64,000 bases of DNA from Yoonia vestfoldensis SKA53 (GTDB lineage: Bacteria; Pseudomonadota; Alphaproteobacteria; Rhodobacterales; Rhodobacteraceae): the NCBI RefSeq assembly GCF_000152785.1, contig NZ_CH672414.1, forward strand, positions 105,432 to 169,431. Direction: 5' to 3'. Positions 1 to 64,000 of the stretch are shown in pieces (positions within the stretch are counted from its first letter, which is position 1; each line of letters starts with the position of its first letter). A program made the translations under genes and the position numbers. The notes under the pieces are model-generated. The model made no database searches, had not been told where the DNA came from, and saw only the letters and a list, made by a program, of their open reading frames with translations.

Positions 1-273
1 TGTATTTGCTGGCAATCCCGCTGGGGCTGTTTATCGCGCTATTCCTGAACCAGAATGTGCGCGGTATGAAGGCTGTATAAATCCCTGTTCTTTTTCCCTT
101 TTGTCATCAGTCAGGTTGTCGTCGGTCTGGTGTTTTCGTGGTTCTATCTGCCCAATAACGGGCTGTTCACGATCGTGACCGGCTGGTTCGGGTTTGAAAT
201 CAGCGGCGGCGTGCTGGGCACCAACACGGGCGGGATGCGCATCACAGCGCACCCCTTGGGGGAGGATCAATAG
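1..273 (+). pseudogene. Sugar ABC transporter permease fragment, frameshifted and 3'-truncated
   Basis: The gene enters from the left edge. Bases 3-80 read a hydrophobic permease segment (LAIPLGLFIALFLNQN) that stops at TAA 78-80. From base 73 the next frame continues the same protein (SLFFFPFVISQVVVGLVFSW) to TAG 271-273. One extra base near 74-76 explains the break. MalF/UgpA-type inner-membrane permeases normally run to about 290 residues and carry an EAA loop that contacts the ATPase. Here similarity fades after a GWFGFE motif and the frame ends, so the C-terminal half is absent. The 3' end runs head-on into the solute-binding gene, which lies on the other strand, whereas such genes are normally co-directional. 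I infer a rearrangement junction near 230-270. The family call is good; the exact subfamily is not known. Confidence 0.7.
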
Positions 274-1526
274 ACGTCCTGACGCGTGGCTTCCAGCCGT
301 TCCAGGATGTCATCCAGATTGTCTGGAAACACCATGAATTCCTGGAACCCTTCCATGCCCGCAGCGGCCATTTCGGCAGGTGCATCGCGGTCAAAGAATT
401 GGGCGATCCCGCCGGGCGCGCCGCTTGACAGCATCTGGAACCCTTGCTGCAGAAACTTGTCTTCATCAACCGAGGACAGCGCGTTCACCGGCAGCTGGCC
501 AAGGTTTGCGCCGTTGTTGATCAGCGTCTGGTTTTCAGCCGAGACCACGAAGCGCAGGAATTCACGCGCGGCTTCTTTGTTCTGGGCAGCTGAGGGGATG
601 TGGAACGTGTCGGTCGGTGCGTCTTCACCCTTTGGAATACCGGGGGTGATTTCGACGAATTGATAAAAATCCAGCTGGTTATCGGTCAGACCGGCCTCGC
701 GCAATGGTGCAACGGCGAAGTTGCCCATCAGATAGCTGGCAGCTTCGCCATTGACCATGAAGGGCAGGGCTTCTTGCCAGCTGTAGTTCTGGTGGTCGTC
801 GATAAAGGCACCCATGTCGATCAGCGTGCGCCAGTTTTCAAAGGTCGCGCGCACCTCGTCACTGGTCCAGCTTTCTTCGCCATTGGTCAGGCGCGCGTGA
901 AAGTCATAGCCGTTGGTGCGCATGTTCAGATAATCGAACCAGCCGCCAGCGGTCCACAGGAACTTGGTCCCGATGGTGTAGCATTTGATGCCGTTGTCGA
1001 TCAGTGTCTGGCAATTGGCCAGCTCTTCTTGCCATGTTGTAGGCTCGGTCAGGCCGAACTGGTCAAAGATGTCTTTGCGGTAATAGACGCCCCATTGGTA
1101 ATAGGTGTAAGGCACGCCATATTGCGCATCGCCCACGGTCAGCGCACCTTTGGTGGAGCCAAGCTCTTCGCTCATCGATCCGTCCCAGATGTCGGACACG
1201 TCTTCGAACAGACCGGCCTCGACATAGGGCAGCATGCGGTTGGCGGCGTACCAGTTGGCAACGTCCGGCGCATTGGCGGTCAGGAAGTTGCGGATCTGGG
1301 TTTTATAGGCTTCACGGTCGATCACCGTCAGTTCGATGTTCAGGTCGGGGTGCATCTCGCCGAAACGCGCGACCATGCCTTCCATCACTGCGCGGGGCGC
1401 AGGGTTGGACATGTCCGAGAAAATGACCAGATCGCCCGACAGCGATTGTGCATTGGCCGGCATGGCAGATGCCGCGATGCCCGCTGCAACGAACGCCGCG
1501 AACGACGTTTTCAGAATGGAACGCAT
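267..1526 (-). CDS. Extracellular solute-binding protein, sugar ABC transporter (family 1)
   Basis: A 419-residue periplasmic binding protein for a carbohydrate-type ABC importer. The chosen start gives a clear Sec signal peptide (MRSILKTSF, then an Ala-rich core ending in PANAQS); an upstream in-frame ATG at 1568 would add a non-signal leader and is rejected. The mature part has the family 1 layout, with an early LVIFSDMSNPAP strand and a central WFDYLNMRTNG segment. The gene ends head-on against a broken permease on the other strand. An IclR regulator starts divergently about 160 bp upstream, followed by a matching ATPase gene. A sugar or polyol substrate is inferred from the family; the actual ligand is unknown. 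No intact permease is visible in the window, so import may depend on genes outside it. Confidence 0.85.
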   Translation of the reverse strand: MRSILKTSFAAFVAAGIAASAMPANAQSLSGDLVIFSDMSNPAPRAVMEGMVARFGEMHPDLNIELTVIDREAYKTQIRNFLTANAPDVANWYAANRMLPYVEAGLFEDVSDIWDGSMSEELGSTKGALTVGDAQYGVPYTYYQWGVYYRKDIFDQFGLTEPTTWQEELANCQTLIDNGIKCYTIGTKFLWTAGGWFDYLNMRTNGYDFHARLTNGEESWTSDEVRATFENWRTLIDMGAFIDDHQNYSWQEALPFMVNGEAASYLMGNFAVAPLREAGLTDNQLDFYQFVEITPGIPKGEDAPTDTFHIPSAAQNKEAAREFLRFVVSAENQTLINNGANLGQLPVNALSSVDEDKFLQQGFQMLSSGAPGGIAQFFDRDAPAEMAAAGMEGFQEFMVFPDNLDDILERLEATRQDVY

Positions 1527-1683
1527 TATATCCTCCCTAGGTGCTTCCATGGTCCACCTTGGTTTCATTATATGAAACTAGGTTTTGCATATTGATACTT
1601 AATCGCAAAGCCGCTAGGCTTGTCAACAACCATGACGGGTCTGCAATAATATGTGTGGGCGACAGGCAGGGATCGGGGGGCGA

Positions 1684-2478
1684 ATGACAAGTGACGGGAC
1701 AGTCGGCAAAGCTTTGGAAGTGCTGGATCAGGTCGCCGCCTATGGTCGGCCCGTGCGGTTCAGCGAATTGCTGGCGGCATCACCTTTTCCCAAACCGACG
1801 CTGTATCGTTTCCTGCAAACGCTGACGAACCAGCGGATGCTGGCCTATGATCCCGACCGGCAGACCTATTCGCCGGGCGTGCGTCTGGTGCGGCTGGCCC
1901 ATGCGGCATGGGAACAATCCACGCTGGCACCGATCGCGCGGCCCCATATTGACGCGCTGTCTGCGGCGGTTGGCGAAACAGTGCATCTGGCGCAGTTGGA
2001 CCATGCGCAGGTGCTGTATATCGACAAGCGCAACGCCAACAAACCGGTGCAGATGTTCAGCCAGGCGGGCAAGGTCGGGCCTGCTTATTGCACCGGTGTG
2101 GGCAAGGTGATGCTGGCCTTTTGCGACCCTGCGGTGATCGCCGCTGTGATCGAACAGCAAAGTTTTCACCGCTTTACCGCCGCCACGCTGACCACGCCTG
2201 CCGCATTGCGCACCGAACTGTCCGCGATCCGGGCCAACGGCTATGGTTTCGACCGCGAGGAACATGAACCCGGCATCATCTGCATCGCCATGCCGATCCT
2301 GTCGGATGGCGGGCGCGTGCTGGGGGCTTTGTCGGTGACCAGCACGACCAGCCGGACCAATCTGGCCGGTCTGGAATCCTATGTGCCGATCCTGCAGGAC
2401 ACGGCGAGCAAGATTGCAAGGGACGCCCAAAGCTGGAGCTTTCCCGACCACGACGCAAAAGAACCAACGGGGAGATAG
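1684..2478 (+). CDS. IclR-family transcriptional regulator
   Basis: A 264-residue IclR-type regulator. The N-terminal winged helix-turn-helix covers about residues 5-75 (GKALEVLDQVAAYG, then PKPTLYRFLQTL as the recognition helix). The C-terminal IclR effector domain contains YCTGVGKVMLAF and the GYGFDREEHEPGIICIA stretch typical of the family. ATG 1684 is preferred over an upstream ATG because a G-rich Shine-Dalgarno (GGGGGG) lies just before it and the HTH begins right after. It is divergent from the solute-binding gene and 3 bp upstream of the ABC ATPase, so it probably controls both the transporter and the downstream dehydratase. IclR proteins commonly sense small organic acids or sugars; the effector here is not known. 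Confidence 0.9.
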   Translation: MTSDGTVGKALEVLDQVAAYGRPVRFSELLAASPFPKPTLYRFLQTLTNQRMLAYDPDRQTYSPGVRLVRLAHAAWEQSTLAPIARPHIDALSAAVGETVHLAQLDHAQVLYIDKRNANKPVQMFSQAGKVGPAYCTGVGKVMLAFCDPAVIAAVIEQQSFHRFTAATLTTPAALRTELSAIRANGYGFDREEHEPGIICIAMPILSDGGRVLGALSVTSTTSRTNLAGLESYVPILQDTASKIARDAQSWSFPDHDAKEPTGR

Positions 2479-2481
2479 GCG

Positions 2482-3543
2482 ATGTCCGGTGTCACGCTGA
2501 AGAATGTGGTCAAACGCTACGGCGACGTGCAGGTCATCCACGGCATCGACCTGGCCATCGGTGACGGGGAATTCTGCGTCTTCGTCGGCCCTTCGGGCTG
2601 TGGCAAATCCACCTTGCTGCGGATGGTTGCCGGGCTGGAGGAAACGACCGAAGGCAGCATGTCTATTGGCGAGCGTGACGTGACACGGCTTGACCCGTCG
2701 CAGCGCGGCGTGGCGATGGTGTTCCAGACCTACGCGCTTTATCCGCATATGACCGTGCGCGAAAACATGGGCTTTGGCCTGAAAATGAACGGCCATCCCA
2801 AAAAGGTCATCGCCGAAAAGGTGGCCGAGGCGACGCGGATTCTGAAACTCGAACCCTATCTTGATCGCAAACCCGCTGCCCTGTCCGGCGGTCAGCGCCA
2901 GCGCGTGTCCATCGGGCGCGCCATCGTGCGCGGGCCAGAGGTGTTCTTGTTTGACGAACCCCTGTCCAACCTTGACGCTGAATTGCGGGTGGAAATGCGG
3001 GTCGAAATCGCGCGGCTTCACCGCGAGATCGGTGCGACGATGATTTATGTCACCCATGATCAGGTCGAGGCGATGACCCTGGCCGACAAGATCGTGGTGC
3101 TGCGCGCGGGCCGGATCGAACAGGTCGGCGCCCCGATGGAATTGTACCGCGATCCTGACAACAAATTCGTGGCGGGGTTCATCGGATCGCCCGCAATGAA
3201 TTTTCTGGGTGGTACCGCCAAGGATGGCACAGTCACCGTTCCGGGGATGAAAGCCGATTTCGCAGGTGTGATCCCCGCCTCCTATAGCGGGGCCGTCACT
3301 TTGGGGATGCGCGCCGAACATCTGGCCGTCGATCCCGCAGGCGACACCCATACCGTCGATCTGACCGAAAGCCTTGGCGGGGTGTCCTTTGTCTATCTGA
3401 CCTCCGACACCGGCGAACGCATCGTGATCGAGGAACGCGGCGATGACCGGTCGGTCGAGGGCGCGCGCGTCGGCGTGACCATCGACAAATCCCGCCTTTA
3501 CCTGTTTGATGCCCAGACCGAGGTCCGCATCCGCAACGGGTGA
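2482..3543 (+). CDS. Sugar ABC transporter ATP-binding protein, UgpC/MalK type
   Basis: A 353-residue cytoplasmic ATPase that would power a carbohydrate importer. Walker A is GPSGCGKS at residues 36-43. The ABC signature LSGGQRQRVSIGRAI and the Walker B FLFDEPLSNLD follow in order, with the H-loop in IYVTHDQVEAMTLADKI. The C-terminal third (about 235-353) is the TOBE/regulatory extension typical of UgpC/MalK rather than of short ATPases. The gene starts 3 bp after the IclR stop and precedes the dehydratase by 30 bp, so the three look like one transcript. The matching solute-binding protein is divergent, and the only permease visible is the broken fragment at the left edge. Confidence 0.92.
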   Translation: MSGVTLKNVVKRYGDVQVIHGIDLAIGDGEFCVFVGPSGCGKSTLLRMVAGLEETTEGSMSIGERDVTRLDPSQRGVAMVFQTYALYPHMTVRENMGFGLKMNGHPKKVIAEKVAEATRILKLEPYLDRKPAALSGGQRQRVSIGRAIVRGPEVFLFDEPLSNLDAELRVEMRVEIARLHREIGATMIYVTHDQVEAMTLADKIVVLRAGRIEQVGAPMELYRDPDNKFVAGFIGSPAMNFLGGTAKDGTVTVPGMKADFAGVIPASYSGAVTLGMRAEHLAVDPAGDTHTVDLTESLGGVSFVYLTSDTGERIVIEERGDDRSVEGARVGVTIDKSRLYLFDAQTEVRIRNG

Positions 3544-3573
3544 TCCAAGGGTCTGGCTTGCAGGAGAAGAGAT

Positions 3574-4785
3574 TTGACACTGACCGCTGCCCTGATCGCG
3601 CAGACCTATGCGGCCATCGCCCCCGCGACGATCCGCACCCCGCTGATCCGCGCGACGCGGTTGTCGCACCTGCTCGGGATCGATCTTTATCTGAAACTGG
3701 AAAACCTGCAGCACACCAATGCGTTCAAAGCGCGCGGCGCGCTGGCAAAATTGCTGACGCTGGATGCGGCCGCGCGCAAGGCAGGCGTGATCGCTTGCAG
3801 TGCTGGCAACCATGCGCAAGGCGTGGCCTATCACGCGACACGGTTGGGCATCCCCTCGACCATCGTGATGCCGGAAGGGACGCCCTTCAACAAGGTCCAG
3901 CGCACCGCCGATCTGGGGGCCGAGGTGGTGATCCACGGCGCAGGCTTTGACGACAGCGTGCAATTCACGCTGGATCTGGCGGCGCAAAAGGGGATGACCT
4001 TTATCCATCCTTTCGATGATCCGGTGGTCGCAGCAGGCCAGGGCACGGTGGCGCTGGAAATGCTTGAACAGATGCCGGATCTGGATTGCATCGTGGTACC
4101 GGTGGGCGGCGGCGGGCTGATCGCGGGGATGGCGGTGGCGGCCAAATCGGTGAAATCCGCCATCACGATCATCGGCGCGCAGGCGCATTTGTTCGATGCC
4201 GCGAAAGCCCAGATCGAAGGGGTCGCGCCGCATTTTGCCGGTGCCACGCTCGCCGAAGGCATCGCCGTGCGCCAACCTGCCCCCGCCAATATCGCCGTGA
4301 TCCGCACCCATGTCGCCAGCATCGACAGCGCCAGCGAAAGCGAGATCGAAAGCGCGGTTTTCGACCTTTTGTCGCACGAAAAACTCGTCGCCGAAGGGGC
4401 AGCAGGCGCTGGTCTGGCGGTGATCAAAGCCAACCTTGCCCGTTTTGCCGGTCAAAAGGTCGGCCTTGTGATTTGCGGCGGAAACATCGATTCGCGCCTG
4501 CTCTCGACGCTGATCCTGCGCGGGCTGATGCGCGACGGGCGGATCACACGACTGGTGTTCGAAATCGACGACCGCCCCGGCCAGCTTGCCATGATCTCGC
4601 GCATCATCGGGGATGCGGGCGCGAATGTGATCGAGGTCATCCACCAGCGGATGATGCAAAGCGTGTCATTGAAAAAAGCCGAACTTGAAATCGTGATCGA
4701 GGCCCGCGACCAGCGCCATGTCGATGACATCACCGGCCTCTTGCGTGATGCGGGCCTGTCTGTGCGCACGGCCCAAGACCTTTAA
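3574..4785 (+). CDS. Threonine/serine ammonia-lyase with ACT domain
   Basis: A 403-residue PLP enzyme of the threonine dehydratase family, expected to deaminate threonine or serine to a 2-oxoacid and ammonia. The PLP lysine is K52 in NAFKARGA, where the family usually has S before FK. The phosphate-binding glycine loop is VGGGGLIAG. Residues about 330-403 (EIDDRPGQLAMISRII onward) form an ACT domain, as in the roughly 400-residue single-ACT forms. The start is TTG at 3574, with AGGAGA at 3562-3567 as ribosome-binding site. It follows the ABC ATPase closely, which suggests a catabolic rather than isoleucine-biosynthetic role. Related beta-hydroxyaspartate dehydratases share the fold but lack ACT, so that alternative is less likely. 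Confidence 0.82.
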   Translation: MTLTAALIAQTYAAIAPATIRTPLIRATRLSHLLGIDLYLKLENLQHTNAFKARGALAKLLTLDAAARKAGVIACSAGNHAQGVAYHATRLGIPSTIVMPEGTPFNKVQRTADLGAEVVIHGAGFDDSVQFTLDLAAQKGMTFIHPFDDPVVAAGQGTVALEMLEQMPDLDCIVVPVGGGGLIAGMAVAAKSVKSAITIIGAQAHLFDAAKAQIEGVAPHFAGATLAEGIAVRQPAPANIAVIRTHVASIDSASESEIESAVFDLLSHEKLVAEGAAGAGLAVIKANLARFAGQKVGLVICGGNIDSRLLSTLILRGLMRDGRITRLVFEIDDRPGQLAMISRIIGDAGANVIEVIHQRMMQSVSLKKAELEIVIEARDQRHVDDITGLLRDAGLSVRTAQDL

Positions 4786-4817
4786 CCTCATCGTTCGAGC
4801 CTAAATATCCCGGGGGG

Positions 4818-4853
4818 CCCCGGACCCTTGTCCGGGGCGGGGGCAGCGCCCCC
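4818..4853. terminator. Paired GC hairpins between convergent genes
   Basis: Two perfect hairpins stand back to back between the dehydratase and soeC, which end towards each other. The first has an 8-bp stem (CCCCGGAC, loop CCTT, GTCCGGGG; 4818-4837). The second has a 6-bp stem (GGGGGC, loop AGC, GCCCCC; 4839-4853). There is no U tract, so this is a possible bidirectional stop rather than a classical intrinsic terminator. Confidence 0.5.
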
Positions 4854-5726
4854 TCAGCGCTTGCCGTAATAGAGCCCCACCACATGTTCGGCCTGTGCAA
4901 AGAACAGCCAGCGCAGCACCAGCACGCCTGCGATATGGCTGACCAGCGCCAGCGCGCCCCAGATATGGCTGAACGGCACCAGCAGGAATATGATCGGCAG
5001 CACGAAGGCCAGCGCCACCGCGATGATCCGTAAACGCTGCGCATGTTTGCGGCCCACCACATGGATGAATTCGCGCATCAGGTAATTGGTGCCGGTATGG
5101 GGCGGCTCAAACGCGCGGACGGTACCGATATGGCCAAGGCCCGTGGCGCTGGCCATATCGGTGCCCGAGCGTGCCAGCCGCGTGTCACCCGTGACCCAAG
5201 TATAGACCTGCAAAGCGGCGGCAAGGCCCAGCAGAACCAGCGCCTCGGTCACTTGGCCACCGAGCAGCGCCCCGCCGCCAACCGACAGCGCCAAAAACAG
5301 CGCAGGCGTGGACCAATGCCGCCAGCGCGGCACGGTTTTCAACTGCGCATAGATCATGGCCGTGGTGAACACGGTCGCCAGCGCGCCAGCCGCCCCGAGC
5401 CATCCCAAAGGCGCCAGCACGGTGTCAAAAAACACCAGCCCCGCACCATAGGCGGCCATGATCAGCAGGGTTGCCACCGCGCAAATACCCTCTCGGCTCA
5501 ACCAGCTGGTCTGCCACTGGCTGAACGCCTTGATCGCGCGTTCCGGCCGCCCAAGGTGAAAGGTCGAGGCAAGCAATCCACCCACGGCCGCCAGATAGGC
5601 GATTGCGAACCAGATCAAGGCCATCAGCCCCGTGGGCGTGATCGCTCCGATCCCCAGCCAGAATAACAGCCCAAACCCAAGCCCCGAAAAAGTCGTGAAA
5701 ATGATGACAGAACTGGCAGGATGCAT
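4854..5726 (-). CDS. soeC: Sulfite dehydrogenase membrane anchor SoeC (DmsC/NrfD-like)
   Basis: A 290-residue polytopic membrane protein of the DmsC anchor family. It begins MHPASSVIIFTTFSGLGFG and contains several hydrophobic segments through to about residue 270. In SoeABC this subunit holds the molybdenum and iron-sulfur subunits on the cytoplasmic face of the inner membrane and passes sulfite electrons to the quinone pool. The start ATG (5724-5726) overlaps the soeB stop by one base (TAATG), so the two are translationally coupled; a longer upstream start would run into soeB. The family alone could equally be a DMSO reductase anchor. The Soe assignment rests on the neighbours: a TauE-type exporter, TauR and Tpa. 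Confidence 0.8.
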   Translation of the reverse strand: MHPASSVIIFTTFSGLGFGLLFWLGIGAITPTGLMALIWFAIAYLAAVGGLLASTFHLGRPERAIKAFSQWQTSWLSREGICAVATLLIMAAYGAGLVFFDTVLAPLGWLGAAGALATVFTTAMIYAQLKTVPRWRHWSTPALFLALSVGGGALLGGQVTEALVLLGLAAALQVYTWVTGDTRLARSGTDMASATGLGHIGTVRAFEPPHTGTNYLMREFIHVVGRKHAQRLRIIAVALAFVLPIIFLLVPFSHIWGALALVSHIAGVLVLRWLFFAQAEHVVGLYYGKR

Positions 5727-6487
5727 TATTTCGCCCCTCCGGGCAGAGCCGATAACGCCTTGTCCAGCCAATGAGCAAAGCCTTTGCCATCCGTGGCGAC
5801 CGGTTCCAGAAACGGGGCCAGCACGTCATATTCGGGCATCACGTCCTTGGGGCGTGGCGGCAGGTATTTGTTGACCGGCTTGGTGCCTTGTTCCGGCATC
5901 AGGTCGAACCCGCCACGGGCGGCCACCAGTTGTGATACATCCGAATCCACATCGCCCAGATCGCCGAAATGGCGCGCACCAGACGGACAGGTGCGCACGC
6001 AGGCGGGCACGCGGTCTTCTTCGGGGAGGTTTTCGTTATAGATGCGGTCCACGCAAAGCGTGCATTTTTTCATCACGCCTGCCTTGGCATCGAGTTCGCG
6101 TGCGCCATAAGGACAGGCCCAGGCGCATAGGCTGCAGCCGATACAATCGGCCTCGTTGACCAGCACGATGCCATCCTCGACGCGCTTATAGCTGGCCCCT
6201 GTAGGACAGACGGTAACACAGGGCGCGTCTTCGCAATGCAAGCAGGATTTGGGGAAATGGATCAGTTGGGCAGTGCCGACCTCTGGCTGCACCTCATAGG
6301 AATGGACGCGGTTGAGGAAGGTGCCCGACGGGTCGGCGCCATAGGCGTTCTGGTCGGACAAGGGCGCGCCGTAGTTTTCGGTATTCCAGCCTTTGCAGGA
6401 AATCACGCAGGCATGGCAGCCGACGCAGGTATCAAGGTCGATCACGAGCCCCAGTTTCTTGGCGGTGCTGGCAGGCAGTTGGGTCAT
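5726..6487 (-). CDS. soeB: Sulfite dehydrogenase iron-sulfur subunit SoeB
   Basis: A 253-residue electron-transfer subunit with four cysteine clusters in order: CVGCHACVISC, CLHCEDAPCVTVC, CIGCSLCAWAC, and CTLC with the distal CVRTC. This is the four [4Fe-4S] pattern of DmsB/SoeB proteins. There is no signal peptide, so it is expected in the cytoplasm between SoeA and SoeC. The C-terminal tail (about 190-253, with NKYLPPRPKDVMPEYD) extends beyond the clusters. It follows the 36-codon membrane peptide by 98 bp and overlaps soeC by one base. Confidence 0.83.
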   Translation of the reverse strand: MTQLPASTAKKLGLVIDLDTCVGCHACVISCKGWNTENYGAPLSDQNAYGADPSGTFLNRVHSYEVQPEVGTAQLIHFPKSCLHCEDAPCVTVCPTGASYKRVEDGIVLVNEADCIGCSLCAWACPYGARELDAKAGVMKKCTLCVDRIYNENLPEEDRVPACVRTCPSGARHFGDLGDVDSDVSQLVAARGGFDLMPEQGTKPVNKYLPPRPKDVMPEYDVLAPFLEPVATDGKGFAHWLDKALSALPGGAK

Positions 6488-6585
6488 GTCATTGGCCTAT
6501 GCTGGGGGTCGCGCCTTTCTGGCGAAAGACCTGGCCTCCGGCGGGGATATTTGGGCTTGGAAGATGATCGGGCATGGCAAGCAGG

Positions 6586-6696
6586 TCAGACGGGGACGCG
6601 CATGGCGGGGTCCCATGTGGCGATAAACCAGATGAAACTGCCAAGGGTGATTGTGACGAAAGCGATGATGAGAAGGATGATCTGGCCTTTGGTCAT
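6586..6696 (-). CDS. 36-residue single-span membrane peptide in the soe operon
   Basis: A 36-residue open frame opens with ATG overlapping the soeA stop as ATGA (6693-6696), a coupling seen throughout this operon. It encodes one hydrophobic span (residues about 5-28, QIILLIIAFVTITLGSFIWF) between a short MTKG head and a charged tail ending RVPV. It sits between the molybdenum subunit and the iron-sulfur subunit, where no other gene fits. I do not know a family for it. A small accessory or assembly peptide of the membrane complex is the simplest inference. Its length, coupling and clean transmembrane profile argue that it is translated, but nothing else proves it. Confidence 0.6.
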   Translation of the reverse strand: MTKGQIILLIIAFVTITLGSFIWFIATWDPAMRVPV

Positions 6697-9518
6697 TTGC
6701 GCGACATCCATGCAAGGTTTTTGGGTGCGGGCGGCACCGGGGATTTCAGTGCAGGCATGACGGGCTGGGCCTCGTTCGGCAGGCCTGATTTTTCGATCTT
6801 CACGCGCAGATCGAACCATGCGGCCTGTCCGGTGACCGGATCGGAATTGGCCCAGCGCAGCCCGTCGCCGCGCGGCGGCAAGAGTTCGTGGATCAGGTGG
6901 TTCAGCAAGAAACCCTTGGTCGCCTCGGGCGCTGTTTCGTCCAGCGCCCAAGCGCCTTTGCGTTTGCCGATGGCGTTCCATGTCCAGATCGTGTTTTCGT
7001 TCAAGCCTGCCTGATGGGCCACCGGTACGGTGATCGCGCCATGCGCCGAGCTGACGCGCGCCCAATCGCCGTCCTGGAACCCGTGCTGGTCCCAGATTTT
7101 TGTCGGCAGATAGAGCGGGTTGTGTCCGTGGATCTGGCGCAGCCAGGCGTTCTGGCTGCCCCAGCTGTGATACATCGCCATTGGCCGTTGGGTCAGCGCG
7201 TGGATCGGGTATTCTGCCGGGTCGACATGCCCATCCTCGAACGGCGGATACCAGATCGGCAGCGGGTCCATCGTCGCCTTGATCTGGCCACGCAGATGAT
7301 CGGGCGGCTGGCGGTGGCCGCGCCCTTCGGCGGCGGCCTGGAATTTGCGCAAAGGTTCGACGTAAAGCTGGAAGATATAAGGCTGGACGACGTCGTAAAA
7401 GCCCATCTTGACTGCCCAGTCCTGGTATTCGGTGCTGAAGGGTTTGTAATAGGCGCAGTTTTCGGGGACATGGCTGATCCAGAAACCACCATTGTCGATA
7501 TAGCTCTGCAGCTGGTCGGGGTTGGCGGTGCCGCGCCCCTCATCCTGGCCATCCGCACCGCGGAAACCGGCGAGCGGACCGATGCCGGGGCGACGGATGT
7601 GGGTGGTGATGTAATCGGCGTAGTCTTTGTATTTCGCACTGCCATCGTCATTCACGAACCCCGGCAGCCCCAGCCGCGCGCCCAGATCGCACAGCACCGA
7701 CTGGAACCCGCGCACATCGCGGTCGGGTTCCACCACGGGCCAGCGGATCGCGTCGGCGACCCCGTCCGCCTCGCAGATCGGGCGGTCGAGCAGGCTGATG
7801 CAATCATGCCGTTCCAGATAGGTCGTGTCGGGCAGGATCAGGTCGGCATAGGCCACCATTTCCGAGGAATAGGCATCGGAATAGATGATGCGCGGGATGA
7901 CGTAATCGCCGTTTTCATCCTTGTCGGTCAGCATCTTGTGGACGCCGCCCACATTCATCGAGGAATTCCACGACATGTTCGCCATATACATGAACAGCGT
8001 GTCGATCTTGTAGGGGTCGCCCGCATGGGCGTTGCTGATCACCATATGCATCAGCCCGTGGGCTGACATCGGGTTGTCCCATGAAAAGGCCTTGTCGATG
8101 CGGATTGGTGTGCCGTCATCATGCAGCAGCAGGTCTTCGGGGCCTTGCACATAGCCCAGATGCGGGCCGTCCAATGCCGCCCCTGCTGTCACTTTGCCAT
8201 GTGGTTTGGGATGGGCTGTGGCGGGTTTGGGGTAGGGCGGTTTGAACCGCATCCCGCCCGGCGTTTCCACGGCGCCAAGGATGATCTGCAGCATATGCAA
8301 TGCGCGACAGGTCTGGAAACCGTTGGAATGCGCCGAAATCCCCCGCATCGCGTGGAAACTGACGGGGCGGCCGACCATCTGGGCGTGTTTCTTGCCGCGA
8401 AAATCGGTCCATGCGCGGTCAAGGATCACAGGTTCGTCAAACGCTACCCGGGCCAGATCGGCGGCCAGCGCGCGGATGCGCTGGGCCGAGATGCCGCAGC
8501 GGTCGGCCACAGCCTCGGGCGCATAGGCCGGGTCCAGATAACGGTCAGCCATCTGGTGGAACACGGGCCGATGCGTGATGCCGGCCGCACGGTGGGTCGC
8601 GGCCAGATCGGGTTCTACGCCCTGGCCGTTCCACGGCGCAAGTTGGCCAGTGCGCCGATCGATGACCTGTGGCTGGCCCGCCGCATCGCGCAGGAACAGG
8701 CCGAACTGGTCGGATTTGGGGTCTTCGTTCACAAGGACCGAGGCATTGGTGAACTGCGCCAGATAGTCGAGATCGACCTTGCCCGCGCTCATCAGGCAAT
8801 GCACCAGTGCAAGGATGAACAGCCCGTCTGTGCCGGGCGTGATGCCGACCCAATCATCGGCCACCGCATTATATCCGGTGCGGATCGGGTTCACGCCGAT
8901 GATCCGCGCGCCGCGGGCCTTGATCTTGCCAATGCCCATCTTGATCGGGTTGCTGTCGTGGTCCTCTGCCACCCCGAACAGCATGAACAGCTTGGTATGG
9001 TCCCAGTCGGGCTGGCCGAATTCCCAAAACGCGCCGCCCATCGTATAGATGCCCGCAGCGGCCATATTGACCGAACAAAACCCGCCATGGGCCGCGTAAT
9101 TGGGTGTGCCGAACCCTTGCGCCCAAAAGCTGGTGAAGGATTGCGACTGGTCGCGGCCGGTGAAGAACGCCAGTTTCTCGGGGTGGTTTGCGCGGATCGG
9201 CGCCAGCCAGTCTGTCGCAGTTTGCAGCGCCTCTTCCCAGCTGATTTCCTCAAACTCGCCCGACCCGCGTTCGCCAACCCGCCGCAGGGGCGCGCGCAGG
9301 CGGGACGGCGCATTGTGCTGCATGATGCCCGCGGACCCCTTGGCGCAGAGCACGCCTTTGTTCACCGGATGGTCACGGTTGCCTTCGATATAGGCGACCT
9401 TGCCATCCTTCATATGGACGTTGATCCCACAGCGGCACGCGCACATGTAACATGTCGTCTTGCGCAGCTCGTCGGACACATGGGGGGATGTGTCAAGCTG
9501 GGGCTGGTCAAGGGACAT
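6693..9518 (-). CDS. soeA: Sulfite dehydrogenase molybdenum subunit SoeA
   Basis: A 941-residue molybdopterin oxidoreductase of the DMSO reductase family. The N-terminal [4Fe-4S] motif is C23, C26, C30 and C58. The middle carries bis-MGD-binding segments (FFTGRDQSQSFTSFWAQG, GVNPIRTGYNAVADD) and the C-terminal molydop-binding domain lies around 730-900. There is no twin-arginine signal, which fits the cytoplasmic SoeA that oxidises sulfite to sulfate rather than a periplasmic DMSO reductase. AAAGGAAA lies just upstream of the ATG. The neighbours (SoeB, SoeC, TauE-type exporter, TauR, Tpa) support sulfite from sulfonate breakdown as substrate. A polysulfide or thiosulfate reductase-like role is the main alternative. 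Confidence 0.82.
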   Translation of the reverse strand: MSLDQPQLDTSPHVSDELRKTTCYMCACRCGINVHMKDGKVAYIEGNRDHPVNKGVLCAKGSAGIMQHNAPSRLRAPLRRVGERGSGEFEEISWEEALQTATDWLAPIRANHPEKLAFFTGRDQSQSFTSFWAQGFGTPNYAAHGGFCSVNMAAAGIYTMGGAFWEFGQPDWDHTKLFMLFGVAEDHDSNPIKMGIGKIKARGARIIGVNPIRTGYNAVADDWVGITPGTDGLFILALVHCLMSAGKVDLDYLAQFTNASVLVNEDPKSDQFGLFLRDAAGQPQVIDRRTGQLAPWNGQGVEPDLAATHRAAGITHRPVFHQMADRYLDPAYAPEAVADRCGISAQRIRALAADLARVAFDEPVILDRAWTDFRGKKHAQMVGRPVSFHAMRGISAHSNGFQTCRALHMLQIILGAVETPGGMRFKPPYPKPATAHPKPHGKVTAGAALDGPHLGYVQGPEDLLLHDDGTPIRIDKAFSWDNPMSAHGLMHMVISNAHAGDPYKIDTLFMYMANMSWNSSMNVGGVHKMLTDKDENGDYVIPRIIYSDAYSSEMVAYADLILPDTTYLERHDCISLLDRPICEADGVADAIRWPVVEPDRDVRGFQSVLCDLGARLGLPGFVNDDGSAKYKDYADYITTHIRRPGIGPLAGFRGADGQDEGRGTANPDQLQSYIDNGGFWISHVPENCAYYKPFSTEYQDWAVKMGFYDVVQPYIFQLYVEPLRKFQAAAEGRGHRQPPDHLRGQIKATMDPLPIWYPPFEDGHVDPAEYPIHALTQRPMAMYHSWGSQNAWLRQIHGHNPLYLPTKIWDQHGFQDGDWARVSSAHGAITVPVAHQAGLNENTIWTWNAIGKRKGAWALDETAPEATKGFLLNHLIHELLPPRGDGLRWANSDPVTGQAAWFDLRVKIEKSGLPNEAQPVMPALKSPVPPAPKNLAWMSRK

Positions 9519-9538
9519 CGTCGTTTCCTTTCAATGGC

Positions 9539-9727
9539 TTAGTATTGCGCCAACAGGGTCAGCGCGTCGCGGGCGATCTGCTTTTCCTCGTCGGCGGGGA
9601 TCACATGCAAAGGCACCTTATCAAGAAACGCCAGATGGTCCATGATCCGGCTGCGGATTTCGCCTGCATTTTCATCGATCCCGCCGGTGGTGGCCATGGC
9701 ACTGCCGGTTTGCACGGCGCCTTTCAT
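9539..9727 (-). pseudogene. ackA: C-terminal relic of acetate kinase
   Basis: A 62-codon frame whose body (TTGGIDENAGEIRSRI, then VIPADEEKQIARDAL) matches the conserved C-terminus of acetate kinase, normally F-T-G-G-I-G-E-N and V-I-P-T-D-E-E. The usual roughly 400-residue enzyme is missing its phosphate- and acetate-binding domains, so it cannot be a kinase. Its ATG overlaps the TauE-type gene stop as ATGA (9724-9727), and it ends 20 bp before soeA. In many sulfonate-degrading Rhodobacterales, ackA accompanies xsc and pta, which convert sulfoacetaldehyde to acetyl phosphate and acetyl-CoA. I infer that a deletion removed the rest of such a module. The fragment may still be translated. Confidence 0.7.
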
Positions 9728-10473
9728 GTGACCATCGCTCGGATCAGGCCGAGCGCGGACAACATCAGCAAGAGCAAAACCGCCGATTGCCGGAAGGCCG
9801 CGGGCGAGGCTGCCAGAAACCGCCGTCCGCCCAACCAGACGCCCAAACCCAGTATCGGGAACGCCATGAGCGCGGCAATGACGGTGTCCCATGTCACCAA
9901 CCCGCCGAGCCACAACAGCGGCAGGGTTATCAGATCTAACGCTGTCAGATAGACGATCATCGTCGCGCGGAACCCTGCCGCCTGCACCGGTTGCGCCGAC
10001 AAAAACGCCGCGACCGGCAGCCCGCCTATCCCTGCGCTGTTGCACATCCCCGACAAGACCCCGACGCTGCCATGCCCCAGCGCGCCGATCCGCCGCTGCA
10101 AGGTCCAACCCGACAGCAGCAAGAGCGCCATCAGCACGATTACACCGGAAATGGCGATGCGCGCCGTATCCTCGCCCACCGACAGCATCACCGATACCGA
10201 AAACGGCAGCGCGATGGCCGCCCCGACGATCAGCCATCCGACACGGTGCCAGTCGACATGCGCCCGAATGCCGCGCGCCTGAAAGGCTGTCATCATGATT
10301 TCGCAGGCGAAAACGACGGGGATGAACGGCAACGGGTTAGTCAGCAATGCGGCAAAGGCGATAAAGATAGCGGAAAACCCGAACCCCGAATAGCCCCGCA
10401 CAAAGGCCGCCCCAAGCAGGGCAAAGCCCAGCAAGATGGCGGTGCCGGGGCCAAGGTCGAATGGCATGATCAC
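9724..10473 (-). CDS. TauE/SafE-family sulfite/anion exporter
   Basis: A 249-residue inner-membrane protein of the TSUP family with about eight hydrophobic segments in two similar halves. The first half opens GFALLGAAFVRGYSGFGFSA and the second holds the GVLSGMCNSAGIGG motif. TauE members are thought to export sulfite or sulfonate breakdown products. Its start (ATGATCATG) overlaps the tauR stop as ATGA, and its own stop overlaps the acetate kinase relic. Placed between tauR and soeABC, it most plausibly exports sulfite when the oxidising enzyme is saturated. The substrate is inferred from context only. Confidence 0.82.
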   Translation of the reverse strand: MIMPFDLGPGTAILLGFALLGAAFVRGYSGFGFSAIFIAFAALLTNPLPFIPVVFACEIMMTAFQARGIRAHVDWHRVGWLIVGAAIALPFSVSVMLSVGEDTARIAISGVIVLMALLLLSGWTLQRRIGALGHGSVGVLSGMCNSAGIGGLPVAAFLSAQPVQAAGFRATMIVYLTALDLITLPLLWLGGLVTWDTVIAALMAFPILGLGVWLGGRRFLAASPAAFRQSAVLLLLMLSALGLIRAMVT

Positions 10474-11936
10474 GCCGCATTCTTTGTCAAGGCCGCGGCG
10501 ATCAGGCGCACGCCTTCGGTGATCCGGCTGGCAGGGATCGAGGAATAGGCAAGGCGCATGTATTCCGTTGGCGGCGCATCCCCTGCAAAGAACCGCGCGC
10601 CCGGTTCGACCAGCACGCCCTTGGCGCGCAACGATTGTGCCAGCGGCGTTGTATCGGTGCCGTCGGGTGTTCTGACCCAGACAGATGACCCGCCCGACTG
10701 CCCTTGACCCGCGACCACCAGCCCGCTGTCCTGCAAAGCCGCGTCCAGCACCTGCCTGCGGTCGTGATAGGCGCGGCTCATCCGGCGGATCAGCGCATCG
10801 TAATGGCCCAGCGACAGGTAATAGCTGACCGTGCGCTGGATATGCCCCGGCGGATGGCGCAAGACGGTGGCGCGCAGGGCGCGTGCCTCTTTGATGAACG
10901 GCGCAGGCCCGACAAGATAGCCAAGGCGCAGCCCTGGAAACAGGGATTTCGAAAACGACCCGACATAGATCACCCGCCCATGCGGGTCGAGCGATTTGAG
11001 CGAGGGCGAGGGCGGTTTCAGGAACGACATTTCGAATTCGTAATCATCTTCGACGATAATGAAATCCTGCGCTTCGCCCTTTGCGATCAATGCCTTGCGC
11101 CGGTCCAGCGGCATGGTTGCTGCCGTCGGGCATTGGTGGCTGGGGGTAGAGAACAGCACGTCGATATCATCGGACAAAGCATCGGGCGGCAACCCGTCCT
11201 GATCGACCGGCACGATGCTGAGCTGGCAGCGCGATTGCATCAGGATATTGCGCATTGCAGGATAGCAGGGATCCTCGATCGCGGCCCGCCTGCGGCTGTT
11301 GAGCAGCACCTGCGCCGATAGCCACAAAGCGTTTTGCGCGCCCATGGTGATCAGGATTTCATCGGGATTGGCCAGAATACCCCGTCTTGGCAGGGTTTGG
11401 CGGCTGATGAAATCCACCAGTTCTGGGTCGTCGCCGTCGTAATAATCCGCCGTCAGCGCGCCGAAATCCCGCATCCCCAGCGCGCGCAGGGCGCACAGCC
11501 GCCAATTGGCGGTATCGAACAAGGTCCGGTCCGCCTGCCCATAGATAAATGGGTAACGGTAATTTGCCCAATCGGTGGGTTTTTCGATGCTCAGCGCCGG
11601 GGTGAACCGCTGGCCGATGGCGCGGGTCCAGTCCACTGTGCCGGTCTGGGTCTGCTGCATGGCAAAGGCAGGCGGTTCGGGCGCATTGTCGGACACGTAA
11701 TACCCTGACCGTCCACGCGCGGTCAGGTAATCATCGGCCACCAGTTCGGTATAGGCCAGTGTCACAGTAATCCGGCTGACACCCAGATGCTGCGCCATCA
11801 TCCGCGATGACGGCAGGCGTTCACCGGGGCGGAACCGGCCTGCAAGAATGCCCTGCGCCACCATCTGCTGGATGCGCGCCTGCAACGTGCCAACTGCACT
11901 TGGGTCGAGGAAAAAGGTTTCAATGGAAATCGACAT
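10470..11936 (-). CDS. tauR: Taurine regulator TauR (MocR/GntR-aminotransferase fusion)
   Basis: A 488-residue MocR-type regulator. A GntR winged helix covers about residues 10-85 (GERLPSSRMMAQHLGVSRIT) and an aminotransferase class I-like domain follows. The PLP lysine motif is VGSFSKSLFPGLRLGYLVG. In Rhodobacter capsulatus, TauR activates taurine genes and binds tandem repeats near tpa. Here a tandem CTGG-type repeat lies immediately upstream of the start (11940-11971), consistent with autoregulation. The gene is in line with tpa instead of divergent from it, and is coupled downstream to the TauE-type exporter. Other MocR proteins (PdxR, GabR) are alternatives, but the neighbours favour TauR. 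Confidence 0.83.
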   Translation of the reverse strand: MSISIETFFLDPSAVGTLQARIQQMVAQGILAGRFRPGERLPSSRMMAQHLGVSRITVTLAYTELVADDYLTARGRSGYYVSDNAPEPPAFAMQQTQTGTVDWTRAIGQRFTPALSIEKPTDWANYRYPFIYGQADRTLFDTANWRLCALRALGMRDFGALTADYYDGDDPELVDFISRQTLPRRGILANPDEILITMGAQNALWLSAQVLLNSRRRAAIEDPCYPAMRNILMQSRCQLSIVPVDQDGLPPDALSDDIDVLFSTPSHQCPTAATMPLDRRKALIAKGEAQDFIIVEDDYEFEMSFLKPPSPSLKSLDPHGRVIYVGSFSKSLFPGLRLGYLVGPAPFIKEARALRATVLRHPPGHIQRTVSYYLSLGHYDALIRRMSRAYHDRRQVLDAALQDSGLVVAGQGQSGGSSVWVRTPDGTDTTPLAQSLRAKGVLVEPGARFFAGDAPPTEYMRLAYSSIPASRITEGVRLIAAALTKNAA

Positions 11937-11939
11937 GCT

Positions 11940-11971
11940 CTGGCCCTAAGTTTCGTCCAGACTGGACTTAT
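11940..11971. promoter_or_regulatory. Candidate TauR operator upstream of tauR
   Basis: Two 10-bp direct repeats, CTGGCCCTAA (11940-11949) and CTGGACTTAT (11962-11971), flank a 12-bp spacer that contains TTTC (GAAA on the other strand). This matches what I recall of the R. capsulatus TauR target: CTGGACYTAA direct repeats around GAAA. It lies 4 bp from the tauR start codon, so it may also cover the promoter. Confidence 0.55.
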
Positions 11972-11996
11972 CCTGGGGCCAAGGCAAGCGGGTGGT

Positions 11997-13379
11997 TTAG
12001 CCCAGAACGCGGGTGATGGCCTGATCGACAGCCTCGGTGATCTGGTTCAGATCGTCCTTGGTCGCAATCAGCGACGGCGCGAACAACAGCGTGTTGTTGA
12101 ACCCCGGCAGCGACCGGTTGGTGGCCCCGATGATCACGCCCTGCGCCATGCAATCGGCGACGATAGCCTGCACCTTCTTTTCGTCCATCGGTTCCTTGGT
12201 CGTGCGGTCCGCGACCAGTTCGGCCCCTTGGAACAGGCCCATGCCGCGCACGTCACCGATCCATTTATGCTTGTCCATCAGCGCATGAAGGTTGCCCGAC
12301 AGATGCGCGCCCATGGCAACGGAATTGCCCAGCAAGTCTTCTTCTTCGATGATGCGCATGTTCTCAATCGCCGCCGCTGGCCCCGCAGTGCAGCCGCCAA
12401 AGGTGGAAATATCGCGGAAATAGGACAGTTTGTCGGTGTCGTCCTTGAACATCTCGAACACGGCATTGGTCGTCACACAGCACGAAATCGCAGCATAGCC
12501 AGAGGCCACGCCCTTGGCCATCGTCACGATATCGGGCTGCACGCCGAATTGCTGATAACCGAACCAAGCACCGGTGCGGCCCAGACCGCAGACCACCTCG
12601 TCGATATGCAGCAGGATGTCGTATTTGCGGCAAAGTTCCTGCACGCGCTGCCAATAGCCTGATGGCGGCACGATGATCCCGCCGCCTGCGGTGATCGGTT
12701 CAAGGCACAGCGCACCAATGGTGTCGGCGCCTTCGGCAAGGATGACATCCTCGATCGCCTTTGCGGCATTGGCTGCGTATTCTTCGCCCAAGGTGCCATC
12801 TTGGCTGCGATATTCCAGACAATGCGGCACGCGGATGAACCCCGGCACAAAGGGGCCGTATTGCGCGTTGCGTTCATCCTGCCCGCCTGCCGACAGGTTG
12901 GCGATGGTGGTGCCGTGGTAATCGCGTTCGCGGTACAAGATCTTGGATTTCTTGCCGCCGTAATGTTTGTGGCTGATCTGGCGGACCATCTTGAACGCCT
13001 TTTCATTCGCCTCGGACCCCGAGTTCGCATAGTAAACGCGGTCCAGACCGGGCATTTTCTCGATCAGCATTTCGGCGAATTGCGCGCCGGGAATGGTGCC
13101 AAGCGCGCCGCCAAAGAAACACATCTTGGTCACGGCATCGGAAATCGCGCGGCCCATGCGTTCGCGGCCATAGCCGATGTTGACGGTCCAGACGCCGCCC
13201 GACACCGCATCGACATGTTCCTTGCCCTTGATGTCCCAGACGCGCAATCCGCGCCCTTCGACGATGATGCGCGGGTCGATGGTTTCATAGGCCTTGTGCT
13301 GGCTGATGTGGTGCCAGACATGGGCGCGGTCAGCCTCGATCACATGGCCGGGGTCGTTGGCAAAATTCAGGGTATCCAT
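11997..13379 (-). CDS. tpa: Taurine--pyruvate aminotransferase
   Basis: A 460-residue class III PLP aminotransferase. The N-terminus (LNFANDPGHVIEADRAHVWH) and the long SGGVWTVNIGYGRERMG region look like Rhodobacterales Tpa, which transfers the amino group of taurine to pyruvate and yields sulfoacetaldehyde and alanine. The PLP-binding core includes LLHIDEVVCGLGRTG and the lysine motif TMAKGVASGYAAIS. The ATG at 13379 is chosen because homologous sequence starts there; the frame stays open upstream, but that part is unlike the family. tauR follows 60 bp downstream on the same strand. No sulfoacetaldehyde acetyltransferase is in view, so the product's fate is unclear. Hypotaurine or another omega-amino donor is possible. 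Confidence 0.8.
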   Translation of the reverse strand: MDTLNFANDPGHVIEADRAHVWHHISQHKAYETIDPRIIVEGRGLRVWDIKGKEHVDAVSGGVWTVNIGYGRERMGRAISDAVTKMCFFGGALGTIPGAQFAEMLIEKMPGLDRVYYANSGSEANEKAFKMVRQISHKHYGGKKSKILYRERDYHGTTIANLSAGGQDERNAQYGPFVPGFIRVPHCLEYRSQDGTLGEEYAANAAKAIEDVILAEGADTIGALCLEPITAGGGIIVPPSGYWQRVQELCRKYDILLHIDEVVCGLGRTGAWFGYQQFGVQPDIVTMAKGVASGYAAISCCVTTNAVFEMFKDDTDKLSYFRDISTFGGCTAGPAAAIENMRIIEEEDLLGNSVAMGAHLSGNLHALMDKHKWIGDVRGMGLFQGAELVADRTTKEPMDEKKVQAIVADCMAQGVIIGATNRSLPGFNNTLLFAPSLIATKDDLNQITEAVDQAITRVLG

Positions 13380-13480
13380 ATCCGGCGGCTCCGTTTTGAA
13401 GAATGATTTGGGCGGCCTGCGAATCCGGTCCGCAGGCTTGTGCATTGCGTCCCACTGTGACCCATCTTGCACCATGATCA

Positions 13481-13513
13481 ATAGGGCCAGATGACACGCA
13501 AACATAATGCCAG
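13481..13513 (-). promoter_or_regulatory. Candidate TauR operator upstream of tpa
   Basis: On the minus strand, CTGGCATTAT (13513-13504) and CTGGCCCTAT (13490-13481) form a direct repeat with a 13-bp spacer starting GTTT. It lies about 100-135 bp upstream of the tpa start. The architecture copies the repeat pair in front of tauR, which is why I call it, although each half differs from the consensus. Confidence 0.4.
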
Positions 13514-13591
13514 ATTTGCGCATATAGACAGGGCTGGTGCGGATGCGAAAATCCGGTTTGCCATTGCAGGTCGCGCTGATCATATGGGCGG

Positions 13592-14110
13592 ATGATGACC
13601 GTTTCCGCCCTGTTGATCCTGCTGCCTGCCTTGATCGGCTTTGTCGTGCTGTTGGCGCGGCATCGCAAGCCAACGCGCCCCGCAGCCGTGATCGCGCGCC
13701 ATGCCATCGTGGTGGACGGGTCCAACGTGATGCATTGGGGTGGCGCGCCATCGGCCAAGGTGCTCGCGCGCGTGCTGGGCGCGTTGCAGACCAAGGGCTA
13801 TACACCCATCGTGTTCTTTGATGCCAGCGTCGGCTATCGGCTGGCGGACCGGTATCTTGATGCAGGCGATCTGGCGGGCCTGATCGGCCTGCCCGCGGCA
13901 CAGATCCATGTCGTGGACAAAGGGGTGATTGCCGACAGTGCGATCTTGGAGTTTTCTGCCCTGCACGGGCTGCGGATCGTCAGCAATGACCAATATCGCG
14001 ACTGGCGCGTGCAATTCCCGCATCTGCACCGCAAGGGTGCGGTGCTGCGCGGCAGGTTTCAGGATGGTGCGGTGGTCTGGCAGCAGCGGCTAAAGCTCGT
14101 CCGCGCGTAA
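13592..14110 (+). CDS. Membrane-anchored NYN/Zc3h12a-like ribonuclease
   Basis: A 172-residue protein. Residues 3-22 form one transmembrane anchor (SALLILLPALIGFVVLL), followed by a basic stretch. The catalytic NYN/PIN-like domain covers about 38-165. Conserved acidic positions are visible in IVVDGSNVMHWG, IVFFDASVGYRLADRY, KGVIADSAILEF and IVSNDQYRDW, the four-Asp pattern of metal-dependent RNases in this fold. It would face the cytoplasm from the inner membrane and cut RNA. It converges with a HugZ-like gene, and the two overlap by 21 bp at their 3' ends. The RNA target is unknown. Confidence 0.75.
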   Translation: MMTVSALLILLPALIGFVVLLARHRKPTRPAAVIARHAIVVDGSNVMHWGGAPSAKVLARVLGALQTKGYTPIVFFDASVGYRLADRYLDAGDLAGLIGLPAAQIHVVDKGVIADSAILEFSALHGLRIVSNDQYRDWRVQFPHLHRKGAVLRGRFQDGAVVWQQRLKLVRA

Positions 14111-14551
14111 CCGATAAGCCTTGCCGAAACCGCCGTTCAGGTCGATGCCGGTGGGCGCCAGCCGGAACATCACGAAATCCGTGAAATCGTAATAAAGCTT
14201 GGCCTTCGGCACCGCCGCCAGCCAGATGTCCTTGTGCGCGGGTTTGTCCACCTGTGCGGCCTGCGCGCTTAGCGTCAGGCGCGGATGGGTCAGCGGATCG
14301 CCCTTGGCACCCGGCTCGCCCACCAGCACAGCGCAGGCGGGATGCGCCAGCAGGGCCTGCGTATGGGTGGACAGGGTGGAGACCAGCGTCAGCGCGGTCG
14401 TGCCGTGCCAGATCAGCCCGACACGCGCGACATAGGGCGCGCCGGTGTCAGGATGGATCACGGCAAGCGCCGCATGGCGCATATCGCCCAACAACTGCCG
14501 CACCAGCACGCGGGCGGCATCATCGGTGGGATTGACCGGTTCGCGTTTCAT
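14090..14551 (-). CDS. HugZ-like pyridoxamine 5'-phosphate oxidase-family protein
   Basis: A 153-residue split-barrel protein. The order MRHAALAVIHPDTGAPYVARVG, LVSTLSTHTQALLAHPACAVLVGEP, then a C-terminal FRLAPTGIDLNGGFGKAYRL resembles HugZ/FMN-binding PNPOx-fold proteins, some of which bind or degrade heme. The substrate here is not evident. Its 3' end overlaps the oppositely oriented NYN gene, and its start overlaps the stop of the upstream exported protein gene as ATGA (14548-14551), so those two are co-translated. Confidence 0.72.
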   Translation of the reverse strand: MKREPVNPTDDAARVLVRQLLGDMRHAALAVIHPDTGAPYVARVGLIWHGTTALTLVSTLSTHTQALLAHPACAVLVGEPGAKGDPLTHPRLTLSAQAAQVDKPAHKDIWLAAVPKAKLYYDFTDFVMFRLAPTGIDLNGGFGKAYRLRADEL

Positions 14552-14973
14552 GCAAGATTGGCCGCAGGGCAGGCGCGAAACGCCGCCATCGCGGGGCCAA
14601 TCCCGTCAAGCGACAGGCCCAAAGTGCTGTCACCCGATGTTGCATAGGCGCGCAGGTTGAATTGCAACCCGTCCAGCACATTGCCGAACCCGCTGTCGGT
14701 TACCGTCAGGCTGCGGCGATCAGGGCTAACGCGATGCCGGTCTGTCTGGATGAAAATCGGACGGTTGCCCGCGAAATTCATCGCGAATGTCGGGTCATCC
14801 GGCCAAGTGCCATCCGGCAGCGTCAGGGTCACGCTGTATTCGGGCAGGGCCGCATCATAGGTCACGGTGATCAGGCCGTCGGCATCCGTCAGGGTGCAGA
14901 TCGGCGCAGGCGAAAACTCCCACGCGGCGGCGGGGGTGACGAGTACGAAAAGCGCGCATGTCAGGTGTTTCAT
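14548..14973 (-). CDS. Small exported protein of unknown function
   Basis: A 141-residue protein with a Sec signal peptide (MKHLTCALFVLVTPAAAWEF). The mature part looks beta-rich, with two cysteines that could pair (PICTL near the N-terminus and FRACPAA near the end). ATG 14973 is chosen because it begins the signal peptide; an ATG at 15009 would place 12 odd residues in front. I recognise no family. It is coupled to the HugZ-like gene downstream. Confidence 0.65.
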   Translation of the reverse strand: MKHLTCALFVLVTPAAAWEFSPAPICTLTDADGLITVTYDAALPEYSVTLTLPDGTWPDDPTFAMNFAGNRPIFIQTDRHRVSPDRRSLTVTDSGFGNVLDGLQFNLRAYATSGDSTLGLSLDGIGPAMAAFRACPAANLA

Positions 14974-15018
14974 GATGGTCCGGCCGATCGTAGGGTGGGG
15001 GTACGCCACATGCGCACC

Positions 15019-17220
15019 TTACTTTTTGGCATATCTGCTTTTGCCACCGCGCATTCCGCCTCGGCCACCGGTGCTGCGGCCCGACGCCTTGGCCGCATCA
15101 TCAACGGCCTTGTCCACCGCCTGTTGCCGCGCCAACGGGTCGTCGGCGATGGCCAGTTCCACCGCTTCGAGCCGTTTGAGTTCGTCGCGCAGGCGCGCGG
15201 CCTCTTCGAATTCCAGGTTCTCGGCGGCCTTGCGCATGTCAGTGCGGATACCGTCGATCACGGTCTTGATATTGCCGCCCGCGCGGCCCTTGTCGATCTT
15301 GGCGGTGACGCGGTTCATGTCCACATCGCCTTTGTAGAGGCCCGCCAGAATATCCTCGACGTTCTTTTTCACCGTGGTGGGCGTGATGCCGTGCTTTTCG
15401 TTATAGGCCAATTGCTTGGTCCGGCGGCGTTCGGTTTCGCCCATCGCGCGTTCCATGCTGCCGGTGATCCGGTCGGCATACATGATCACGCGGCCTTCGG
15501 CGTTGCGCGCGGCGCGGCCAATCGTCTGCACCAGCGATGTTTCGGAGCGCAAGAAGCCTTCCTTGTCCGCGTCCAGAATGGCGACAAGCCCGCATTCGGG
15601 AATGTCCAAGCCTTCGCGCAAAAGGTTGATCCCGATCAGCACGTCAAACGCCCCAAGGCGCAGGTCGCGCAAAATCTCGATCCGTTCGATCGTGTCGATG
15701 TCCGAATGCATGTAGCGCACGCGGATGCCCTGTTCGTGCATATATTCGGTCAGATCTTCGGACATGCGTTTGGTCAGGGTGGTGACCAGCGTGCGGTAGC
15801 CGGCGGCGGCGACCTTGCGCACCTCGTCGAGCAAATCATCGACCTGTGTCTCAACCGGGCGGATTTCGATCATCGGATCGATCAGGCCGGTGGGGCGGAT
15901 GATCTGTTCGGTGAACACGCCGCCCGTCTGCTCCATCTCCCACGCCGCAGGGGTGGCCGAGACGAACACCGATTGCGGGCGCATCGCGTCCCATTCCTCG
16001 AATTTCAGCGGGCGGTTATCCATGCAGGACGGCAGGCGGAACCCGTGTTCGGCCAGCGTCATCTTGCGCCGAAAGTCGCCTTTGTACATGCCGCCGATCT
16101 GCGGCACCGACACATGGCTTTCATCGGCGAAAACAATCGCATTATCAGGAATGAATTCGAACAATGTCGGTGGTGGCTCGCCGGGGGCGCGCCCTGTCAG
16201 ATAGCGTGAATAGTTTTCGATCCCGTTGCAGACACCTGTCGCCTCGAGCATTTCCAGATCGAAATTGGTGCGTTGTTCCAGACGCTGCGCTTCGAGCAGT
16301 TTGCCTTCGGCGACCAATTGGTCCAGCCGCATCCGCAGTTCTTTTTTGATGCCGATCACGGCCTGCTGCATCGTGGGTTTGGGTGTGACGTAATGCGAAT
16401 TGGCATAGATGCGCACCTTGTCGAATGTGCCGGTCTTGGTGCCGGTCAGCGGGTCGAATTCGGTGATGCTTTCCAGTTCTTCGCCAAAGAACGACAATTT
16501 CCACGCGCGGTCGTCAAGGTGGGCCGGCCACACCTCCAGACTGTCGCCGCGCACGCGAAACGTGCCGCGCTGGAATGCCTGATCGTTGCGGCGATATTGC
16601 TGCGCGATCAGATCGGCGATGATCTGGCGCTGGTCATAGGATTGGCCGGCGTGGATATCTTGCGTCATCGCACCGTAAGTTTCGACCGACCCGATGCCAT
16701 AGATGCACGACACCGAGGCCACGATGATCACGTCGTCGCGTTCCAAGAGCGCACGGGTGGCCGAATGGCGCATCCGGTCGATCTGTTCGTTGATTTGGGA
16801 TTCTTTTTCGATATAGGTATCGGAGCGCGCGACATAGGCTTCGGGCTGATAGTAATCATAATAGCTTACAAAGTATTCGACCGCATTGTCGGGAAAGAAC
16901 CCTTTGAATTCGCCGTATAACTGGGCGGCCAAGGTCTTGTTGGGGGCAAGGATGATCGCGGGCCGCTGGGTCTGTTCGATCATCTTGGCCATGGTGAATG
17001 TCTTGCCGGTCCCCGTCGCCCCCAGCAGCACCTGATCGCGTTCGCCTGCCAGAATACCGGCGCTGAGTTCGGCAATCGCCGTGGGCTGGTCGCCTGCGGG
17101 TTCAAACTCGGTCTTCAGCACGAAACGCCGGCCGCCTTCCATCTTTTCGCGGCTTTTGACGTCTGGCGCGGGGTTCGCCAGATAGACGGGCGGCGATTTG
17201 TCGGTCTGGGCATAGGCCAT
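15019..17220 (-). CDS. uvrB: Excinuclease ABC subunit B
   Basis: A 733-residue UvrB, the damage-verifying helicase-like subunit of nucleotide excision repair that takes over DNA from UvrA and recruits UvrC. Walker A GATGTGKT is at residues 67-74. The beta-hairpin with aromatic residues is [10 protein letters not shown], and the DESH-type motif II (FADESH) follows later. A UVR domain ([19 protein letters not shown]) lies near 660-695. The N-terminal 25 residues are an extra tail before the conserved start, and the C-terminus has a basic Gly-rich end ([16 protein letters not shown]) common in alphaproteobacteria. It stands alone, divergent from the aminopeptidase gene. Confidence 0.98.
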
Positions 17221-17313
17221 GGCGGGGATTCCTTTGATTGACCTATAGTTGTTGTCTTTGGTCACTGGATCAAGGGCGACCCTTGGCCTAAGGTCCGGCC
17301 AAACGAAAGAGGT

Positions 17314-18546
17314 ATGACAATGATTGATCCTGTAAAACTTGACCGTCTGGCCGAAGTTGCCGTGCGCACCGGCGTGAACCTGCAAAAAGGGCAGGATCTG
17401 GTGATCACCGCCCCATTGTCCGCGATTGAGCTTGTCCGCGCGATCACGGTGCATGCCTATAAGGCCGGGGCAGGGATCGTGATGCCGTTTTTCACCGACG
17501 AAGCGATCACGCTCGCGCGCTATGAGCATGCCGAAGATGCCAGTTTCGACCGCGCACCCGGCTGGTTCTATGAGGGGTTGGCCGCCGCCTACAAAGGCGG
17601 CGCCGCGCGCATGGCGATCACCGGCGACGACCCGATGCTGTTGGCCGATCAGGACCCCGCGAAGGTTGCGCGTCTGTCCAAAGCGACATCCATCGCCGCC
17701 AAACCTGCCATGGCCCCGATTGTCGGGTTCGAGGTGAACTGGAACATCGTCGCTTTCCCCGGTGCCGGTTGGGCCGCGCGCGTGTTCCCCGATCTGCCCG
17801 TAGAACAGGCGCAGGGCAAGTTGATGGATGCGATCTATACCGCGTCGCGGCTGGACGGTGACGATCCTGTGGCGAATTGGGCCGCGCATACGACAGAGCT
17901 GCAAAAGCGTGTCAAATGGCTGAACGACCATGATTTCGCCGCGCTGAAATATACCGGCCCCGGCACCGACCTGATGCTGGGTCTGGCGGATGGGCATATC
18001 TGGAAAGGCGGCGCATCGCCCGCGCTGAACGGCGTGGTCTGCCAGCCCAATATCCCCACCGAAGAGGTGTTCACCTGCCCGCATGCCTATAAGGTCGATG
18101 GCGTGGTGTCTGCCACCAAGCCTTTGGCGCATCAGGGCAATGTGATAGAAAACATCAAGGTCCGGTTCGAGGCGGGCCGCATCGTCGAGGCGACAGCCAC
18201 CAAAGGCGAGGCCGTGCTGCAGGCGTTGTTGAACACCGATGATGGGGCCTGCCGCATTGGCGAGGTCGCCTTGGTGCCGCATTCCAGCCCGATCAGCCAG
18301 TCAGGCACGTTGTTCTATAACACGCTCTTTGATGAAAACGCGTCATGCCACATCGCGCTTGGCCAATGTTACGCAGATACGATCGAGGGTGGCTCGGAGT
18401 ATTCAGCCGAAGAATTGCAGCAAAAAGGCGGCAACCAAAGCCTGATCCATGTCGATTGGATGATGGGGTCGGATGCCGTCGATATCGACGGGATCACCAA
18501 GACGGGCGAGGTGATCCCCGTCATGCGCAAGGGCGAATGGGCCTGA
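17314..18546 (+). CDS. M29-family aminopeptidase
   Basis: A 410-residue aminopeptidase of family M29 (AmpS/PepS/aminopeptidase T), a cytoplasmic two-metal exopeptidase that trims N-terminal residues from peptides. Family features include [14 protein letters not shown], the metal-binding [32 protein letters not shown] and the C-terminal [11 protein letters not shown]. Length fits the family. Two ATGs (17314 and 17320) are close together; the first has a GA-rich stretch ahead of it. It is monocistronic and divergent from uvrB. Confidence 0.92.
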
Positions 18547-18617
18547 TCAGACATCGGCGGGGCTTGCGAAATCCCCGTTTTTTGCGCATATGACATGCAA
18601 CGATGAAAGGGCCAAAG

Positions 18618-18929
18618 ATGCGCGCACGAATCTACAAGCCAGCCAGAACCGCCATGTCATCCGGCATTGCGAAAACGCGGTCCTGGGTGCTGGAACATGT
18701 GGCCGAGGCCGCGCGCAGCATCGACCCTTTGATGGGCTGGACATCGTCCTCTGACACGCAGGCGCAGGTGCGGTTGTATTTCGACAGCAAGGAAGCAGCG
18801 CTGGATTACGCCCACGAAAACGGGATCGAGGCGGTCGTGCAGGACCCCAAATTGCGCAAGCCCAATATCCGTGCGGGCGGCTATGGCGAGAATTTCGCGA
18901 CCAACCGGCGCGGCGCCTGGACCCACTAA
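18618..18929 (+). CDS. Complex I accessory subunit, NDUFS4-like
   Basis: A 103-residue protein of the ETC complex I subunit family, the alphaproteobacterial homologue of the mitochondrial 18-kDa NDUFS4 subunit. It begins [16 protein letters not shown], and the conserved core spans [22 protein letters not shown] and [15 protein letters not shown] to the C-terminal [15 protein letters not shown] 18618 is preferred to one 15 bp upstream because an AAAGGGCC stretch then serves as ribosome-binding site. It stabilises the peripheral arm of NADH:quinone oxidoreductase on the cytoplasmic side. It lies just before the tRNA-Arg gene. Confidence 0.92.
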
Positions 18930-18982
18930 GACGGGTTTCCGCTTGCCAAAACGCCCCAAGCCGCGCCATACCGCCATCAATC

Positions 18983-19059
18983 GGTCTCATAGCTCAACTG
19001 GATAGAGCAGCTGACTTCTAATCAGCAGGTTCGGGGTTCGAGTCCTCGTGGGATCACCA
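18983..19059 (+). tRNA. tRNA-Arg (anticodon TCT)
   Basis: A complete 77-nt cloverleaf. The acceptor stem is GGTCTCA paired with TGGGATC, and the D arm is GCTC/GAGC. The anticodon stem GCTGA/TCAGC encloses loop CTTCTAA with anticodon TCT, and the T arm is CGGGG-TTCGAGT-CCTCG. The CCA end is encoded. The 3' half, from base 19014, is copied at 28858-28904, making this gene the integration site of the element that follows. The gene itself stays intact on the left side. Confidence 0.97.
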
Positions 19060-19060
19060 T
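19014..19060 (+). repeat. attL: 47-bp direct repeat within tRNA-Arg
   Basis: The segment from the anticodon stem to one base beyond CCA is identical over 47 bp to 28858-28904. Imperfect similarity reaches a few bases further 5' (AGCAG, then alternate matches). It defines the left junction and the crossover region used by the integrase. Confidence 0.93.
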
Positions 19061-19681
19061 AATATCAATAAGTTACGGGCGATGGAGTCAGATGAATCCG
19101 TTTTGGGGTTCCAAATGGGTTCCAAAAACCGCTTGCTAGAGGAGGGTCTGCAGGGCCTCAACTATGATGCTTAGGTCCATGCATGCTGATAAGCGGGCAC
19201 ATCATGATGTTCCTTTGGGGGTTACTTTAACCTTTTGTTAGCCAAATCAATCCTCTGACTCAGAAGGGCACCCCCCTAAATTGCCCCCCCCTACGCGTCA
19301 GAACGGCCCTATTTTGTTAGGTCCTCAAAAAGTACGTTTGGTAATTTTGTTCGGGCCCAAGGTCCAAGGCGCTCCGGCCGATGTGACGGGCTTAAGGCAG
19401 GTGGTTCGCGGTGCACGGTTCGAGGAACGCGGTCCTTGGTTAGTAGTTAAGCGAAAACGATTTTACGTTCCGCTTTAAATGCGGGTTGCGCTCTCGAAGC
19501 GCATTTGCCCCGCCACTTAAACTTTCTGAAAATGATGAAGAGGCCTACTGGTATATGTGTCATCTTGGTTTTGATGAGTTTAAAACTGGAAACCACACTT
19601 CAAACACTGATAACTCGCGAATATCGGTCGCTGAACACCATGTATAACGTGAAGTACCCGACCTGAAGCTTGGCTCGATGA
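19061..19681. other. Left end of the element, no firm gene
   Basis: This stretch holds a candidate integrase arm site (19105-19128) and a GGACC/CCAAGG-rich patch (about 19358-19441). Two weak frames lie on the plus strand. One is 65 codons (19281-19478) and is low complexity. The other is 53 codons from a TTG (19486-19647), with a protein-like EEAYWYMCHLGFDEF segment but no ribosome-binding site. Neither is convincing; the second could be a relic. Confidence 0.4.
19105..19128 (+). repeat. Candidate integrase arm site, left copy
   Basis: A 24-bp word starting GGGGTTCCAAATGGG, with a tandem GGGTTCCAAA/TGGGTTCCAAAAA inside. It recurs at 28719-28742 with 21 of 24 matches in the same orientation, near the other end of the element. 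It lies 45 bp inside attL. Confidence 0.5.
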
Positions 19682-20239
19682 TCACTGTGTCCGCCGTAAC
19701 CACCGAAACCCCAGCATCAATATCACCATACAAGCCAGCAACCCGCCAAGGTCACCGATAAAATACGCTGATGCTGATTGGATTTCGAAGCCATAGAAGT
19801 ATGAAGTGCCTGATACATTGATGATGGATGCAAAGCTGCCCGTCATCAGAATTTCGCGCCACGATGTCAACTTTGCCTGCTCTTGACGAAAATCCATGCC
19901 CAGTTTGGCAAACAGCCAGAAACTTGATGTTGCGCAGAAGATACCAAAAAGTGCGCCAAAGAAATAACCGCCAGAAAAACCTGTAGTACCGAACAGATAG
20001 GCATGAGTGAGTAAGGCACTGGGAGCTAACAGAAACAATGCACGCCACCCGTAGAGCCAAGCTGTGAGCACGCGAACGCCGTGTGGGAGGAACAGAATGC
20101 TTGCGTAATGGACAAACTCAGGAAGCACGAGTGTTTGAACTGGCATCAGAACACCAAACGTGAACGCAAATGCCCCCAGATATACAAAGGAAACGACCGC
20201 GAGCGGCAGAAGCCAATCTGATGAAAACGTTGACTGCAC
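19682..20239 (-). CDS. Polytopic membrane protein of unknown function
   Basis: A 185-residue protein with about five hydrophobic segments, for example LPLAVVSFVYLGAFAFTFGVL, then LPHGVRVLTAWLYGWRALFLLAP, a GGYFFGALFGIFCATSS segment and a final GGLLACMVILMLGF before RWLRRTQ. I recognise no family; the second segment is loosely like MASE1-type sensory membrane domains. It starts 9 bp after a small HTH protein gene, so the two form a cargo operon. It is the leftmost clear gene of the tRNA-Arg element. Confidence 0.7.
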   Translation of the reverse strand: MQSTFSSDWLLPLAVVSFVYLGAFAFTFGVLMPVQTLVLPEFVHYASILFLPHGVRVLTAWLYGWRALFLLAPSALLTHAYLFGTTGFSGGYFFGALFGIFCATSSFWLFAKLGMDFRQEQAKLTSWREILMTGSFASIINVSGTSYFYGFEIQSASAYFIGDLGGLLACMVILMLGFRWLRRTQ

Positions 20240-20248
20240 TGCGCGGCT

Positions 20249-20527
20249 TTACCGTTTCACAAAGTAGCGGCCGTCTTGGTGCGGCCCTGCATGTACCAAA
20301 AGGTTTTTTTCCACCAGACTCTTCAGCGCGCGATAGAAGGTGGGCCTGGACATCAGTGCCAGTATTGGTTGGTGTTTGACAACGTCGCTGTGTACCAACT
20401 GCTTGTCGTCCGCCACAAGGCAAGCTGCGTAGTAAACATCCTTCTGTGGCTGAGGTAGCGTTTCAAGCCCTACCTCAACTTCCATCTGCCAGAGCATATT
20501 TCTGAGTGCTGCGATCTTGTGTTCCAA
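20249..20527 (-). CDS. Small winged-helix DNA-binding protein
   Basis: A 92-residue protein. An N-terminal helix (EHKIAALRNMLWQMEVEVG) may dimerise. It is followed by a winged HTH: PQPQKDVYYAACLVADD, SRPTFYRALKSLVEKNLL as the recognition and following helices, and the wing HAGPHQDGRYFVKR. The arrangement resembles MarR/ArsR-type regulators, but I cannot name a subfamily. It lies immediately before the membrane protein gene and probably regulates that pair. The AT-rich non-coding tract with a large inverted repeat lies upstream. Confidence 0.68.
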   Translation of the reverse strand: MEHKIAALRNMLWQMEVEVGLETLPQPQKDVYYAACLVADDKQLVHSDVVKHQPILALMSRPTFYRALKSLVEKNLLVHAGPHQDGRYFVKR

Positions 20528-20669
20528 CGCAGGGTGACCTTTTGATGTGACCTTTGATGCAGAATACTTAAACTGTCCGCGATTTTAAGTCAAAGGGCGC
20601 AAAGTGAGCGTCAACCAAGGCTACCGACAATCTTTTCGAGTACAGCTCTACACCTACCTGCTTCCATCG

Positions 20670-20776
20670 CCAGGGTCAGGACTCATAACCAAAATATGAT
20701 CGTTCCCCCAAGGTCTTCCTGCCGGCAATCGCCCTCGCCGCAACCATCATATTTTAGTTATGACTCCAGACCCTGG
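20670..20776. repeat. 31-bp imperfect inverted repeat
   Basis: Arm 20670-20700 (CCAGGGTCAGGACTCATAAC, then CAAAATATGAT) is the reverse complement of arm 20746-20776 at 28 of 31 positions, across a 45-bp spacer. The arms do not extend further. It could be a MITE-like relic, a replication or packaging site, or a transcript-end structure. It lies in the non-coding part of the element. Confidence 0.75.
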
Positions 20777-21002
20777 GCAGCGCAGCATTCAGTGCCAACA
20801 TCAATCGGACAAAGTACATTTTGCCACGGATACCGCAACGTCAACATCTTCGCGGTGGACTGAGATTAATGAGAAAAAATAAAGATTCGTTATCATACCT
20901 CAAGTCGCCATTTTGCCACAACTGCACGTTCCCTTCTTCTTGTTTTTGAAGGTCAGTTCACGTTAAGCCGTCACGAACGTCACTCTCTTATCTTTGAGAA
21001 TG

Positions 21003-21031
21003 AGCCTGCTGGAATGATTTTCCAGCAGGCT
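21003..21031 (-). terminator. Hairpin downstream of the FG-GAP gene
   Basis: A perfect 12-bp stem (AGCCTGCTGGAA with TTCCAGCAGGCT) encloses a 5-nt loop. It lies 78 bp past the stop of the minus-strand FG-GAP gene. There is no U run on either side, so a role in transcript end formation is likely but not certain. Confidence 0.5.
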
Positions 21032-21108
21032 TATCCACAAAATATCGAAGAAATCAGAGTCTTTAAGAGAATTTTTAAAAATATTCCTAATTCAAGAAAG
21101 AAGTGAGG

Positions 21109-22785
21109 CTATAACACCTCTGCATTGAGGTGTGTAATTAATCTCACTTCATCAAAGCCACCATAAACAACGTTTGCCAAAAGATCGCTCACCCCATCTC
21201 CATTAAAATCACCAACCCGAACCTGATTTAGAGAGTTTGGTTCATTTTGATAAAGCATCAAATTGTTCACATCAATATCTTGGCGGTTCACTGGTCGATA
21301 AACACCACCTTCATTTATGTATATTGTGTGAGACTTTGTTCCACCTAACTGCCAGTACTGCTCAGGTGTTTGATTTTGTATAATGAGATCGCCTCTGCCA
21401 TCGCCATTAATGTCTTCTTTGAAAATTCGCCAAATCGCCGAAGTAACTTCGGAGGTTGATCGGTTGCCAGATTGGTCCGGAGTATACACACTTGTTCTAT
21501 CAACATAGCTACCCCCTTCATTAATGTATATCCCAAAGCCAGACCAGACCCACCCAGAGTTGTTCTGGACATAGTTTCCCACAACTACATCCAGCTCACC
21601 ATCCTCGTTTATATCAATAAGCTCTATGTTGCTAACGCCAGCCATTGTATTGGTCGCATCGTATGCACCAGTCACTTCATTGGCAGTAAAGGTGCTACGA
21701 AATGAATTCCATTCTGCCATTGTCATCTGGTGTGTACCGTAAGTGATCCATGTATAAGATGAGGGATCAAGTGATCCATTAGATAACCCAACGCGAAAAG
21801 CGCCCAGGGCACTAGCAGTCTCTGGCGTAGCGCCATTGTTATAAAGTGGAGAAGTGGCGATCACTAGATCAGCAAAACCGTCACCATTCAGATCTGCAAT
21901 ACGTATATCAGAAGTAACGACACCGTCAAAAGATGAAGGGAGGATATTTGCAGTTCGCTCATATTCGCCGGACGAATTCCTCACAAGCACACCGCGATAG
22001 CTTGTATCTTGGCTGAAGGCCGTAATACCTGATGCTTCGGAAAGGCTGAAAATCTCAACTATACCGTCTCCATTCAGGTCACCAACAGCACCACCATGAT
22101 TATATGTCTCACCGCCAATCGCTACGCCGAGAAACCCTGTTCCACCTTGATTGTAATAGATAACATCGCTTTCAGTTCCATCCCAGTTGCCGCCAAGCGC
22201 GTCAACATGCCACCCATGTGGTGCTGTAAATGCAACGATATCAAGAAAACCGTCTCCATTAAGGTCGATGATCTCTGTGTTACGGATGGTTCTAACACTC
22301 TGATAGCCAGAAACGAGTAGAGTTTCAGAGAAAGTTCCATCACCATTTGATGTCAGAAACTTGGGTGTTGATATCGTATCAGCAAAATCAATTAGAACAT
22401 CGTCTTTACCATCATTATTAAAATCGGCGACTGCATTGACAAAAAGTAGAGAGTAGTTTTCTGATTGGATCGCGGGTGTCATAGATCCTGATGTGAATAC
22501 CCGAACACCATCAGTTCTAAAACCGTCCACGGCGTCGAATTGGGTGTTGATGTTGAAACCTGCAGCCGTGTCAGAGAACACTATCGGATTTATCGGTTGA
22601 TTTCCGCCGGTTTGTCCCTGCGAATAGTTGCTATTAGTATCGTCTGATGATGGGCCGCAGGCTGATACTGAGGCCAGTAATAGACCGGTAGTCGTAGACG
22701 AACTTTTAACGCGATTACCGGTCGCAGAAGCCTTCTGAGTTAGCGATACTGCTGTTCCGAGTACCTTGCATTTCTGTTCGATCAT
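21109..22785 (-). CDS. Secreted FG-GAP/VCBS-repeat lipoprotein
   Basis: A 558-residue exported protein. At least seven calcium-loop repeats of the type D-x-N-x-D-G-x-x-D are visible: DFNNDGKDD, DLNGDGFLD, DLNGDGIVE, DLNGDGFAD, DINEDGELD, DINGDGRGD and DFNGDGVSD. This is the pattern of a beta-propeller of FG-GAP/VCBS type. The start at 22785 has AAGGAAA upstream; the frame is open 26 codons further, but without better support. A hydrophobic stretch TTGLLLASVSAC ends in a lipobox-like VSAC, so it is probably a lipoprotein. It is AT-richer than the host genes and is cargo of the tRNA-Arg element. Adhesion or surface binding is the usual role of such propellers; none is shown here. Confidence 0.82.
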   Translation of the reverse strand: MIEQKCKVLGTAVSLTQKASATGNRVKSSSTTTGLLLASVSACGPSSDDTNSNYSQGQTGGNQPINPIVFSDTAAGFNINTQFDAVDGFRTDGVRVFTSGSMTPAIQSENYSLLFVNAVADFNNDGKDDVLIDFADTISTPKFLTSNGDGTFSETLLVSGYQSVRTIRNTEIIDLNGDGFLDIVAFTAPHGWHVDALGGNWDGTESDVIYYNQGGTGFLGVAIGGETYNHGGAVGDLNGDGIVEIFSLSEASGITAFSQDTSYRGVLVRNSSGEYERTANILPSSFDGVVTSDIRIADLNGDGFADLVIATSPLYNNGATPETASALGAFRVGLSNGSLDPSSYTWITYGTHQMTMAEWNSFRSTFTANEVTGAYDATNTMAGVSNIELIDINEDGELDVVVGNYVQNNSGWVWSGFGIYINEGGSYVDRTSVYTPDQSGNRSTSEVTSAIWRIFKEDINGDGRGDLIIQNQTPEQYWQLGGTKSHTIYINEGGVYRPVNRQDIDVNNLMLYQNEPNSLNQVRVGDFNGDGVSDLLANVVYGGFDEVRLITHLNAEVL

Positions 22786-23083
22786 CTGCGTTGTTTCCTT
22801 CCACCAGTCCGTGTAATCGCTGAGTCTGAGCATGAATGGAGTATCTTTATGATACCGAGTCAAGTCTTTTTTAGGCGAAAGAAGCGCTGATCAAATGCTC
22901 TCAGTCGTAGACTAATTTTACGTCACCCGCGCGAGACAGGCCAAACGGTGCCGACAGCTGAGATGGTGCTTCGCAGGACCACCGTGTGGATCTGTTCCCT
23001 ACGTGGTAGCAAACTCATGGGGCTTAATGCGCCATCACATTTGACGATGGTGCCCAGTTTCAAGGACCTTGGACCACGACCCT

Positions 23084-23125
23084 CGAACCTTGGCCCGGGG
23101 GGCCGTCGGATCATGGACCGAGGAC
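23084..23125 (+). repeat. GGACC-rich repeat, copy A
   Basis: The word starts CGAACCTTGGCCC and ends in a 21-bp core (GTCGGATCATGGACCGAGG plus AC) that is perfectly repeated at 23695-23715. The part between differs by a few bases and one indel. Copy B covers 23676-23715, about 590 bp downstream in the same orientation. Confidence 0.75.
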
Positions 23126-23675
23126 TTCGATATCTGCTTGAGATGGGGGGGTGAGTGCTGCGGCCCCACATTATTGATATAATATAACAAAAGCGCAGAT
23201 CAGGCAAGCGCTGGGGGGCAAGATGCGGGGTTCGAGGTTGGATTACCGTGACCGCTAGGGAGATGCTGGCGGTGGGGGACGGCGCAGCACTCGGACAGTG
23301 GTTTTCGCTCCGTCTAGGAAATCGCGCCCGGCACCCGCGAACACAGCCTAGATTTGCCACCACCCCACCAACGCAACGGGGGTAACTGGAGCCTTTCCAT
23401 CCCCGCGAAAACGCCGCCAGACGGACCCCCACCCCCCCTTTTTTTTGGGGCCTTGCTGTAGGCAAGCGCCTATACTTGTTTGGTCGCCAAATTCTGTCGG
23501 CTGCTTTTTCGTTCGGGTTTGTTGTTGGCGTACAAGTCGTCTCCGTCTGCTCCGGACCGCCCCGTGTATCGGTACAGCGCAGCAGGACCAAGGACCGAGG
23601 ACCGAGGTGCGGGCTGCGCGTGCCGAGCACTGCGATGCCTTGGCCCACATTCCCTGTCCGAGTAACGTGGACTGG

Positions 23676-23715
23676 CGAACTTGGCCCTGAGGCAGTCGGA
23701 TCATGGACCGAGGAC
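23676..23715 (+). repeat. GGACC-rich repeat, copy B
   Basis: The partner of copy A at 23084-23125. It is followed directly by more words of the same flavour (CCTCGGACCGCGG, CTTGGAACTCGG), and a third dense patch (GGACCAAGGACCGAGGACC) lies at about 23584-23602. It ends 90 bp before the HGGxSTG gene. Confidence 0.75.
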
Positions 23716-23804
23716 CTTGCGCCTCGGACCGCGGTTCTTGGAACTCGGCCCTCGACTGCCATCGCAAATAATGTTACATTATAGCAGTCTTGTTGGGGGT
23801 CCTC

Positions 23805-24176
23805 ATGCGGTTTGAAAAAGGTCACAAAATCGGCTCAGCGACGCGCTTCGGACCAGATTGGTCGGGCGAGCGCTGTGGTGCACGAACCAAGGCTGGGACG
23901 CCTTGCCAGCGCCCTGCCGTGAAGCAAACGGGGCGCTGCACGCGGCATGGGGGGAAGTCGACCGGACCGCGGACCGAGGAGGGACGTGCTCGGATCGCGG
24001 CCGCGCAGACCACGCATGGACGGTTGACGAAAGAGGCCCGCGCAGAGGCCACGCGGTGGGCGCAGGTCGGGCGCGAGATCCGTGCGGAGCTGAGGGATAT
24101 CGAGCGGGAGGCGATAGCAGGGGGGCTCTTGGCCAAGGATTGGCGGGAAATGTTCGAACCAAAACCGGACAAGTAG
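23805..24176 (+). CDS. HGGxSTG-domain protein
   Basis: A 123-residue protein. It has a treble-clef-like metal site (CGARTKAGTPCQRPAVKQTGRC, read with the following H-G-G) and then the diagnostic HGGKSTGPRTEEGRARI motif, with THGRLTKEARAEA after it and a charged helical C-terminus (about 80-115). Proteins with this motif are common in Rhodobacterales phages and islands, often near packaging genes, but I know no proven function. ATG 23805 is taken as the start; an in-frame start five codons upstream is possible. It is the only strong plus-strand gene of the element and lies next to the GGACC-rich repeats. Its own codons for GPRTEEGR contain the same GGACCGAGG word. Confidence 0.8.
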   Translation: MRFEKGHKIGSATRFGPDWSGERCGARTKAGTPCQRPAVKQTGRCTRHGGKSTGPRTEEGRARIAAAQTTHGRLTKEARAEATRWAQVGREIRAELRDIEREAIAGGLLAKDWREMFEPKPDK

Positions 24177-24387
24177 TCAGACGATACCAGCCTGTCCCGG
24201 TTGCCACAGTCCGCCACAGTTAATCATTTCACGGATATACGTGTAATAACAATACCTTACGGGGTAGTGCCACGGTTGCCACAGTAATGTACATAACCTT
24301 CCTAGAAATCTAACTATCTGGATAAACAGTTTTTAGGGGGTGGTATGACATTACTGCGGCGACTGTGGCAACTGGGGCAGTTCGAGG

Positions 24388-26298
24388 TCAGAATGGTATA
24401 TCGGCGTCGCCGTGACCGATGGGGCTGGCCGAAGCGCTATCCAAATCAAAGATATCTGCCATACGAAACACGTATACCGACCGCCTAGCACCAAGCACAC
24501 TGACCTTAGTTGTGTTGCGTGATTTATCGCATCGGCTTAGCAGCCCAGCCTCGCGCAAGCTCTTGGCGATCGCACGCTCGGAAGACCCAAGATGGTTGTC
24601 GAGGCCAGATGCAAGCGCCTTGATCACACTGAGGGACGCAGTCGGATCAAGGTATAGCTCTTCGCCATCAACCCATCCAATCCTGGTTCCCATCGCCTCC
24701 GTGCGGGTGCCGGACTGGCCCAGGTCCACGTCTCGCCAGCCCAAAGCCCTCGCATTGTCAGGTTTGCCACCACTGCTGCGCTCGATGTGTGCTTTGCCGC
24801 TGGAGACGGCCGCACGCATGAGATCCACGAAGCGTTGTGCGTCTGAAGCCTCATGATCAATCGCTGACTGGAGGTCTGCGAGAGCGCATGCTGCGTCTTT
24901 GGCGATATCCATAAACCCTTGGGTTACTTGGGAACTGATCTCACCAGCATCGTCTGCAAAGTCAAGGAACACGCGCAGCCCCATCAGAAGATTGGCCAAG
25001 TTGTCCTGTGTCCTTGCGTGTCCACTGGCGCCTATATTCTCGCGATCGATTTCCAGCGCCATGCCTATGAATTCATGAAGCGCATTCCGCTTTGACTCCA
25101 TTGCCAGCCATTGGACAAAGCTTGCCATGACTTTGGCGAGGACGCCGTCTCGAGCGAGCTTTTGCAGCCCACTCAATACGGTGGTGTCTATCGCCCCCCT
25201 CGCCACATTGACGATCACAAGCCGGGCCTGCAACGAATGCCCATTCGGGATGTCTTCACCGGTCGCAAGAATGATGCCTCTCGGATGAAAGGCATTTCTG
25301 AGTTCGGCCTTTGACGTCATGCGGCTGCGGCCTGCTTGATTGCCTTGCGCGCGCAGAAGCCTCTCTGCGTTGGCATGAGTTTTAGCAACCTCGTGCCGTG
25401 TACCGCGGGCGACAAAATCGTCGACGATGAGTAGCGCATCCTTTGCCAAGAAGGCCGTCTTCTCGAGCGCGTTGCCAGTAGACGACCAGTTTGCAGGGAG
25501 ATTTGCACCATCGAACTTTATGCCCCAAAACCCTTGCAGCACGCCGGCGAAGGCCGACTTGAATGTGCCAGTCGTGCCCTGCAAATAGATAGACAAAGTT
25601 GCGGGCATAAAATGGCACAGCGTGGCGCGCATGACACCGCCAAGCAGTACAAGCCCCACGCCGTCCTTCTGTACATCGCGGAATGCGCCCAACAGATCCG
25701 CAAGACCCAAGGTGCGAGGATCAGCAGGCGCTGGCAGGCTGAAATCGGCTAGCGACCCTTGCAGCTCGCACCTTGCTTCTTCGTTCAGCCCTTCGGTCCC
25801 GATACCACCCGAGGCCGTCAAGTACAGCAACTCATCGTCAAACTTAGCCCACCCTGTGTGCTGGCATAGCTGTACCAGCTCGGGATCAGACCGTTCTTTG
25901 ATGGCGGCTGCAACATGGTCTCGGTATCGGCTGCCCACGAAAATCTGGGGACTGGCCCCCCACTCTGTGGCGAGCCATTCGAGACGGTCGAATTCGGAGG
26001 CAGGGACATCGATGGTGGGCAAAGGATTCCCTGTTTCCATTCTGCCCGACACCGTAAAGTGTCGGGCGGTCGTGAGGCCGTCAGCTTTGACGACCTCGCG
26101 CTCGATTTCCGCGGTAAAGTTGCATAAGCGGACAGGTATGGGCTGCTTGTCTTTAACCACCTTAAACATGTGTAAGGCCCCTCCGAAATCTGCGTATTGG
26201 CGCTGCGCTTCAACCGCAGCCTCAGCCACTTCCGCCGTCTGGCGAGCGGCCTCGCTGTCAGCTAAAAGCTGCGCGACGAGTGATGTCCGGTCATCCAT
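24388..26298 (-). CDS. P-loop replicative-type ATPase (DUF927-like)
   Basis: A 636-residue protein. The N-terminal half has the look of DUF927 proteins (LCNFTAEIEREVV and a later QHTGWAKFDDELLYLTASGGIG). A P-loop GTTGTFKS at about 241-248 follows, then a Walker B DALLIVDDF at about 287-295, and a sensor-like RGIILATGEDIPNGHSLQARL. Such proteins pair with primases in mobile elements and probably act as helicase or loader. The ATG at 26298 overlaps the primase-like gene stop by 8 bp, so a start at 26343 is rejected as too far upstream. The C-terminal 150 residues may be a DNA-binding winged domain. Confidence 0.7.
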   Translation of the reverse strand: MDDRTSLVAQLLADSEAARQTAEVAEAAVEAQRQYADFGGALHMFKVVKDKQPIPVRLCNFTAEIEREVVKADGLTTARHFTVSGRMETGNPLPTIDVPASEFDRLEWLATEWGASPQIFVGSRYRDHVAAAIKERSDPELVQLCQHTGWAKFDDELLYLTASGGIGTEGLNEEARCELQGSLADFSLPAPADPRTLGLADLLGAFRDVQKDGVGLVLLGGVMRATLCHFMPATLSIYLQGTTGTFKSAFAGVLQGFWGIKFDGANLPANWSSTGNALEKTAFLAKDALLIVDDFVARGTRHEVAKTHANAERLLRAQGNQAGRSRMTSKAELRNAFHPRGIILATGEDIPNGHSLQARLVIVNVARGAIDTTVLSGLQKLARDGVLAKVMASFVQWLAMESKRNALHEFIGMALEIDRENIGASGHARTQDNLANLLMGLRVFLDFADDAGEISSQVTQGFMDIAKDAACALADLQSAIDHEASDAQRFVDLMRAAVSSGKAHIERSSGGKPDNARALGWRDVDLGQSGTRTEAMGTRIGWVDGEELYLDPTASLSVIKALASGLDNHLGSSERAIAKSLREAGLLSRCDKSRNTTKVSVLGARRSVYVFRMADIFDLDSASASPIGHGDADIPF

Positions 26299-27172
26299 GG
26301 CGCTGGTGCCTCTTTGCAATGGAGCGGACGACACTTTGAACATCGCAGATGTCGAGCGGTGGCTGACAGCACCGCTGGTTGATGTCCAGCAACGCCTTTA
26401 GGGTCTGCTCCTCTGTCAGCTTACGAACACCGAGAAGAAAGCCAGCCCGTCGGGCCAGCGCATTGTTGCGCCCTCCCTCTGCGACGGGCGCGTAAAGTTC
26501 TGGCAAAACGCCACGGCGCGAATTCGGCTTGCGCTTGTCGGCAAGGGTCTGCCGCTCAGCCGCACGGATCATTTTGCGCAGACCGTCAGGCAGGTACGGT
26601 ATACCAACCGGTGCAAGTGTTTCGGGGCCTTCGTAGGTCGCTTTTGTCGAAACACCTAGGGCGAGGCCATAATCGCAAATACCTGGAGGAATTGTGATTA
26701 CTTCGCCCGATCCTTCCACAACAACACCATCCAGTTCCGACAGCGCAGTTCTCAGAAAAGTCTCCTTACCCACGTAGTACAGCATCGTGTGAAACCCACC
26801 TTCGAATTTGCCATCCATGATTGCATCGTAGCGGATAGGGCTATCGCATTGAGGACAATAAAAACCTGCGTTTCGAAGCGCGTTAAGGCCACTGTTTTCA
26901 TCGGAGGTGCTTGCCGTGATCGCCAATAGGCCGGTTTTTGGACCTGTCTTGACCGCTAGGCCAAGGCCCGAGATCTCACATAGAATGAAGTATGTTGCGA
27001 CGGGATCCTTGCGCTGCTCGGGACTGCGAGGGTCAACGGTAGGCAATCCATTTCTTCTCACTTCGACCGGGAAACCCATCTTTACCCAGTTGGCTGCCGC
27101 AAGTGCGACCTCTTCTTGAGGTGCAAGAGTTGATGACATGTGCGGCTGAGGCGAATTGTTTTTGAAGTCCAT
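26291..27172 (-). CDS. Primase-like protein (prim-pol N-terminus, PriCT-like C-terminus)
   Basis: A 293-residue protein. The N-terminal part (ALAAANWVKMGFPVEV, then GLAVKTGPKTGLLAITAS) resembles the bifunctional primase/polymerase domain found in plasmids and islands. A CPQCDSPI segment sits in the middle. The last 75 residues (EGGRNNALARRAGFLLG, LLDINQRCCQPPLD, VQSVVRSIAKR) look like a PriCT-1 domain. The acidic metal-binding motif is not obvious, so activity is uncertain. Its start overlaps the AlpA-like gene stop by one base (TAATG), and its stop overlaps the ATPase gene. Confidence 0.7.
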   Translation of the reverse strand: MDFKNNSPQPHMSSTLAPQEEVALAAANWVKMGFPVEVRRNGLPTVDPRSPEQRKDPVATYFILCEISGLGLAVKTGPKTGLLAITASTSDENSGLNALRNAGFYCPQCDSPIRYDAIMDGKFEGGFHTMLYYVGKETFLRTALSELDGVVVEGSGEVITIPPGICDYGLALGVSTKATYEGPETLAPVGIPYLPDGLRKMIRAAERQTLADKRKPNSRRGVLPELYAPVAEGGRNNALARRAGFLLGVRKLTEEQTLKALLDINQRCCQPPLDICDVQSVVRSIAKRHQRHG

Positions 27173-27366
27173 TAGCGCACCTCCTCTTCAGCTACGCCCA
27201 GCAGCCAAGCCTCGATTTTCGCGAGGTCATAGATCGGCACTTGCCCGCTGCGGGGCAAAGGCTGCGGGAAGCCGCGTTCAGCAGTCCAGCGTAAAATGGT
27301 GGTCTTTGAGACGCCAAGCTCGTTCAATAGCTCGCGGCGCCCGATAAACCGGGTAATGGTCGACAT
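27172..27366 (-). CDS. AlpA-like helix-turn-helix regulator/excisionase
   Basis: A 64-residue MerR/excisionase-type HTH protein: ITRFIGRRELLNELGVSK, TTILRWTAERGFPQPL, then a short wing and IYDLAKIEAWL. AlpA-like proteins in P4-type elements activate integrase or act in excision. It is the first gene of the alpA-primase-ATPase string and is coupled to the primase-like gene by TAATG. The 188-bp gap to the integrase stop probably carries its promoter. Confidence 0.82.
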   Translation of the reverse strand: MSTITRFIGRRELLNELGVSKTTILRWTAERGFPQPLPRSGQVPIYDLAKIEAWLLGVAEEEVR

Positions 27367-27554
27367 GTGTCGGCCTCCTTTTTAAGAGAACATGAATTGC
27401 CGCTTTCGCGAGGGTAGGGCGGCTGACCATCTGCATGCTGTTAGTTGTGGGTGCATGTCCCCGATTTGAGGCAAAACTCGCTCGCCACGATCTAAACATA
27501 GCGCAACACAGCGCACTATGCAATGAATAATTTTTCTAAGTACTTGATTGTGCT

Positions 27555-28715
27555 CTACTTATTTGAATTCACCAAGTTTTCAACAAGCTGCCCCCAAGCA
27601 GCTAAAGCGGCTTCTCGATCCGCCAAATGCTCACCTCTTAAATATACCGCTGTTACACCGCGCACTGTTCCTGAGACGTGGTTCAGGATGCGATCGACTA
27701 CTACCGGCGTGATCCTCAGTTCCTCGGCCATAAATGTTGCCGCGCTGCGCCGTAAATCGTGAAAACGCCAATCTGAGACATGACTGCGGGCGTCGAGCGC
27801 CGCTTTCGCCTTTGAAAAGCCACTGACCGCTGACCGCCCAGTTGTGGTGAATATTAAATCCACGCCGTTCTGTCTGGGGATTGTGGAAAGGAGGGCGAGG
27901 GCCTGCGGACTCAGATGCACGATATGAGCCTTACCGTTTTTTGCTCGCTCCTTGCTGATTATCCACCTTGCGCGGTCGAGGTCGAGCTCAGACCATCGCA
28001 TTCCCGCAACCTCATCACGCCGTTGGGCTGTTAGAATTAAGAGCTGTGTGATGCGTCCAAACGGAAAGCCCATCTGCTCCGCAGTTTCCCAAACAGCACA
28101 CAGTTCGTCTCTCGATAAGACGCGATCTCGCGATATCTCCACGGCGGGTCTTGGCAGCGCAGCTGCCGGCGATGACATGAGCAAATCGCGCTCGATCGCA
28201 AAATTGAAAAATCGGGTGATGAATGCGCGGACACGGTTGGCTTGTGTCAGCTTGCCTCTCTCCGCCACCCGATCAATCACCCGCATGAGATCTGCCTTTT
28301 TGATCTGATCGAGTTGGTGCCGCCCTAGAAAAGGAAGGACGTGAAGCCGCATGGCTTGTTCGACTTGCCGGAAGCTTTTCTTGGCGCGCTGCTCACGCGC
28401 GTACCACTCCTCTACCGCAGTCTCAAATGTCGCTGGCGCGTTCTTACGGCCAAACGTGCCCTCTTGGATTTCGGATAGCGCAAGACGAGCCGCTTCGCGC
28501 GCTTTGCTTAAGCTTATGGCGGGATATCCGCCGAGGGTGATCCGCTTGCGCCGACCATTTTCACGGGTGAGCAACACCCACGACAAAGCACCGCTCGTTG
28601 CTACGCGTACACCAAAGCCAGGTTGGGAGGCGTCAAAGACATCGTACCGCTGGTCCTTTGGCCTGAGCGATCGGATGAACGTATCGGTAAGGCGGACCGT
28701 TGATAGCTTGGGCAT
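27555..28715 (-). CDS. Tyrosine-type site-specific integrase
   Basis: A 386-residue P4/CP4-57-type integrase. The N-terminal arm-binding DUF4102 domain (about 1-85, with LGGYPAISLSKAREAA) is followed by a core SAM-like domain and the catalytic domain. Catalytic residues are visible as R232 (TAQRRDEVAG), H319 and R322 (HDLRRSAAT), H346 (LNHVSG) and Y358 (AVYLRGEH). ATG 28715 is chosen because family members begin PKLS-L-T; a start at 28781 would add 22 unlike residues and cross a candidate arm site. It points away from attR, 142 bp inside it, and is the enzyme expected to have inserted this element in tRNA-Arg. Confidence 0.95.
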   Translation of the reverse strand: MPKLSTVRLTDTFIRSLRPKDQRYDVFDASQPGFGVRVATSGALSWVLLTRENGRRKRITLGGYPAISLSKAREAARLALSEIQEGTFGRKNAPATFETAVEEWYAREQRAKKSFRQVEQAMRLHVLPFLGRHQLDQIKKADLMRVIDRVAERGKLTQANRVRAFITRFFNFAIERDLLMSSPAAALPRPAVEISRDRVLSRDELCAVWETAEQMGFPFGRITQLLILTAQRRDEVAGMRWSELDLDRARWIISKERAKNGKAHIVHLSPQALALLSTIPRQNGVDLIFTTTGRSAVSGFSKAKAALDARSHVSDWRFHDLRRSAATFMAEELRITPVVVDRILNHVSGTVRGVTAVYLRGEHLADREAALAAWGQLVENLVNSNK

Positions 28716-28718
28716 ATA

Positions 28719-28742
28719 GGGGTTCCATACGGGTGCCAAAAA
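28719..28742 (+). repeat. Candidate integrase arm site, right copy
   Basis: A 24-bp word (GGGGTTCCATACGGGTGCC, then AAAAA) matching 19105-19128 at 21 of 24 positions. It lies 4 bp upstream of the integrase start codon, so integrase bound here could also repress its own gene. Confidence 0.5.
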
Positions 28743-28857
28743 TGATGGGCTAGTCTGCATCAGTATGGTACGTAATGGCACATGTTTTCAAGATAAACCG
28801 CTTAAAAATAGTATATTATGTATCAATATGGTGCAGCATGAAACAATATAGCAGATA

Positions 28858-28904
28858 ACTTCTAATCAGCAGGTTCGGGGTTCGAGTCCTCGTGGGATCA
28901 CCAT
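28858..28904 (+). repeat. attR: 47-bp copy of the tRNA-Arg 3' half
   Basis: Identical to 19014-19060. It lacks the 5' half of a tRNA, so it is not a second gene. It marks the right junction; chromosomal sequence resumes after 28904. Confidence 0.93.
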
Positions 28905-28949
28905 TAAAATCAATGTTGCGGCGTTATCGTAGCAATTCTCTTTCCCACT

Positions 28950-29311
28950 CATTGAGCCCCGGAAGCCATGTTCGCGCAGGATCTTCTGATAGTCGTCTGA
29001 ACAATATTGGGCGGATTCAACCGGTCGATCGCGAAGGCACCGCGCTGTTCTTCAACGAACCTGAACCTCACGGCTTTTGGCTCGCGAAGAACTGGGTGGA
29101 TTTTTGAATATATCCCTGTGCTTCTTGAGGATGCGGTTCTCGCGCCGAAGTCGTTCATTCTCCCGCGCAAGCTCGCGATCCGCGGGCGATACCACATCCG
29201 TGTCGCGGTGCGCGGTCACCCATTTGTTCAGGGCCAAAAGCCAATACCAAGATCGTTGGCAACCTGACGCCTTGTTAGCCTGCGTGTCAGTGCAATTCGC
29301 ACCGCATCCTG
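28950..29311 (-). pseudogene. IS3-family transposase relic
   Basis: Three overlapping frames recover pieces of an IS3 OrfA/OrfB pair: DAVRIALTRRLTRRQVANDLG (HTH, near 29307-29245), ALNKWVTAHRDTDVVS followed by the leucine zipper ARENERLRRENRILKKHRD (about 29237-29100), and the OrfB start [17 protein letters not shown] (about 29085-29035). Small deletions shift the frame between them, and the catalytic DDE domain is missing. No terminal inverted repeats are evident. It lies just outside attR and abuts a mannitol dehydrogenase relic. Confidence 0.72.
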
Positions 29312-29313
29312 CG

Positions 29314-29436
29314 ATGACACATATTTATGGTGATTTGGCGGAAAACGCGCGCTTTGTGGCTGCCTTCAAGACCGCATTACGCAGGATTTGGGCCGATGGC
29401 ATGTCTGCTGCGATCCAAAACTATTTGAGCCGGTAA
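29314..29436 (+). pseudogene. C-terminal relic of a mannitol dehydrogenase-family gene
   Basis: The last 40 codons (IYGDLAENARFVAAFKTALR, then RIWADGMSAAIQNYLSR) resemble the C-terminus of mannitol 2-dehydrogenase-type polyol dehydrogenases (GDL-x-x-x-x-RFV-x-A pattern). The rest of the roughly 490-residue enzyme is absent, cut off at the IS3 relic on its left. I see it as host sequence disrupted by that insertion. Confidence 0.5.
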
Positions 29437-29496
29437 ATCTGTACCGCAGCGAAAGTCTGGGCCTTGTGCTTGGACATTGGATGGATTGCCGCGCGC

Positions 29497-30204
29497 CTAG
29501 ATGCTGACCTCAAAAAGGGCGCCAACGCATGCGGTGATTGCCATCGCCGCCGCGCCCCAGAATAGGACCCGTGCGGTCGCGCGCGGTTTCGGGGCGCCAC
29601 CAATGTGCGCACCAAGCGCGCCAAGACCAGCAAGGCAGATCAGTGTTGCGATGACGACTGTCGGAAGAATTTTGTCGCTTGGCGCCAAGATCGCGGCGGC
29701 CAGCGGCAATGCTGCGGCAACGGTAAAGGTGAACCCCGAGGCGATCGCGGCCTGCAGCGGATTGGCTGTATGCACTTCCGACAGGCCAAGTTCGTCACGC
29801 ACATGGGCACCAAGCGCATCTTTTTCACTAAGCTCTCGCGCGACCAAAGCTGCTGTTTTCTTTGTCAGTCCACGGGATTCGTAGATTGATGCAAGTTCCG
29901 CCTCTTCGGCCGCTGGTGTGTCGATCAAAGCCTGTTGTTCGCGGGCAATATCTGCGCGTTCAACATCGGACTGCGAGCTGACAGATACATATTCGCCCGC
30001 TGCCATCGACATTGCACCAGCAGCAAGCCCAGCAGCGCCTGCGACGAAAATGGCTGTGGGCTCTGGGGTCGCCGCCGCGACACCGACGATCAAGGATGAT
30101 ATCGAAACGATGCCATCATTTGCGCCGAGAACGGCAGCACGGAGCCAACCAGCCCGATTGATATAATGCACTTCTTCATGGGCGGGCTCATAAGGCATGT
30201 TCAT
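29497..30204 (-). CDS. VIT/CCC1-family metal transporter
   Basis: A 235-residue membrane protein of the VIT1/CCC1 family, which moves Fe2+ or Mn2+ across membranes. Typical features are the N-terminal WLRAAVLGANDGIVSISSLI, AAGAMSMAAGEYVSVSSQ, a cytoplasmic charged loop with ERADIAREQQAL and ELSEKDALGAHVRDELG, and three C-terminal spans. Length fits the family. A second ATG two codons in is possible as start. It is monocistronic. Confidence 0.9.
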   Translation of the reverse strand: MNMPYEPAHEEVHYINRAGWLRAAVLGANDGIVSISSLIVGVAAATPEPTAIFVAGAAGLAAGAMSMAAGEYVSVSSQSDVERADIAREQQALIDTPAAEEAELASIYESRGLTKKTAALVARELSEKDALGAHVRDELGLSEVHTANPLQAAIASGFTFTVAAALPLAAAILAPSDKILPTVVIATLICLAGLGALGAHIGGAPKPRATARVLFWGAAAMAITACVGALFEVSI

Positions 30205-30542
30205 GGAAATCTCTCATTTCTGATCGGCGTCAGGCGTTGCGCCGGCGTTGAATAGATGCACAAAAGCGGCGACTTTTGCCTGCGATAAGTGAAACGAGGC
30301 TGAATGTCGTCGCTGTTAGCTCAGCAATTTTTTGCACAATAGCAAGGCCAAGTCATTGCCGTTCCCATTATCGCCGCGCGCAGTCCGTCCTTGGTCCGCC
30401 AGCGGGGGGCGGCTCGCCGGTGGTGTAAAGGTCATCGGCTGGCGGTGTACAATGGTATACTTGCATTTTGCACGCATTTGGCGCATTGGATGGCAAAGGC
30501 CTGAACAGCCCAGATTCCCATTTGAAAGATCGGAACAGTCCC
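30205..30542. other. Intergenic region with the icd promoter
   Basis: 338 bp between divergent genes. I see no protein gene in it. A near-palindromic GTGTACAATGGTATAC (30446-30461) lies about 80 bp upstream of icd and may be a regulatory site or part of its promoter; this is weak evidence. Confidence 0.4.
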
Positions 30543-32771
30543 ATGACGAACAATGCAACGCCAGATATCATTTACACCAAAGTTGACGAAGCACCCCAGC
30601 TTGCCTCGGTATCGCTTTTGCCGGTTATTCAGTCTTTTGCCAAAGCTGCTGGTGTCAGTGTCGGGGTCAAGGATATTTCGCTTGCTGGCCGGATTATTGC
30701 GGCATTTCCTGAAAATCTGCGCCCCGATCAACGCCAGCCCGATGATCTGGCCGAACTGGGGCAATTGGTGAAATCACCCAATGCCAATGTCATCAAGCTG
30801 CCGAATATTTCCGCCTCTGTGCCGCAGCTTGTTGCGGCTGTGAAAGAATTGCAGGCCAAAGGCTATGCCATTCCCGATTATCCGCAAGACCCTGCGAATG
30901 ACGCAGAAAAAGCCATTCGCGCGCGGTTTGATGCGATCAAAGGGTCGGCTGTGAACCCGATCCTGCGCGAAGGCAATTCGGATCGTCGCGCGGCTGTTGC
31001 GGTCAAGAATTACGCGATGTCCAATCCCCATTCGATGGGTGCATGGGCGCCTGACAGCAAGACAATCGTGTCGACGATGGCGGGCAATGATTTCTTTTCG
31101 AATGAAAAATCCGTCACGCTGACCGCTGAACAAGCCGGTGACGCACGGATCGAATTGGTCGGCGCTGATGGCAGCATCACGGTGCTCAAAGACAAAGTGT
31201 CTTATACGGCCGGCACAGTGGTTGATGCGACGTTCATGTCGGCCAAGGCGCTGGATGCGTTTTTGGCGGAACAGATCACGCTGACGAAAGACGCGGGGAT
31301 TTTGTTTTCGATCCACCTGAAGGCCACGATGATGAAGGTGTCCGACCCGATCATCTTTGGTCACGCGGTCAAAGTGTTTTTGCAGCCGATGTTCGATACC
31401 TATGGCGCGACATTGGCCGCGGCGGGGATCAGCCCCAATTCGGGCCTTGGTGCTTTGCTGGACCAAGTCGCCGCCTTGCCGCAAGGGGCCGAAATTCTGG
31501 CCGCGATTGATGCGGTCATGGCCGAGCGCCCCGCGCTTTACATGGTGAATTCCGATAAGGGTATCACCAACCTGCATGTCCCGTCTGATGTGATTATTGA
31601 TGCCTCAATTCCTGCCTTGATCCGCGCAGGCGGCAAAGGCTGGGGCCCCGATGGCAAAGCGGCTGACACCAATTGCATCATCCCCGACAGTTCTTATGCG
31701 CCGATCTATGACGAATCCGTGGCCTATTTCAAAGAAACCGGCGCGCTTGATCCGCGTACGGCAGGCACGGTGCAGAACGTCGGGTTGATGGCGCAAAAGG
31801 CCGAAGAATACGGGTCCCACCCGACAACGTTTGAAATTCCCCATGCAGGCACGGCGCGCATTGTCTTTGCCAATGGTGACATCGTGCTGGAACATGCGGT
31901 GGAAGCGGGCGACATCTGGCGGTCAGCATCGACCAAGCAGGCCCCGATCGAAGATTGGGTAAAGCTGGCGATCAGCCGTCAAAAGGCCGAAGGCTGTCAG
32001 GCGATCTTTTGGCTAGACGCCGCGCGCGCGCATGATGCGGAGCTGATCAAATATGTGGAACCGATCCTTGCTGCCGCTGGTGTGGCTGACAAATTCCAGA
32101 TCATGACGCCGCGTGCGGCAACGCGTGTGTCATTGGAAACGATCCGCAAGGGCAAAAATTCCATTGCCATCAGTGGCAATGTCTTGCGCGATTATCTGAC
32201 CGATCTATTCCCGATCCTGGAGCTTGGCACATCGGCCAAGATGCTGTCGATCGTCAAGCTGATGAACGGTGGCGGTATGTTCGAAACCGGCGCAGGCGGG
32301 TCTGCCCCCAAACATGTGCAGCAATTGGCCGAGGAAAACCACCTGCGCTGGGATTCGCTGGGTGAATTCTGCGCGCTGGGCGAGAGCCTGAAATTCCTTG
32401 CTGAAACCAAAGACAACGACAAGGCGCGCATTCTGGGCAATGCCGTTGATCGGGCAACGCAGGGTGTGTTGGACAACAACAAATCACCCCAAGCCAAAGT
32501 CGGCCAGACCGATAACCGCGCCAGCCATTATTTCTTTGCCCTGTATTGGGCGCAGGCGCTGGCAACCCAGAACGAGGATTCAAGCCTGCTTGCGACCTTT
32601 GCGCCGATTGCCCGCGCCTTGGAAGAAAACGAGGCTGCGATCCTTGCAGAACTCAGCACTGCCGAGGGCAAACCGGCTGATCTGGGCGGGTATTACCTGA
32701 CCGATGCCGACAAAACCGAAAGCGTGATGCGGGCATCGCCGACCTTGGTCAAGATCCTGAGCGTTCTGTAA
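30543..32771 (+). CDS. icd: NADP-dependent isocitrate dehydrogenase, monomeric type
   Basis: A 742-residue monomeric IDH, oxidising isocitrate to 2-oxoglutarate in the TCA cycle with NADP. The length alone separates it from the roughly 405-residue dimeric enzyme. Visible family segments are [78 protein letters not shown] and [18 protein letters not shown] 30543 starts the conserved N-terminus; the frame is open 25 codons upstream without support. It is followed by a strong terminator. Confidence 0.97.
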
Positions 32772-32797
32772 GCGGATCAATCGCGCCTAAAATAAAG

Positions 32798-32828
32798 GCT
32801 GGCCTTGCGAAAGCAGGCCAGCTTTTTT
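32798..32828 (+). terminator. Intrinsic terminator of icd
   Basis: An 8-bp stem (GCTGGCCT with AGGCCAGC, 9-nt loop) followed by six T residues, 26 bp past the icd stop. This is a classical Rho-independent terminator. Confidence 0.92.
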
Positions 32829-32837
32829 CGTTGGCGG

Positions 32838-33689
32838 TTACTTTGACACCGTGTCGCGGTGCCAGAACACGATCCTGCGCTGCGCGAATGTGACAAGGGC
32901 ATAAAGCCCAAGGCCAAGGATGCTCAAATACAAGATCAACGAAAACACCCGTGGTGTATTCAGTTGTGACGCCGCAACGCGGATCAATTCACCAAAGCCT
33001 TTGCCGCCGCCAAGGAATTCTGCGGTGATCGCACCGGCCATGACGCCGACTGCGCCGATTTTCAGGCCGGTAAAGATTTGTGGCAGCCCCATTGGCAGTT
33101 TCATCTTGAACAGGGTTTGCAGGCGGCTGGCACCCATCGTCTTGAACAACATCCGCGAATTTTCATCCGTCGCATGCAGGCCCGCGGCTGTGCCGACCAC
33201 AATCGGGAAGGTCGCAATAAAGGCGGCAAGCGCCACTTTGGATTCGATGCCAAACCCGAGCCACGCAATGAACAAGGGCGCAAAAGCCACTTTGGGCATT
33301 GTATCAAGGGCGACCAGATAAGGCATGATCGCGCGTTCGCCAAAGGCGGTTTCGCCCACCAAAATCCCCAGCGAAAAGCCGATCGCCATGGCCAGCGCAA
33401 AGCCGTAGATTACCTCTTTTGTGGTGATCCATAGCGCAGACAGCATGTAATCACCCGTGAGCAGGTTTTTACCGACAAAGATCATGTCGTTGAATGTCTC
33501 GACCGGTGTTGGCAGCACGATGCTGGACACAAGGTTAAAGCTGGTGGCGATCTGCCACAGGCCGACAAAGACGGCAAAGACGAACAGCATCAGAATGCTG
33601 CGCGGTATCTGATCGACAAAAGATGTGTGTTCCACCCATACCGTGTCGGGGGTGACGTTTTCGTCTGTGTTGAGGTTTGCATCGCTCAC
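32838..33689 (-). CDS. NitT/TauT-type ABC transporter permease
   Basis: A 283-residue inner-membrane permease of the SsuC/TauC/ThiX class with about six spans. It carries the family's EAA-like loop (MFKTMGASRLQTLFKMKLPMG) and the preceding DTMPKVAFAPLFIAWLGFG. The N-terminal 30 residues are a soluble extension. Its ATG overlaps the ATPase stop as ATGA (33686-33689). It is the last gene of a three-gene transporter whose substrate is not evident; the adjacent FAH-family enzymes suggest an aromatic or ring-cleavage compound. Confidence 0.88.
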   Translation of the reverse strand: MSDANLNTDENVTPDTVWVEHTSFVDQIPRSILMLFVFAVFVGLWQIATSFNLVSSIVLPTPVETFNDMIFVGKNLLTGDYMLSALWITTKEVIYGFALAMAIGFSLGILVGETAFGERAIMPYLVALDTMPKVAFAPLFIAWLGFGIESKVALAAFIATFPIVVGTAAGLHATDENSRMLFKTMGASRLQTLFKMKLPMGLPQIFTGLKIGAVGVMAGAITAEFLGGGKGFGELIRVAASQLNTPRVFSLILYLSILGLGLYALVTFAQRRIVFWHRDTVSK

Positions 33690-34498
33690 ATCGCTTCTCC
33701 CTTGTCCAAAAGTCCGCGAATGTAATTTACGGTCTCGCCAAATTTCGGTGTCGTCATCATATCAAGCGTGCGCGGACGCGGCAGATCAACGGTTACGACC
33801 TCGGCCAGACGACCGGGGCGTGGTTTCATGACATAGATATCATCCGACAAAATAACCGCCTCTTGGATCGAATGGGTCACAAGAAAGGCGGTGGCGTTTT
33901 GTTCGGTGCAAATCCGCTGCAATTCCATATTCATCATATCGCGCGATAATTCATCCAGCGCACTGAACGGTTCATCCAGCAACAAGACCGCAGGTTCGGT
34001 AATCAGCATCCGGCAGATCGAGGCGCGTTGCGCCATGCCACCGGATAATTCATTTGGAAAGACGTCTTCAAAGCCATTCAGCCCGACGATATCCAACAGG
34101 GCGCGTGCCTTTTCCTTGGCCTTTTCGGCAGCAGCGCGACCGTCACGAATTTCGATTGGCAGCACGATATTTTCAATCGTGGTCCGCCATGGGAACAGCG
34201 TTGCTTGCTGGAACATCATGCCGATGTCACGGCGGGTGCCGGTGACGGGTTTGCCCTGCAAGACAACGCGGCCCTTGGTCGGCGGGATCAACCCCGCCAT
34301 AATTTTCAGAAGTGTTGATTTTCCGCAGCCACTCGAGCCGATCACAGATGAAAAACTGCCTTTGCGTAAGGTCAGGCTGACGTCATCAAGGGCAATCACG
34401 CGGTTGCGTGCATAGGTCTTGCTGACATGGGTCAACTCGTAGACGGGCGCGCCCAAGGCGGGTTGCACGTCAGACGTGGCTGCGGAAATTGTCGTCAT
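33686..34498 (-). CDS. NitT/TauT-type ABC transporter ATPase
   Basis: A 270-residue ATPase. Walker A is GSSGCGKS, the signature is LSGGMAQRASICRML (MAQR in place of the usual QQQR), Walker B is VLLLDEPFSALDE, and the H-loop is FLVTHSIQEAVILSD. This matches TauB/SsuB-type proteins. It is coupled to both neighbours: its start overlaps the binding-protein stop by one base (TAATG) and its stop overlaps the permease start. Confidence 0.9.
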   Translation of the reverse strand: MTTISAATSDVQPALGAPVYELTHVSKTYARNRVIALDDVSLTLRKGSFSSVIGSSGCGKSTLLKIMAGLIPPTKGRVVLQGKPVTGTRRDIGMMFQQATLFPWRTTIENIVLPIEIRDGRAAAEKAKEKARALLDIVGLNGFEDVFPNELSGGMAQRASICRMLITEPAVLLLDEPFSALDELSRDMMNMELQRICTEQNATAFLVTHSIQEAVILSDDIYVMKPRPGRLAEVVTVDLPRPRTLDMMTTPKFGETVNYIRGLLDKGEAM

Positions 34499-35520
34499 TA
34501 CTTCATCGCCTCATGCGCCATAGCGGTGAATTCGTTGGTATAGGCTGCGGTCAGATCGGGCAGGGGTGCCGCCAGATCGCCACCTGACACAAGGCTGTCT
34601 TGCCATTCTTCCCAAACCTCTGGGGGCTGGTAGCCAAGACCGTTGGTCATATCGACGGGGATCGTTTTTGAACGCACCGCGTCAAACAAGGCCGACTGGA
34701 ATTGTACATCTTCGCCTTCTTGCGGGTTGGCGTCTTTCAGATGCGCCAGCACGGTGTCGCGGTTGGCATCGTCCAGCGCAAAGGCGTGACCACGCGCAAA
34801 GGCGCGCACAAAGCCTGCGACCAATTCAGGGTCGGTTTCGATCACATTGCCCATTGTGGCAATGCCATTGCCAAAAAAGCGGGCGAATTCGCCTGGTGTG
34901 ATGTCACGCACAGCCATGCCGCGCTGGTTAAGGATCGCCGCATCCGCCGTCGAGGCCGAATAGGCATCCATCGCGCCGGTGGTAAAGCCGACGGTCGCAG
35001 GGCCGCCATCACCCACGGTCAGGAATTCGTAATCGGTGCCTTCGGTCAGGCCGGAACCGGCCATGACATTGCGGGCGAAACCAACTTCGGCACCATCGGC
35101 GGTGCCGGTGCCGATCACTTTGCCACGCAGACCTTCGGGGCCTTGAATATCGGAATCGGCACGCACGACGACGCCAAAGTTACTGCGCGCCGCGACGTTA
35201 TAGATGAAGACCGCATCTTCGCCACGCGCCCGCGCCGCAAGAACAGGGCCGGGGCCGGGGCGGCCAAATTCGGCCTGACCGGCGGCCAGTGCTTGCAGCA
35301 CTGCGCTTGAACCGTTGATCGATTCAACGGTGACGTTCAGGCCTTCTTCGGCAAAATAGCCTTCGCCGATTGCGACGAAGACGGGAAACGAGTTGATCGC
35401 CGATGGGCTGGGCTGAACGAATGTGACATCGCGCAAATCCTGTGCCATCGCGACAGTACTGAGTAAGCCGAAGACAGGAACGGTCGCCAGCAACTTTGTA
35501 AAGGTTCTTCTGGTAGTCAT
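34498..35520 (-). CDS. NMT1/THI5-like periplasmic substrate-binding protein
   Basis: A 340-residue binding protein. The chosen start gives a signal peptide with twin arginines (MTTRRTFTKLLATVPVFG, ending AMAQD), so Tat or Sec export is possible; an upstream start at 35577 is rejected. The fold markers are VFVAIGEGYFAEEGLNVTVE and LQALAAGQAEFGRPGPGP, typical of the NMT1/THI5 class that binds nitrate, sulfonates, pyrimidine precursors or aromatic acids. It follows the FAH gene by 60 bp. The ligand is unknown. Confidence 0.87.
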   Translation of the reverse strand: MTTRRTFTKLLATVPVFGLLSTVAMAQDLRDVTFVQPSPSAINSFPVFVAIGEGYFAEEGLNVTVESINGSSAVLQALAAGQAEFGRPGPGPVLAARARGEDAVFIYNVAARSNFGVVVRADSDIQGPEGLRGKVIGTGTADGAEVGFARNVMAGSGLTEGTDYEFLTVGDGGPATVGFTTGAMDAYSASTADAAILNQRGMAVRDITPGEFARFFGNGIATMGNVIETDPELVAGFVRAFARGHAFALDDANRDTVLAHLKDANPQEGEDVQFQSALFDAVRSKTIPVDMTNGLGYQPPEVWEEWQDSLVSGGDLAAPLPDLTAAYTNEFTAMAHEAMK

Positions 35521-35580
35521 TTGGGTCTCCTCCCGTTGTGTTTGGTCGTTGCCGCCCGGTTGACCGGATGGCGCCATGCG

Positions 35581-36495
35581 TCATGCGTTGCGCACGGTAT
35601 TTGCCAGTTGTCCGATCTGGGACACGTCACAGACAACTTGATCCCCCGCTTTCAAAAACTGCGGCGGGTCCATCGCATAGCCAACGCCCGACGGTGTGCC
35701 GGTTGCGATGATATCGCCCGGTTCCAAGGTCAGACCCTCGGACAGGGATGCGATCAGCGTTGGAATGTCGAAAATCATATCAGCCGTTTTGCCGTTTTGG
35801 CGTTGTTGGCCGTTCACGCTGAGCCGGATTGACAGATCATGCGGGTTCTTGATCGCGTCTTTTGTGACGATCCAAGGCCCGATGGGGCAGGACCCATCAA
35901 ACCCTTTTCCTTTGAAATACTGTCCGCCATGGCGGCGCTGGACGTCGCGGGCGGTGATATCATTCAAAATCGTATAGCCGAAAACGTGATCAAAAGCATC
36001 GGCTTTGGCGATGTTGCGTCCGGGCTTGCCGATGATGACGGCCAGCTCCACCTCGTAGTCGATGTCTTGGGATATCGTGGGGAAGATCAGCACATCACCA
36101 CCAGGTGCCACGACAGATGTCGGTGGTTTGGTAAAGAACACCGGATGTTCGGTGACGCCGACTTTGATGTTTTGGGCCTTTTCGCCTTCGGCGATATGTT
36201 CGGCGTAATTGCGCCCGACGCAAAAGATGTTTTTGCGCGGATCAGGGATTGGCGCCATCAGCACAGCGTCAGACACGACGGCATGTGCATGCTGGCCGCT
36301 GTCGGCTTGGGCCACAAGGGCGGCCACACCAGCCATTGCCGCATCACCGCCTTGGATCAGCGATTGCAGGCTGTCTGCCTCCACCTTTGTTTGTGGATCG
36401 GCGGCGGCTGCTTGGGCGATGTTCAACCATGCGCCGCTTGCCAGTTGCGCCGCAGCGGCGGGTTTTCCGCCGATTAAAAGTGTCGCCAGTCTCAT
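35581..36495 (-). CDS. Fumarylacetoacetate hydrolase-family protein
   Basis: A 304-residue FAH-family enzyme that would hydrolyse or isomerise a ring-cleavage product such as an acylpyruvate. The core has NIFCVGRNYAEHIAEGE, the metal-binding DIDYEVELAVIIGKPG, GYTILNDITARDVQRRHGG and the C-terminal IIATGTPSGVGYAM. The start MRLATLLIGG is chosen as the family N-terminus. It leads the ABC transporter genes, so import and breakdown of one compound are probably linked. A 7-bp inverted repeat lies between it and the divergent GntR gene. Confidence 0.88.
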   Translation of the reverse strand: MRLATLLIGGKPAAAAQLASGAWLNIAQAAAADPQTKVEADSLQSLIQGGDAAMAGVAALVAQADSGQHAHAVVSDAVLMAPIPDPRKNIFCVGRNYAEHIAEGEKAQNIKVGVTEHPVFFTKPPTSVVAPGGDVLIFPTISQDIDYEVELAVIIGKPGRNIAKADAFDHVFGYTILNDITARDVQRRHGGQYFKGKGFDGSCPIGPWIVTKDAIKNPHDLSIRLSVNGQQRQNGKTADMIFDIPTLIASLSEGLTLEPGDIIATGTPSGVGYAMDPPQFLKAGDQVVCDVSQIGQLANTVRNA

Positions 36496-36547
36496 CAAGA
36501 TTCCCCCGTGAAAATTCATGCGGGCTGATCCCTGACGCGATACCGAA

Positions 36548-36570
36548 CCATCATACATGCAGCATGATGG
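36548..36570. promoter_or_regulatory. Candidate GntR operator
   Basis: A perfect inverted repeat, CCATCAT-N9-ATGATGG, in the 169-bp space between the FAH gene and the divergent GntR gene. It lies 53 bp from the FAH start and 95 bp from the regulator start, a good position to control both directions. Confidence 0.5.
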
Positions 36571-36664
36571 CCTCACGACCGCCGGCGGGAACCCACTTGC
36601 TAATATCAAGATGGTTTTGTATTCCCGAAATCAATCAACCAATATGCGGATTGGTCGGAACGCG

Positions 36665-37357
36665 ATGTCAAAGACCGAAATACTTGTCCAGCGCGTCAAA
36701 CAGATGATCGACAGCCACGGCTATGCCCATAGCGACAGGTTGCCGTGCGAACGCGAGATGTGCCAAACCTTGGGGGTGACGCGCAACCAGCTGCGCCGCG
36801 CTTTGGCCGAACTGGAAGGGCAGGGGCTGATCTGGCGGCATGTCGGGCGCGGCACATTCCTTGGCGCGCGACCGGTGCTGAACCTAGAGGATGTCACCTA
36901 TCTGCGCGATCGGGTAAAACCTGCGCAAGTGGTGTCGGTGCGTTTCACGATCGAGCCCGAGCTGGCGCGGCTGGCCGCGATTTACGGCAAAAAAGCCGAT
37001 CACGAGGAAATCCAGCATTGCGCGGATCGCTGCCGTAATGCACCAGATTGGCGCGGCTATGAGGCGTGGGATAATAAACTGCATCACGCCATTGCGCGGG
37101 CATCACAAAACCAGTTGCATCTGTATTACTTCGAGACATTGAACGTCGTGCGCAGGTCGGTGGTTTGGGGCCAGCCGCGCAAGACCATCAAACCTGCCGA
37201 TGGTTATTCAAGTTTCCATGAACATGACGTGATCGTGCAAGCGATCCTGACCCATGACGCAGATCTTGCAGCGCACTCGATGATGGATCATTTGCGATCG
37301 GTTTATAGCCGGATCTTGCCGTCGATGAATTTGGATATCCCCAAGGAATATGCCTGA
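36665..37357 (+). CDS. GntR-family regulator, FadR-like
   Basis: A 230-residue regulator. The winged helix covers about 5-70 (SDRLPCEREMCQTLGVTRNQ, LRRALAELEGQGLIWRHVGRGTF read in two parts). The C-terminal FCD-type helical effector domain (about 85-220) shows the R-x-x-x-E-P-E-L-A-R-L pattern (RFTIEPELARLAA), DNKLHHAIARAS and EHDVIVQAILTHD. ATG 36665 starts just before the HTH; 36 upstream open codons are dismissed. It is divergent from the FAH/ABC operon and likely its repressor. Confidence 0.9.
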   Translation: MSKTEILVQRVKQMIDSHGYAHSDRLPCEREMCQTLGVTRNQLRRALAELEGQGLIWRHVGRGTFLGARPVLNLEDVTYLRDRVKPAQVVSVRFTIEPELARLAAIYGKKADHEEIQHCADRCRNAPDWRGYEAWDNKLHHAIARASQNQLHLYYFETLNVVRRSVVWGQPRKTIKPADGYSSFHEHDVIVQAILTHDADLAAHSMMDHLRSVYSRILPSMNLDIPKEYA

Positions 37358-37421
37358 TAAATCGGGGCTTATCGGCACCCACGCCCGCATCAAACAGGCC
37401 GTGGGTGCGTTTGGCGCCGTT

Positions 37422-38105
37422 TTAGGTCACGGTGACGGTCAAGCTGCCCAATCCGGCAATTTCCATTTCCATCACATCGCCTTTGACCACTGGGCCGACG
37501 CCTGATGGTGTGCCGGTCATGATCACATCGCCTGCAGCCAGTTCGAAATATTCCGACAGATAGGAAATCATCTCGGAGGTCTTCCAGATCAGCTGGTTCA
37601 GATCGCCTTGCTGGCGCAATTCGCCGTTAACTTTCAGGGTGATCGCGCCGCTGTCCAGATGCCCGACTTCGCTGACAATGTGGATCGGGCCAATCGGGGC
37701 AGAGCGTTCAAACGCCTTGCCGATTTCCCAAGGCCGCCCTGCTTTTTTCATCTCGCCCTGAAGATCGCGGCGCGTCATATCCAGCGACAGCGCGTAGCCA
37801 TACACCAGATCAAGCGCATTCTCGACCGCGATATTCGTGCCGCCCGCCTTGAGAACGACGGTCAATTCAGCCTCGTGATGGACATCGGATGTATGGGGGG
37901 GATAGGGGAATGTGCCGGTGCTATCCAGATTATTGGGGTTTTTTTGGAAAAAGAACGGTGCTTCGCGGTCAGGATCATGACCCATTTCAATGGCATGGGC
38001 GGCATAATTGCGCCCGATGCAATAGACACGCCGCACAGGAAATGACCCGCCCGAGGCCACAGGTATTGTTGTGACAGCAGGCAATGGGATGACAAAATCG
38101 GACAT
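37422..38105 (-). CDS. FAH-family hydrolase, fumarylpyruvate hydrolase-like
   Basis: A 227-residue short FAH-family enzyme resembling NagK, which splits fumarylpyruvate into fumarate and pyruvate at the end of the gentisate pathway. Visible motifs are VYCIGRNYAAHAIEMG, DVHHEAELTVVLKAGG, GYALSLDMTRRDLQGE, GKAFERSAPIGP and VIMTGTPSGVGPV. No gentisate dioxygenase or maleylpyruvate isomerase is in the window, so the exact substrate is open. It faces the GntR gene and may belong to the same regulon. Confidence 0.83.
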   Translation of the reverse strand: MSDFVIPLPAVTTIPVASGGSFPVRRVYCIGRNYAAHAIEMGHDPDREAPFFFQKNPNNLDSTGTFPYPPHTSDVHHEAELTVVLKAGGTNIAVENALDLVYGYALSLDMTRRDLQGEMKKAGRPWEIGKAFERSAPIGPIHIVSEVGHLDSGAITLKVNGELRQQGDLNQLIWKTSEMISYLSEYFELAAGDVIMTGTPSGVGPVVKGDVMEMEIAGLGSLTVTVT

Positions 38106-38420
38106 TCTACCGCTCCAGTTTTTGTGATTTCACGCACACTAGTAGATAGCGCGCAGCGAGAGATCAATCTGACCAATGCTGTAATTGGTTGTTGACGAAG
38201 CCGATCAATGGCCGCGACTGCCAAGTGGTATCAAGCGGACGGGGGCGTTCACGGTGTGCGGTTGGGCGATGTGGCGAAGCCGCGGGCAGGCGGCGCGCTT
38301 TGTCAGGTTTGGAAGACCGGCTGTGGTGCAATTGGTCTCAGGGCGGGTCTTCGTGTCACACCAGATTTCCGACCTGTCAGATGGCAGCAAATCTCACGAT
38401 TTCAGAGCAATTGTCTTGGA
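38106..38420. other. Intergenic region without a recognised gene
   Basis: 315 bp between two minus-strand genes. Plus-strand frames cross it and continue as antisense into the tungstate regulator, but none has a ribosome-binding site or recognisable content. An IS or gene relic cannot be excluded. Confidence 0.35.
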
Positions 38421-39335
38421 TCAAGAATTCCAGCGCACCTTGCCCAATTCTGTCACATCATATCCGGAAAGATGCGCTGCCCGGGCGGCAAATGCGTCGG
38501 TGCGCGCGAATGCCAGCAGCGCCTGAACCTGAGGCTCGAAGTAGTCACGCCGACGCATGATCAGATCAAAGCTCTCGTTGCCAACCAGCGGAACGAAACC
38601 AAGCTGTCCCGACACCGCCTGCAGACCGATCCCGCAATCGGCTTCGCCAATCTCGATCATTGTCGCCAGATCCGCATGTGTTTCGGCCTGCCGTGGCGCG
38701 AATTGCAAATCATCCGCCGTCAGGCCCGCACGGCCGAGCAGGACATCAAGCAGCTGTTGCGATCCAGCCCCCTCTGTGCGCGCGGCGAAACGCAGGCGTT
38801 GTGACACGACATCCTCTAGCCTTTTGATTGCCCGCGGGTTGCCGGGGCCGGTCAACAGACCCATCGTCCTGCGCGCCCAATGGACCATGACAAAACCGCC
38901 GCCAGGCAGAAAGCTTTGCACGGCTGGCAAATTGTATTCCCCGCTGGCAGCATCCAGAAGGTGACTGCCCACGAGCATCGCGCGCCCGTCAGCCAATTCG
39001 CGCAGACCATGCGTCGAGCCATGTGTCAGCACCGCAAGTCCAGCCCCAGACTGCCTTAACGCCCATTCGAGAAGCGGGTCGTTCGACCCCGCATAGATTG
39101 GTGCTGCCCGAAATGCCCCTGTAACGGGCGCTTCGGTCTGCGCCTCAAGCCAGACATCAATCAAGCGGCGTGGAAACAGCAGCTTGCCTGTCGCACGGGT
39201 GAAGGGAATCGTCTGGCGCGTGACCATTTCATAGATCGTGCGCTGCTTGACCCGAAGATATTCAGCCACCTCGGTTGTCGTCATCAGGCTTGGCACGCCG
39301 GAACGGGTGCTCTCATCATCCGGGTAATTTTGCAT
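38421..39335 (-). CDS. Molybdate/tungstate-type regulator with PBP-like domain
   Basis: A 304-residue regulator. An excisionase/MerR-type HTH occupies about residues 18-65 (MTTTEVAEYLRVKQRTIYE, LLFPRRLIDVWL). A PBP-like domain covers about 80-295 (YAGSNDPLLEWALRQSGAGL, LVGSHLLDAASGEYNLPAV, FAARTEGAGSQQLLDVLL). This HTH plus PBP-like layout is known from regulators of molybdate and tungstate uptake genes. It is divergent from tupBCA, with 90 bp between, so it is the probable tungstate-responsive regulator of that operon. Confidence 0.8.
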   Translation of the reverse strand: MQNYPDDESTRSGVPSLMTTTEVAEYLRVKQRTIYEMVTRQTIPFTRATGKLLFPRRLIDVWLEAQTEAPVTGAFRAAPIYAGSNDPLLEWALRQSGAGLAVLTHGSTHGLRELADGRAMLVGSHLLDAASGEYNLPAVQSFLPGGGFVMVHWARRTMGLLTGPGNPRAIKRLEDVVSQRLRFAARTEGAGSQQLLDVLLGRAGLTADDLQFAPRQAETHADLATMIEIGEADCGIGLQAVSGQLGFVPLVGNESFDLIMRRRDYFEPQVQALLAFARTDAFAARAAHLSGYDVTELGKVRWNS

Positions 39336-39425
39336 AATAGTGCAAATCCATGCATTATTTAGGTGTTTGTGTAGGATACTGCATTCTGTTTAATTGTCCA
39401 AGATATTCGGGAGAATTTTGCGGCA

Positions 39426-40121
39426 ATGGATGGTCCATTTCTCATCGCGCTTGGTCTCATTGCCTCTGGCGACCCTGCTTTGACAGACATCATTGCGCTG
39501 TCGCTTAAGGTGACGCTGACGGCCGTGAGCATCGGTTGTCTGATCGGCCTGCCCTTGGGTGCGGGACTTGCGCTTGCGCAGTTCCCCTGTCGGGGCGCGA
39601 TTGTCGTTGCTTTCAACGCTTTGATGGGGCTACCGCCTGTTGTCGCTGGGCTTTTGGTTTACCTGATGTTGTCACGCTCCGGCCCGCTGGGCGACCTCGC
39701 TCTTCTTTTTACGCCGACGGCAATGGTCATTGCGCAGGCGATATTGATCCTGCCAATCGTGATTTCGCTGACGCGTTCGGTCGTCGAAGACCTCTGGGCC
39801 GAGTACCGTGAACAGCTGCGTTCGCTCGGGGCGGGCCGTTTGCGTGCGGTGCCGACTTTGCTTTGGGATGGGCGGGTCAGCCTTGTGACGGGCATCCTTG
39901 CAGGTTTTGGCAGGGCGAGCGCCGAAGTCGGTGCTGTGCTGATCGTGGGCGGCAATATCGCGGGCCATACGCGCACCATGACCACTGCGATCACCTTGGA
40001 AACCAGCCGTGGCAGCCTGGGTCTTGCTGTGGCTTTGGGCATCATTTTGCTGCTGATCACCTTGTCACTGAACGCGGCGGCATGGGGGCTGGCGCAATCG
40101 GCACGGGGACGGTTGGGATGA
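39426..40121 (+). CDS. tupB: Tungstate ABC transporter permease TupB
   Basis: A 231-residue permease with about five to six spans. It carries the EAA-type loop (EYREQLRSLGAGRLRAVPTL) and the conserved GFGRASAEVGAVLIVGGNI that marks TupB-like oxyanion permeases. The stop overlaps the tupC start as ATGA. Together with TupA and TupC it would import tungstate for tungsten or molybdenum enzymes. Confidence 0.88.
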   Translation: MDGPFLIALGLIASGDPALTDIIALSLKVTLTAVSIGCLIGLPLGAGLALAQFPCRGAIVVAFNALMGLPPVVAGLLVYLMLSRSGPLGDLALLFTPTAMVIAQAILILPIVISLTRSVVEDLWAEYREQLRSLGAGRLRAVPTLLWDGRVSLVTGILAGFGRASAEVGAVLIVGGNIAGHTRTMTTAITLETSRGSLGLAVALGIILLLITLSLNAAAWGLAQSARGRLG

Positions 40122-40855
40122 AAGTGGATAAGGTCATTGCGCCAGCACAATCAATCCTTCCGTTGCAGCTGAGGGCTGTGGGCTATTCCGTCGGCAAGAC
40201 GCGGTTGCTGGACGGGATTGACCTGACGGTCAGGGCGGGAAAACGACTGGTTGTGATGGGTCCGAACGGGGCAGGCAAAAGCCTGTTGCTGCGGCTCTGC
40301 CACGGGCTGATTGCGCCCACCTCGGGCAGTGTTTCCTGGCAGACACAAGACCCGCGACCGGCGGCACAGGCGATGGTATTGCAACGTCCGGTGGTGTTGC
40401 GCCGGTCCGTGCGCGCCAATCTGGATTATCCGTTGGCTTTGGCTGGTTATGCGCGTGCTGCGCGTGACGAAATGGTCCAGAAAACCCTGGCGCGTTTCGG
40501 GCTTATCGCGCTGGCAGAGCGGCCAGCACGTCTGCTGTCTGGTGGTGAACAACAGCGCCTCGCACTCGCACGCGCATGGGCATTGCGACCGCAAGTCCTG
40601 TTTCTGGACGAACCATCGGCCGCACTCGACCCTTCGGCGACCCGCGCTATCGAAGACCTGATCGGCCAGTTCAGCGCCGAGGGCATCACCATCGTGATGA
40701 CGAGCCACGATCTGTTTCAGGCGCGCCGGCTCGCGCAGGATATTGCTTTTCTGCACCGCGGACGGCTGATCGAACACGGCCCCGCTGCCCAGTTCTTCGA
40801 CGCGCCCCAGACACCCCAAGCGCGGGATTTTCTGGGTGGCGCACTCATCTGGTAA
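40118..40855 (+). CDS. tupC: Tungstate ABC transporter ATPase TupC
   Basis: A 245-residue ATPase. Walker A is GPNGAGKS, the signature is LLSGGEQQRLALARAWAL, Walker B is VLFLDEPSAALD and the H-loop is IVMTSHDLFQARRLAQD. The ATG at 40118 overlaps the tupB stop and begins an N-terminal LQLRAVGYSVGKTRLLDGI, the usual first strand; earlier in-frame starts fall inside tupB. It energises the TupAB importer. Confidence 0.88.
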   Translation: MKVDKVIAPAQSILPLQLRAVGYSVGKTRLLDGIDLTVRAGKRLVVMGPNGAGKSLLLRLCHGLIAPTSGSVSWQTQDPRPAAQAMVLQRPVVLRRSVRANLDYPLALAGYARAARDEMVQKTLARFGLIALAERPARLLSGGEQQRLALARAWALRPQVLFLDEPSAALDPSATRAIEDLIGQFSAEGITIVMTSHDLFQARRLAQDIAFLHRGRLIEHGPAAQFFDAPQTPQARDFLGGALIW

Positions 40856-40886
40856 TTTTCAAATGATCAACAAGGAGAAGATCAAC

Positions 40887-41702
40887 ATGTTTTCAAACAC
40901 GCGGGCAATTTTGCTCTGTGCCGTATCCAGCTTGGGATCGATTGTGGCAGTTCCGGCCTTTGCGCAGGATTTCATCACAGTCGCCTCTACGACATCGACC
41001 GAAAACTCAGGTCTGTTCGGACATATCTTGCCCCTGTTCTCGGAAGAAACGGGCATTGAAGTCCGCGTTGTCGCACAGGGCACAGGGCAAGCTTTGGAAA
41101 CCGGACGCCGCGGTGATGTCGATGTGGTCTTTGTCCATGCCCGTTCGGCAGAAGAACAATTTGTCGCCGAAGGTTACGGGGTTGCGCGTTTCGACGTGAT
41201 GTATAACGACTTTGTTATTGTGGGGCCGGACAGCGACCCCGCCGATACGCGCGCCGCACAGAATGCAATGGAGGCGATGACGGCTATCGCGCAGGCCGGT
41301 GCAGCTTTTGCATCACGCGGCGACGATAGTGGCACGCATAAGGCGGAGCAGGCATTATGGTCAGCCGCAGGTATCGTGCCCGAGGGCGCATGGTATCTTG
41401 AAACCGGGTCCGGCATGGGGGCCACGCTGAACACTGCGGTCCAAGTTCCGGCCTATGCACTGACCGACCGCGGCACATGGTTGTCATTTGCGAACCGCGG
41501 CGACCTGACCATCACCTACGAAGGCGATCCGGTCCTTTTCAACCCTTACGGCGTGATCCTCGTCAATCCTGAGCGTCATGCGCATGTCAAGGCGCAGGAG
41601 GGGCAGGCATTCATCGACTGGCTCGTCTCCGACGCTGGCCAGCAGGCCATTGCGGCATATCAGGTTGGTGGCAATCAGTTATTCTTTCCCAACGCGCAAT
41701 AA
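40887..41702 (+). CDS. tupA: Tungstate-binding periplasmic protein TupA
   Basis: A 271-residue binding protein with a signal peptide (MFSNTRAILLCAVSSLG, ending PAFAQD). The TupA hallmark TTST lies in ITVASTTSTENSGLFGHILP and contacts the oxyanion. Further markers are GDVDVVFVHARSAEE and SRGDDSGTHKAEQALW. AAGGAG sits 9 bases before ATG 40887, which decides the start over an ATG at 40863. It is the last gene of the operon and is followed by a hairpin. Confidence 0.93.
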   Translation: MFSNTRAILLCAVSSLGSIVAVPAFAQDFITVASTTSTENSGLFGHILPLFSEETGIEVRVVAQGTGQALETGRRGDVDVVFVHARSAEEQFVAEGYGVARFDVMYNDFVIVGPDSDPADTRAAQNAMEAMTAIAQAGAAFASRGDDSGTHKAEQALWSAAGIVPEGAWYLETGSGMGATLNTAVQVPAYALTDRGTWLSFANRGDLTITYEGDPVLFNPYGVILVNPERHAHVKAQEGQAFIDWLVSDAGQQAIAAYQVGGNQLFFPNAQ

Positions 41703-41709
41703 TAGAAAG

Positions 41710-41735
41710 GGCGGTCGCCATACAGGCGCCGCCCA
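41710..41735 (+). terminator. Hairpin after tupA
   Basis: GGGCGG(T)CGCC pairs with GGCGCCGCCC around an ATACA loop, with one bulged T, 7 bp beyond the tupA stop. No T tract follows, so it is a probable rather than certain terminator. Confidence 0.5.
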
Positions 41736-41856
41736 ACCTTTGCGTCCTGTCGGGCGATCTGCGATCATCCAACCCGCGCTGTCGCTATTTGCCTCCCTTC
41801 AATTTGCGCCCGCCGCGAACGGCCAGTTCGCAAAGCGGCTGCAAATTCAGGATGCC

Positions 41857-43425
41857 TCATCCCTCGTGATCGTTTTTTGGCTTTGGCGAGGTTTTCAAAA
41901 GGTTCGTGTCAATTTCGACACCTATGTTCTTGCCAAGTTTTTTCAGGGCGGGCAGCGAAACGGCCATATCCATAATCGCATCGACCGTCTGGTTGATCGG
42001 TGATGTCGGCCCATCTCCACCTTTGCGGTCCAGGCCGCTGATCTGGTTGATCGAAATGCCGGTAATCTTTTCTGCCGGCTTTACCATTTCGGCCAATATC
42101 TTGGGCAGGGCTTGAAGGCGCGCCAGTTCTACTTCCATGGCGACCTGCGCTTCGGAGCGCGCATTCTCGGCTTGAATCTGCGCCAGCCTTGCTTCGGTTT
42201 CGGCCAGTTTCATTGCTTTGAGCGCTTCGGCCTCTTCACGTTTTGCAGCCGTCTTGTCCGCGGCGGTCGCCTTGTCGCTTGCTGCGGTGATTTTGGCGCG
42301 GACGGCTGCCGCTTCTGCCTGTTCTTGCGCGGCAAGCAAAGTCAACGCCTTGCGCCGCTCGGCTTCGGCCATTTGGCGGGCGGTTTGAACGGCCACTGAT
42401 GCCTTGACCGCATCAATGCGCGCGGTGTCAGCGTCGGCATGGGCGCGGCTTTCTTCCTGCGATTTGGCGGCAAACGAGATTGCGCGGTCCTGTTCTGCAA
42501 CTTCCAAAGCAAGGGCTTGCGCGATTTCGGCCCTCCGCAGGGTCAATTCCTTGGCGATATCCGCAGATGCAATATCTTGCTCCATCTGGATACGGGCCTG
42601 CGCGGCTGTCCGTTCGCTATTTGCTCTGCGCACGGCAATCTCGGAAATTTGCGCGGCCATCAGCGTTTCGACCTCTTGGGTCTGCGCGATTTCCGCACGC
42701 CGTTGTTCGAGGTCGATTTCGAGTTTGCGGCGTTCGGATTCCATTGCGGCGCGCGCAACGCTGACTTGACTGTCGCCTTCGATCTCGGCGCGTTCTTTCT
42801 TGGATTTGGCGATGACTTCGGCCAGTTTGCGCATGCCGACCGCGTTAAAGGCGTTGTTTTCGTCCAATGCTGCGAAAGGTGTCTGGTCAAGCGCAGTCAG
42901 CGACACTGAGTCAAGCTGCAAACCATAGTTGGCCAATGTGTCGGTCAGAGCGTCACGGACCTGCTTTACAAAGCTTGCGCGATTCTCATGAAGCTCATCC
43001 ATCGTCATCTGTGCCGCGACAGAGCGTAGAGCATCAATCATCATCCCGTCGATCAGGCTTTTGAGTTGGTCGGGCTGAAATACACGTTTGCCCAAGGTCT
43101 GCGCCGCACGCGTCACGGCATTATCGTTCGGGGTGACGCTTGCATAGAATTCGGCGCCGACATCCACCCGCAAACGATCCTTGGTGATCAGCGACGCTTC
43201 GCCAGAGCGCGCAACATCCATGCGCAATGTTTGCATGTTCACGCGGTTGATCTCGTGAAAGAAGGGGATCGCCAGCGCGCCGCCGTCGATGACAACGCGC
43301 CTGCCACCAAGCCCCGTCCGGACAAGTGCCACTTCGTTTGTCGCGCGTTGATAGAAGGACGCAGCCAAAGCGATGAAAATTGCCGCAACGATGACAATGA
43401 CGATAATCCAACCCAGTGCAGACAT
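41857..43425 (-). CDS. Flotillin-like SPFH-domain protein
   Basis: A 522-residue membrane-associated scaffold. Residues 5-24 are an N-terminal anchor (GWIIVIVIVAAIFIALA). The SPFH/band-7 domain spans about 30-190 (VALVRTGLGGRRVVIDGGAL, LRVDVGAEFYASV). A long Ala/Glu/Arg-rich coiled coil (about 195-430) follows, and a conserved C-terminal part (ALPKILAEMVKPAEKI, then GISINQISGLD). YqiK-type flotillins organise membrane microdomains; no cargo can be named here. A NfeD-like partner, often adjacent, is absent. It lies just downstream of the SDR gene on the same strand, with a 13-bp gap. Confidence 0.88.
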   Translation of the reverse strand: MSALGWIIVIVIVAAIFIALAASFYQRATNEVALVRTGLGGRRVVIDGGALAIPFFHEINRVNMQTLRMDVARSGEASLITKDRLRVDVGAEFYASVTPNDNAVTRAAQTLGKRVFQPDQLKSLIDGMMIDALRSVAAQMTMDELHENRASFVKQVRDALTDTLANYGLQLDSVSLTALDQTPFAALDENNAFNAVGMRKLAEVIAKSKKERAEIEGDSQVSVARAAMESERRKLEIDLEQRRAEIAQTQEVETLMAAQISEIAVRRANSERTAAQARIQMEQDIASADIAKELTLRRAEIAQALALEVAEQDRAISFAAKSQEESRAHADADTARIDAVKASVAVQTARQMAEAERRKALTLLAAQEQAEAAAVRAKITAASDKATAADKTAAKREEAEALKAMKLAETEARLAQIQAENARSEAQVAMEVELARLQALPKILAEMVKPAEKITGISINQISGLDRKGGDGPTSPINQTVDAIMDMAVSLPALKKLGKNIGVEIDTNLLKTSPKPKNDHEG

Positions 43426-43438
43426 GAGTTGCCCTCCC

Positions 43439-44245
43439 TTATGATGACAGCCCGTGCATCTCGCACAGGATGTTTGATGACATACCGCCGTCGGCGGGAA
43501 TATTTGTGCCGCGTATCCATGTCGTCATGTCTGACAGCAGGAACGCAACGATGGGCGCAAGGTCTTGTGGTGTGCCGGGACGGTCCATGATCCGTGCGTC
43601 TTCCTCGGCGCGCGCGCCCAGTGTTTCGAGGAAATCCCCTAGGATGGGTGTATCAACGGGACCGGGGCTGACCGCATTCATCCGGATGCCACGATCACGC
43701 CAGGTCCATCGGTTCTGCATCGTCCAGGCGATCAGAGCCTCTTTGGAGAAAAAATAACTCCGACCGCCTTCATTCGTGATTTGATGATCCACGGCAAAGC
43801 GCGCGGCATCGTCAACATGAACGTCCTCGCTGGCGCGAATGGCGTGAACGGCGTCGGGCCAGCCAAAGCCTGCGAGCGACGCCAGATTGACGATGCTGGC
43901 CCCGTCGTTCAGTTTCGGTATCAATCCCAGTGTCAGATGTTTCAATCCAAAGAGATTGACCGCCACCACCTTATCGGCAGGGGCGGTGGGCGGCAGGCCT
44001 GCAATATTGGCGATGCCGTCGATCCCTTTGGGAAGGACGTCAATCAGCGCATCGATTGTCGCGCCATCGGACAGATCGGCGCGATAGAATTCTTCGACAT
44101 GATCAAAACGTTTGGTCACATCAATGCCAAGCACTCTTGCACCCATTGCGCTACAGACCCGCGCCGTCTCTTGTCCGATACCAGAGGCGGATCCTGTCAC
44201 AACAATCGTCTTGCCCTTCAACAAAGGCGCACGTTCCCAGCTCAT
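43439..44245 (-). CDS. Coniferyl-alcohol-dehydrogenase-like SDR
   Basis: A 268-residue short-chain dehydrogenase. The NAD site is TGSASGIG near the N-terminus, the structural NIAGLPPTAPA takes the NNAG position, and the catalytic Tyr/Lys pair is in YFFSK. Across its length it resembles CalA of Pseudomonas (GKTIVVTGSASGIGQETARV and the C-terminal RGTNIPADGGMSSN), which oxidises coniferyl alcohol to coniferyl aldehyde. It starts 1 bp after the aldehyde dehydrogenase gene, so alcohol and aldehyde oxidation appear paired. The actual alcohol is inferred. Confidence 0.8.
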   Translation of the reverse strand: MSWERAPLLKGKTIVVTGSASGIGQETARVCSAMGARVLGIDVTKRFDHVEEFYRADLSDGATIDALIDVLPKGIDGIANIAGLPPTAPADKVVAVNLFGLKHLTLGLIPKLNDGASIVNLASLAGFGWPDAVHAIRASEDVHVDDAARFAVDHQITNEGGRSYFFSKEALIAWTMQNRWTWRDRGIRMNAVSPGPVDTPILGDFLETLGARAEEDARIMDRPGTPQDLAPIVAFLLSDMTTWIRGTNIPADGGMSSNILCEMHGLSS

Positions 44246-44246
44246 G

Positions 44247-45713
44247 TCAAAACACGGCAGGGAAGGGGCGCCCACCACGGTCGAGCGTGATCCAGCGCGT
44301 TTCGGTAAAGGTTTCCATCGACCACTTTCCTCCGTGCTTGCCGACCCCCGAAGCTTTGCTGCCACCGAAAGGGACGTGCGGTTCGTCATTTACCGACGAG
44401 CAATTCACATGGCACATGCCGGTTTCAAGCTTGCGCGACATTTCAAGCGCGCGGTTTTCATCGGCGGTGATGATGCCAGCGCTGAGCCCGTATTCGGTGT
44501 CGTTGTTCAGTGCTATCGCCTCGGCGTCCGTGCGGAACGGGACGACCACGGCGACCGGGCCAAAGGTTTCATCCTGCCAGACGGCCATATCAGGTGTGAC
44601 ATTGATCAAGATTGTCGGTTCGACGAACCGGTCCCAGACCCTGCCTCCCAAGACCGCTTTGGCACCTTTGGCCAATGCGTCTTCGATCTGAAACTTGACG
44701 CGCTCGACTTGGCGATCGTTGATCAGCGGTCCGATCACATTCGACTTGTCTGCGGTATCTCCGGTTTTCAGCTTGGCCGCGCGGGCAACGAACTGGCGCA
44801 GAAAATCGGCATATATGTTTTCGTGAACCAGCACCTTTTCCACTGACATGCAGATTTGGCCCTGATGCATGAAACTGCCAAAGCTTGCAGCAGAGGTCGC
44901 CCTGTCCATATCCGCGTCTTCGAGCACGATTAAACTGTCCTTGCCGCCCAGTTCGACGCAAGCCTTCTTGAGATGGGCACCGGCCTTGGCGGCGATCTGG
45001 CGTCCAACGGGGGTAGATCCGGTGAAAGAGACACCCTTCACCATCGGATTTTCAACCAGTTCGTCGCCCATCTCGGCCACGCGATCGCGCGAGCAGGTGA
45101 CAACGTTGAAAACACCTTTCGGGATGCCTGCCTCTTCCATTATTTCCGCAAAAAACAGGCCTCCAGCGTAAGGTGTGTCTTCTGATGGTTTGAGCACGAT
45201 CGTGTTGCCCGCAGCCAGTGGAAAGGCAAATCCGCGTGACGTCAAAATGCCGGGCATGTTCCATGGGCTAATCACGGTCACAACGCCCATCGGGACGCGC
45301 TGTACCATCGAAATCTTGCCGTGCTGCGAGGGCAGCATTTCGCCAACCGCGTTATAGCACATGGCCGCCGCAGCCCTGAAAACCTCGGGGACATAACCGG
45401 CCTCAAACATGCCCTTGCCGAACCATCCTCCGCCTTCGGCTTGGGCGGCCGCGACGAAATCCATCTTGCGGGCTTCCCAGATGTCGGCGGCCTTTAGCAA
45501 TATTCTGGCACGATCCTGAAAGTGCAGCGCTGCCCAAGCCGGAAAGGCCGCTTGGGCGGCGCTGATCGCATCGCGCGCCTCGGTGCGTCCGCCATCGGGT
45601 ACTTGCGCCCAGACAGCACCGGTTGACGGGTTGATATCGTCAAACATCTGCCCTGATGAAACCCAGTTTCCACCAATATACATGCCTTTGACCAAAGAGT
45701 GTGAATCGAGCAT
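44247..45713 (-). CDS. Vanillin/aryl-aldehyde dehydrogenase-like protein
   Basis: A 488-residue NAD(P)-dependent aldehyde dehydrogenase. The catalytic glutamate lies in CVELGGKDSLIVLEDAD and the nucleophilic cysteine in FMHQGQICMS. The MGVVTVISPWNMPGILTSRG segment and the C-terminal NDEPHVPFGGSKASGVG resemble vanillin and coniferyl-aldehyde dehydrogenases. ATG 45713 (MLDSHSLVKGMYIGGNWV) gives the normal family N-terminus and lies 1 bp from the LivF stop. It probably oxidises the aldehyde made by the neighbouring SDR to the acid. Confidence 0.83.
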   Translation of the reverse strand: MLDSHSLVKGMYIGGNWVSSGQMFDDINPSTGAVWAQVPDGGRTEARDAISAAQAAFPAWAALHFQDRARILLKAADIWEARKMDFVAAAQAEGGGWFGKGMFEAGYVPEVFRAAAAMCYNAVGEMLPSQHGKISMVQRVPMGVVTVISPWNMPGILTSRGFAFPLAAGNTIVLKPSEDTPYAGGLFFAEIMEEAGIPKGVFNVVTCSRDRVAEMGDELVENPMVKGVSFTGSTPVGRQIAAKAGAHLKKACVELGGKDSLIVLEDADMDRATSAASFGSFMHQGQICMSVEKVLVHENIYADFLRQFVARAAKLKTGDTADKSNVIGPLINDRQVERVKFQIEDALAKGAKAVLGGRVWDRFVEPTILINVTPDMAVWQDETFGPVAVVVPFRTDAEAIALNNDTEYGLSAGIITADENRALEMSRKLETGMCHVNCSSVNDEPHVPFGGSKASGVGKHGGKWSMETFTETRWITLDRGGRPFPAVF

Positions 45714-45714
45714 C

Positions 45715-46860
45715 CTATTTCCTTTCAAAACCGTTGCCATCAGGCTGTCTGCGATAAACCTCGACACGTGGCGCGCGGTAAACTTCAATGACCGGACAAG
45801 GCTTTGCCTCTGGCGACCGGTCGAGGCTGGGTGGGATCGACTGGCGGTGCGTCAAAAGCTGTGGCTTGGGGCGTTTGCGGGCGTTGATCGCGCCGCTTTC
45901 GATCTGTGCAAGGGCTGCGGCAAGTCGATCACTTGGCACCACGACCTTGGTTTGGTGGCTGGTCGAGGGGCGCTTTTGGGCGTTCGCGCTGACACTTTGA
46001 CTGCTGGCGGCCGCAACCAGATCAGCCACTGATCGACCCAAGATCGCATCCGCAGATTGTGTTTTCTGACTGCGCGGCCTGATCGTGAACGACTCTGACC
46101 CGGTATCGGGTATCGTCGTCGTTGCAGATACTTTTGCAGCGGGTTCGCTGCTGCCCACACCCAGATAGGCCGCCTGGACAGCAGGGTCACGCATCAGGTT
46201 TGCAGCGCTGTCTTCATGCACCACACGCGCGTTTTCAATCAGATAGCCCCTGTCCGCAATTGCAAGAGATTGTTTGGCGTTCTGTTCGACCATCAACACC
46301 CCGATACCAAGGTCTTTGACCCTTGCAAGATTTTGGAACAGCTCTTTGGAGAGCAACGGCGATAGCCCGAGCGAGGGTTCGTCCAGTGTCAGGATCGTCG
46401 GGTTCGACATCATCGCGCGACCGATCGCAACCATTTGCTGTTCGCCACCTGACATTGTTCCAACAATCTGTTTGGTGCGCTCGCTTAGCTTGGGGAAAAG
46501 GGTAAAGACCCGTTCGAGCGTCACTCTTTCGTCCTCACGCGCCCTTGCCGAATACGCCCCAAGTGTCAGGTTTTCGCGCACCGACAGATCAGGGAAAACA
46601 CCACGGCCTTCTGGCACCAGAGCAAGGCCGACATCGACGATTTTGTTTGCGGGCAGGCCCAGAAGATCGGTTCCTTCCAAGCGGATTTCGCCTGCAACAA
46701 CGCCCTCGCAAATGCCACTGGCCGCTTTGAGCAACGTAGATTTGCCTGCCCCGTTTGCGCCCAAAATAACGACGATTTCGCCTTTCGAGACCTTGACCGA
46801 CGCATTTTCCAGTGCGCGGTGTTGTCCATAGCTAACGGTGACGTTGTTAAGCTCAAGCAT
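45715..46860 (-). CDS. livF: LivF-type ABC ATPase with long C-terminal extension
   Basis: A 381-residue protein. Residues 1-235 are a normal LivF ATPase: Walker A GANGAGKS, signature MSGGEQQMVAIGRAM, Walker B ILTLDEPSLGLSP. About 145 further residues follow, rich in Ser, Ala, Pro and basic residues and ending with two similar words, PVIEVYRAP and RVEVYRRQP. LivF is normally near 235 residues, so this tail is unusual. It looks disordered and has no family I know. Its start overlaps the livG stop by 8 bp and its stop is 1 bp before the aldehyde dehydrogenase gene. Confidence 0.88.
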   Translation of the reverse strand: MLELNNVTVSYGQHRALENASVKVSKGEIVVILGANGAGKSTLLKAASGICEGVVAGEIRLEGTDLLGLPANKIVDVGLALVPEGRGVFPDLSVRENLTLGAYSARAREDERVTLERVFTLFPKLSERTKQIVGTMSGGEQQMVAIGRAMMSNPTILTLDEPSLGLSPLLSKELFQNLARVKDLGIGVLMVEQNAKQSLAIADRGYLIENARVVHEDSAANLMRDPAVQAAYLGVGSSEPAAKVSATTTIPDTGSESFTIRPRSQKTQSADAILGRSVADLVAAASSQSVSANAQKRPSTSHQTKVVVPSDRLAAALAQIESGAINARKRPKPQLLTHRQSIPPSLDRSPEAKPCPVIEVYRAPRVEVYRRQPDGNGFERK

Positions 46861-47584
46861 CGTCGTCTCCCAAATAGGCGGTGATGACTTTCTTGTCGGA
46901 CAGAACCTGTGTTGGTGTGCCTTCCGCGATCTTGGTGCCGGCAGCCATCACGACGCAGCGGTCACACAGTGACCTGATCGCATCCATCACATGTTCCACC
47001 AGAATGATTGTGCGGCCTTCATCCCTCAGCGATTTGATCAGGTTTATCCCGATCTGAAGTTCCGTCGGGTTCAAACCCGCCAGCCATTCATCCAGCAAAA
47101 GCACTTTTGGATCGCTTGCCAGCGTGCGGGCCAGCTCAACGCGTTTGGTGTCGATATAGGTCAGTTGGCCCAAAGACATATCGCCTTTGCCGCCAAGCCC
47201 CACTCTTTCCAGCAATTTTTCCGCATGTTCGTTGGCGTCATGTCCCCAGCGGCGACGGTGGCCAAAGACTGCGCCAACAACAACGTTGTCACGCACGTTC
47301 ATTGATGGCAGCAGCCGAACAAGCTGGAACGTCCTGCTGACACCCTTGCGGTTGATTGTTTGTGCCGGCAGGCCGGAAATACGGCTGCCCCAGAGCGACA
47401 CATTTCCCGCCGTAAGGGGCAGCGCACCCGAAATCAGGTTCAAGGTTGTTGATTTGCCCGAACCATTTGGCCCCAGAAGCCCAACAACTTCATGTTCGGC
47501 CACGTCGAAATTCATGGCGTTGACCGCAACCAGACCGCCAAAACGTTTTGTCACGCCGCGAAGCGAAAGGACATGATTGGTCAT
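46853..47584 (-). CDS. livG: LivG-type branched-chain ABC ATPase
   Basis: A 243-residue ATPase. Walker A is GPNGSGKS, and the family's variant signature is LGQLTYIDTKRVELARTLA (S-x-G-Q replaced by L-G-Q-L). Walker B is VLLLDEWLAGLNP, with W instead of the usual P after E. The C-terminal IAEGTPTQVLSDKKVITAYLG is typical LivG. It pairs with LivF on the cytoplasmic side of the LivHM permease. Confidence 0.87.
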   Translation of the reverse strand: MTNHVLSLRGVTKRFGGLVAVNAMNFDVAEHEVVGLLGPNGSGKSTTLNLISGALPLTAGNVSLWGSRISGLPAQTINRKGVSRTFQLVRLLPSMNVRDNVVVGAVFGHRRRWGHDANEHAEKLLERVGLGGKGDMSLGQLTYIDTKRVELARTLASDPKVLLLDEWLAGLNPTELQIGINLIKSLRDEGRTIILVEHVMDAIRSLCDRCVVMAAGTKIAEGTPTQVLSDKKVITAYLGDDDA

Positions 47585-47585
47585 A

Positions 47586-48521
47586 TTACGTCACCTCATT
47601 CGCTTTGGTACGGTGCAAGACTTTGTCCAGCAGACCCACAAAACCGTTTGGAAGAAGATAGACGATCACAAGAAATGCAACGCCGATGACCAAGGTCGTC
47701 TGATTGGGGAAGTTGGACGACACAGTTTCCAGCAAGAACGTGAACGGGATCACCCCGACCACTGGCCCCCAAAGCCGTGACGCCCCCCCCAGCAGGGCCA
47801 TGATCACGACCTGAAATGACAGGATTGGCGCAAAAGCAAGCGACGGTTCGATATAGACATAGCGTGGCGCAAGGATGGCGCCGGTCATCGCCGCCACAGC
47901 GCCCGGCACCATGAACAAGAGAATTTTTGCACGGGCTGTATTGATGCCAGAATGCGCTGCAACAATTTCGTCATCCCCGATAATGCGAAGTGCAAAGCCA
48001 AGGCGGGACCGCCCGATCAGCCAACCTGTCAAAAAGACAGCCGCACAAAGACCCAAAAGCCACCAATAGATTCCGGCTTCATCAAGATCCGTTAGGACGT
48101 AAAGGCCTTTCTGGCCGGTGTTATTTTGCACCCATGTGATGACCTGGCGCACAAGCTCTGCCAGGCCAAGCGTAAAGATCACGAAATAGACGCCTGACAG
48201 CCGCAAAGTCGCAAGCCCGACAAGAGCGGCAAGTCCTGCGCCGATCAGGCCCGCAAGGCCGACCAGCGCCCAGAAAGGAAGCGTCTCAATCCCCAATCCG
48301 GTCACATAAGTCCCGACGCCGAAAAAGGCAGCGGTCGCCAAGCTGATGTAATGCGTCGGTCCCGAAAACAGCGCCCAGGAGGTTGCAAGCGCGGTAAACA
48401 TCGCAATCGTGACACCAAGCCCAAGCCAATACCCGGTATCCGCGAAAGGCAGCAAGGCGCAGACGCCAAAGCCGAGCGTTGCGAGAAGCACGTTTCGTGT
48501 ATCTGTTCCCGTCAGGCTCAT
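47586..48521 (-). CDS. livM: LivM-type branched-chain ABC permease
   Basis: A 311-residue permease with many spans. The LivM landmarks are GPTHYISLATAAFFGVGTYV, LRLSGVYFVIFTLGLAELVR and GRSRLGFALRIIGDDEIVAAHSGI (in pieces). Its start overlaps the livH stop as ATGA (48518-48521) and it ends 1 bp before livG. Confidence 0.9.
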   Translation of the reverse strand: MSLTGTDTRNVLLATLGFGVCALLPFADTGYWLGLGVTIAMFTALATSWALFSGPTHYISLATAAFFGVGTYVTGLGIETLPFWALVGLAGLIGAGLAALVGLATLRLSGVYFVIFTLGLAELVRQVITWVQNNTGQKGLYVLTDLDEAGIYWWLLGLCAAVFLTGWLIGRSRLGFALRIIGDDEIVAAHSGINTARAKILLFMVPGAVAAMTGAILAPRYVYIEPSLAFAPILSFQVVIMALLGGASRLWGPVVGVIPFTFLLETVSSNFPNQTTLVIGVAFLVIVYLLPNGFVGLLDKVLHRTKANEVT

Positions 48522-49384
48522 GTCACTTTCTTTCCGAACAGGCCCTGCGGGCGGAACAACAAAATCCCCAAAAACATCACATAGGCAGCGGCAAGCGTCA
48601 GCCCCGGGTCAAGCAGACTGGCGACAACCGTTTCAAGAACGCCAAGCAGCAAGGCGGCGACAATTGTCCCGCGAACATCGCCAACACCACCCATAATGAC
48701 GATAATCAACGCCTTGAGCGTGAAGACGACACCTGTTGACGCATCAAGCGTCAGGTAGGTCGAGATGAGCGCACCACCCACGGCCGTCACAGCCCCGCCA
48801 AGCGCAAAGGCCAAAGCCGAGAGGTTTTTTACATCAATTCCGACCAATCGGGCAGATGCGGGCGCAGTGGCGATCGCGCGGATCGCCAGCCCTGCACGCG
48901 AGCGGTTCAGCCATAAATAGAGCGCCCCGCATATCACAACGGCCATGACAAACGATAGCACGCGGTTTGCACCATATGTATTGCCCAGCAACTCCACCGG
49001 AACCGCCAGGAAACTGTAGGAAAAGTAATCACCGCCAAAAAAGCTCAGCATCAGGCCGACGCCGATAAAGGACAGACCGAAAGTGGCAAGAATGCTGTCC
49101 CGTTCCAACTGGCCACGGTTCTTGGCGCGACTAACCAAGGGTTGCAGCATCAAGACATAAATCAGCCAATTCAAACCAAAGGCGATCGGGGCGACCACGA
49201 AAATCGTCAGGACCGGGCTTAACTGCGTGGATGTATATGCGATGAAAGCAAAATAGCCCCCAGCGACCAAGACCTCGCCATTGGCAAGATTCATGATCCG
49301 TGCGACGCCGTATTGCAGGTTAAGTCCCATCGCAATCAACGCATATGTGCCGCCCAACAAGATGCCAGTGATCAGAATGTCCAA
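48518..49384 (-). CDS. livH: LivH-type branched-chain ABC permease
   Basis: A 288-residue permease if the TTG at 49384 is the start. That codon follows AAAGGGAA and begins the family N-terminus (LDILITGILLGGTYALIAMG). An ATG-like start further upstream at 49525 would add 47 hydrophilic residues and is rejected. Other landmarks are GVARIMNLANGEVLVAGGYF and RAIATAPASARLVGIDVKNL. It follows the binding-protein gene by 56 bp. Confidence 0.88.
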   Translation of the reverse strand: MDILITGILLGGTYALIAMGLNLQYGVARIMNLANGEVLVAGGYFAFIAYTSTQLSPVLTIFVVAPIAFGLNWLIYVLMLQPLVSRAKNRGQLERDSILATFGLSFIGVGLMLSFFGGDYFSYSFLAVPVELLGNTYGANRVLSFVMAVVICGALYLWLNRSRAGLAIRAIATAPASARLVGIDVKNLSALAFALGGAVTAVGGALISTYLTLDASTGVVFTLKALIIVIMGGVGDVRGTIVAALLLGVLETVVASLLDPGLTLAAAYVMFLGILLFRPQGLFGKKVT

Positions 49385-49440
49385 AGCGCAGTTCCCTTTG
49401 TTCGTCGGTGCGGGGTGGCGCGAACGCCACCCCTTTGGAA

Positions 49441-50640
49441 TTATTCCCAGCCGTCTTTCAAGATCACAGGCGATGTGCCATCGCGGCCCCGCGATGCAAC
49501 ACCCTTGAACACGCCGCCTTGCCACTGTCCGACTGTCCAGAAATCAGCATTCGAGTTGTTCTCATCAAAGCTGATTGGCCCGAGGATTGTATCAAATGAC
49601 GATTGCTTGAGATGCGCGGTTACCGCAGCGCGATCAAGGCCAACGGCTTCGATAGATTGCGCCAGGATTTCAAGCGATGCATATGTCGTCGCAGAGGCCC
49701 AATAGTCAGGCTTGGCGCCAGTCACGGCTTCATGCGCGGCAGCATATTCCATGAATGCGGGACTGTCGGGGTTCACGCCACCGGCACCCAACACACCCTC
49801 TGCAGCTGCACCGAAACGTGCTCCGTAGCTTGGGAAGGGGGTCGCAACAGCCGTGTAAAAGGCCTTCACGTCAAGGTTTTCGATCATCGCCTGTTCGGTC
49901 AGACCAAACGTATCGGGCGGATAGGACCATGCGACAAAGGCGTCAGGTGCGGCTGCTGCGGCCCCCTTGATCACAGGCGACAAATCCTGCGTCCCAAGCG
50001 GGTAGGATGTTTCATAGACAATTTCAAAACCGGCCGCTTCGAACAGAGGTCTGGCTGCTGTTGCCAACTCGATCCCGAAAGCATCGGCAACATTGACCAT
50101 CGCCACTTTGTCACCCATCTGGCCCGCATCACGCATATCGCTCAGAACTGCGACAACATCTGCGGCAAGCGCTGTGGTCGTACCCAATGTAAAGAACATG
50201 TTCGGGAATTGCGCGGCCAATTCAGGCTGCTGGTCGGTGATGGCCGACACAGCAATCTGAGGATAGCCGTAGCGATCAAACAGCGGTGCCGCGGCAAGGT
50301 TCAGGCCGGTGCCATAGGGGGCAATAATGAAATGTGCGTCGTCTTGTGTGGCCAAGCGCTGGACCGCTTTAATTGTCTCGCCTGGGTTGGTCTGATCATC
50401 ATACTCGATCAGTTCAATCAACATTTTCTCGCCATCGACCGTCAGGCCACCAGCGGCGTTCACCTGCTCTACCCAAAGATAGATTGATGGCCACTGGGTG
50501 ACTGTTGCCCCGCCGGCCAATGGGCCGGTTTTGGGTGCAACGGCACCGATGCGAATTGTGTCAGCATTTGCGGCATTGGCCGCCAAGGCGCTTGCGATTG
50601 TCAGAGCACTGACGAGTTTCAGGAATGGTCTGCGGTTCAT
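49441..50640 (-). CDS. LivK-like periplasmic binding protein
   Basis: A 399-residue binding protein of the leucine-binding type. The signal peptide starts at 50640 (MNRRPFLKLVSALTIASALA, ending ANAD). The mature part opens TIRIGAVAPKTGPLAGGATV and contains MLIELIEYDDQTNPGETIKA, the classic first-lobe pattern. Relatives of this class import aromatic acids and phenylpropanoids as well as amino acids. Being in one operon with aryl alcohol and aldehyde dehydrogenases, it is likely an aromatic-compound binder; this is inference. Confidence 0.85.
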   Translation of the reverse strand: MNRRPFLKLVSALTIASALAANAANADTIRIGAVAPKTGPLAGGATVTQWPSIYLWVEQVNAAGGLTVDGEKMLIELIEYDDQTNPGETIKAVQRLATQDDAHFIIAPYGTGLNLAAAPLFDRYGYPQIAVSAITDQQPELAAQFPNMFFTLGTTTALAADVVAVLSDMRDAGQMGDKVAMVNVADAFGIELATAARPLFEAAGFEIVYETSYPLGTQDLSPVIKGAAAAAPDAFVAWSYPPDTFGLTEQAMIENLDVKAFYTAVATPFPSYGARFGAAAEGVLGAGGVNPDSPAFMEYAAAHEAVTGAKPDYWASATTYASLEILAQSIEAVGLDRAAVTAHLKQSSFDTILGPISFDENNSNADFWTVGQWQGGVFKGVASRGRDGTSPVILKDGWE

Positions 50641-50690
50641 TGCGTATCCTCCGTTTGCAATTTGTGGCTTGGGCATTTGCCCGTCGTGGT

Positions 50691-52076
50691 TCAAAGCGTT
50701 GGTGAGCGTCCGTCTTGGTGCGTGGCAATCCACCTTAATTCGGTGAATTCATTGATCGCCTGCTCCCCTCCAAAGCGCCCGAACCCGCTTTGCTTCATGC
50801 CTCCGAATGGCATTGAGGGGTCATCGTGGACCGTCGGGCCGTTGATCTGGACGACCCCGTATTCCAGCCGGTCGGCAATCGCCTGCGCACGATCAAGGTC
50901 GCGGCTAAACACTGCGGCATTCAAGCCAAATTGTGAATCATTTGCGATTGAAACGGCTTCATCAGCGTCATGAACGCGCATGATGCTGGCCAGCGGTCCA
51001 AAGGTTTCTTCGCGGTACGCACGCATGTTGGCCGCGATACCGTCAAGCAATGCAGGCTGCATCACGCAGCCATCAATCTGGCCACCAACCAGCAGCCGCG
51101 CGCCTTTGGAGACCGCATCTTCGATCAATCCATTCACGCGATCGGCGGCTTCGGCAGAAATCATGCGACCAAGCGTGGCCGCTTCATAAACAGGATCTGC
51201 CGCCACGATTTGCCGTGTCCGCGCTTCGAGTTTCGCAACAAAGGTATCGGCAACCGCTTTCACCACAATGATCCAATCGGTGGACATGCAGATCTGTCCT
51301 TGATTGAAGAAAGCGCCAAAACAGGCGGCCTCTACTGCGGCATCCAGATCGGCATCTTCGAGCACGATCAAAGGGGCCTTGCCAGACAATTCAAGCAAAA
51401 CAGGCTTGAGGTGGCGGGCCGCTTCCATCGCGACATCGCGCCCGACGCGGGTCGAGCCGGTAAAGTTGATCCGGCGAATGCACGGGTGGGCGATCAGCTG
51501 CACCATGGTGTCATGGGCGTCCTCGGCGCTGCTGATCACGCAATTCAGCACACCTTTGGGAAGCCCTGACGCGTTGAGGACATCAACCAGATATTGGTGC
51601 GTTTTGGGGCAACGCTCTGAGCCTTTCATCACAACCGTATTCCCGCACATGAGCGCACCGGCAATCGCGCGCACCCCCAGCGTGATCGGCGCATTCCAAG
51701 GCACCATTCCCAGCGCGACACCCGCCGGCTGTCGGCGAATGACAGAGCGTTTTCCGCTCTGTGGGTCAATGATCAAGCGATCTTCCAGCGCAGGACCAAG
51801 GCTTGCCACATGCGCCAGCATTCCGATCGCCAGATCGATGTTGAATTCCGTCCACGAACGCGAAGCGCCCACCTCTTCTGCGGCGAGCGCGGAAAATTCC
51901 CGCCGATGCGCATCGAGTGCTGGCATAAGGTTGCGCATGATCTTTGCACGCTCTGCGGTTGTCCAGCGTGACCATTCAGGAAATGCCGATGCGGCTGCGT
52001 TCACGGCAGCATCGACCGCGAATGCGGCCGCATTCGCACCAGAGATCAGATCTAGCCTAACAGCCGGACGATGCAC
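50691..52076 (-). CDS. Aldehyde dehydrogenase, vanillin dehydrogenase-like, short N-terminus
   Basis: A 461-residue aldehyde dehydrogenase. The catalytic glutamate is in LLELSGKAPLIVLEDAD and the cysteine in FFNQGQICMSTDW. The start is GTG at 52076. The family normally has about 20 more residues. Codons upstream of the GTG still read family-like sequence (WTYGGS, then EQGGIE), but no start codon occurs before the stop at 52152-52154, so the N-terminus may be eroded. It is 50 bp upstream of the binding-protein gene and probably heads this operon. The AraC regulator is divergent. Confidence 0.8.
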   Translation of the reverse strand: MHRPAVRLDLISGANAAAFAVDAAVNAAASAFPEWSRWTTAERAKIMRNLMPALDAHRREFSALAAEEVGASRSWTEFNIDLAIGMLAHVASLGPALEDRLIIDPQSGKRSVIRRQPAGVALGMVPWNAPITLGVRAIAGALMCGNTVVMKGSERCPKTHQYLVDVLNASGLPKGVLNCVISSAEDAHDTMVQLIAHPCIRRINFTGSTRVGRDVAMEAARHLKPVLLELSGKAPLIVLEDADLDAAVEAACFGAFFNQGQICMSTDWIIVVKAVADTFVAKLEARTRQIVAADPVYEAATLGRMISAEAADRVNGLIEDAVSKGARLLVGGQIDGCVMQPALLDGIAANMRAYREETFGPLASIMRVHDADEAVSIANDSQFGLNAAVFSRDLDRAQAIADRLEYGVVQINGPTVHDDPSMPFGGMKQSGFGRFGGEQAINEFTELRWIATHQDGRSPTL

Positions 52077-52217
52077 TTCAATTCCCCCCTGTTCCCGCGC
52101 GGACGAACCTCCATAAGTCCACGCAGCAGGCCCGAAACCTTGGCCCGAGGATTAACTTAGGCGAAGGCACCTTGTAATAAATATTGATATCTGGCTTTTT
52201 ATTGTCAGTATCCGGTT

Positions 52218-53129
52218 ATGAAGAAGGTGATCACCGGTCTCGCAACGCATCAAACGACAATCCATGCCGATGTTTTTCATGGCGGCTTGGGTGACCGGTT
52301 TCTGGGTGGCTTGGTGGATTTCCCTGGCCGGACCACCCGGTGCCTGTTGGTTTTGTCGGGTAGCGCTGTTCGCCTGACACCAGACAGTGAAGAGACAATT
52401 GTCGGTCCTGCGATCAATTGGGGCCCCAAAGATCTCGATACGCGGATCAAGGCAAAGGCGGGCAGTAACGGCGTGATTATGACGCTTGGGGATACCACGC
52501 TGAGCGATGCCATCGGTCACAAACCCGAAGTCGCCGCACTTCGCCTGATGTCTGGCCGTGAGTTCACGCTGAACCTGCGCGAGAAACCTGATATCGTCCA
52601 GACGCTTTCAACCTGCTTTGCCGCGATCTTCAAAGAGCTGGACGCCGCACAGACCGGCATGGAAACCGTGATCGAGGCGCAAATACGGATCATGCTTGTT
52701 TCTCTTTGGCGGGCTGGCGTGAATGAAATGATTGAAGATCAAAGCTATAAGACGGCAAACCTGACGCTTGAAAGGTTCCGGCATTTGGTTGAGGCGCATT
52801 TGCGTGATCGGTGGCCTGTCAAACGGTTTGCTGCCGAACTTGGGGTTTCACCCGACCGGTTGCATGACATCTGCACACGCACCTTGGGCAAGCCGCCACA
52901 GCGCCTTATTCGGGATCGCCTGACTTTTGAAGCGCAAGCATTGCTGCAACGATCACATCAAACACTTGACCAAATTGCCGATCATCTTGGTTTTAGCAGC
53001 ACATCTCAATTCAGCGCGTTCTTCTCGACAGAGTTAGGCATGCCCCCCGGCGCATTCAGAAAGGCAAACGCAGAGCATGCAGGCAGCTTGCAGAAAATGC
53101 CGGTCGCCAGCTATGCAGATTGGCCCTAA
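52218..53129 (+). CDS. AraC-family transcriptional regulator
   Basis: A 303-residue activator. The N-terminal 200 residues are the effector part, of no close family I can name. The C-terminal AraC double HTH spans about 195-290 (VKRFAAELGVSPDRLHDICT and LDQIADHLGFSSTSQFSAFF as the two recognition units). It is divergent from the aldehyde dehydrogenase/LivK-type operon and its stop is 10 bp from pcaB's end, so it most likely controls the aromatic uptake operon. Confidence 0.87.
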   Translation: MKKVITGLATHQTTIHADVFHGGLGDRFLGGLVDFPGRTTRCLLVLSGSAVRLTPDSEETIVGPAINWGPKDLDTRIKAKAGSNGVIMTLGDTTLSDAIGHKPEVAALRLMSGREFTLNLREKPDIVQTLSTCFAAIFKELDAAQTGMETVIEAQIRIMLVSLWRAGVNEMIEDQSYKTANLTLERFRHLVEAHLRDRWPVKRFAAELGVSPDRLHDICTRTLGKPPQRLIRDRLTFEAQALLQRSHQTLDQIADHLGFSSTSQFSAFFSTELGMPPGAFRKANAEHAGSLQKMPVASYADWP

Positions 53130-53139
53130 GGCTGTGCCG

Positions 53140-54189
53140 TCAGCCTATTCGCGTGATCCGTGCACATAAGTCCTGGGCAGCAGACAGGCTGCGTGCGGTG
53201 ACCGCTGCCATTTGCGGCAGGATCATCCATTCAAGAACCCAAGCCGCACCCGAGCGTTCGTGTTCATGGATCAGGGCGTGGTGTATGCCCGCAAGCTGCG
53301 TCGCGTTGAACCGCGCATTGCTGACAAGCAGTTCGGCAAGTATCGGATTGTGTTTGTGAGGCATGGCAGAGGATCCACCGCCGCCTTGCAGACTGATTTC
53401 TTCGATGCCTTGTTGCGCCATAAGGCAAATGTCTTGCCCCATTTTGCCCAAGCTGCCGGTCACGAGAGAGAGCAGGTTTGCATAATCCGCGATGTGATCG
53501 CGCATGGCATGTTGCGCTTTGGGCGGATTATAGAGGCCAAGACCGGCCGCCATCTCGGCGGCGATGGCATTTGCGTCATCCGCCAGCGCAGCGCGATCCC
53601 CAACTGCGCCGCCAAGGCTCAGCACTTCAATCTCGGGGCGCAACCGGTCCAACCGCAACGCGTGGCGCGCAACGGGTTGGGACCATGTCGCAAGCCTCTC
53701 GGCAAAGCGCATGGGCATCGCCGCCTGCATCCGGGTGCGCCCCATGATGATCTGATCGCCAAAACGGTTTGCGAGGTTTTCAAAACTTGCGTCAAGTGCG
53801 CTCAAGCGATCAGCCAATAGGGCGTTGGATGCTTTGATGGTCAGCGCCAGCGCCGTATCGATCACATCCTGCGATGTTGCGCCCGCATGGATCGCCGCGG
53901 CATCTGCGCCCGCGGCCCGTTTCAGTTGCGCCACCAGTTCGGGCACAACGACACCGTCGCGCATCGTGGCGGTCTTGAGGGCGTCAAGATCGGGTTGAAA
54001 CTCAACGATCAGGCGGGCGACCTGTTGTGCCTTATCCGCGCTGATCCGACCAACCGCCCCCAAGGCAGCGGTAAAGGCCGCTTCAAACGCCAACATGTGC
54101 CGCATCTGTTGTGCCGGCCCCCAGATGGCAGTTGTTTCACTGTCCCCGAGCAGCCCGCCAAGCCATGGATGGTCTGTGAACCCTGTCAT
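53140..54189 (-). CDS. pcaB: 3-Carboxy-cis,cis-muconate cycloisomerase
   Basis: A 349-residue PcaB of the fumarase/aspartase fold that lactonises 3-carboxymuconate to gamma-carboxymuconolactone. Signature segments are AGATSQDVIDTALALTIKAS and the catalytic loop GGGGSSAMPHKHNPILAELL. It is the short alphaproteobacterial form, about 100 residues less than the Pseudomonas enzyme. The start overlaps the pcaD stop as ATGA. It is the last gene of the pca operon. Confidence 0.92.
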   Translation of the reverse strand: MTGFTDHPWLGGLLGDSETTAIWGPAQQMRHMLAFEAAFTAALGAVGRISADKAQQVARLIVEFQPDLDALKTATMRDGVVVPELVAQLKRAAGADAAAIHAGATSQDVIDTALALTIKASNALLADRLSALDASFENLANRFGDQIIMGRTRMQAAMPMRFAERLATWSQPVARHALRLDRLRPEIEVLSLGGAVGDRAALADDANAIAAEMAAGLGLYNPPKAQHAMRDHIADYANLLSLVTGSLGKMGQDICLMAQQGIEEISLQGGGGSSAMPHKHNPILAELLVSNARFNATQLAGIHHALIHEHERSGAAWVLEWMILPQMAAVTARSLSAAQDLCARITRIG

Positions 54190-54965
54190 CGGATCGACTT
54201 ATGCATCAGATTGATCGCTTCGGCGACAAGATGAGGGGCCTCGATGCAGGGCAGGTGGCCACAACCCGCGATCAGCTGAAATGTCGCCCCAGGGATCAAT
54301 GCGCAAAGCCCGCGCACCAGATCAGGCGGGGTGGACAGATCTTCGGACCCGGCAATGCAATGTGTCGGGACGCGTATGGTCCGGGTGGCGGCGGTAAAGT
54401 CGGTGTCGCGCAATGCGGCGCAGGTACCGGCATAGCCGTCGACAGGCGTGCGGGACAGCATGTTGCGATAACCGGACAGTTCGACTTGGCGTTCGGCGAT
54501 GAAACGCGCGCTGAACCACCGCTCAAGGATCGCCGTTGCCAAGGCGGCGAGCCCGCCTGTCCTGACTGCATCAATCCGTGTGTTCCACATTGCCGCATCA
54601 CCGATTTTGGCCGCAGTGCAGCATAGCACAAGCCCAGACACAAGGTCAGGACGCGTTGTTGTGACACCTTGGGCTATCAGCCCACCGACAGAAACGCCGC
54701 AGATCAGCGCCGAGGCAAGGCCAAGGTCATCCATTAATGCCGCAACATCACCCACCAAATGGTGCATGGTGATCTCTGTACCGTCGCTCAGACCGTGGCC
54801 GCGTTTGTCGATGCACAAGACAGGCGTTTGTGCAGGCAGCGCGGCAATCACCGCATCCCAAATCCTGAAATCGGTACCAAGAGAGTTCAGAAACACGACG
54901 GGCCTGCCCGAACCTGCCCGGAACCTGTAATGTAGCGTGGCACCGTTGAGTGAAACAAATGTCAT
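54186..54965 (-). CDS. pcaD: 3-Oxoadipate enol-lactonase
   Basis: A 259-residue alpha/beta hydrolase that opens beta-ketoadipate enol-lactone. The nucleophile elbow is CGVSVGGLIAQG, the acid lies in GSEDLSTPP and the histidine in GCGHLPCIEAP. Early markers are FLNSLGTDFRIWD and DKRGHGLSDG. ATG 54965 begins the conserved N-terminus; 74 open codons further upstream lie antisense in the BKACE gene. It is 25 bp after that gene and coupled to pcaB. Confidence 0.92.
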   Translation of the reverse strand: MTFVSLNGATLHYRFRAGSGRPVVFLNSLGTDFRIWDAVIAALPAQTPVLCIDKRGHGLSDGTEITMHHLVGDVAALMDDLGLASALICGVSVGGLIAQGVTTTRPDLVSGLVLCCTAAKIGDAAMWNTRIDAVRTGGLAALATAILERWFSARFIAERQVELSGYRNMLSRTPVDGYAGTCAALRDTDFTAATRTIRVPTHCIAGSEDLSTPPDLVRGLCALIPGATFQLIAGCGHLPCIEAPHLVAEAINLMHKSIR

Positions 54966-54990
54966 CGGGCGAAAACGGGGCAGGCGCGGT

Positions 54991-55827
54991 TCATGCGGCG
55001 CTCTTTTGTAGACCAAGGATGTTGCGGGCATGCTGCCAAGTGGCGACAGGACGGTCGTACTTTGCGCATAGTTCAACCGCACGTCTGACAAGTGCGGCAT
55101 TCGACGGGGCAAGGGTGTCGCGATCAAGACGCACGTTGTCCTCGAGTCCGGTGCGTGTATGCCCGCCCTTTGAGATGGCCCATTCATTCACCGTCAATTG
55201 CGCAGGCCCGATGCCGGCGGCACACCATTGCGCGTCAGGCGCAAGCCGCTTGAGCGTTTCTATGTAAAAGTCAAAGATCGGCTCATCAGCGGGCATGGCG
55301 TTTTTGACACCCATCACGAATTGCACATAAAGCGGGCCTTTGAGGCGCCCGTCTGCCGCCATCCGCGTCGCCTGCACGATATGGCTCAGGTCAAAGGCTT
55401 CGATTTCGGGTTTGACGTTATGGGTCATCATTTCCGCGGCAAGCCAATCAACAAGATCGGGGCTGTTTTCATAGATCCGCGTCGGGAAATTGTTTGATCC
55501 AACAGACAAAGAGGCCATGTCGGGGGCCAACGACAACATACCCCCGCGTTCTTTGCCAGCACCTGACCGCCCGCCGGTGGAAAGCTGGACAATCATGCCG
55601 GGGCAGTGCTTTTCAATGCCCTCTTTCAATCGCGCCAAGCGTGCCGGGTCGGATGTGGGCTTGCCTGCGTCATCACGCACATGGCAATGCGCGATGCTTG
55701 CGCCTGCCTCGAATGCTTCCTGGGTGCTTTCGATCTGTTCGGTAATCGTGATCGGAACAGCAGGGTTGTTGGCTTTCGTTGGCAATGATCCGGTGATCGC
55801 AACGCAGATGATACAAGGGGTTGTCAT
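54991..55827 (-). CDS. Beta-keto acid cleavage enzyme (BKACE, DUF849)
   Basis: A 278-residue BKACE-family enzyme. The zinc-binding H-x-H is H47/H49 in SIAHCHVRDDAGKP, and later landmarks are VQLSTGGRSG, PEIEAFDLSHI and GGHTRTGLEDNV. BKACEs condense a beta-keto acid with acetyl-CoA and release acetoacetate plus a new acyl-CoA. Lying inside the pca operon, between pcaG and pcaD, it probably takes beta-ketoadipate to succinyl-CoA and acetoacetate. That would replace the PcaIJ transferase and PcaF thiolase, none of which is in view. The substrate is inferred from position. Confidence 0.85.
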   Translation of the reverse strand: MTTPCIICVAITGSLPTKANNPAVPITITEQIESTQEAFEAGASIAHCHVRDDAGKPTSDPARLARLKEGIEKHCPGMIVQLSTGGRSGAGKERGGMLSLAPDMASLSVGSNNFPTRIYENSPDLVDWLAAEMMTHNVKPEIEAFDLSHIVQATRMAADGRLKGPLYVQFVMGVKNAMPADEPIFDFYIETLKRLAPDAQWCAAGIGPAQLTVNEWAISKGGHTRTGLEDNVRLDRDTLAPSNAALVRRAVELCAKYDRPVATWQHARNILGLQKSAA

Positions 55828-55833
55828 GGTAGG

Positions 55834-57535
<1,702 letters not shown>

Positions 57536-57577
57536 TGTGATCCTCCTTAAGCAGTGAACGCCAATGATTGGCGTAAA

Positions 57578-58747
57578 TCAATATGGTAACCCGACATAGT
57601 TTTCGGCCATCGCCTTTTGCGCCGCTTTGTTGGAACGCAAAAACTCCAGATCGGCGACCTGCATTTTCAGGTCAAATTCGGATTGGTCAGGATAGCGGTG
57701 CATCATGGATGAAAACCACCAGCTGAACCGTTCGGCTTTCCACACCCGTGCAAGCGCCTTTTCAGAATAGCGGTCGATCCCTTCGGTGCTGCCGCGCGCA
57801 TAGTAATCCGTTAGCCCATGATAAAGGTAATGGACATCCGATGCTGCGGTATTCAGCCCCTTCGCTCCTGTCGGCGGCACGATATGTGCCGCGTCACCGC
57901 ATAAGAACAGGCGCCCCCAGCGCATTGGTTCTGTCACAAAAGACCGTAAAGGCGCGATAGACTTTTCAATGGAAGGACCCGTCACCAGACGCGCGGCTTG
58001 GTCGGCTGGAATGCGGCGTTTGAGCTCTTGCCAGAACGCCTCATCAGTCCAATCTTCGGGTTTGTCGCTCAGGGAGCACTGGATATAATAGCGGCTCAGG
58101 TTCTCATTGCGCATCGAACACAGCGCAAAGCCGCGCGGCGAATTGGCATAGATCAATTCATGGTTCACCGGCGGCGTTTCGGACAGGATGCCAAGCCAGC
58201 CGAAAGGATAGACCTTTTCGTACTCGCGGCGCACATCAAGCGGAATTGTCTGGCGGCTGACCCCATGAAAGCCGTCACATCCGGCGATGAAATCACAGTC
58301 CAGCCGTCGGTCCTCACCGTCGACACGGTAGGTGACATAGGGCGCATCACTATCGGCGCCGTGGATCACGACGTCATCGACATTGAATTCAATCAGCCCG
58401 CCTGCCTTTTCACGCGCAGCGTATAGATCGCGGGTGACTTCGGTCTGGCCATACACGATCACCGGGGTGCCGGTATGCTCGGTAAAATCGATCCGGAACA
58501 TCTCATCACCGTAAGAAAGCAGCGTGCCGTCATGCTCATAGCCTTCTGCATGCAGGCGGTCCGCGCATCCGGCCTCTTCCATGAGCTTGACAAGGCCCTG
58601 TTCCAGAACACCCGCGCGGATACGGCTCAGGACATAGTCCTTTGTCTTGCGTTCCAACACGACGCTTTCGATGTTGTGCCTGTGCAGCAGCTGCGCCAAC
58701 AAAAGCCCCGAAGGCCCGCCACCGATAATTGCGACTTGCGTTTTCAT
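57578..58747 (-). CDS. pobA: 4-Hydroxybenzoate 3-monooxygenase
   Basis: A 389-residue FAD monooxygenase, the classical PobA. The FAD motif is GGGPSG (9-14), followed by the PobA-specific RIRAGVLEQG (42-51) and the second FAD motif with GDAAHIVPPTGAKGLN. It hydroxylates 4-hydroxybenzoate to protocatechuate using NADPH. It heads the pca operon, unlike bacteria where pobA is separate with its own regulator. The promoter region is shared with divergent pcaQ. Confidence 0.96.
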   Translation of the reverse strand: MKTQVAIIGGGPSGLLLAQLLHRHNIESVVLERKTKDYVLSRIRAGVLEQGLVKLMEEAGCADRLHAEGYEHDGTLLSYGDEMFRIDFTEHTGTPVIVYGQTEVTRDLYAAREKAGGLIEFNVDDVVIHGADSDAPYVTYRVDGEDRRLDCDFIAGCDGFHGVSRQTIPLDVRREYEKVYPFGWLGILSETPPVNHELIYANSPRGFALCSMRNENLSRYYIQCSLSDKPEDWTDEAFWQELKRRIPADQAARLVTGPSIEKSIAPLRSFVTEPMRWGRLFLCGDAAHIVPPTGAKGLNTAASDVHYLYHGLTDYYARGSTEGIDRYSEKALARVWKAERFSWWFSSMMHRYPDQSEFDLKMQVADLEFLRSNKAAQKAMAENYVGLPY

Positions 58748-58803
58748 GCAGATCTACTCCTCTTGCTGAACAGGAATGGCATATTGAAATGGTGATGAAA
58801 ATA

Positions 58804-58824
58804 AACTAATTGACCGATTTAGTT
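58804..58824. promoter_or_regulatory. Candidate PcaQ/LysR-type operator
   Basis: An inverted repeat AACTAA-N9-TTAGTT in the 95-bp gap between pobA and pcaQ, 18 bp before the pcaQ start. It has the size of a LysR T-N11-A box. It does not match the ATAACC-type PcaQ site described for Sinorhizobium, so the link is by position. Confidence 0.45.
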
Positions 58825-58842
58825 GCTATTTTGGGAAAGTAA

Positions 58843-59754
58843 ATGGATCGCAGGATCAAGTTTCGACATCTCAATGCGTTCAGCACCATTGCCCGCGCGG
58901 GCAGCCTCAAACGCGCAGCCGAACAGATGAACCTGACGCAACCGGCGATTTCGAAAGCTCTCAAGGAGTTGGAAGAGATTATCGGCGTCGTGCTGCTTGC
59001 GCGGAGCAGGGCGGGGGTTCAGCTGACCGCCGAAGGTGAAATTTTCCTGCAATTTGCTGAACAAAGCATCTCTGCCTTGCGTCACGGGTTGCGCAATGTG
59101 CGTGCCACCGGCCTGTCTGCTGGCAAGTTGCGCGTTGGGGCGCTGCCAAGTGTTGTGTCGCATCTTTTGCCACAAGCCGTATCTGATTTTGGGGAAACAA
59201 ACCCTGATACCTTGCTAGAGCTTCACGAAGGCCCGCATCAGGATTTGGTGACACGATTGCGCAATGGCGGGCTTGATCTGGTGGTTGGTCGTCTGGGGCG
59301 GCCCGAAACAATGACGGGATTGGAGTTTCTGCAACTTTATACCGAACAGGTGGTTGTCGTGGCACACCCCGACAGTCCGGCGGTATCGGTCCGCCAGTGG
59401 CAGGATCTGGACCGGTTCCGGGTGCTTTATCCGCCCCAAGATTCCGCGATCCGGTCGCTGATCGCGCGGTTGCTTATCTCGCAAGGTGTGCCGCTTTTCA
59501 CAAATCGGATCGAGTCCGCATCCTCCGCCTTTGGGCGTGCTGTGACACTGGCTGATCCACAAACGGTCTGGGTCATCAGCTATGGGGTGGTGGCCGGTGA
59601 GCTGGCCGAAGGTCGCTTGGTCGCGCTTGATCTGGACACATCTGCCACCACGGGCGCTGTCGGCATCATGTCACGGTCACAAGAGGTCCGCTCGGTCGAG
59701 GCGCGTGCCTTCATCAGCGCTCTTTTGCGTGCAGCACCCGATGCGATGGCCTGA
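58843..59754 (+). CDS. pcaQ: LysR-family regulator PcaQ
   Basis: A 303-residue LysR protein. The HTH is at about 10-65 (FRHLNAFSTIARAGSLKRAA, MNLTQPAISKALKELEEIIG) and the effector domain from about 95 on (GKLRVGALPSVVSHLLPQAV). PcaQ activates the protocatechuate genes in response to pathway intermediates in rhizobia and roseobacters. It is divergent from the pobA-pca operon and converges with the flavoprotein gene with only 2 bp between stops. Confidence 0.88.
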   Translation: MDRRIKFRHLNAFSTIARAGSLKRAAEQMNLTQPAISKALKELEEIIGVVLLARSRAGVQLTAEGEIFLQFAEQSISALRHGLRNVRATGLSAGKLRVGALPSVVSHLLPQAVSDFGETNPDTLLELHEGPHQDLVTRLRNGGLDLVVGRLGRPETMTGLEFLQLYTEQVVVVAHPDSPAVSVRQWQDLDRFRVLYPPQDSAIRSLIARLLISQGVPLFTNRIESASSAFGRAVTLADPQTVWVISYGVVAGELAEGRLVALDLDTSATTGAVGIMSRSQEVRSVEARAFISALLRAAPDAMA

Positions 59755-59756
59755 CG

Positions 59757-61034
59757 CTAGCTGACACGCGCTCCAACAGGCAGCGTTGCCGGCGCGGCAT
59801 TCAGCCGCTCAATCGCAAAACCCGCCGCCGCTTTATAGGTCGCCATAAACTCTGAGCGCTCTTGCGCAGGGATCACATCTTCGATGTCCTCAAACACACT
59901 GCCACAGCGTTCATCCAAAAGATTGAGCAACCCGAAAGGCCCGGCCCCGCGATTGCGCAAAACAAGCGCCGAGATCGGCGCGCAAAGCTGCGCATCATAT
60001 GCCGACAGGGCCGCGGGCGTCACGCCGAGTTCCAGGATTTTTGCCCCAATCACGCGGGCATCGACGATGGCTTGGCTCGCGCCGTTCGAGCCTGTGGGAT
60101 ACATCGCATGGGCCGCATCTCCCATCAAAGCGACAGGTCCGTCGACCCATGTCGGGATCGGGTCGCGGTCAATCATCGGGTTTTCATAGGCGCAATCGGT
60201 CTGCGCCAGCATCTCTGGCACATTCAACCAATCATAGCGGAACTGGTCGAAATGATGCGCGAAATCGGCAACTTCGACAGGCCTGAACCAGCCTTGTTCC
60301 TGCCAGCCGCCTGCATTGTCGCGGGTCACTTCGGCAATCCAGTTGATTTGCGCATAGCCTTCGCTATCGGGGGCCGAGATCGGATAGATCACCATGCGGT
60401 GTTCATGGGTGCCTAGCCCGACAAAGGATGATCCGGTGCGCATTGGCTTGGCGCGCACCGTGCCACGCCACATGACAGCGCCACCCCAATGAATCGGTGG
60501 CTGGTCTGGGTGCATCTGGGCGCGGATGGCAGAATGGATACCATCGGCCCCGATCAGGAGTTGCGCGGTTTGGTCTTCTGTGCGGCCATCGGACCCTGTC
60601 ACCACGGCTGTGACACCAGTGTCGGACTGCCTCCAGCCTGTCACACGCGATCCCAAAAGCACCGCATCTGCGCCAAGTCTTTCGATGACTTTGCGGTAAA
60701 GCAGCATATGAAACGCCCCACGGTGGGCGGCGTATTGCGGCCATTCATAGCCTGCCTCCAGCCCGCGCGGTTCGGCATAGACCTCTTTGCCGTTCAGCCC
60801 CACCAAAGCCCATTCGCGGGCGGGGACCCCGACGCTGTTCATGTCCTGCTCGGTGAAACCAAGATCAAATAGCTCGCGCACCGCGTTGGGCTGGATGTTG
60901 ATGCCAACCCCCAAAGGCTTCATCACAGGCGATGTTTCGATCACGCGACAGCTGACCCCGATCTGGTGCAATGTCAGCGCCAAGCTCAGCCCGCCAATAC
61001 CGCCGCCGGCGATCAAAACATCTGGGTGTGTCAT
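59757..61034 (-). CDS. FAD-dependent aromatic monooxygenase-like protein
   Basis: A 425-residue group A flavoprotein monooxygenase. The FAD fold begins with GGGIGGLSLALTLHQ, the DG motif is LIGADGIHSAIRAQM and the GD motif is ALMGDAAHAMYPTGSNGASQ. Related enzymes hydroxylate salicylate, 3-hydroxybenzoate or phenazines; I cannot assign a substrate. It is the last gene of an operon with an acyl-CoA dehydrogenase, a P450 and an amidohydrolase, beside the pca genes, so an aromatic acid is likely. Confidence 0.82.
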   Translation of the reverse strand: MTHPDVLIAGGGIGGLSLALTLHQIGVSCRVIETSPVMKPLGVGINIQPNAVRELFDLGFTEQDMNSVGVPAREWALVGLNGKEVYAEPRGLEAGYEWPQYAAHRGAFHMLLYRKVIERLGADAVLLGSRVTGWRQSDTGVTAVVTGSDGRTEDQTAQLLIGADGIHSAIRAQMHPDQPPIHWGGAVMWRGTVRAKPMRTGSSFVGLGTHEHRMVIYPISAPDSEGYAQINWIAEVTRDNAGGWQEQGWFRPVEVADFAHHFDQFRYDWLNVPEMLAQTDCAYENPMIDRDPIPTWVDGPVALMGDAAHAMYPTGSNGASQAIVDARVIGAKILELGVTPAALSAYDAQLCAPISALVLRNRGAGPFGLLNLLDERCGSVFEDIEDVIPAQERSEFMATYKAAAGFAIERLNAAPATLPVGARVS

Positions 61035-61057
61035 AAATGAAGTGCCTTTTGCCTAGA

Positions 61058-62578
61058 TCATCGCCTGTGCAAGCGCCTGAGCTCGCTGGGTGAATTATGG
61101 TTCTCAGCGACGGCGTCAATGCGCGCCCAAGCGGCGGCAAAAAACAAATTCGCTGTTTGCTGCGCGAAAGCGTGGGCTTGCGGTAACGGATCGGATGTCT
61201 GTGACATCGCGCTGCGCAAGATTTGCCAGTCGGCCAGACGCTGCAGCACAGGCGCGGACCCATGAGCCAGGTCGGTAACGAGATCTGCAAATTCATCCGC
61301 TCCGCCGCCTGCGCGCAGCCCACGGGTGGCAATGCTGCGTTCATGGATGCCGTTCGCCCCTTCGTAGATTGCACAGATCCGCGCATCCCGCCAAATCTGT
61401 TCCAGGCCATATTCGTTCAAATAGCCATAACCGCCGAGGATCTGGATGCCGAGGTCGGCCGCGCGTATCCCTGCCTCCGAGCAAAAGACTTTGCACAGCG
61501 GGGTCAGGAAATCACAAAGCGCGGGGCTATCTGCAGTTTCGACCGCCACAAGGGCGATGTGGCACATCGCGCGCGCGCCCAAAGCAAGGTGGCGTTGGTC
61601 GTCCAACATGCGCTGAACGTCTGCGTGCTGGTTGAGCAGGGCAGGTGATCCATGCGGCTGGCGGCCTTGTATGCGCTGCGCCGCATAGGCAGCCGCGATA
61701 TCCGCGGCGCGGCTGGCGTGGGCCACCCCTTGCAGGGCGACGTCGATGCGAGCGTGGTTCATCAAGGTAAACATCGCTTGCAACCCTTGCCCCTCGGTGC
61801 CGATCAATTCCGCCTTGGCCCCGTCAAACCGAAGCTGGCAGGTGGGCGATGCGTGCAGGCCCATCTTTTCCTCGATCCGCGTCACGCTGACGTCGGGCTG
61901 GGCGGGGCACATGTACAAGGACAGCCCGTTCATGCCAGCGTTTGCCGCACTGCTTCGGGCCAGCACCAGATGCAGGATTTCGGCTGACATGTCCTGATCG
62001 CCGCCAGAGATAAAGATTTTCTCGCCTGTGATCCGCCACCCGTCACCGGTGTTTTCAGCCCGGCACCGGATCGCCGAGAGATCCGATCCCGCCTGCGCTT
62101 CGGTCAGGCACATGGTCGAAAGGGCCGCGCCAGAGGCAAGTTTCGGAATCCACGCGTTCTGCTGGGCTGCCGTGCCGTATTTCATAAGCGTTGCAATCGC
62201 ACCGGGCACCAGATTGCAGACCATTTGCATCGCGTGATTTGCGCCGGAAAATAATTCGGACACCCCTGCCGCGATCAAAGGCGAGGCCCCCATGCCGCCA
62301 AACGCGGCTGGGGCTGTCAGCCCTTGCCAGCCGTCTTGTGCCAGTTGGGCATAGGCCGCGACAAAGCCGTCGGGCATCCGGACGCGCCCGTCGACAAGTT
62401 GCGCATGCTGGCGGTCACCCACCGCGTTGAGCGGCGCAATGACCCTTTCGGCAAAACCGGCAAAGTGGCCCAAGATGTCACCCGCCAATTCTGGGTCCCA
62501 TGCGGCAAGCGCGCCGGCCCCCGCCACATGATGCAGCGAGAAAAGGATATCTTCGGTCGGGGCAACAAAGGCGGTCAC
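61058..62578 (-). CDS. Acyl-CoA dehydrogenase-family protein
   Basis: A 506-residue flavoprotein of the acyl-CoA dehydrogenase family in a longer form. Segments are AAFGGMGASPLIAAGVSELF, TMCLTEAQAGSDLSAIRC, KIFISGGDQDMSAEILHLVL and the C-terminal catalytic-region ICAIYEGANGIHERS. It would oxidise a CoA thioester, passing electrons to ETF. Which thioester is unknown: no CoA ligase is in the visible part of the operon. It lies 8 bp after the P450 gene and 23 bp before the flavoprotein gene. Confidence 0.85.
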   Translation of the reverse strand: MTAFVAPTEDILFSLHHVAGAGALAAWDPELAGDILGHFAGFAERVIAPLNAVGDRQHAQLVDGRVRMPDGFVAAYAQLAQDGWQGLTAPAAFGGMGASPLIAAGVSELFSGANHAMQMVCNLVPGAIATLMKYGTAAQQNAWIPKLASGAALSTMCLTEAQAGSDLSAIRCRAENTGDGWRITGEKIFISGGDQDMSAEILHLVLARSSAANAGMNGLSLYMCPAQPDVSVTRIEEKMGLHASPTCQLRFDGAKAELIGTEGQGLQAMFTLMNHARIDVALQGVAHASRAADIAAAYAAQRIQGRQPHGSPALLNQHADVQRMLDDQRHLALGARAMCHIALVAVETADSPALCDFLTPLCKVFCSEAGIRAADLGIQILGGYGYLNEYGLEQIWRDARICAIYEGANGIHERSIATRGLRAGGGADEFADLVTDLAHGSAPVLQRLADWQILRSAMSQTSDPLPQAHAFAQQTANLFFAAAWARIDAVAENHNSPSELRRLHRR

Positions 62579-62586
62579 GTCAGGGG

Positions 62587-63765
62587 CTACTTCAACAAGA
62601 CTGGGATTTGAACAGCCCCACGAAAGCCAAATCCGCGCCAGATCACAGCGTCAGTATCGGGGATTTCCATATTCGGGAAACGGTCAAACAGGATTGGCAA
62701 CATCACCTTGCCCACCGCGCGCCTTGCCACATGGGTGCCTTGGCAAAAGTGCGGCCCATTGCCGAAGGATTGATGCGGGTTCTTGTCGCGATAGACCTCA
62801 AACACCTCGCCGTTATCAAAGAAGTCTTCATCGCGGTTAGCGCTGGCCTGAATCGTCATGACCGTGTCGCCTTTTGGGATGAGATAGCCGCGAATTTCGG
62901 TATCGACGGTCACAAGCCGCGACGAAGCAGAAATGGGCGCGACCCAGCGCACACCTTCTTCAAAGGCTTTGTCCCAATCCTCACGGCGTTTTACTTCGGC
63001 CAGTTGATCGGGATTGGTCAAAAGCCCGTAGATGATCGTGTTGAGCGCATCGCGTGGTTCATTGATCCCGCCGCCGATGGCGATTTTGATGTTGGCGTAG
63101 ATTTGCGAAATGGGGATCGGATCTTCGGCATTGAGCATCACGGAAAACGCCGAGTTGTTCGGCGCAGCGCGGTGGCGATCCTGAATGCGGTCGAGCAGCG
63201 CATCAATGGCGTCATTGGCGCGGTCGCTGCGGGCAAAGGGTTCATCCCGCCAACCGAAGTTGCCTGCGCCTTCGATAAGAGCTTGGGACCATTCCAGCAT
63301 ATCTTCGTCACTGGCGTCTTCCATACCCAGCAAGATCGCAAGGCCGCGCGCGGCATAGGCGCCTGACAAGATCGCAAACAGGTCTACGATTTCGCCGCGC
63401 GGCAGGCGGCTGACATATTCGCGGGCGATCTGCTCGTATTTGGGCATCCAGTCTGTCTGGATCACTTTGGCGGTAAAGGCGGGCGCCATCGCCATCCTCT
63501 CGCGGCGATGCTCGTCGCCGTCCTTGCGCATGAGCGTATGGGCGCGGAACGCCCGCTTCATCGGCGTATTGGGATCGTCAGAGCTGAAAATCTCGGGATT
63601 GTCTTTGACGTATTTTGTGTCGACCGCCTTTGTCAGCAGGGTGCGGCCTGCGGATTTTACGCGCAACACCGGGGCTTGGGCGCGCAGGCGGCGATAGATC
63701 GGAAACGGGTCGCGGTCCAATTGGTCCAGCGTAATCTGCTCGTCCAGTGGTGCTAAGTTTGGCAT
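62587..63765 (-). CDS. Cytochrome P450
   Basis: A 392-residue soluble bacterial P450. The heme-binding loop is FGNGPHFCQG with C341, and the K-helix E-x-x-R is E270/R273. The I-helix reads GGGINEPRD (231-239) where most P450s have A-G-x-D/E-T, so the usual acid-alcohol pair is replaced. The C-terminal FGFRGAVQIPV is a common end. Hydroxylation or O-demethylation of an aromatic acid is plausible from the pca neighbours. No ferredoxin or ferredoxin reductase gene is visible here, so redox partners must be elsewhere. Confidence 0.9.
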   Translation of the reverse strand: MPNLAPLDEQITLDQLDRDPFPIYRRLRAQAPVLRVKSAGRTLLTKAVDTKYVKDNPEIFSSDDPNTPMKRAFRAHTLMRKDGDEHRRERMAMAPAFTAKVIQTDWMPKYEQIAREYVSRLPRGEIVDLFAILSGAYAARGLAILLGMEDASDEDMLEWSQALIEGAGNFGWRDEPFARSDRANDAIDALLDRIQDRHRAAPNNSAFSVMLNAEDPIPISQIYANIKIAIGGGINEPRDALNTIIYGLLTNPDQLAEVKRREDWDKAFEEGVRWVAPISASSRLVTVDTEIRGYLIPKGDTVMTIQASANRDEDFFDNGEVFEVYRDKNPHQSFGNGPHFCQGTHVARRAVGKVMLPILFDRFPNMEIPDTDAVIWRGFGFRGAVQIPVLLK

Positions 63766-63792
63766 GTGTCATCTCCTCCCAATCGACGCTGT

Positions 63793-64000
63793 CTAAGACG
63801 TGGCTTCACCCAAAATCCGCAATGCGTTTTCTTTGAGGATCAAGGGCCGGACTTCGTCTTTGAAAGCAGCAGCTTCAAAGTCGGCCAACCAGCGGTCCGG
63901 CGTGATGGCAGGCCAGTCAGAGCCGAACAGCATCTTCTTTTTCAGGATCGAATTGGCGTAGCGGATAAATGTTTCGGGGAAGTATTTGGGCGACCAGCCA
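63793..64000 (-). CDS. Amidohydrolase-family protein, C-terminal part
   Basis: The last 68 codons of a gene that continues beyond the right edge. They read GWSPKYFPETFIRYANSIL, KKKMLFGSDWPAITPDRWLA and RPLILKENALRILG, the C-terminus of amidohydrolase_2 (TIM-barrel) proteins. The GSDWP motif carries the conserved Asp metal ligand. The family includes decarboxylases and hydrolases of aromatic and ring-cleavage acids. It ends 27 bp before the P450 gene and is probably the first visible member of that operon. Confidence 0.8.
   Translation of the reverse strand, partial: GWSPKYFPETFIRYANSILKKKMLFGSDWPAITPDRWLADFEAAAFKDEVRPLILKENALRILGEATS

What the first reader, a model, noticed from the sequence alone, without database searches (positions are those of the whole stretch)
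19014..28904. Compact tRNA-Arg element with a satellite-like core
Perfect 47-bp att repeats, int, alpA-like, primase-like and ATPase genes plus an HGGxSTG protein make a 9.84-kb unit with no structural, conjugation or transposition genes. That is the profile of a phage satellite dependent on a helper, and I know of no described satellite with this exact gene set in roseobacters.
Basis: partly seen in the sequence, partly recalled or inferred. Interest (0 to 1): 0.75.

Follow-up and report, generated by a model that had tools for sequence, protein, structure and literature searches.

The report
Satellite-like island at tRNA-Arg
A 9.8-kilobase mobile island sits in a tRNA gene and carries its own integration enzyme, a replication system built like that of known phage satellites and a possible packaging gene, but no recognised virus-shell or conjugation genes, so it probably travels inside another virus's particles; that last step is inferred, not shown.

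Summary
In detail: a tRNA-Arg(TCT) gene and an exact 47-bp copy of its 3' part bracket 9.84 kb with integrase, AlpA-like, PriCT, helicase and HGGxSTG genes; eight ORFs scanned gave no structural, conjugation or transposase family. New here: (1) the helicase model (pLDDT 89) fits SaPIBov1 Rep and SCCmec Cch best in the PDB, and iterons lie directly 3' of its gene, as in SaPI origins; (2) the PriCT protein's PrimPol half lacks the catalytic acidic residues; (3) the same genome has a second unit with the same rep-ori (96% DNA), another integrase and S-layer-like cargo; (4) the nearest species has another element with this att copy, whose TerS gene stands where HGGxSTG stands here (assembly split, integrase out of frame), and TerL follows HGGxSTG in one phage; (5) heptad arrays lie beside HGGxSTG in four of nine places. 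Best reading: a PICI-like, helper-dependent satellite (0.57). Induction, helper and packaging were not testable, and scans of viral collections found no close copy. A candidate variant, not a proven PICI.

The parts
18983..19059 (+). tRNA-Arg(TCT), integration target
   Evidence: ARAGORN; Rfam tRNA 63.9 bits
19014..19060 (.). attL, 47-bp exact repeat overlapping the tRNA 3' end
19105..19127 (+). arm-type-like repeat near attL (integrase site inferred)
   Evidence: sequence
19682..20239 (-). 185-aa protein, membrane-like by eye, cargo; paralogue at G000:C1:995517-996077
   Evidence: (72% DNA over this and the next gene)
20249..20527 (-). 92-aa protein, cargo; beside the previous gene in the paralogous pair too
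   Evidence: no family at E<0.01
21109..22863 (-). FG-GAP repeat protein (584 aa), cargo
   Evidence: Pfam FG-GAP_3 1.7e-24, FG-GAP 5.9e-24; 1 of 72,556 plasmid records matches
23040..23750 (.). block without a recognised gene, with CCNNGGW heptad array; role unknown, packaging site a guess
   Evidence: 23000-23789: 12 motif counts, shuffle mean 0.5, maximum 5 of 500 shuffles; core 23370-23605 found in 1 of 60 genomes, the own one, three times
23790..24176 (+). HGGxSTG protein, C-x9-C-x10-C-x2-H, candidate TerS-like packaging adaptor
   Evidence: NF041373 1.6e-15; alignment; dN/dS 0.21-0.22 against the two sibling copies
24190..24380 (.). candidate replication origin: five GCCAC(A/G)GT iterons (24203-24369)
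   Evidence: 0 of 5000 mononucleotide shuffles reach the top 8-mer count
24388..26343 (-). Rep: DUF927-type initiator helicase
26291..27172 (-). PriCT_1 protein with degenerate PrimPol-like N half
27172..27366 (-). AlpA-like regulator/excisionase
27555..28715 (-). tyrosine integrase (start corrected to Met23 of the listed ORF)
28719..28741 (+). arm-type-like repeat near attR
28858..28904 (.). attR

Best explanation
A PICI-like phage satellite. The integrase recombines att sites at the 3' end of tRNA-Arg(TCT) (anatomy shown, reaction inferred). The AlpA-like protein triggers excision when a helper phage is present (inferred from PICI and PICMI work). Rep, a SaPIBov1-Rep/Cch-type initiator helicase, binds iterons directly downstream of its gene and opens the circle (fold and iterons shown, binding inferred). 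The PriCT protein assists Rep but probably does not prime, so host or helper primase is needed (inferred). HGGxSTG, standing where another element has a TerS, recruits a helper terminase, perhaps to the adjacent heptad array (inferred). The left part is exchangeable cargo.
For: Exact att and arm-like sites. Best PDB fold matches of the helicase: SaPIBov1 Rep 8tch (E 3.3e-14, TM 0.66 by target and 0.52 by query, rmsd 6.7) and Cch 5dgk (5.8e-14); next group at 4.8e-5. Iterons 3' of this Rep in both copies, and other iterons at the same place beside a different helicase. Element with this att copy in G039: integrase 42-46% alike by tblastx, AAA_25 helicase 4e-33, TerS (Terminase_2 6e-8, PHROG 51 1.9e-19) convergent with the helicase. 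In phage vB_BpsS-36 TerL follows the HGGxSTG gene with one 159-bp opposite-strand ORF between; 3 of the 40 phage records listed name the gene TerS. A Rep relative of another family (G065) has AlpA directly upstream. dN/dS 0.28 for rep, 0.18-0.22 for HGGxSTG copies.
Against: No helper known; exact scans of viral contigs for the att and two conserved stretches gave 0, and 22900-24390 has no match in phage records. TerS function of HGGxSTG rests on position and a weak PHROG line (E 0.0014); its best PHROG, 6177, has no assigned function; TerL was annotated in 2 of 7 phage stretches viewed. HGGxSTG also occurs at tRNA ends in G039 with no integrase seen by eye. The G039 element is split over two contigs, its integrase reads in two frames, a 95-aa ORF lies between helicase and TerS, and its helicase-TerS gap shows no clear iterons (no 8-mer more than twice). 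9.84 kb is under the 12-15 kb given for Gram-negative PICIs. No clean empty site.
Confidence: 0.57

Rival explanations
1. An integrative, replicating island without packaging function of its own. It excises, copies itself and spreads by chance transduction, gene-transfer agents or DNA uptake; HGGxSTG has an unrelated DNA-binding role.
For: No packaging family over a curated cut-off in the element. Two HGGxSTG genes near tRNA-Ser ends in G039 with no integrase seen nearby, under purifying selection. Islands with integrase but no transfer genes that are moved by a jumbo phage are described (abstract of PMC12595487).
Against: The TerS gene of the G039 element and the HGGxSTG-TerL neighbourhood in one phage argue for a packaging role.
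Confidence: 0.3
2. A decayed prophage remnant or a dead island that no longer moves.
For: PrimPol acidic residues missing; the right flank begins with sequences repeated in many genomes, probably IS pieces; no intact close relative outside this genome.
Against: att copies are identical, the core ORFs are open, dN/dS of rep 0.28 and of HGGxSTG about 0.2, and the rep copies differ by dS of only 0.045, which suggests recent exchange.
Confidence: 0.1
3. About the heptad block only, not exclusive with the above: the array and its conserved core are a regulatory RNA, a hidden short gene or a selfish repeat, not a packaging site.
For: The core is 88% and 81% alike between the three copies and has no assigned function; five of nine HGGxSTG places have no array near.
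Against: No Rfam family reaches its cut-off there; the array stands beside HGGxSTG in all three elements of this genome and in G034.
Confidence: 0.4

Closest known systems
PICI / SaPI satellites (SaPIBov1 for Rep; EcCICFT073 for the AlpA type)
   Same: integrase, AlpA regulator, pri-rep pair, iterons directly 3' of rep, no structural or lytic genes seen
   Different: 9.84 kb, HGGxSTG instead of a recognised TerS, PrimPol residues lost, no helper or induction known
PICMI satellites of Vibrionaceae
   Same: small set int-alpA-prim, no capsid-remodelling genes
   Different: PICMI primase is DUF3987/DUF5906 and the site is fis (passages of PMC10803314); neither applies here
P4-like satellites
   Same: integrase, AlpA, primase-helicase functions
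   Different: no Psu, delta, epsilon or alpha family found; Sid not searched
SCCmec Cch operon
   Same: DUF927 helicase related to SaPIBov1 Rep (passages of PMC7581432)
   Different: tyrosine integrase at a tRNA, different partner genes
tmRNA islands moved by jumbo phage (outline with abstract of PMC12595487)
   Same: tyrosine integrase island with direct repeats and no transfer genes
   Different: the present element has its own replication module and an AlpA-like gene

Membership tests
Gram-negative PICI (criteria from passages of PMC6092414) | organisation with integrase, replication module, master regulator | tested here: met
   the AlpA match is below Pfam's cut-off but clear in PHROGs
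Gram-negative PICI (criteria from passages of PMC6092414) | no phage structural or lytic genes | tested here: met
   8 ORFs against Pfam, PHROGs, NCBIfam; remaining small ORFs not scanned
Gram-negative PICI (criteria from passages of PMC6092414) | size typically 12-15 kb | tested here: not met
   9.84 kb; the source says 'typically around'
Gram-negative PICI (criteria from passages of PMC6092414) | att site never occupied by prophages | not tested
   at least five relatives have a second att-like copy, partly read; no prophage survey made
Gram-negative PICI (criteria from passages of PMC6092414) | conserved replication origin organisation | tested here: met
   iterons directly 3' of rep; function not tested
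Gram-negative PICI (criteria from passages of PMC6092414) | phage-dependent induction and packaging | not testable with these tools
   needs infection experiments
Gram-negative PICI (criteria from passages of PMC6092414) | terS or a packaging site (not in all members) | tested here: inconclusive
   HGGxSTG by position and a weak PHROG line
PICMI | DUF3987/DUF5906 primase and fis integration site | tested here: not met
   neither domain in the Pfam scan; the site is tRNA-Arg
P4-like | psu, sid, delta, epsilon, alpha | tested here: not met
   none in the Pfam scan of 8 ORFs; Sid has a custom profile only and was not searched
ICE/IME (defining feature recalled) | relaxase or conjugation genes | tested here: not met
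   none ORFs

The most novel reading that the evidence does not exclude
A satellite lineage in this genus in which the zinc-finger-like HGGxSTG protein and the CCNNGGW heptad array are a packaging adaptor and packaging site of a new type, and whose sibling elements carry whole S-layer-like and SapC genes beside a type I exporter, so that phage-driven satellites replace the surface protein that phages meet.
Probability: 0.15. Interest if true: 0.85.

Novelty: new variant of a known kind. Interest (0 to 1): 0.55.

Why it matters
It would bring PICI-like satellites to this genus with a concrete packaging candidate and a defined candidate origin, both directly testable, and it links satellites to turnover of S-layer-like genes through a shared replication module.

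Tried and rejected
Rejected: P4-like and PICMI membership (features absent); ICE/IME (no relaxase family hit); plasmid (no near DNA match in 72,556 records); an Rfam RNA in the element (only the tRNA reached its gathering score). The FG-GAP protein also draws lines named TcdB_toxin_midN (32.6 bits, over its cut-off), CarG-like (28.1 against 28), PliI (below) and NCBIfam XAC2610 (35.3 against 35); except for CarG-like, of which one stretch passes, no stretch passes alone, and I read them all as repeat-driven and claim no toxin or resistance function.

Led nowhere: pattern scans with single proteins (no relative confirmed); viral-contig scans for the conserved core and the att (0 hits); HGGxSTG fold from one sequence (pLDDT 63); sequence search of solved structures with the Rep profile (8tch at 0.008 and 5dgk at 0.024, mixed with unrelated chains, the first at 0.006); a clean empty site (the sequence right of the tRNA differs in the relatives compared); att sites of the S-layer-like array at tRNA-Arg(ACG) (no 14-mer of that tRNA repeated within C1:20-80 kb). 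Four weak helicase hits of the order search (E 8e-5 to 4e-4) are not counted as relatives. Context survey: up to five longest flank ORFs for each of 28 chosen loci out of 64, 139 in all, of which 125 were scanned: five of L084 were left out as a near-duplicate of L083 and nine large ones for the residue limit. 35 of 36 helicase stretches tried passed the frame check.

Changed on re-check: odds of the best reading from 0.6 to 0.57 and of the first rival from 0.27 to 0.3, because the G039 element is weaker evidence than first written (two contigs, integrase in two frames, no clear iterons); odds of the heptad rival from 0.3 to 0.4, because five of nine places lack the array.
Full report
Observation. 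The window is G000:C1:105432-169431 of a 3.07-Mb genome. tRNA-Arg(TCT) lies at 18983-19059 and an exact 47-bp copy of its 3' part at 28858-28904. Inside both ends there is a directly oriented arm-type-like repeat, 20 of 23 letters alike. The element spans 9.84 kb. In 1-kb steps the part from 23 kb on has G+C of 0.53-0.61 and the part from 19 to 23 kb 0.43-0.50, consistent with a core and separate cargo.

Genes. Integrase, AlpA-like, PriCT_1, DUF927-like ATPase and HGGxSTG were identified by profile. In PADLOC only the AlpA-like protein gave lines, the best at E 0.0013. The eight ORFs scanned are those I judged real among 81 mechanical ones overlapping 18000-30000. The left half has an FG-GAP protein and a two-gene unit with a 72% paralogue elsewhere in the genome.

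Replication module. An alignment of the helicase with 35 relatives (A4) gave a confident model (mean pLDDT 89). Its best solved matches are SaPIBov1 Rep (8tch) and SCCmec Cch (5dgk), all four chains at E 1.2e-13 or better, the next group at 4.8e-5. The SCCmec paper states that Cch contains DUF927 and is related to SaPIBov1 Rep, that SaPI origins lie directly downstream of rep as iterons, and that the SaPI primase is not essential (PMC7581432, passages). Here, directly 3' of rep, five GCCAC(A/G)GT iterons lie at 24203-24369, out of seven such sites in the 64-kb window; the top 8-mer count was reached by 0 of 5000 mononucleotide shuffles. The second copy has six such iterons (2 of 5000), and the element at C1:45-50 kb, with a different helicase, has different ones (GTGAAC type; 1 of 5000). 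In the G039 element no 8-mer occurs more than twice in the 953 bases between helicase and TerS. The PriCT partner keeps its C-terminal domain, but where the C1:45-50 kb element has the PrimPol DLD motif (motif recalled), the window reads TAS and its sibling SVY; loss of catalysis is inferred. The sibling still gives a sub-threshold Prim-Pol line (E 0.0015), the window none.

Related elements. The same genome has a second unit within C1 about 62-75 kb, limits not defined, with 96% identical DNA over 2.6 kb of rep-ori, integrases only 26-27% alike, an RTX-repeat protein (22.8 bits, just under the 23-bit cut-off) and a SapC-like gene. SapC was confirmed by Pfam on another unit of the array (2.8e-63), whose DNA is 80% alike to this one; the name S-layer-like is my reading. 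The rep copies differ by dS 0.045. Rep-like helicases: 2 of 99 relatives (own genome and G065 of another family); 5 of 390 genomes of the order (own plus four marginal hits); 59 confirmed of 205 candidate stretches in the species-level genome collection, the closest 71% but truncated, in Rhodobacteraceae bacterium IMCC1909; 5 confirmed of 111 candidate viral stretches. Of 125 flanking proteins at 27 such loci, 11 matched Phage_integrase, 3 Resolvase, 1 a portal and 1 a TerL family (which shows 25 of 82 families). G065 has AlpA directly upstream of a fused Toprim-like and Rep protein.

Packaging candidate. HGGxSTG proteins share C-x9-C-x10-C-x2-H. 47 of 50,697 phage records hold a relative at E up to 1, and 3 of the 40 listed name the gene terminase small subunit. 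I viewed seven neighbourhoods: TerL is annotated in two. In vB_BpsS-36 it follows the HGGxSTG gene with one 159-bp opposite-strand ORF between, then portal; in Bolokhovo seven genes lie between. In three others (HTVC028P, 268TH004, GBK1) the gene is at an end of the record, so the other side could not be seen. In the nearest species, G039, the contig C17 has the att copy (48 of 48 letters), an integrase in two frames, an AAA_25 helicase, a 95-aa ORF and a terminase small subunit convergent with the helicase; the tRNA itself is on contig C11, so that the two belong to one insertion is inferred. This replacement by position is my main reason for the TerS-like reading. Coding constraint is clear: dN/dS 0.18-0.22 for the three pairs of element copies, 0.05-0.21 for four of the six pairs of tRNA-end copies, 0.35 for the PriCT gene.

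Heptad array. The block from 23040 to 23750 is rich in CCNNGGW heptads: 12 counts in 23000-23789 against a shuffle mean of 0.5 (maximum 5 of 500 dinucleotide shuffles); 25 against 0.7 and 23 against 1.0 beside the other two HGGxSTG genes of elements in this genome; 7 against 0.2 in G034; 0 beside one G039 copy. Of the nine HGGxSTG places, four have the array; around the other five the motif lists show none. Of 90 genome matches to GGWCCNNGGNCC, most sites counted on both strands, 44 fall in the three blocks (my count; control pattern 17). A 236-bp core occurs in 1 of 60 genomes searched, the own one, three times; the 60 held 36 of the 56 genus genomes and not G039. Its role is unknown; a packaging site is a guess.

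Helper. A search of the own genome with PHROG family 2, which I recall to be the large terminase, gave one match, at C1:1135043-1135981, not examined further. No resident helper was identified; other phage families were not searched.

Literature. Criteria for PICI, PICMI and P4-like elements come from passages of PMC6092414, PMC10803314 and PMC8628076; of PMC12595487 I saw the outline with its abstract. Searches on satellites with Rhodobacter, Roseobacter or Alphaproteobacteria (listings only) showed nothing matching, and 'HGGxSTG' occurs in no held paper. This covers only the held library.

Verdict. The element is real and by anatomy works like a PICI-type satellite up to replication. Packaging by a helper is the likeliest but unproven last step. 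It should be filed as a candidate variant, not as a PICI: the size criterion is not met, and induction and packaging are untested.

Noticed in passing
G000:C1:33-75 kb (L079, L020, L021), left of the window: Four S-layer-like (RTX-repeat) genes, each with a SapC-like gene, beside what looks by eye like a type I exporter; four integrases are interleaved, and two units also have primase, helicase, HGGxSTG and heptad arrays. Pfam was run on part of them only. Looks like mobile or recombining S-layer cassettes near tRNA-Arg(ACG).
   Followed up: partly
L077:10222-10560, L078:9565-9951, G000:C1:75330-75446, L074:10969-11085: HGGxSTG genes a few hundred bases from the 3' ends of tRNA-Ser(GGA), tRNA-Ser(TGA) and tRNA-Arg(ACG), all four transcribed towards the tRNA; the two tRNA-Ser copies share 593 bp at 87%. 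Strong purifying selection. The tRNA-Arg copies lie next to integrase-bearing units, the tRNA-Ser copies do not by eye. Remnant ends or mini-elements.
   Followed up: partly
L074 (G028), tRNA-Arg(ACG) locus: Another species has the same layout: tRNA-Arg(ACG), HGGxSTG, toxin-antitoxin-like pair, integrase, S-layer-like gene, SapC-like gene (by eye).
   Followed up: no
L045 (G018), L046 (G032): Other stretches between two att-like copies at the same tRNA-Arg(TCT), 8.4 and 6.8 kb, with restriction- or methylase-like proteins by eye.
   Followed up: no
window 28920-29455: Sequence right of attR is repeated in pieces in many genomes, probably IS fragments (one ORF there gave no transposase in Pfam). 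The periplasmic-binding-protein-like gene next to the att copy in G039 lies at 40836 here, so the right flank was rearranged.
   Followed up: partly
G000:C1:1135043-1135981: Single match to PHROG family 2 (large terminase, recalled) in the genome, not characterised; possibly a gene transfer agent (recalled).
   Followed up: no
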